The position numbers were made by a program, and so were the translations under genes. This document shows positions 1 to 11,997 of a stretch of DNA of 11,997 bases, piece by piece. The notes under the pieces were generated by a model. That model worked only from the letters and a program-made list of their open reading frames with translations, searched no databases and was not told the origin of the DNA. Origin of the DNA: an uncultured Micavibrio sp. Lineage in GTDB: Bacteria > Pseudomonadota > Alphaproteobacteria > Micavibrionales > UBA1664. The stretch covers positions 1-11,997 of the forward strand of contig CAJXOI010000007.1 in assembly GCA_913057885.1 (NCBI GenBank), written 5' to 3'. Within the stretch, counting starts at the first letter, position 1. Every line of letters starts with the position of its first letter.

Positions 1-599
1 CCCCCGATGATTTATATAAAGATGGTTTGCAACGTGCGCGATTTGAACCCTTTATTCCCTTAGTAAAAAAGTCTATGGATATTGTTTATTTGAAGTCTGA
101 TACGGATTACCGGAAACAGGCATTAAATGATGAGGGTACTTATTTTATTGAGCGCGAGGCTGATATGCGTCACCTCTTCGACAAGTTAGTAAACGGCAAA
201 AAAGCACCGTCTGATACCTTGAAAGTCAAAGGTCGTACGCTTCCAATTGAGATGGCATTGGACGGTATTGCATGGACGGATTTTACAGAGATGTGTGAAA
301 AACCCCGTGCCGCGGCCGATTATAAAACGCTATGCGAAGCCTATCATACTATCTTCTTAAATCATGTGCCGCGCATGGGATATGATCGCCGGAACGAGGC
401 CAAAAGATTTATATTATTGATCGATACATTATATGATGCGGGCATTAAACTTGTCGTCAATGCCGAGGTTTCACCGCGGGAGTTATATCAAGGGAAACAC
501 CATACCTTTGAATTTGAAAGGACAATATCGCGCCTGTTGGAAATGCAGGGTGAGGCATATTTGTTAAGGACATCGAAAGATAATCTTGATAGCGTATAA
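1..599 (+). CDS. zapE: Cell division protein ZapE / AFG1-family ATPase, C-terminal part (5' end outside window)
   Basis: The reading frame is open from the window edge; the first full codon is at position 3. About 198 residues are visible, roughly the C-terminal half of a family whose members are usually about 370-390 residues. The visible start PDDLYKDGLQRARF matches the conserved segment after the P-loop and Walker B part of AFG1-like ATPases. Other family hallmarks follow: FTEMCEKPRAAADY, then RNEAKRFILLIDTLYD, then FEFERTISRLLEMQ near the C terminus. In E. coli, ZapE is an ATPase that associates with the Z-ring and destabilises FtsZ polymers; mitochondrial AFG1/LACE1 relatives act in protein quality control. 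The TTG at 27-29 is an internal leucine codon, not a start. The stop lies 2 bases before the DUF2336 gene, suggesting one transcript. The P-loop itself is not visible. Confidence 0.93.
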   Translation, partial: PDDLYKDGLQRARFEPFIPLVKKSMDIVYLKSDTDYRKQALNDEGTYFIEREADMRHLFDKLVNGKKAPSDTLKVKGRTLPIEMALDGIAWTDFTEMCEKPRAAADYKTLCEAYHTIFLNHVPRMGYDRRNEAKRFILLIDTLYDAGIKLVVNAEVSPRELYQGKHHTFEFERTISRLLEMQGEAYLLRTSKDNLDSV

Positions 600-601
600 C
601 A

Positions 602-1876
602 ATGGGCTTTTTATCTAAACTATTGGGTAGTAAAAAAAACATCTCCTTGCAAAAGCAAGAGCGTGACCCTGTTCGATATAAAGCAGAGAGGGAAAAAGCG
701 CGATCAAAATCATCAAAAGATCGCTTGAGTCTTGCGCGAAATCCTCAGACACATCAGGAAATCTTATATTATTTGGCCACGGACGAGGATAAGGGCGTCC
801 GCCAGGCCATCGCAAAAAACCCGTCTACTCCCATGCAGGTCAGTGAAGCGTTGGCTAAAGATGACGATGAAGAGGTGAAAATTGCCCTTATAAAACGACT
901 AACAGCGTTGTTGCCAGATTTATCACAAGATCAATATGCGCATCTTTATGCCTTTGCGGCGCAGGCTTTGGGCATTATGGCTTTGGACGAGGTGTTGCGC
1001 GTGCGCCTGGCACTCTCTACAGCGCTGAAAGATGAATTATATGCACCACCGGATGTGGCATCGCAACTGGCTAGAGATTTAGAGCGGCAGGTGTCTGAGC
1101 CCATTTTAAAATTATGTTCTGCGGTGCCTGATGATGTTCTGATTGAGATTCTTAATCACCATCCGGCTGAGTGGGTTATTACCGCAATTGCCAGCCGTAA
1201 AGATATTTCTCAAGGGGTCTCTCAGGCGGTTGTTGATACTGAAAATACAAATGCCGGCACGGTTCTAATTAAAAATGAAACCGCCGATATCCCGGAAGAG
1301 GCCATCGATGAAATTCTGCGATTGGCTCCTGAAAAACCAGAATGGCACAAGCCTCTGGCGCTTCAATCGCACTTGCCTGGGCGTGTGATCCGAGAAATTA
1401 TAAAATTTGTTGACAGCTCCATCCAAAAACTGATTTTCGAGCGAACTGACCTGGAAGATGAAGTGCGGAATGAATTGATGGATACGGTATCCAGACGGAT
1501 GAGTTTTCTGGTTGACGATCAGGGTAAGAAAATTACGCCAATTGAAAAAGTAAAACTCCTCTCTAAACGCGGGGAATTGGATGATGATGCCATTAAGGAT
1601 GCTTTGGCGTTACGTGAGTATGAGTTTGTCTATGCCGCACTGTCTTTGCAATCAGGGATTAAAATACCAATTGTCAAAAAAATGATTGATACAGGGTCTG
1701 CCAAGGCCGCAGTCTCTATTGTTTGGAAAGCAGGATTTAAAATGCGCACAGCACTTGAAATTCAGAAAACAATCGCGAAAATACAGCCGCGTGAGCTGAT
1801 TTATCCCAAAAACGGCGATCAATATTCTTTGCCCGAGAGTGATATGCAGTGGCAGGTTGATTTTTTCAGTGAATAA
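602..1876 (+). CDS. DUF2336 family repeat protein
   Basis: This 424-residue protein has no signal peptide or membrane segment and should be cytoplasmic. Residues about 44-95 hold two tandem 26-residue helical repeats that can be aligned by eye: LARNPQTHQEI... at 44-69 and IAKNPSTPMQV... at 70-95, with the shared pattern A(R/K)NP.T....(V/I)...L..D.D..V. This resembles HEAT or leucine-rich-variant repeats. The central part (about 130-240) fits DUF2336: VRLALSTALKDELYAPPDVASQ, a SEPIL segment, then AIASRKDISQGVSQAVV and VLIKNETADIPEEA. DUF2336 proteins are common in Alphaproteobacteria and have no established biochemical role; the repeats suggest a protein-binding scaffold. The start codon sits 2 bases after the ZapE stop, without a clear ribosome binding site, so translation is probably coupled to zapE. 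Family confidence is high; function is unknown. Confidence 0.85.
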   Translation: MGFLSKLLGSKKNISLQKQERDPVRYKAEREKARSKSSKDRLSLARNPQTHQEILYYLATDEDKGVRQAIAKNPSTPMQVSEALAKDDDEEVKIALIKRLTALLPDLSQDQYAHLYAFAAQALGIMALDEVLRVRLALSTALKDELYAPPDVASQLARDLERQVSEPILKLCSAVPDDVLIEILNHHPAEWVITAIASRKDISQGVSQAVVDTENTNAGTVLIKNETADIPEEAIDEILRLAPEKPEWHKPLALQSHLPGRVIREIIKFVDSSIQKLIFERTDLEDEVRNELMDTVSRRMSFLVDDQGKKITPIEKVKLLSKRGELDDDAIKDALALREYEFVYAALSLQSGIKIPIVKKMIDTGSAKAAVSIVWKAGFKMRTALEIQKTIAKIQPRELIYPKNGDQYSLPESDMQWQVDFFSE

Positions 1877-2017
1877 CAATGATGAATTTTAAAAATATTG
1901 TTTGCTTTTGGTAATATTATTGCGAAATTAATTGTAAAAGATATTTATTCTTGCATTTCAAACTGTGTTTTCATAACAATGAAAGGGTAAATATAAAATA
2001 AAAACAGGGAGATAGAT
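1877..2017 (+). promoter_or_regulatory. AT-rich intergenic region with weak candidate promoter
   Basis: This 141-bp gap is the longest non-coding stretch in the window. It is very AT-rich. A possible sigma-70-type promoter is TTGCAT at 1951-1956 with an ATAA-containing -10-like element around 1972-1979, which would start transcription about 30 bases before the TTG start at 2018. The match is weak (about 4 of 6 bases in the -35 box and 3-4 in the -10 box), and such matches are expected by chance in AT-rich DNA. I see no convincing terminator for the preceding zapE-DUF2336 unit. Confidence 0.3.
2006..2011 (+). promoter_or_regulatory. Ribosome binding site selecting a TTG start
   Basis: AGGGAG lies 6 bases upstream of the TTG at 2018. 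The first in-frame ATG, at 2045 (codon 10), has no purine-rich motif at a suitable distance, so the TTG is the better start. Confidence 0.6.
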
Positions 2018-2893
2018 TTGAGTTCAGCGAGCTTATCACTTTTGATGCTTGGCGCTACCAATTCTACGAACAAAAGCGAAGTTTTCTGCCCTTCGGGTGT
2101 GAAGCGGTTGGTAGGTCTATACCGTATTGCGAATGAGAGAAAAAAGCGTGGGGTTTTTGGTGATACCAAGCATCAAGACTTTATCATTGATGCGGTATTA
2201 CACATGATGGAATTGTCTTTAGGTGAAAAAAGATTTCAAAAACCCGCAAAAAATATTGAACAAGCAATACAGGAGCTTATACAGTCCTATCATTCACAGT
2301 TGATTGATTTGGGTGAAAAAAAACATAAGGCCGAAATAGACGCTCAATCTTCAAGAAAGTGGTTGGCAAAACATGCAAAAAAAAAGCGCGTCACAAAAAC
2401 GGTTCATGTTCCACAAAAAAGCTTTGTTGAGAGAGTGACGACACAGTCATATGCACAATCAGCCAAATTTAAAAAACGCGCGCAAAACGCTGCCGCTGTG
2501 GTTGAGGATGTCAAAATGAAGGGCGATAACGCCTCGCCAAAGTCGTTGGAGCTGCTAGAGAGGGAAAGCCTCTGGCTCCAGGCCCATGTCGCAAAGTTTA
2601 AAAAGCTAAAACCTAAACAACAGGTCACATATGCCTTTGGCATGAATGTCCTAAAAGACATTGCGTCCCTGGATAGAGATGATAGGGTTAATAGATCGAA
2701 TATTCACATAGCGCGTGTCGAGCGTGCGGCAGAACTTGAAGGGCAATTGTCGCGGTTAGAACAACAGCTTGATGTTTTTTACACATGGCGAAAATCTGAT
2801 AATTACAAGCAAATGATCGCTGCATATCAGGCTGAATTGCGTCATGAGGGTTACGTGATGGCACACAGTGCAAAGAGGCTAGCTAATGGATAA
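2018..2893 (+). CDS. Hypothetical basic, coiled-coil-like protein
   Basis: I do not recognise this 291-residue protein. It has no signal peptide or membrane span. It is strongly basic: I count about 52 Lys/Arg against 32 Asp/Glu, net about +20. Lys/Arg clusters occur at 41-44 (RKKR), 101-104, 113-127 (including KKKR at 121-124), 150-154 and 193-200. Helical, heptad-like stretches lie at about 75-120 and 228-285 (for example ERAAELEGQLSRLEQQLD). The charge pattern suggests nucleic-acid binding or an acidic partner; this is inference. TTG was chosen as start because of the AGGGAG motif upstream. The gene ends in an 8-base overlap (ATGGATAA) with the next gene, so the two are almost certainly translationally coupled and made as a pair. 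The start of the following gene uses AAAGAGG (2872-2878), which lies inside this gene. A 9-A run at 2377-2385 encodes part of a Lys cluster. Confidence 0.7.
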   Translation: MSSASLSLLMLGATNSTNKSEVFCPSGVKRLVGLYRIANERKKRGVFGDTKHQDFIIDAVLHMMELSLGEKRFQKPAKNIEQAIQELIQSYHSQLIDLGEKKHKAEIDAQSSRKWLAKHAKKKRVTKTVHVPQKSFVERVTTQSYAQSAKFKKRAQNAAAVVEDVKMKGDNASPKSLELLERESLWLQAHVAKFKKLKPKQQVTYAFGMNVLKDIASLDRDDRVNRSNIHIARVERAAELEGQLSRLEQQLDVFYTWRKSDNYKQMIAAYQAELRHEGYVMAHSAKRLANG

Positions 2894-4070
2894 AAAAATT
2901 GAAAAACCTTGTTCTCGCGCTGTGGCTTTGGGGCCTATGACATTTGGTGAAATGATGTTTCATCAGAGCATTAAAAAAAAATATGAAGGTAAGGCTGCAC
3001 TTTATCCTTTTCGTGGTGCTTCAACAAACATTTCTCGGACGGCACCACAAGAGAGAATTGAAAACGGAGAGTCTGTCTTGTTGGTCTGGCGAGAATATCA
3101 TGAATTGGATTTTGAAACCATGGCTGGGTACATGAACGTACCAGTTTTGGATTATATGGATATGGAATCAGGCTACAGGCCAACCCCCTTTATTGCCCTT
3201 AAAAACCTTTGTCGCAATTTGCGTCTCCATCCAATTGAACTTTACGATCCTCATGACATTGTTGATCCTGAATATATGGCTTTGCTTCTTGATGCGTATC
3301 AGAATCCCGCAAGTTATCACATGGAATATGGAGATTTGCACGAGGATTTGGTCAATGCTCTGTTCGAGCAAGCCGACGATAATGAATCTTACTATGGCTT
3401 AACGGATTATTATGAGGAAATTGCGAGTGGGCAATCCGTCAAACACCAACATAAGGCGGCTGTACTTCGCACGCTCTTCATCAATGATGGAAATCCATTT
3501 TTTGCAACGATGATGTCACCTAGTGAGTATATCGATGCCGTTACCGGGGATTTACACCAGCAATTGGAAAGAACGGAAAAAACGGTCGATACCCTTCAGA
3601 GGTTTGTCAATTTTGAAGGCGAAGAGATCCGTAACGCCGCATCATATATGTTTGGCGATCAGAGTGATGCTTTGATTGAGAAATGGTTCTCTTATTATGA
3701 GGATATGATTGATGAGCGTGATTTTCATTATTGTTTTATGTCTGATGTAGACACCTACTTGCATCATAATGCGCTTGAAGATGACGTGGATGATTTTTTT
3801 AATCGCCTGAAATCAAATTTTGAAAAACGATTGATGCTTATGGATAGCGTGCTTGCTGGCTATGCCCTTACTGAAAAGATTGAAGCTATGGAGACTATGG
3901 AAAGAGATTTACGCCAAGTTTTTGCAGCATATGATATTCGTCAAATGGTTTTACAAGCAGTTCCATCCATGAAAAGGCATGGCCAACAAAACCATGATTT
4001 TTATATTCAACCTTTTGAACAAAAAATGCCTGTTACCAGAGCAAAACACCCAAGATCATTGTCAATCTGA
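2886..4070 (+). CDS. XRE-like helix-turn-helix protein with long acidic C-terminal region
   Basis: This 394-residue protein has an XRE/Cro-type helix-turn-helix at about residues 61-119. LLVWREYHELDFETMAGYMN aligns with the usual LR.WRE..GLSQEELA..LGV pattern, DMESG at 92-96 matches the IERG position, and ALKNLCRNLRLHPIEL matches the closing L..LA.ALGV...EL helix. It is preceded by 60 residues without clear features. The remaining 275 residues are acidic, apparently all-helical and unlike any family I know; acidic stretches lie at 161-178, 272-279 and 298-303. I count about 66 Asp/Glu against 39 Lys/Arg, net about -27. The start overlaps the stop of the basic upstream protein, and AAAGAGG at 2872-2878 gives good ribosome spacing. 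Likely roles are DNA-binding regulator or partner of the upstream protein. The HTH is well supported to the eye; overall function is unknown. Confidence 0.72.
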   Translation: MDKKIEKPCSRAVALGPMTFGEMMFHQSIKKKYEGKAALYPFRGASTNISRTAPQERIENGESVLLVWREYHELDFETMAGYMNVPVLDYMDMESGYRPTPFIALKNLCRNLRLHPIELYDPHDIVDPEYMALLLDAYQNPASYHMEYGDLHEDLVNALFEQADDNESYYGLTDYYEEIASGQSVKHQHKAAVLRTLFINDGNPFFATMMSPSEYIDAVTGDLHQQLERTEKTVDTLQRFVNFEGEEIRNAASYMFGDQSDALIEKWFSYYEDMIDERDFHYCFMSDVDTYLHHNALEDDVDDFFNRLKSNFEKRLMLMDSVLAGYALTEKIEAMETMERDLRQVFAAYDIRQMVLQAVPSMKRHGQQNHDFYIQPFEQKMPVTRAKHPRSLSI

Positions 4071-4096
4071 TTTGTTGCTGTAAGATACGCCGCAAC

Positions 4097-4984
4097 ATGA
4101 AAAAATCCGTTATTGCGATTGGAAATTTTGACGGGGTGCATCTGGGGCATCAGGATGTTTTGCGTCATGCAAGAATGCTTGCCGATAAACACGGATACGA
4201 CTTTTGCGCCTTGACATTTTCACCGCATCCGCGGCAGGTTTTTCAACCGAACATCGCGCCGTTTCGATTATCACCTGATGCGGTGAAGGCAGATTTATTT
4301 GAAACATTGATCAAACCCGATCGGTTTGAAGTTTTGGATTTTACAACAGATTTTCAACATCAATCGGCCGAGGCGTTTATCGACAGTATCTTGATCGACC
4401 GTTTGAACGCCGCCATTGTGATTGTGGGGCGGGATTTTCATTTCGGGTATAAGCGATCGGGGAATTTACAAACGCTTGTGGATCGCCCTGAATTTGAAAC
4501 CGTTTCCGCAGATTTGATTGAGATTGGTGGTGAAATTGTCTCGTCCACGCGTATTCGGGCACATTTTAAATTGGCGGAAATTGAACAAGCAAACGCCCTG
4601 TTGGGGTGGGAATGGTATATTCAATCCACCGTTGTTCATGGTGACAAACGCGGGCGGGAGTTGGGGTATCCCACCGCCAATATGCATTTTGGTGAAACAT
4701 TGGTCCCGGCACACGGGATTTACGCGGTAAAGGTTCAGATCGAGGGGGATGACACATGGCATCATGGCGCGGCCAATATCGGTATCCGTCCGATGTTTGA
4801 AACCGCCATGCCGATGGTCGAAACCTTTATTTTTGACTTCGATGATGATTTGTACGACAAGGTTTTAAAAATCAAACCTGTGCAAAAAATCCGCGATGAG
4901 ATGAAATTTGATAATCTGGATGACCTTAAATCCCAAATGGCCAAAGATTGTGAGATCGCGAGAAAAATCTTGCAATCACGCTGA
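4097..4984 (+). CDS. ribF: Bifunctional riboflavin kinase / FAD synthetase RibF
   Basis: RibF phosphorylates riboflavin to FMN and adenylates FMN to FAD in the cytoplasm. The 295-residue length is normal for the family. The N-terminal adenylyltransferase domain (about 1-155) has GNFDGVHLGH at 9-18 (the HxGH nucleotidyl-transferase motif), TFSPHPRQVF at 40-49, GRDFHFGYKRSGN at 111-123 and the SSTRIR motif at 149-154. The C-terminal flavokinase domain (about 168-295) has LGYPTAN at 189-195 (PTAN at 192-195), HGIYAVKV at 206-213, NIGIRPMF at 227-234 and VETFIFDFDDDLYDK, whose Glu242 is at the expected catalytic-base position. KIRDEMKFDNLDDLKSQ is the usual tail. It follows the XRE-like gene by 26 bases. 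No clear Shine-Dalgarno is seen before the ATG. The gap is far too short for an FMN riboswitch. In Alphaproteobacteria ribF is often close to ileS; here two extra genes separate them. Confidence 0.97.
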   Translation: MKKSVIAIGNFDGVHLGHQDVLRHARMLADKHGYDFCALTFSPHPRQVFQPNIAPFRLSPDAVKADLFETLIKPDRFEVLDFTTDFQHQSAEAFIDSILIDRLNAAIVIVGRDFHFGYKRSGNLQTLVDRPEFETVSADLIEIGGEIVSSTRIRAHFKLAEIEQANALLGWEWYIQSTVVHGDKRGRELGYPTANMHFGETLVPAHGIYAVKVQIEGDDTWHHGAANIGIRPMFETAMPMVETFIFDFDDDLYDKVLKIKPVQKIRDEMKFDNLDDLKSQMAKDCEIARKILQSR

Positions 4985-5000
4985 AATATTTGCATATTTC
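4983..5000 (+). repeat. Small perfect inverted repeat on the ribF stop codon
   Basis: GAAATAT at 4983-4989 and ATATTTC at 4994-5000 are perfect complements separated by a 4-base loop (TTGC). The repeat begins inside the ribF TGA stop and ends 4 bases before the ATG at 5005. It has only two G-C pairs and no following T-run, so it is a poor terminator. It might fold weakly on the mRNA before the next gene. Confidence 0.4.
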
Positions 5001-5004
5001 AAAA

Positions 5005-5664
5005 ATGTTGCGTCCATTATTACATGCACCCGATGATTTTTTATATGCTGATTACTCCGACTGTTCCGGGTGGAAGGCTGATGTGAATATCAGGGTGAAC
5101 GGCATTGATTTGAGAAATGCATTTGCAAGAAGAAGCCCTTTAACATTCTCATTTGGTGATGGGGATTGCGTTGACTCAACAAGTGATTATCCGGATACCA
5201 GAGACTATCAGCTTGACTATTTCCTGGAAAGATTGGGGGTTCCTGATCTTGTTTTGGATAACACCTCCCATACTGCGAAATGTGTTTCCAGGGGACATCC
5301 TATAGGATGGGGACTTATGATAAGAAATTTATATTTTGCCCGTCACGCCATTTTCGAAATTGGGGATGATGCAAACCATGTTCGCTTTGATATAAAGGAT
5401 GCCTGGGACGGCAATCCCTATAACAACCATATCGACCAAATCACGCTATGGGATCGGAATAAGCGATATGATATTCCGTGTGACAAGGGCTATGCACTGC
5501 CTTATGTAGAAGAATTGATTGCAACTGTCGAGGTTGCCACCCAGGCATTATCCAATGGTGATGACGAACAGGCAATGATGGTTTTCAAGGATATTGAGCA
5601 AATAAAAAAAGATATAAAAAACATGCTGCCGCCATACAGTGTGATGGAACTAACTAATCCTTGA
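5005..5664 (+). CDS. Hypothetical protein between ribF and ileS
   Basis: I do not recognise this 219-residue protein. The frame also allows a TTG start at 4990, but that codon lies in the loop of a small inverted repeat. I prefer the ATG at 5005, although neither start has a good Shine-Dalgarno. There is no signal peptide or membrane segment. The N-terminal two thirds are rich in Asp, Tyr and Gly and look beta-rich, with DYSDCSGWKADV near 16-27, a run of FSFGDGDC at 48-55 and DAWDGNPYNNH at 132-142. Residues about 165-208 form a helical, acidic-then-basic tail. Cysteines are at 20, 55, 93 and 159. It starts about 20 bases after ribF and could be cotranscribed with it. Together with the YunG-like gene it separates ribF from ileS, so it is likely accessory. 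Codons such as AGA are frequent compared with ribF. Confidence 0.65.
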   Translation: MLRPLLHAPDDFLYADYSDCSGWKADVNIRVNGIDLRNAFARRSPLTFSFGDGDCVDSTSDYPDTRDYQLDYFLERLGVPDLVLDNTSHTAKCVSRGHPIGWGLMIRNLYFARHAIFEIGDDANHVRFDIKDAWDGNPYNNHIDQITLWDRNKRYDIPCDKGYALPYVEELIATVEVATQALSNGDDEQAMMVFKDIEQIKKDIKNMLPPYSVMELTNP

Positions 5665-5731
5665 TTTTAAGACTAAGGAATAGCAAACATATTGTATGAA
5701 AAATAAATATGTGCTTATGTATTTTTTTAAA

Positions 5732-5737
5732 AAGGAG
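5732..5737 (+). promoter_or_regulatory. Strong Shine-Dalgarno fixing the start of the YunG-like gene
   Basis: AAGGAG at 5732-5737 is the best ribosome binding site in the window. It lies 6 bases before the ATG at 5744. The frame is open further upstream to an ATG at 5696, but translation from there would read through this site and add a Lys/Phe-rich stretch with no sign of conservation. The 79 bases before 5744 are AT-rich; no promoter stands out. Confidence 0.8.
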
Positions 5738-5743
5738 ATGAAA

Positions 5744-6307
5744 ATGTTAAATGGTCACGAACTTCCACAAAAATTTAAAACAGCTTTGTCACGATCTTGG
5801 GATGAAGCCGCGATTTGGCCAGGATGTAAAGATGGTTATATTCCGGGTGAAAGCCATCCATCCTATGGCCAATGTTTGGTGGGGACACTTGCGACACTGT
5901 CCTATTGCCGTCAGAACTATGACACACAATTCTCTTTAGCCGCTGGTGAGGCTATTTATCCAAACGGGGATAGCGTGTGGCATTTTCAATTAACTCACTT
6001 AATGCCCAACCCACAACACAGATTAACTGCGGTTCCAATAGATGTGACATGGGATCAATTTCCCGAAGGAACAACATTCCAAGAGGCTAGCGATTGGGGC
6101 AACAATGCAAATAGAGATAAGTTGGCCGAAATTTTAATAGGATCCTTTTGGGGGGACGACACGTTGGTCGACAGAACACAAGTCATTGTTAATAATCTGA
6201 GAGATAATGGAATTTCAATAAGGCAGACTGGAAAAGAAATTGTTGTGGGGCAAAGGAACGAATTGCTTAGGCGTTATAATTTTTTAAGTCCGCGAATGTC
6301 TGCTTGA
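5744..6307 (+). CDS. YunG-like family protein
   Basis: This is a 187-residue soluble protein if started at the ATG with the strong Shine-Dalgarno. It resembles the YunG family (uncharacterised, found in bacteria and phages). The family-like features are SW....IW near residues 18-25, HPSYGQCLVGTL at 38-49, a WHFQL segment at 79-83 and VPIDVTWDQFP at 98-107. They recall the family pattern in which PS.GQC.V is followed by a Trp/His segment and then by (V/I)D.T..QF. Cys44, His80 and Asp100/Asp104 would permit a papain-like or NlpC-like Cys-His-Asp arrangement, but that is inference from motif order and no activity is known to me. The C-terminal part (about 120-187) contains helical segments with no recognised motif. 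It is separated from its neighbours by 79 and 59 bases, so it may have its own transcript. Family call is moderate. Confidence 0.6.
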   Translation: MLNGHELPQKFKTALSRSWDEAAIWPGCKDGYIPGESHPSYGQCLVGTLATLSYCRQNYDTQFSLAAGEAIYPNGDSVWHFQLTHLMPNPQHRLTAVPIDVTWDQFPEGTTFQEASDWGNNANRDKLAEILIGSFWGDDTLVDRTQVIVNNLRDNGISIRQTGKEIVVGQRNELLRRYNFLSPRMSA

Positions 6308-6336
6308 TTTCACACGCTTCCCCGTTCATAAATATT

Positions 6337-6351
6337 CTTTGAATTTCAAAG
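6337..6351. repeat. Perfect 15-bp palindrome upstream of ileS
   Basis: CTTTGAA and TTCAAAG flank a single T, forming a perfect inverted repeat in DNA. The one-base centre makes an RNA hairpin of the full stem unlikely, so a protein operator is the more natural reading. Its right arm covers part of AAAGGA (6348-6353), the only Shine-Dalgarno-like motif before ileS, which lies 13 bases from the ATG and is therefore spaced rather far. Confidence 0.4.
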
Positions 6352-6366
6352 GATAAATAATCTATT

Positions 6367-9243
6367 ATGACTGACTATAACGCTGACTTTTACAAGGATA
6401 CTGTCTTTTTACCCAAAACCGATTTCCCCATGCGGGGCGGCCTGCCGCAAAAAGAGCCGGAGATTTTGGCCAAATGGAATGATATAAAACTCTTTGATAA
6501 ATTGCGTGCGCAATCATCTGATCTGCCGCGGTGGACGCTGCATGACGGTCCGCCCTATGCCAACGGGAATATCCATATTGGCCATGCGGTCAATAAAATT
6601 CTGAAGGACATCACCAATAAATCAAAACAGATGCAGGGATATAACGCGCATTATGTCCCCGGGTGGGATTGCCATGGTTTGCCGATTGAATGGAAGATCG
6701 AGGAACAATACCGCGCCAAGGGATTGGATAAGGACACCGTGGATGTTATCGAATTCCGCAAGGAATGCCGCGATTTCGCCCAACATTGGGTTGATGTTCA
6801 ATCCCAAGAATTTCAACGGCTTGGTGTGATTGGTGATTGGGAAAAACCCTATTTGACCATGACGCATAAAGCCGAAAGCATTATTTCATCCGAAATTCAT
6901 AAATTTGTGATGAATGGCGGGCTGTATCGTGGGGTGAAAACGGTGATGTGGTCCCCCGTTGAGGAAACGGCATTGGCCGAGGCCGAAGTGGAATATAAGG
7001 AGCATAAATCCGTCACTGTTTGGGTCCGTTTCCCTGTTGTTGAAACTTCGTGCGAGGAATTAAAAGGCGCTGATTGTGTCATTTGGACCACAACACCATG
7101 GACATTGCCATCCAACCGCGCCATGGCCGTGAATAAAGATTTGGATTATGGTGTTTTTGAAGTCTCTACTATAGATGGTGATTTGGAAAGAATGAGTGTG
7201 AAAATAGGCGATAAGCTTGTTTTTGCAAAAAATCGATTGGAAGAGATCAAACAAAAAACTGGAGTACATTATTTTCGTGAGTTAGCCACATTGAAAGGCT
7301 CCGACATAGTTGGAACAATTTGCGCACACCCGTTGGCGGAGCAGGGATACGACCATAAAGTGCCTATCCTCGCCGCGCCGTATGTGACCGATGATGCGGG
7401 GACAGGGATTGTCCATATCGCCGCGGCGCATGGTGAGGAAGACTATGACCTTGTCATGGCCTATAACGCCGATAAGGATGACGCCGATAAAATTGAAATT
7501 ACCGATAACGTTGCGGATGACGGGACATTTCGTGATCATGTGCCTTTATTTGGCGGTATGGCGATTATTGATAAGGATGGTAAATTTTCTGACGGGAACT
7601 TTGCCCCGCTCAGTGCGATGAAAGACGCGGGAAAATTATTGGCCAAAGGGTCGCAACGCCACGATTATCCGCATAGCTGGCGGTCAAAGGCGCCGATCAT
7701 TTACCGTGCCATTCCGCAATGGTTTATTTCCATGAAAACAAATGATCTTCGCGATAAGGCGTTGAAGGCGATATCTGATACAAGATGGGTTCCTGCGCGT
7801 GGTGAAAATCGTATTCGGTCGATGGTTGAAAACCGCCCGGATTGGAATATTTCCCGCCAACGCGCATGGGGCGTGCCGATTGCCATTTTTGTAAAAAAGG
7901 GAACAGATGATATTTTGCGTGACGAGGCCGTGAATAAACGCATTGCCGATATCTTTGCGACTGAGGGATGCGATGCATGGTGGTCACGCCCCGCGTCCGA
8001 TTTCTTGGGCGATGATTATAATGCTGATGATTTTGACCAGATTTTTGACATCGTCGATGTGTGGTTTGAAAGTGGATCAACGCACAGCTTCGTTTTGGAA
8101 AATGGCGATTGGGGTATCCCGTCGCCTGCGGATTTATACCTTGAGGGCTCCGACCAGCATCGTGGATGGTTCCATTCTTCATTATTGGAAAGTTGCGGAA
8201 CACGGGGATATGCCCCTTACAAGGCGGTTTTGACGCACGGGTTTACGTTGGATAAGGACGGGATGAAAATGTCGAAATCCATCGGCAATACGATTGCTCC
8301 GCAAGATATTATCGACCAATTTGGGGCGGATATTTTGCGCCTGTGGATGGTCACATGCGATTACGAAAATGATCACCGCATTGGTGATGAAATCCTCAAG
8401 GGGACGTCGGACATGTATCGCCGTATCCGTAATACATTCCGGTTTCTTCTTGGTGCATTGGATGGCTATACACAATCCGAAGCGGTGGACTTGAAGGATG
8501 TTTCCAAATTGCCAGAGTTGGAACAATTGGTTCTCCATCAACTGTATGAAATGAATGCGAAAATTCAAACCGCGATTGAAGATTATGATTACGACACGAT
8601 GGCAAAATCACTTTATGATTTTTGCAACCAAAACTTGTCGGCCTTTTATTTCGATATTCGCAAAGACCGCCTCTATTGCGATCGCCCTGATCTGTTTGAA
8701 CGCCGTGCTTGCCGTACGGTGATGGCGGAAATTTATAAATGTCTGGTCACTTGGCTGGCACCGATTTTGTCCTTTACGTGTGAAGAGGCATGGAGCCACC
8801 GTCCCGAAGGCGTGTTTGGTGACGAAGACTCTGTTCATTTGCGTCAATTCCCGAATGTGCCAGAGGCGTGGAAAAACGATAGCTTGGCTGGAAAATGGTT
8901 TGGTGTGCGTGATATCCGTGAAAAGGTGTTGGCCGTGATTGAACCCAAACGCGCGGATAAAACAATCGGGTCTTCCCTCGAGGTTCATCCCATTATTACT
9001 TTACCGTCCAAAATGGCAGAAGAACTCTCTGACATTGATTGGGCAGAGGTTTGCATCACATCCCAAGCCACTGTAAAAACAGGGAATGACATCACGGTTG
9101 AATTTACAAAGGCCGAGGGAAATAAGTGCGAACGATGTTGGAAAATTTTGCCCGAGGTTGGAACGGACAATGAATTTCCGAATTTAACCCCGCGTGATGC
9201 CGACGCCGTGCGGTGGTATTTGCAACAACGAAAGGCGGCCTAA
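6367..9243 (+). CDS. ileS: Isoleucyl-tRNA synthetase IleS
   Basis: This class I aminoacyl-tRNA synthetase charges tRNA-Ile in the cytoplasm. At 958 residues it has full bacterial length. The Rossmann domain holds PPYANGNIHIGH with HIGH at 70-73, GWDCHGLPIEWKI soon after, and KMSKS at 634-638. The CP1 editing domain, which removes Val-tRNA-Ile, contains the Thr-rich IWTTTPWTLPSN at 239-250 and GTGIVHIAAAHGEEDY at 345-360; the Pro and Gly usual in VH.APGHG are Ala here, while the editing Asp359 position is kept. The anticodon-binding region follows KMSKS. The C terminus carries KCERCW (Cys921, Cys924), but the second zinc pair expected at 941 and 944 is Thr and Asp (LTPRD). Bases 7141-7320 are about 35 % GC with unusual codons. 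It heads the ileS-lspA-DUF3035-M16 series. Confidence 0.98.
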   Translation: MTDYNADFYKDTVFLPKTDFPMRGGLPQKEPEILAKWNDIKLFDKLRAQSSDLPRWTLHDGPPYANGNIHIGHAVNKILKDITNKSKQMQGYNAHYVPGWDCHGLPIEWKIEEQYRAKGLDKDTVDVIEFRKECRDFAQHWVDVQSQEFQRLGVIGDWEKPYLTMTHKAESIISSEIHKFVMNGGLYRGVKTVMWSPVEETALAEAEVEYKEHKSVTVWVRFPVVETSCEELKGADCVIWTTTPWTLPSNRAMAVNKDLDYGVFEVSTIDGDLERMSVKIGDKLVFAKNRLEEIKQKTGVHYFRELATLKGSDIVGTICAHPLAEQGYDHKVPILAAPYVTDDAGTGIVHIAAAHGEEDYDLVMAYNADKDDADKIEITDNVADDGTFRDHVPLFGGMAIIDKDGKFSDGNFAPLSAMKDAGKLLAKGSQRHDYPHSWRSKAPIIYRAIPQWFISMKTNDLRDKALKAISDTRWVPARGENRIRSMVENRPDWNISRQRAWGVPIAIFVKKGTDDILRDEAVNKRIADIFATEGCDAWWSRPASDFLGDDYNADDFDQIFDIVDVWFESGSTHSFVLENGDWGIPSPADLYLEGSDQHRGWFHSSLLESCGTRGYAPYKAVLTHGFTLDKDGMKMSKSIGNTIAPQDIIDQFGADILRLWMVTCDYENDHRIGDEILKGTSDMYRRIRNTFRFLLGALDGYTQSEAVDLKDVSKLPELEQLVLHQLYEMNAKIQTAIEDYDYDTMAKSLYDFCNQNLSAFYFDIRKDRLYCDRPDLFERRACRTVMAEIYKCLVTWLAPILSFTCEEAWSHRPEGVFGDEDSVHLRQFPNVPEAWKNDSLAGKWFGVRDIREKVLAVIEPKRADKTIGSSLEVHPIITLPSKMAEELSDIDWAEVCITSQATVKTGNDITVEFTKAEGNKCERCWKILPEVGTDNEFPNLTPRDADAVRWYLQQRKAA

Positions 9244-9260
9244 CTATAAAAAAAGAGAAG

Positions 9261-9289
9261 GTCATTCCCCGACTTGTTCGGGGAATCTT
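9261..9289 (+). repeat. Left copy of 29-bp palindromic inverted repeat
   Basis: This 29-base element is the exact reverse complement of 9601-9629. Its core (9264-9286) is itself a palindrome, with arms ATTCCCCGA and TCGGGGAAT around a 5-base loop CTTGT. It lies 17 bases after the ileS stop and ends 13 bases before the GIY-YIG start. Similar CCCCG-type palindromes are scattered as REP-like elements in many alphaproteobacterial genomes (from memory, not checked). A 9-bp GC-rich stem could also act as an RNA hairpin at the ileS 3' end, but no proper T-run follows. Confidence 0.9.
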
Positions 9290-9302
9290 CTAGGCTTTTA
9301 AT

Positions 9303-9593
9303 ATGAATAAACAATATTGGGTTTATATGTTAGCCAGCACAAAAGATGGCGCGATATATATTGGTGTTACATCTGATTTAATAAAACGTATCTACCAACA
9401 TAGAAACTCAAATACCAAGGGGCATACATCGAAATATAATATTCGACGATTGGTTTATTTCTTAGAATTCACTGATCCTGAAAATGCAATTAAGCATGAA
9501 AAAAGGTTGAAGAAATATAATCGTCAATGGAAGATAAATTTGATAGAAGAACATAACCCTAAATGGAGAGATTTATGGGACGATATTACATAA
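9303..9593 (+). CDS. Small GIY-YIG nuclease superfamily protein
   Basis: This 96-residue protein is a single GIY-YIG domain of the short, UvrC-N-terminus-like type (YhbQ/UPF0213-like group). YWVYMLAS (5-12) holds the GIY-equivalent VYM, GAIYIGVTSD (16-25) holds YIG, and LIKRIYQHR supplies the conserved Arg29. AIKHEKRLKKYNRQWK (62-77) contains the Glu66 expected to bind the catalytic metal, and IEEHNPKWRDLW is the typical end. Full-length members are 80-100 residues, so the gene looks intact. Family members cleave DNA, but cellular roles of these small stand-alone versions are poorly defined. No Shine-Dalgarno precedes the ATG; expression would depend on read-through from ileS. Codons are AT-rich (ATA, AGA, AAA) compared with ileS and lspA, consistent with a separate origin. 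It is framed by inverted palindromes 13 and 7 bases away. Confidence 0.9.
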   Translation: MNKQYWVYMLASTKDGAIYIGVTSDLIKRIYQHRNSNTKGHTSKYNIRRLVYFLEFTDPENAIKHEKRLKKYNRQWKINLIEEHNPKWRDLWDDIT

Positions 9594-9600
9594 CAGCAAC

Positions 9601-9629
9601 AAGATTCCCCGAACAAGTCGGGGAATGAC
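9601..9629 (-). repeat. Right copy of 29-bp palindromic inverted repeat
   Basis: This is the exact reverse complement of 9261-9289. It begins 7 bases after the GIY-YIG stop and ends 20 bases before the lspA ATG. The core 9604-9626 has the same 9-bp arms. On the transcript it could form its own hairpin, or pair with the left copy to loop out the nuclease gene. Confidence 0.9.
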
Positions 9630-9649
9630 AATATTTTAGGACGAAAAAA

Positions 9650-10189
9650 ATGAATCGTTTACCCCAGCTCCTTGGCTTTGGCTTTATCTTTGATATTGTC
9701 ATGATTGACCAATTAACGAAATGGTGGATTACCGAGACCTATTTGCGCCCATTGACGGGGAAAAATTCTGTTGGTCTTGTCGATTGGGTTATGAATGCGC
9801 CCGAGCGTATTACATCAGGTGTGTCCGTCAATGTTTTGCCCAATTTTAACCTGACGATGGTCTGGAATCCCGGGGTATCATTTGGATTGTTACAAAATGC
9901 CGGTGTTTGGCCATTGGTGGCTTTGACAGTTGGTTTATGCATTTTTTTAGCATGGTGGTTGGTTAAATCAGAATCTATCATGGAAGGGTTGGCGTTAGGC
10001 GCCATCATTGGCGGCGCGATAGGAAATTTGATAGATCGGTTCCGTTTTGGTGCGGTGGCAGATTTTTTTGATGTTGATTTAGGCTTTTACCGATGGCCGG
10101 CCTTTAACATTGCGGACAGCGCGATTGTTATTGGGGTTGCTTTGTTATTGCTTCATGGTTTATTTTGGGACAAGAAGGATAAGACATGA
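9650..10189 (+). CDS. lspA: Lipoprotein signal peptidase II LspA
   Basis: LspA is an inner-membrane aspartyl peptidase that cuts prolipoproteins just before the lipidated cysteine. The 179-residue protein has four hydrophobic segments, at about 8-26, 85-105, 112-126 and 151-171. Family motifs are DQLTKW at 20-25, WNPGVSFGL at 72-80, GNLIDRFRFGAVADFFD at 125-141 with catalytic Asp129, and FNIADSAIVIG at 152-162 with catalytic Asp156. The loop between DQLTK and NPGVSF is about 49 residues, longer than the roughly 30 I recall for E. coli LspA, so the periplasmic part is enlarged. AGGA at 9638-9641 lies 8 bases before the ATG. The stop overlaps the start of the following lipoprotein gene (ATGA), so they are translationally coupled. 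Confidence 0.97.
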   Translation: MNRLPQLLGFGFIFDIVMIDQLTKWWITETYLRPLTGKNSVGLVDWVMNAPERITSGVSVNVLPNFNLTMVWNPGVSFGLLQNAGVWPLVALTVGLCIFLAWWLVKSESIMEGLALGAIIGGAIGNLIDRFRFGAVADFFDVDLGFYRWPAFNIADSAIVIGVALLLLHGLFWDKKDKT

Positions 10190-10689
10190 AAAAAATATTG
10201 TTGATGACATCATGCGTTTTTGTTCTGGGAGCGTGTAGCGAGGGTACTAAGGAAAGCCTTGGTCTTGTGAATACGCCGCCTGATGAATTTGCGGTTGTGA
10301 CGCGCGCGCCATTATCCGTCCCGCCTGATTATGCACTACGCCCGCCACGCCCAGGTGCAGAGCGCCCAATGGAAATCTCAACAACGGACCAGGCCCGCCA
10401 AACAATTTTCGGGATCAGTGATATGCAAGGTGATAATGTCTCCACGAAAGAGGATGCAGAGGGGTTTCTGGGAAGATTGGGTGCAGATAACGCAGATCCG
10501 AATATTCGTGCCGTCATAGATGCCGAAGGAACAACAGATAACCGCACAACCGCTGAGAGGTTATTGTTTCTTAAAAGTCGCCAAGACGCGGAAGGTGACC
10601 CGATCAACCCGAATGAGGAATTTGAGCGCCTGAAACAAGAGGGCGTGATAGCCACCAAAAAACGCAATGAAGAGATCGAAGCGCCTTAA
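10186..10689 (+). CDS. DUF3035 family lipoprotein
   Basis: This 167-residue protein starts in the ATGA overlap with lspA; AAGGAT at 10175-10180 is its ribosome binding site. The N terminus is a lipoprotein signal: MKK, a hydrophobic stretch, then lipobox LGAC with Cys17 as the lipidation site. The mature part begins with the DUF3035 hallmark PPDEFAVVTRAPLSVPPDYA (31-50), followed by LRPPRPGAERP. The rest is hydrophilic and probably largely disordered or helical. DUF3035 proteins are typical of Alphaproteobacteria, usually encoded right after lspA, and have no established function. The neighbouring LspA should process it. No lipoprotein-retention rule specific to this lineage can be read from the residues after Cys17 (SEGT). 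Confidence 0.92.
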   Translation: MKKILLMTSCVFVLGACSEGTKESLGLVNTPPDEFAVVTRAPLSVPPDYALRPPRPGAERPMEISTTDQARQTIFGISDMQGDNVSTKEDAEGFLGRLGADNADPNIRAVIDAEGTTDNRTTAERLLFLKSRQDAEGDPINPNEEFERLKQEGVIATKKRNEEIEAP

Positions 10690-10731
10690 TAGCCATTGGC
10701 CTTTTCTCTATAACGCGTTATCTTGGTCCTC

Positions 10732-11997
10732 ATGAGATATCTTTTATTATTCATGTTAGGATTCTTTATGTTGAGTACATCGACGCAGGCGCAGGAAGCC
10801 GAATCAACGCCGCAAAAAATCTATGATGCTAAATCTATTACCTTGCCTAATGCAATGCAGGTCGTCGTGGTTGAAAATCCGCGAACACCGGCCGTAACGC
10901 ATATGGTATGGTATCGCGTTGGTGCCGCGGATGAGGCAATAGGACACAGCGGCCTTGCCCATTATCTGGAACATCTGATGTTTAAAGGATCGAAACTTGT
11001 TCCTGACGGCGACTTTTCCCAAAAGGTTAAATCGTGGGGCGGAAACGACAATGCCTTTACCTCATGGGATTTTACGGCCTATTTCCAAACGGTTCCGAAA
11101 GACAAGTTGCAAAATGTCATGTTGATGGAAGCAGATCGCATGCAACACCTAATCTTTACGGATGAAGAGGCATTGACCGAGAGGGATGTGATCATTCAAG
11201 AAAGACGGCAAAGAACGGATTCAAATCCCTCTGCGCAATTATCCGAGGCGATGCGCGCGGCCTTATTTACAAACCATCCATACGGTCGTCCAATTATCGG
11301 ATGGGATCAGGAATTACAATTACTGACCCCTCAATCGGCACGCGATTTTTATAAAAAGTATTACGCGCCGCAAAACGCAATCTTGGTTGTGAGTGGAGAC
11401 GTTGATGCCAAAGATGTTTTTGAAATGGCGGCGAATATTTACGGTAAAATTGATAATGGTGGAGCCGCAATGCGGTCTGAATGGCCATCAGTGCCAGAGA
11501 TTTATGGTACAGTTAATATTCATCATGAACACAGCAACGCGAAACAAACGCTATGGCGGAAATTGTACCGCGTTCCATCTATTGGTCAGAATTACAACGA
11601 TGCGATGGCGTTGACTATTGCGGCCGAGATCATTGGAGGCAATACTGGGAAATTATACGAGCGTTTTGTAATCGAAGATCAAGTTGCATCCACAACATCT
11701 TTTTATTACGGCGGGATCAACGTTGATGATACTACTGTTTCCATTGGTGTGACGCCCAAAGATAATATTGATGTCGCACAGTTGCCAGATATGGTCGAGG
11801 GGGTTTTAACGTCATTGATCGAAGGCGAAGGTATCACCGATGAAGACGTTCAGCAGGCAGTCTCGAAACTGATTGACGAGTCTGTGTATGAGCGTGACAG
11901 CTTGACAGGGCCCGCCATGATGTTGGGTTATCAACTAGCAACAGGTCTCACCCTAGATCAAGCGGAAACGTGGATTCATGATTTGAATGAGGTTGAC
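10732..11997 (+). CDS. M16 family zinc metallopeptidase, exported (3' end outside window)
   Basis: The frame is open from the ATG at 10732 to the window end: 422 codons with no stop, so the C terminus is missing. Residues 1-20 are a Sec signal peptide with likely cleavage after TQA, placing the enzyme in the periplasm. The inverted zinc motif HYLEH is at 77-81 (His77, Glu80, His81) and the third ligand is probably Glu157 in IIQERR, the spacing expected for pitrilysin-like peptidases. NAFTSWDFTAYF (107-118) is also typical of the active domain, so this is a catalytic subunit. The second half (about 200-422) is the M16 C-terminal-type domain. In many Alphaproteobacteria a second, inactive M16 gene follows; that would lie beyond the window. 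The 42-base gap after the DUF3035 gene has no terminator, suggesting one operon with lspA. Start choice is supported by the signal peptide; no strong Shine-Dalgarno is visible. Confidence 0.95.
   Translation, partial: MRYLLLFMLGFFMLSTSTQAQEAESTPQKIYDAKSITLPNAMQVVVVENPRTPAVTHMVWYRVGAADEAIGHSGLAHYLEHLMFKGSKLVPDGDFSQKVKSWGGNDNAFTSWDFTAYFQTVPKDKLQNVMLMEADRMQHLIFTDEEALTERDVIIQERRQRTDSNPSAQLSEAMRAALFTNHPYGRPIIGWDQELQLLTPQSARDFYKKYYAPQNAILVVSGDVDAKDVFEMAANIYGKIDNGGAAMRSEWPSVPEIYGTVNIHHEHSNAKQTLWRKLYRVPSIGQNYNDAMALTIAAEIIGGNTGKLYERFVIEDQVASTTSFYYGGINVDDTTVSIGVTPKDNIDVAQLPDMVEGVLTSLIEGEGITDEDVQQAVSKLIDESVYERDSLTGPAMMLGYQLATGLTLDQAETWIHDLNEVD

Follow-up and report, generated by a model that had tools for sequence, protein, structure and literature searches.

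A GIY-YIG nuclease as the probable partner enzyme of CGTC-tagged REP palindromes in Micavibrio and other bacteria

Introduction

In the window (the whole stretch of 11,997 nt that was analysed, from an uncultured Micavibrio sp.), a small gene encoding a GIY-YIG nuclease lies between two inverted palindromes, and this unit is located between two genes that we take to be ileS (6367-9243, plus strand) and lspA (9650-10189, plus strand), names that were assigned by reading the translations and from homology to the genes of relatives. Why should a lone nuclease gene be bracketed by palindromes, and how did it reach this site? The initial annotation had proposed a self-contained mobile cassette, analogous in logic to the REP-associated transposases and with a different enzyme.

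Palindromes of this appearance have been described. According to Di Nocera, De Gregorio and Rocco (2013; PMC3733652), CGTC-tagged REPs are apparently without a dedicated transposase; they include the neisserial dRS3 and the rickettsial RPE-4 and RPE-6, Micavibrio aeruginosavorus is named as a host, and their possible mobilisation by other transposases was raised. The criteria given there are a C or T before an unpaired GTC at one end only (a TGTC variant exists), a stem of 8-9 bp starting with complementary AT, a loop of 4-5 nt, a tail that is CCA in most members, not in all, and a multicopy occurrence, mostly as inverted dimers (PMC3733652).

Results and Discussion

Anatomy of the unit and its insertion between ileS and lspA

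The left end of the unit (9261-9289, plus strand) is a REP hairpin with an unpaired GTC tag, a 9-bp stem that starts with AT, a 5-nt loop and a CTT tail that faces the gene. A 13-bp spacer (9290-9302) leads to the ATG start codon of the nuclease gene (9303-9593, plus strand), which encodes a single-domain protein of 96 aa, and a 7-bp spacer (9594-9600) separates its stop codon from the right REP (9601-9629, minus strand), an exact inverted copy of the left one with the GTC tag away from the gene; the tags point outward and the tails point towards the nuclease gene. Both spacers are as the initial annotation had given them, and its description of the 29-base ends as exact reverse complements, each a palindrome with 9-bp arms, was confirmed by the repeat listing and by folding. 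The two 29-nt arms are 100% complementary and constitute the longest fully complementary inverted repeat in the window listing, and each of them folds as ssDNA into a hairpin whose stem is 9 bp and whose loop is 5 nt, with three bases left unpaired at either end (fold energies of -9.1 and -9.5 kcal/mol; none of 200 shuffles was equally stable). The calculated number of perfect 29-bp pairs within 1 kb of each other that chance would produce in 12 kb is about 4e-11. No promoter-like site was found, and an Rfam search gave a single match with a score below gathering.

The earlier reading of these ends as REP-like is supported, and they fit the CGTC class in stem, loop and tag: they share with it the GTC tag, a 9-bp stem starting with ATT, a 5-nt loop, a short tail and the arrangement as an inverted pair. 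The GTC is unpaired and present at one end of each arm; it is preceded by T on the right arm, which corresponds to the TGTC variant, and by G on the left. The tail, CTT, differs from the CCA that is commonest in the main text of PMC3733652, where CCA is not a required feature. The REPs of the window also bracket a nuclease gene, whereas the term GIY does not occur in that main text. The REPs are at low copy in the window's own genome (11 pattern matches); 253 kb of this genome together with loci L003 and L004 hold 10 tagged hairpins, against one in the reversed control, and CTT tails occur in the window pair, in a dimer of L003 and in a single REP of L004. Of the 29-mer, which the initial annotation had proposed to search for, the 23-nt core (at most two mismatches) was detected at no more than two other positions of the own genome, whose assembly is incomplete. 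REPs of the wider class without a gene are common, which is what a non-autonomous system would predict.

The end of ileS (9243) and the start of lspA (9650) are separated by 406 bp. We looked for lspA in 12 relatives and located it in 11. In six of these 11 the stop codon of ileS and the start codon of lspA lie -1 to 6 bp apart (G002, 4 bp; G003, 4; G006, 0; G007, -1; G053, 6; G046, 6), so that the claim of a normally tight junction was borne out and the same six genomes provide the empty sites that the initial annotation had thought worth looking for. In G005 ileS is located further upstream of lspA, and in G004, G008, G009 and G026 the normal end of ileS was not found in the stretch examined upstream of lspA. 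G003 belongs to the same genus and carries four relatives of the nuclease at other loci; its ileS-lspA junction is empty. Because ileS and lspA abut in 6 of 11 relatives, the window unit is identified, by sequence comparison, as an insertion into this junction.

The nuclease

The window ORF matched PF01541 (E 1.6e-14; 54.4 bits, cut-off 22.6), which was the sole profile match for the only gene of the unit, and the protein does not qualify as a HUH tyrosine transposase. It has no family assigned in NCBIfam, and neither the profile search nor the structure model (pLDDT 93) revealed a separate DNA-binding domain. The catalytic residues of GIY-YIG enzymes are two Tyr, an Arg, a His, a Glu and an Asn. 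Residues Y8, Y19, R29, H33, E66 and N85 of the window protein are invariant across 22 sequences, and in a 33-sequence alignment R29, H33, E66, N85 and Y19 are invariant and Y8 is conserved in at least 90%. From its domain and these conserved residues the protein can be placed in the GIY-YIG nuclease superfamily. The closest solved structures by sequence, which are also among the best by fold, are the UPF0213 proteins BH0048 (1zg2) and EF2693 (1ywl), both of them labelled hypothetical in the PDB, and the fold is similar to that of the structure-selective nuclease Slx1 (of Slx1-Slx4). Existing records call such genes only 'putative endonuclease' or 'GIY-YIG nuclease family protein'.

The gene has a patchy distribution: it is present in 32 of 55 members of the order and in 73 of 241 genomes of the class. 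Stops interrupt 6 of the 78 nuclease matches among the order relatives. Copies within one genome are mostly 36-57% alike (six pairs reach 61-83%), which indicates that recent self-duplication is rare. Carriage by phages was also considered and found no support, since neither a viral-contig scan, which detects only close relatives, nor the phage records at E 1e-5 gave a relative of the nuclease.

These properties bear on the proposal that the protein has been domesticated by the host to trim or resolve REP hairpins, for genome upkeep or RNA control, and does not mobilise them. Old and divergent copies and a fold close to that of Slx1 are in keeping with such a role, but the patchy occurrence, the stops, the existence of empty sites and the fact that the nuclease gene is itself bounded by REPs are not, and we regard the proposal as quite improbable.

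The nuclease-REP pairing recurs in many kinds of bacteria

The recurrence of the arrangement was analysed in the best 80 of 539 GTDB relatives, picked by protein similarity only. Inverted repeats with a score of at least 14 flank 53 of the 79 GTDB copies for which flanking DNA was present, compared with 8 of 858 other ORFs at the same loci. The tagged-hairpin test covered 158 of 160 loci (78 of the 80 from GTDB): a tagged hairpin lies within about 160 bp on at least one side of 68 of the 78 GTDB copies and of 69 of 803 other ORFs at the same loci, and on both sides of 44 of the 78 copies and of 4 of the 803 other ORFs. These same-locus controls rule out that a REP-rich neighbourhood accounts for the pattern. 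By record titles, the hosts of REP-flanked copies include Alpha-, Beta-, Gamma- and Deltaproteobacteria and Nitrospira, and further Omnitrophota, Chloroflexi, candidate phyla and Bacteroidetes. Inverted REP pairs around GIY-YIG genes, a point on which the initial annotation had turned, thus recur in many kinds of bacteria. Its notion of a REPtron-like logic with a different enzyme is supported; the window unit is not a special cassette, and represents one case of a general nuclease-REP pairing.

The control ORFs also bear on the simplest view, in which a resident gene happens to be flanked by palindromes that are ordinary terminators or arose by chance. One terminator-like match does overlap the right arm, on the minus strand. 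The perfect 29-bp inverted repeat, the lack of the REP-flank pattern around control ORFs and the insertion into a tight junction exclude this view for practical purposes, and its probability is negligible.

Within 350 bp, a hairpin was observed at 69 of 78 GTDB copies, at 47 of the 70 copies of the relatives set (70 of 78 matches, with 8 short or weak ones left out) and at 9 of 10 plasmid copies (taken from 33 matched records); the latter include copies from Azospirillum, Sinorhizobium, Sphingobium, Novosphingobium and a Neisseria gonorrhoeae record. The tenth plasmid copy, from Planktothrix, has imperfect GTCATTCTGAG-type repeats, recognised by eye. At the remaining 23 of the 70 copies in the relatives set the strict detector recorded no hairpin; among these are copies with bulged REPs, which it misses (L023, L030, L060 and L070). 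The nuclease gene at locus L045 (G040) is surrounded, over most of the 300 bp on each side, by imperfect inverted repeats that consist of alternating REPs. A C-terminal tail like SGFPDQVGE is found in 25 of the 120 homologues listed and, by codon reading, may represent an ORF that runs into a REP.

The pairing is restricted to one GIY-YIG subfamily

With the same detector, a tagged hairpin within about 400 bp was found at none of 26 UvrC-length GIY-YIG loci and at none of 14 other PF01541 loci, of which 14 and 10, respectively, lie in genomes with at least 12 REP-pattern matches. These counts rule out REP flanking as a property of all GIY-YIG proteins. Since the background is low (a tagged hairpin in 86 of 1000 random 1030-bp windows from stretches of two REP-rich genomes, G046 and G053), the zeros show only that UvrC-length and other PF01541 loci do not exceed background. 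L228, which appeared in the same control listing, belongs to the REP-linked subfamily and has REPs. The second GIY-YIG match of the window's own genome (L006; 28% identity) has no tagged hairpin nearby.

REP type follows the nuclease, and REP load follows the gene

The two REPs of a copy resemble each other, with a mean similarity of 0.88 against 0.57 for random pairing (64 two-sided copies, 20 of them with identical REPs). REP types were mapped onto a nuclease tree of 115 sequences and 96 columns, in which 63 of 112 inner branches are unresolved; 103 and 98 of the 115 sequences were used for the loop and the tail, respectively, mixed or 'other' labels being left out. The loop type requires 17 changes on this tree (shuffle mean 23.5, minimum 18) and the tail type 10 (mean 16.4, minimum 13), and in neither case were any of 500 shuffles as low. 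Shared host ancestry may account for part of this agreement.

REP load was counted with the pattern GTCATNCCN{8,16}GGNATC, in tests that ignore phylogeny. In the order, in a set that includes the window's own genome, the median is 26 REP matches in 32 gene-bearing genomes and 2 in 23 without the gene (p 2.9e-7; rank correlation 0.77). In the class, for which 238 of 241 genomes were used and the own and same-order genomes were left out, the medians are 15 in 72 genomes with the gene and 3 in 166 without it (p 1.2e-13 per Mb), and at least 10 matches per Mb are reached by 23 of the 72 and 6 of the 166. The contrast becomes weaker after subtraction, because the REPs that flank the gene itself inflate the counts: with two matches per copy subtracted, p is 7e-6 in the order and 1.4e-6 in the class (20 of 72 against 6 of 166 at 10 per Mb), and with four, which is right only if there is a dimer on each side and over-corrects for single REPs, p is 7e-5 in the order and 0.02 in the class (18 against 6 at 10 per Mb).

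Exceptions exist in both directions. A count below 2 matches per Mb was obtained for 15 of the 72 gene-bearing class genomes, and one of 5 per Mb or more for 14 of the 166 without the gene. In 10 of these 14 the PF01541 hits are only UvrC-length, and the short hits of G120, G155, G208 and G253 are without a REP-like flank; one hairpin near a PF01541 fragment of G208 is unlike a REP. Such genomes could have lost the enzyme after the REPs had spread. They are also what would be expected if gene and REPs were the passive cargo of an unknown transposase that acts in trans on REPs, and movement of CGTC REPs by other transposases was raised in the 2013 work (main text of PMC3733652). A nuclease subfamily that is the same in many kinds of bacteria, with the GIY-YIG paralogues spared, is hardly a passenger, and we consider this alternative very improbable.

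Empty and altered sites

Sites without the unit were also found for other copies. Two Micavibrio-like loci, L038 (469 bp) and L069 (424 bp), are absent at the matching sites of a sister genome, where there is no REP. In Azospirillum lipoferum, sufB and sufC are separated by a nuclease gene that has a REP dimer on each side, and the sufB-sufC site is without the gene in A. ramasamyi, A. oryzae, strain B510 and A. thermophilum. L022 is a REP-gene-REP unit in G046, and the site in G053 carries a REP dimer plus a half-REP-like remnant; two other copies of the nuclease are common to both genomes. When six Sphingobium plasmids were aligned, the unit was present in three, a single double-tagged palindrome in two (L198 and L199) and neither in one. 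The double-tagged palindrome is a possible scar, which either a deletion between direct repeats of the stem or an excision would give. A similar palindrome, with a CCTC tag at one end and a GTC tag at the other, occupies the Sinorhizobium K101 site (L197), where sister records have the unit, and may likewise be a scar. In S. meliloti Ak57 (L189) a full unit is directly preceded by a shortened one, which retains the two REPs and, of the gene, only the 3′ end; this internally deleted copy may be a non-autonomous derivative in the making. Base-precise junctions or a target duplication could not be read in the Micavibrio-like, Sinorhizobium, Sphingobium or Azospirillum comparisons, in which the flanks differ by about 5-10%.

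Some of these sites are relevant to the alternative that the gene is a homing endonuclease gene which invaded REP dimers already in place, so that the REPs would be its target and not its ends. GIY-YIG homing endonucleases are known (I-TevI type, free-standing). Some copies do lie between two complete REP dimers (L038 and L194), the nearest REPs have their tags inward in 12 of 158 copies, and the L022 site can be read as a dimer with (G046) and without (G053) a gene. However, at the four compared sites (the window, L038, L069 and L194) no CGTC-type REP was seen by eye in the empty relatives, so that REPs and gene look to have arrived together, which weakens the homing alternative. The type of the flanking REPs follows the nuclease tree, and the window nuclease, unlike the free-standing enzymes of the I-TevI type, is a single 96-aa domain in which no separate DNA-binding domain was found, from a family that is bounded by inverted palindromes and occurs at several different insertion sites. 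On balance homing is unlikely.

Gene-less dimers and a model for REP mobilisation

In 400 kb of G046 and G053 we detected 34 tagged hairpins (6 in the reversed control), whose tails are CTT in 10 and CCA in 14. They include 10 close pairs, and in all ten the tags point outward and the spacers are 20-28 bp, an arrangement that matches the ends of the nuclease unit. Copies of the nuclease gene in one genome are rarely close in sequence, and REPs and dimers without the gene are more numerous, so that the gene-less dimers are probably the main mobile product.

The combined evidence makes it probable that the window unit is a mobile REP-nuclease element, with the GIY-YIG nuclease as the dedicated partner enzyme of CGTC REPs and the two inverted REPs as its ends. 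Our best reading is that of a REPtron-like element in which this nuclease serves CGTC REPs instead of a RAYT; its mode of cleavage, its insertion chemistry and its exact ends we infer. As outlined in PMC3733652, REPtrons (GTAG REPs plus a RAYT) also consist of one enzyme gene bracketed by REPs, are patchily distributed, and are accompanied by gene-less REPs and dimers elsewhere, likewise as here. The enzyme of the REPtrons is a HUH tyrosine transposase of the IS200/IS605 group and the tag is GTAG, whereas here the enzyme is a GIY-YIG nuclease and the tag is GTC.

In the model that we propose, the nuclease would recognise the REP in its hairpin or cruciform form, in the way that branched DNA is recognised by Slx1, which has a related fold, and would cut at or near the GTC tag. 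The segment released in this way might be the complete unit, and would more often be a REP dimer that has the same geometry and no gene; it would then be re-inserted or copied by host repair or replication. REP dimers would be the usual cargo, and the nuclease gene itself would move rarely. The need for these host functions would follow from the chemistry of GIY-YIG enzymes, which hydrolyse DNA without a covalent intermediate.

The nuclease family and the repeats were each already known separately; no connection between GIY-YIG genes and REPs was found among the papers listed by searches of open PMC text, judged from listings and the starts of abstracts, and a term search of PMC5082802 did not return GIY. 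A REP-bracketed nuclease subfamily that is tied to REP load is a strong candidate for the enzyme that moves these widespread repeats, and makes the missing-transposase question of 2013 testable with one 96-aa protein. If the model is correct, genes named 'putative endonuclease' or 'GIY-YIG nuclease family protein' would be the counterpart of RAYT, and repeats would spread without known transposase chemistry. If the nuclease alone is the mover, the element would be of a new class. We suggest, tentatively, the wider form of this claim, in which a lone hydrolytic GIY-YIG nuclease, unaided by any DDE, HUH, tyrosine or serine recombinase, would spread palindromes via host repair, and in which its non-autonomous products would comprise the entire CGTC REP superfamily across many phyla, the neisserial dRS3 and the rickettsial elements among them.

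Two further loci show REPs or related repeats in the company of other genes. In a Planktothrix agardhii plasmid (L196) the nuclease gene has an MmeI-type restriction gene on one side and drmA, a DISARM gene, on the other, and repeats of the GTCATTCTGAG type surround it. At positions 624-693 of L003 (G000, contig C125), the CTT-tailed REP dimer is located in frame inside an ORF, presumably phosphotransferase-like from reading and adjoined by a murA-like ORF, to which it adds about 24 residues; rickettsial palindromic elements likewise insert in frame inside ORFs.
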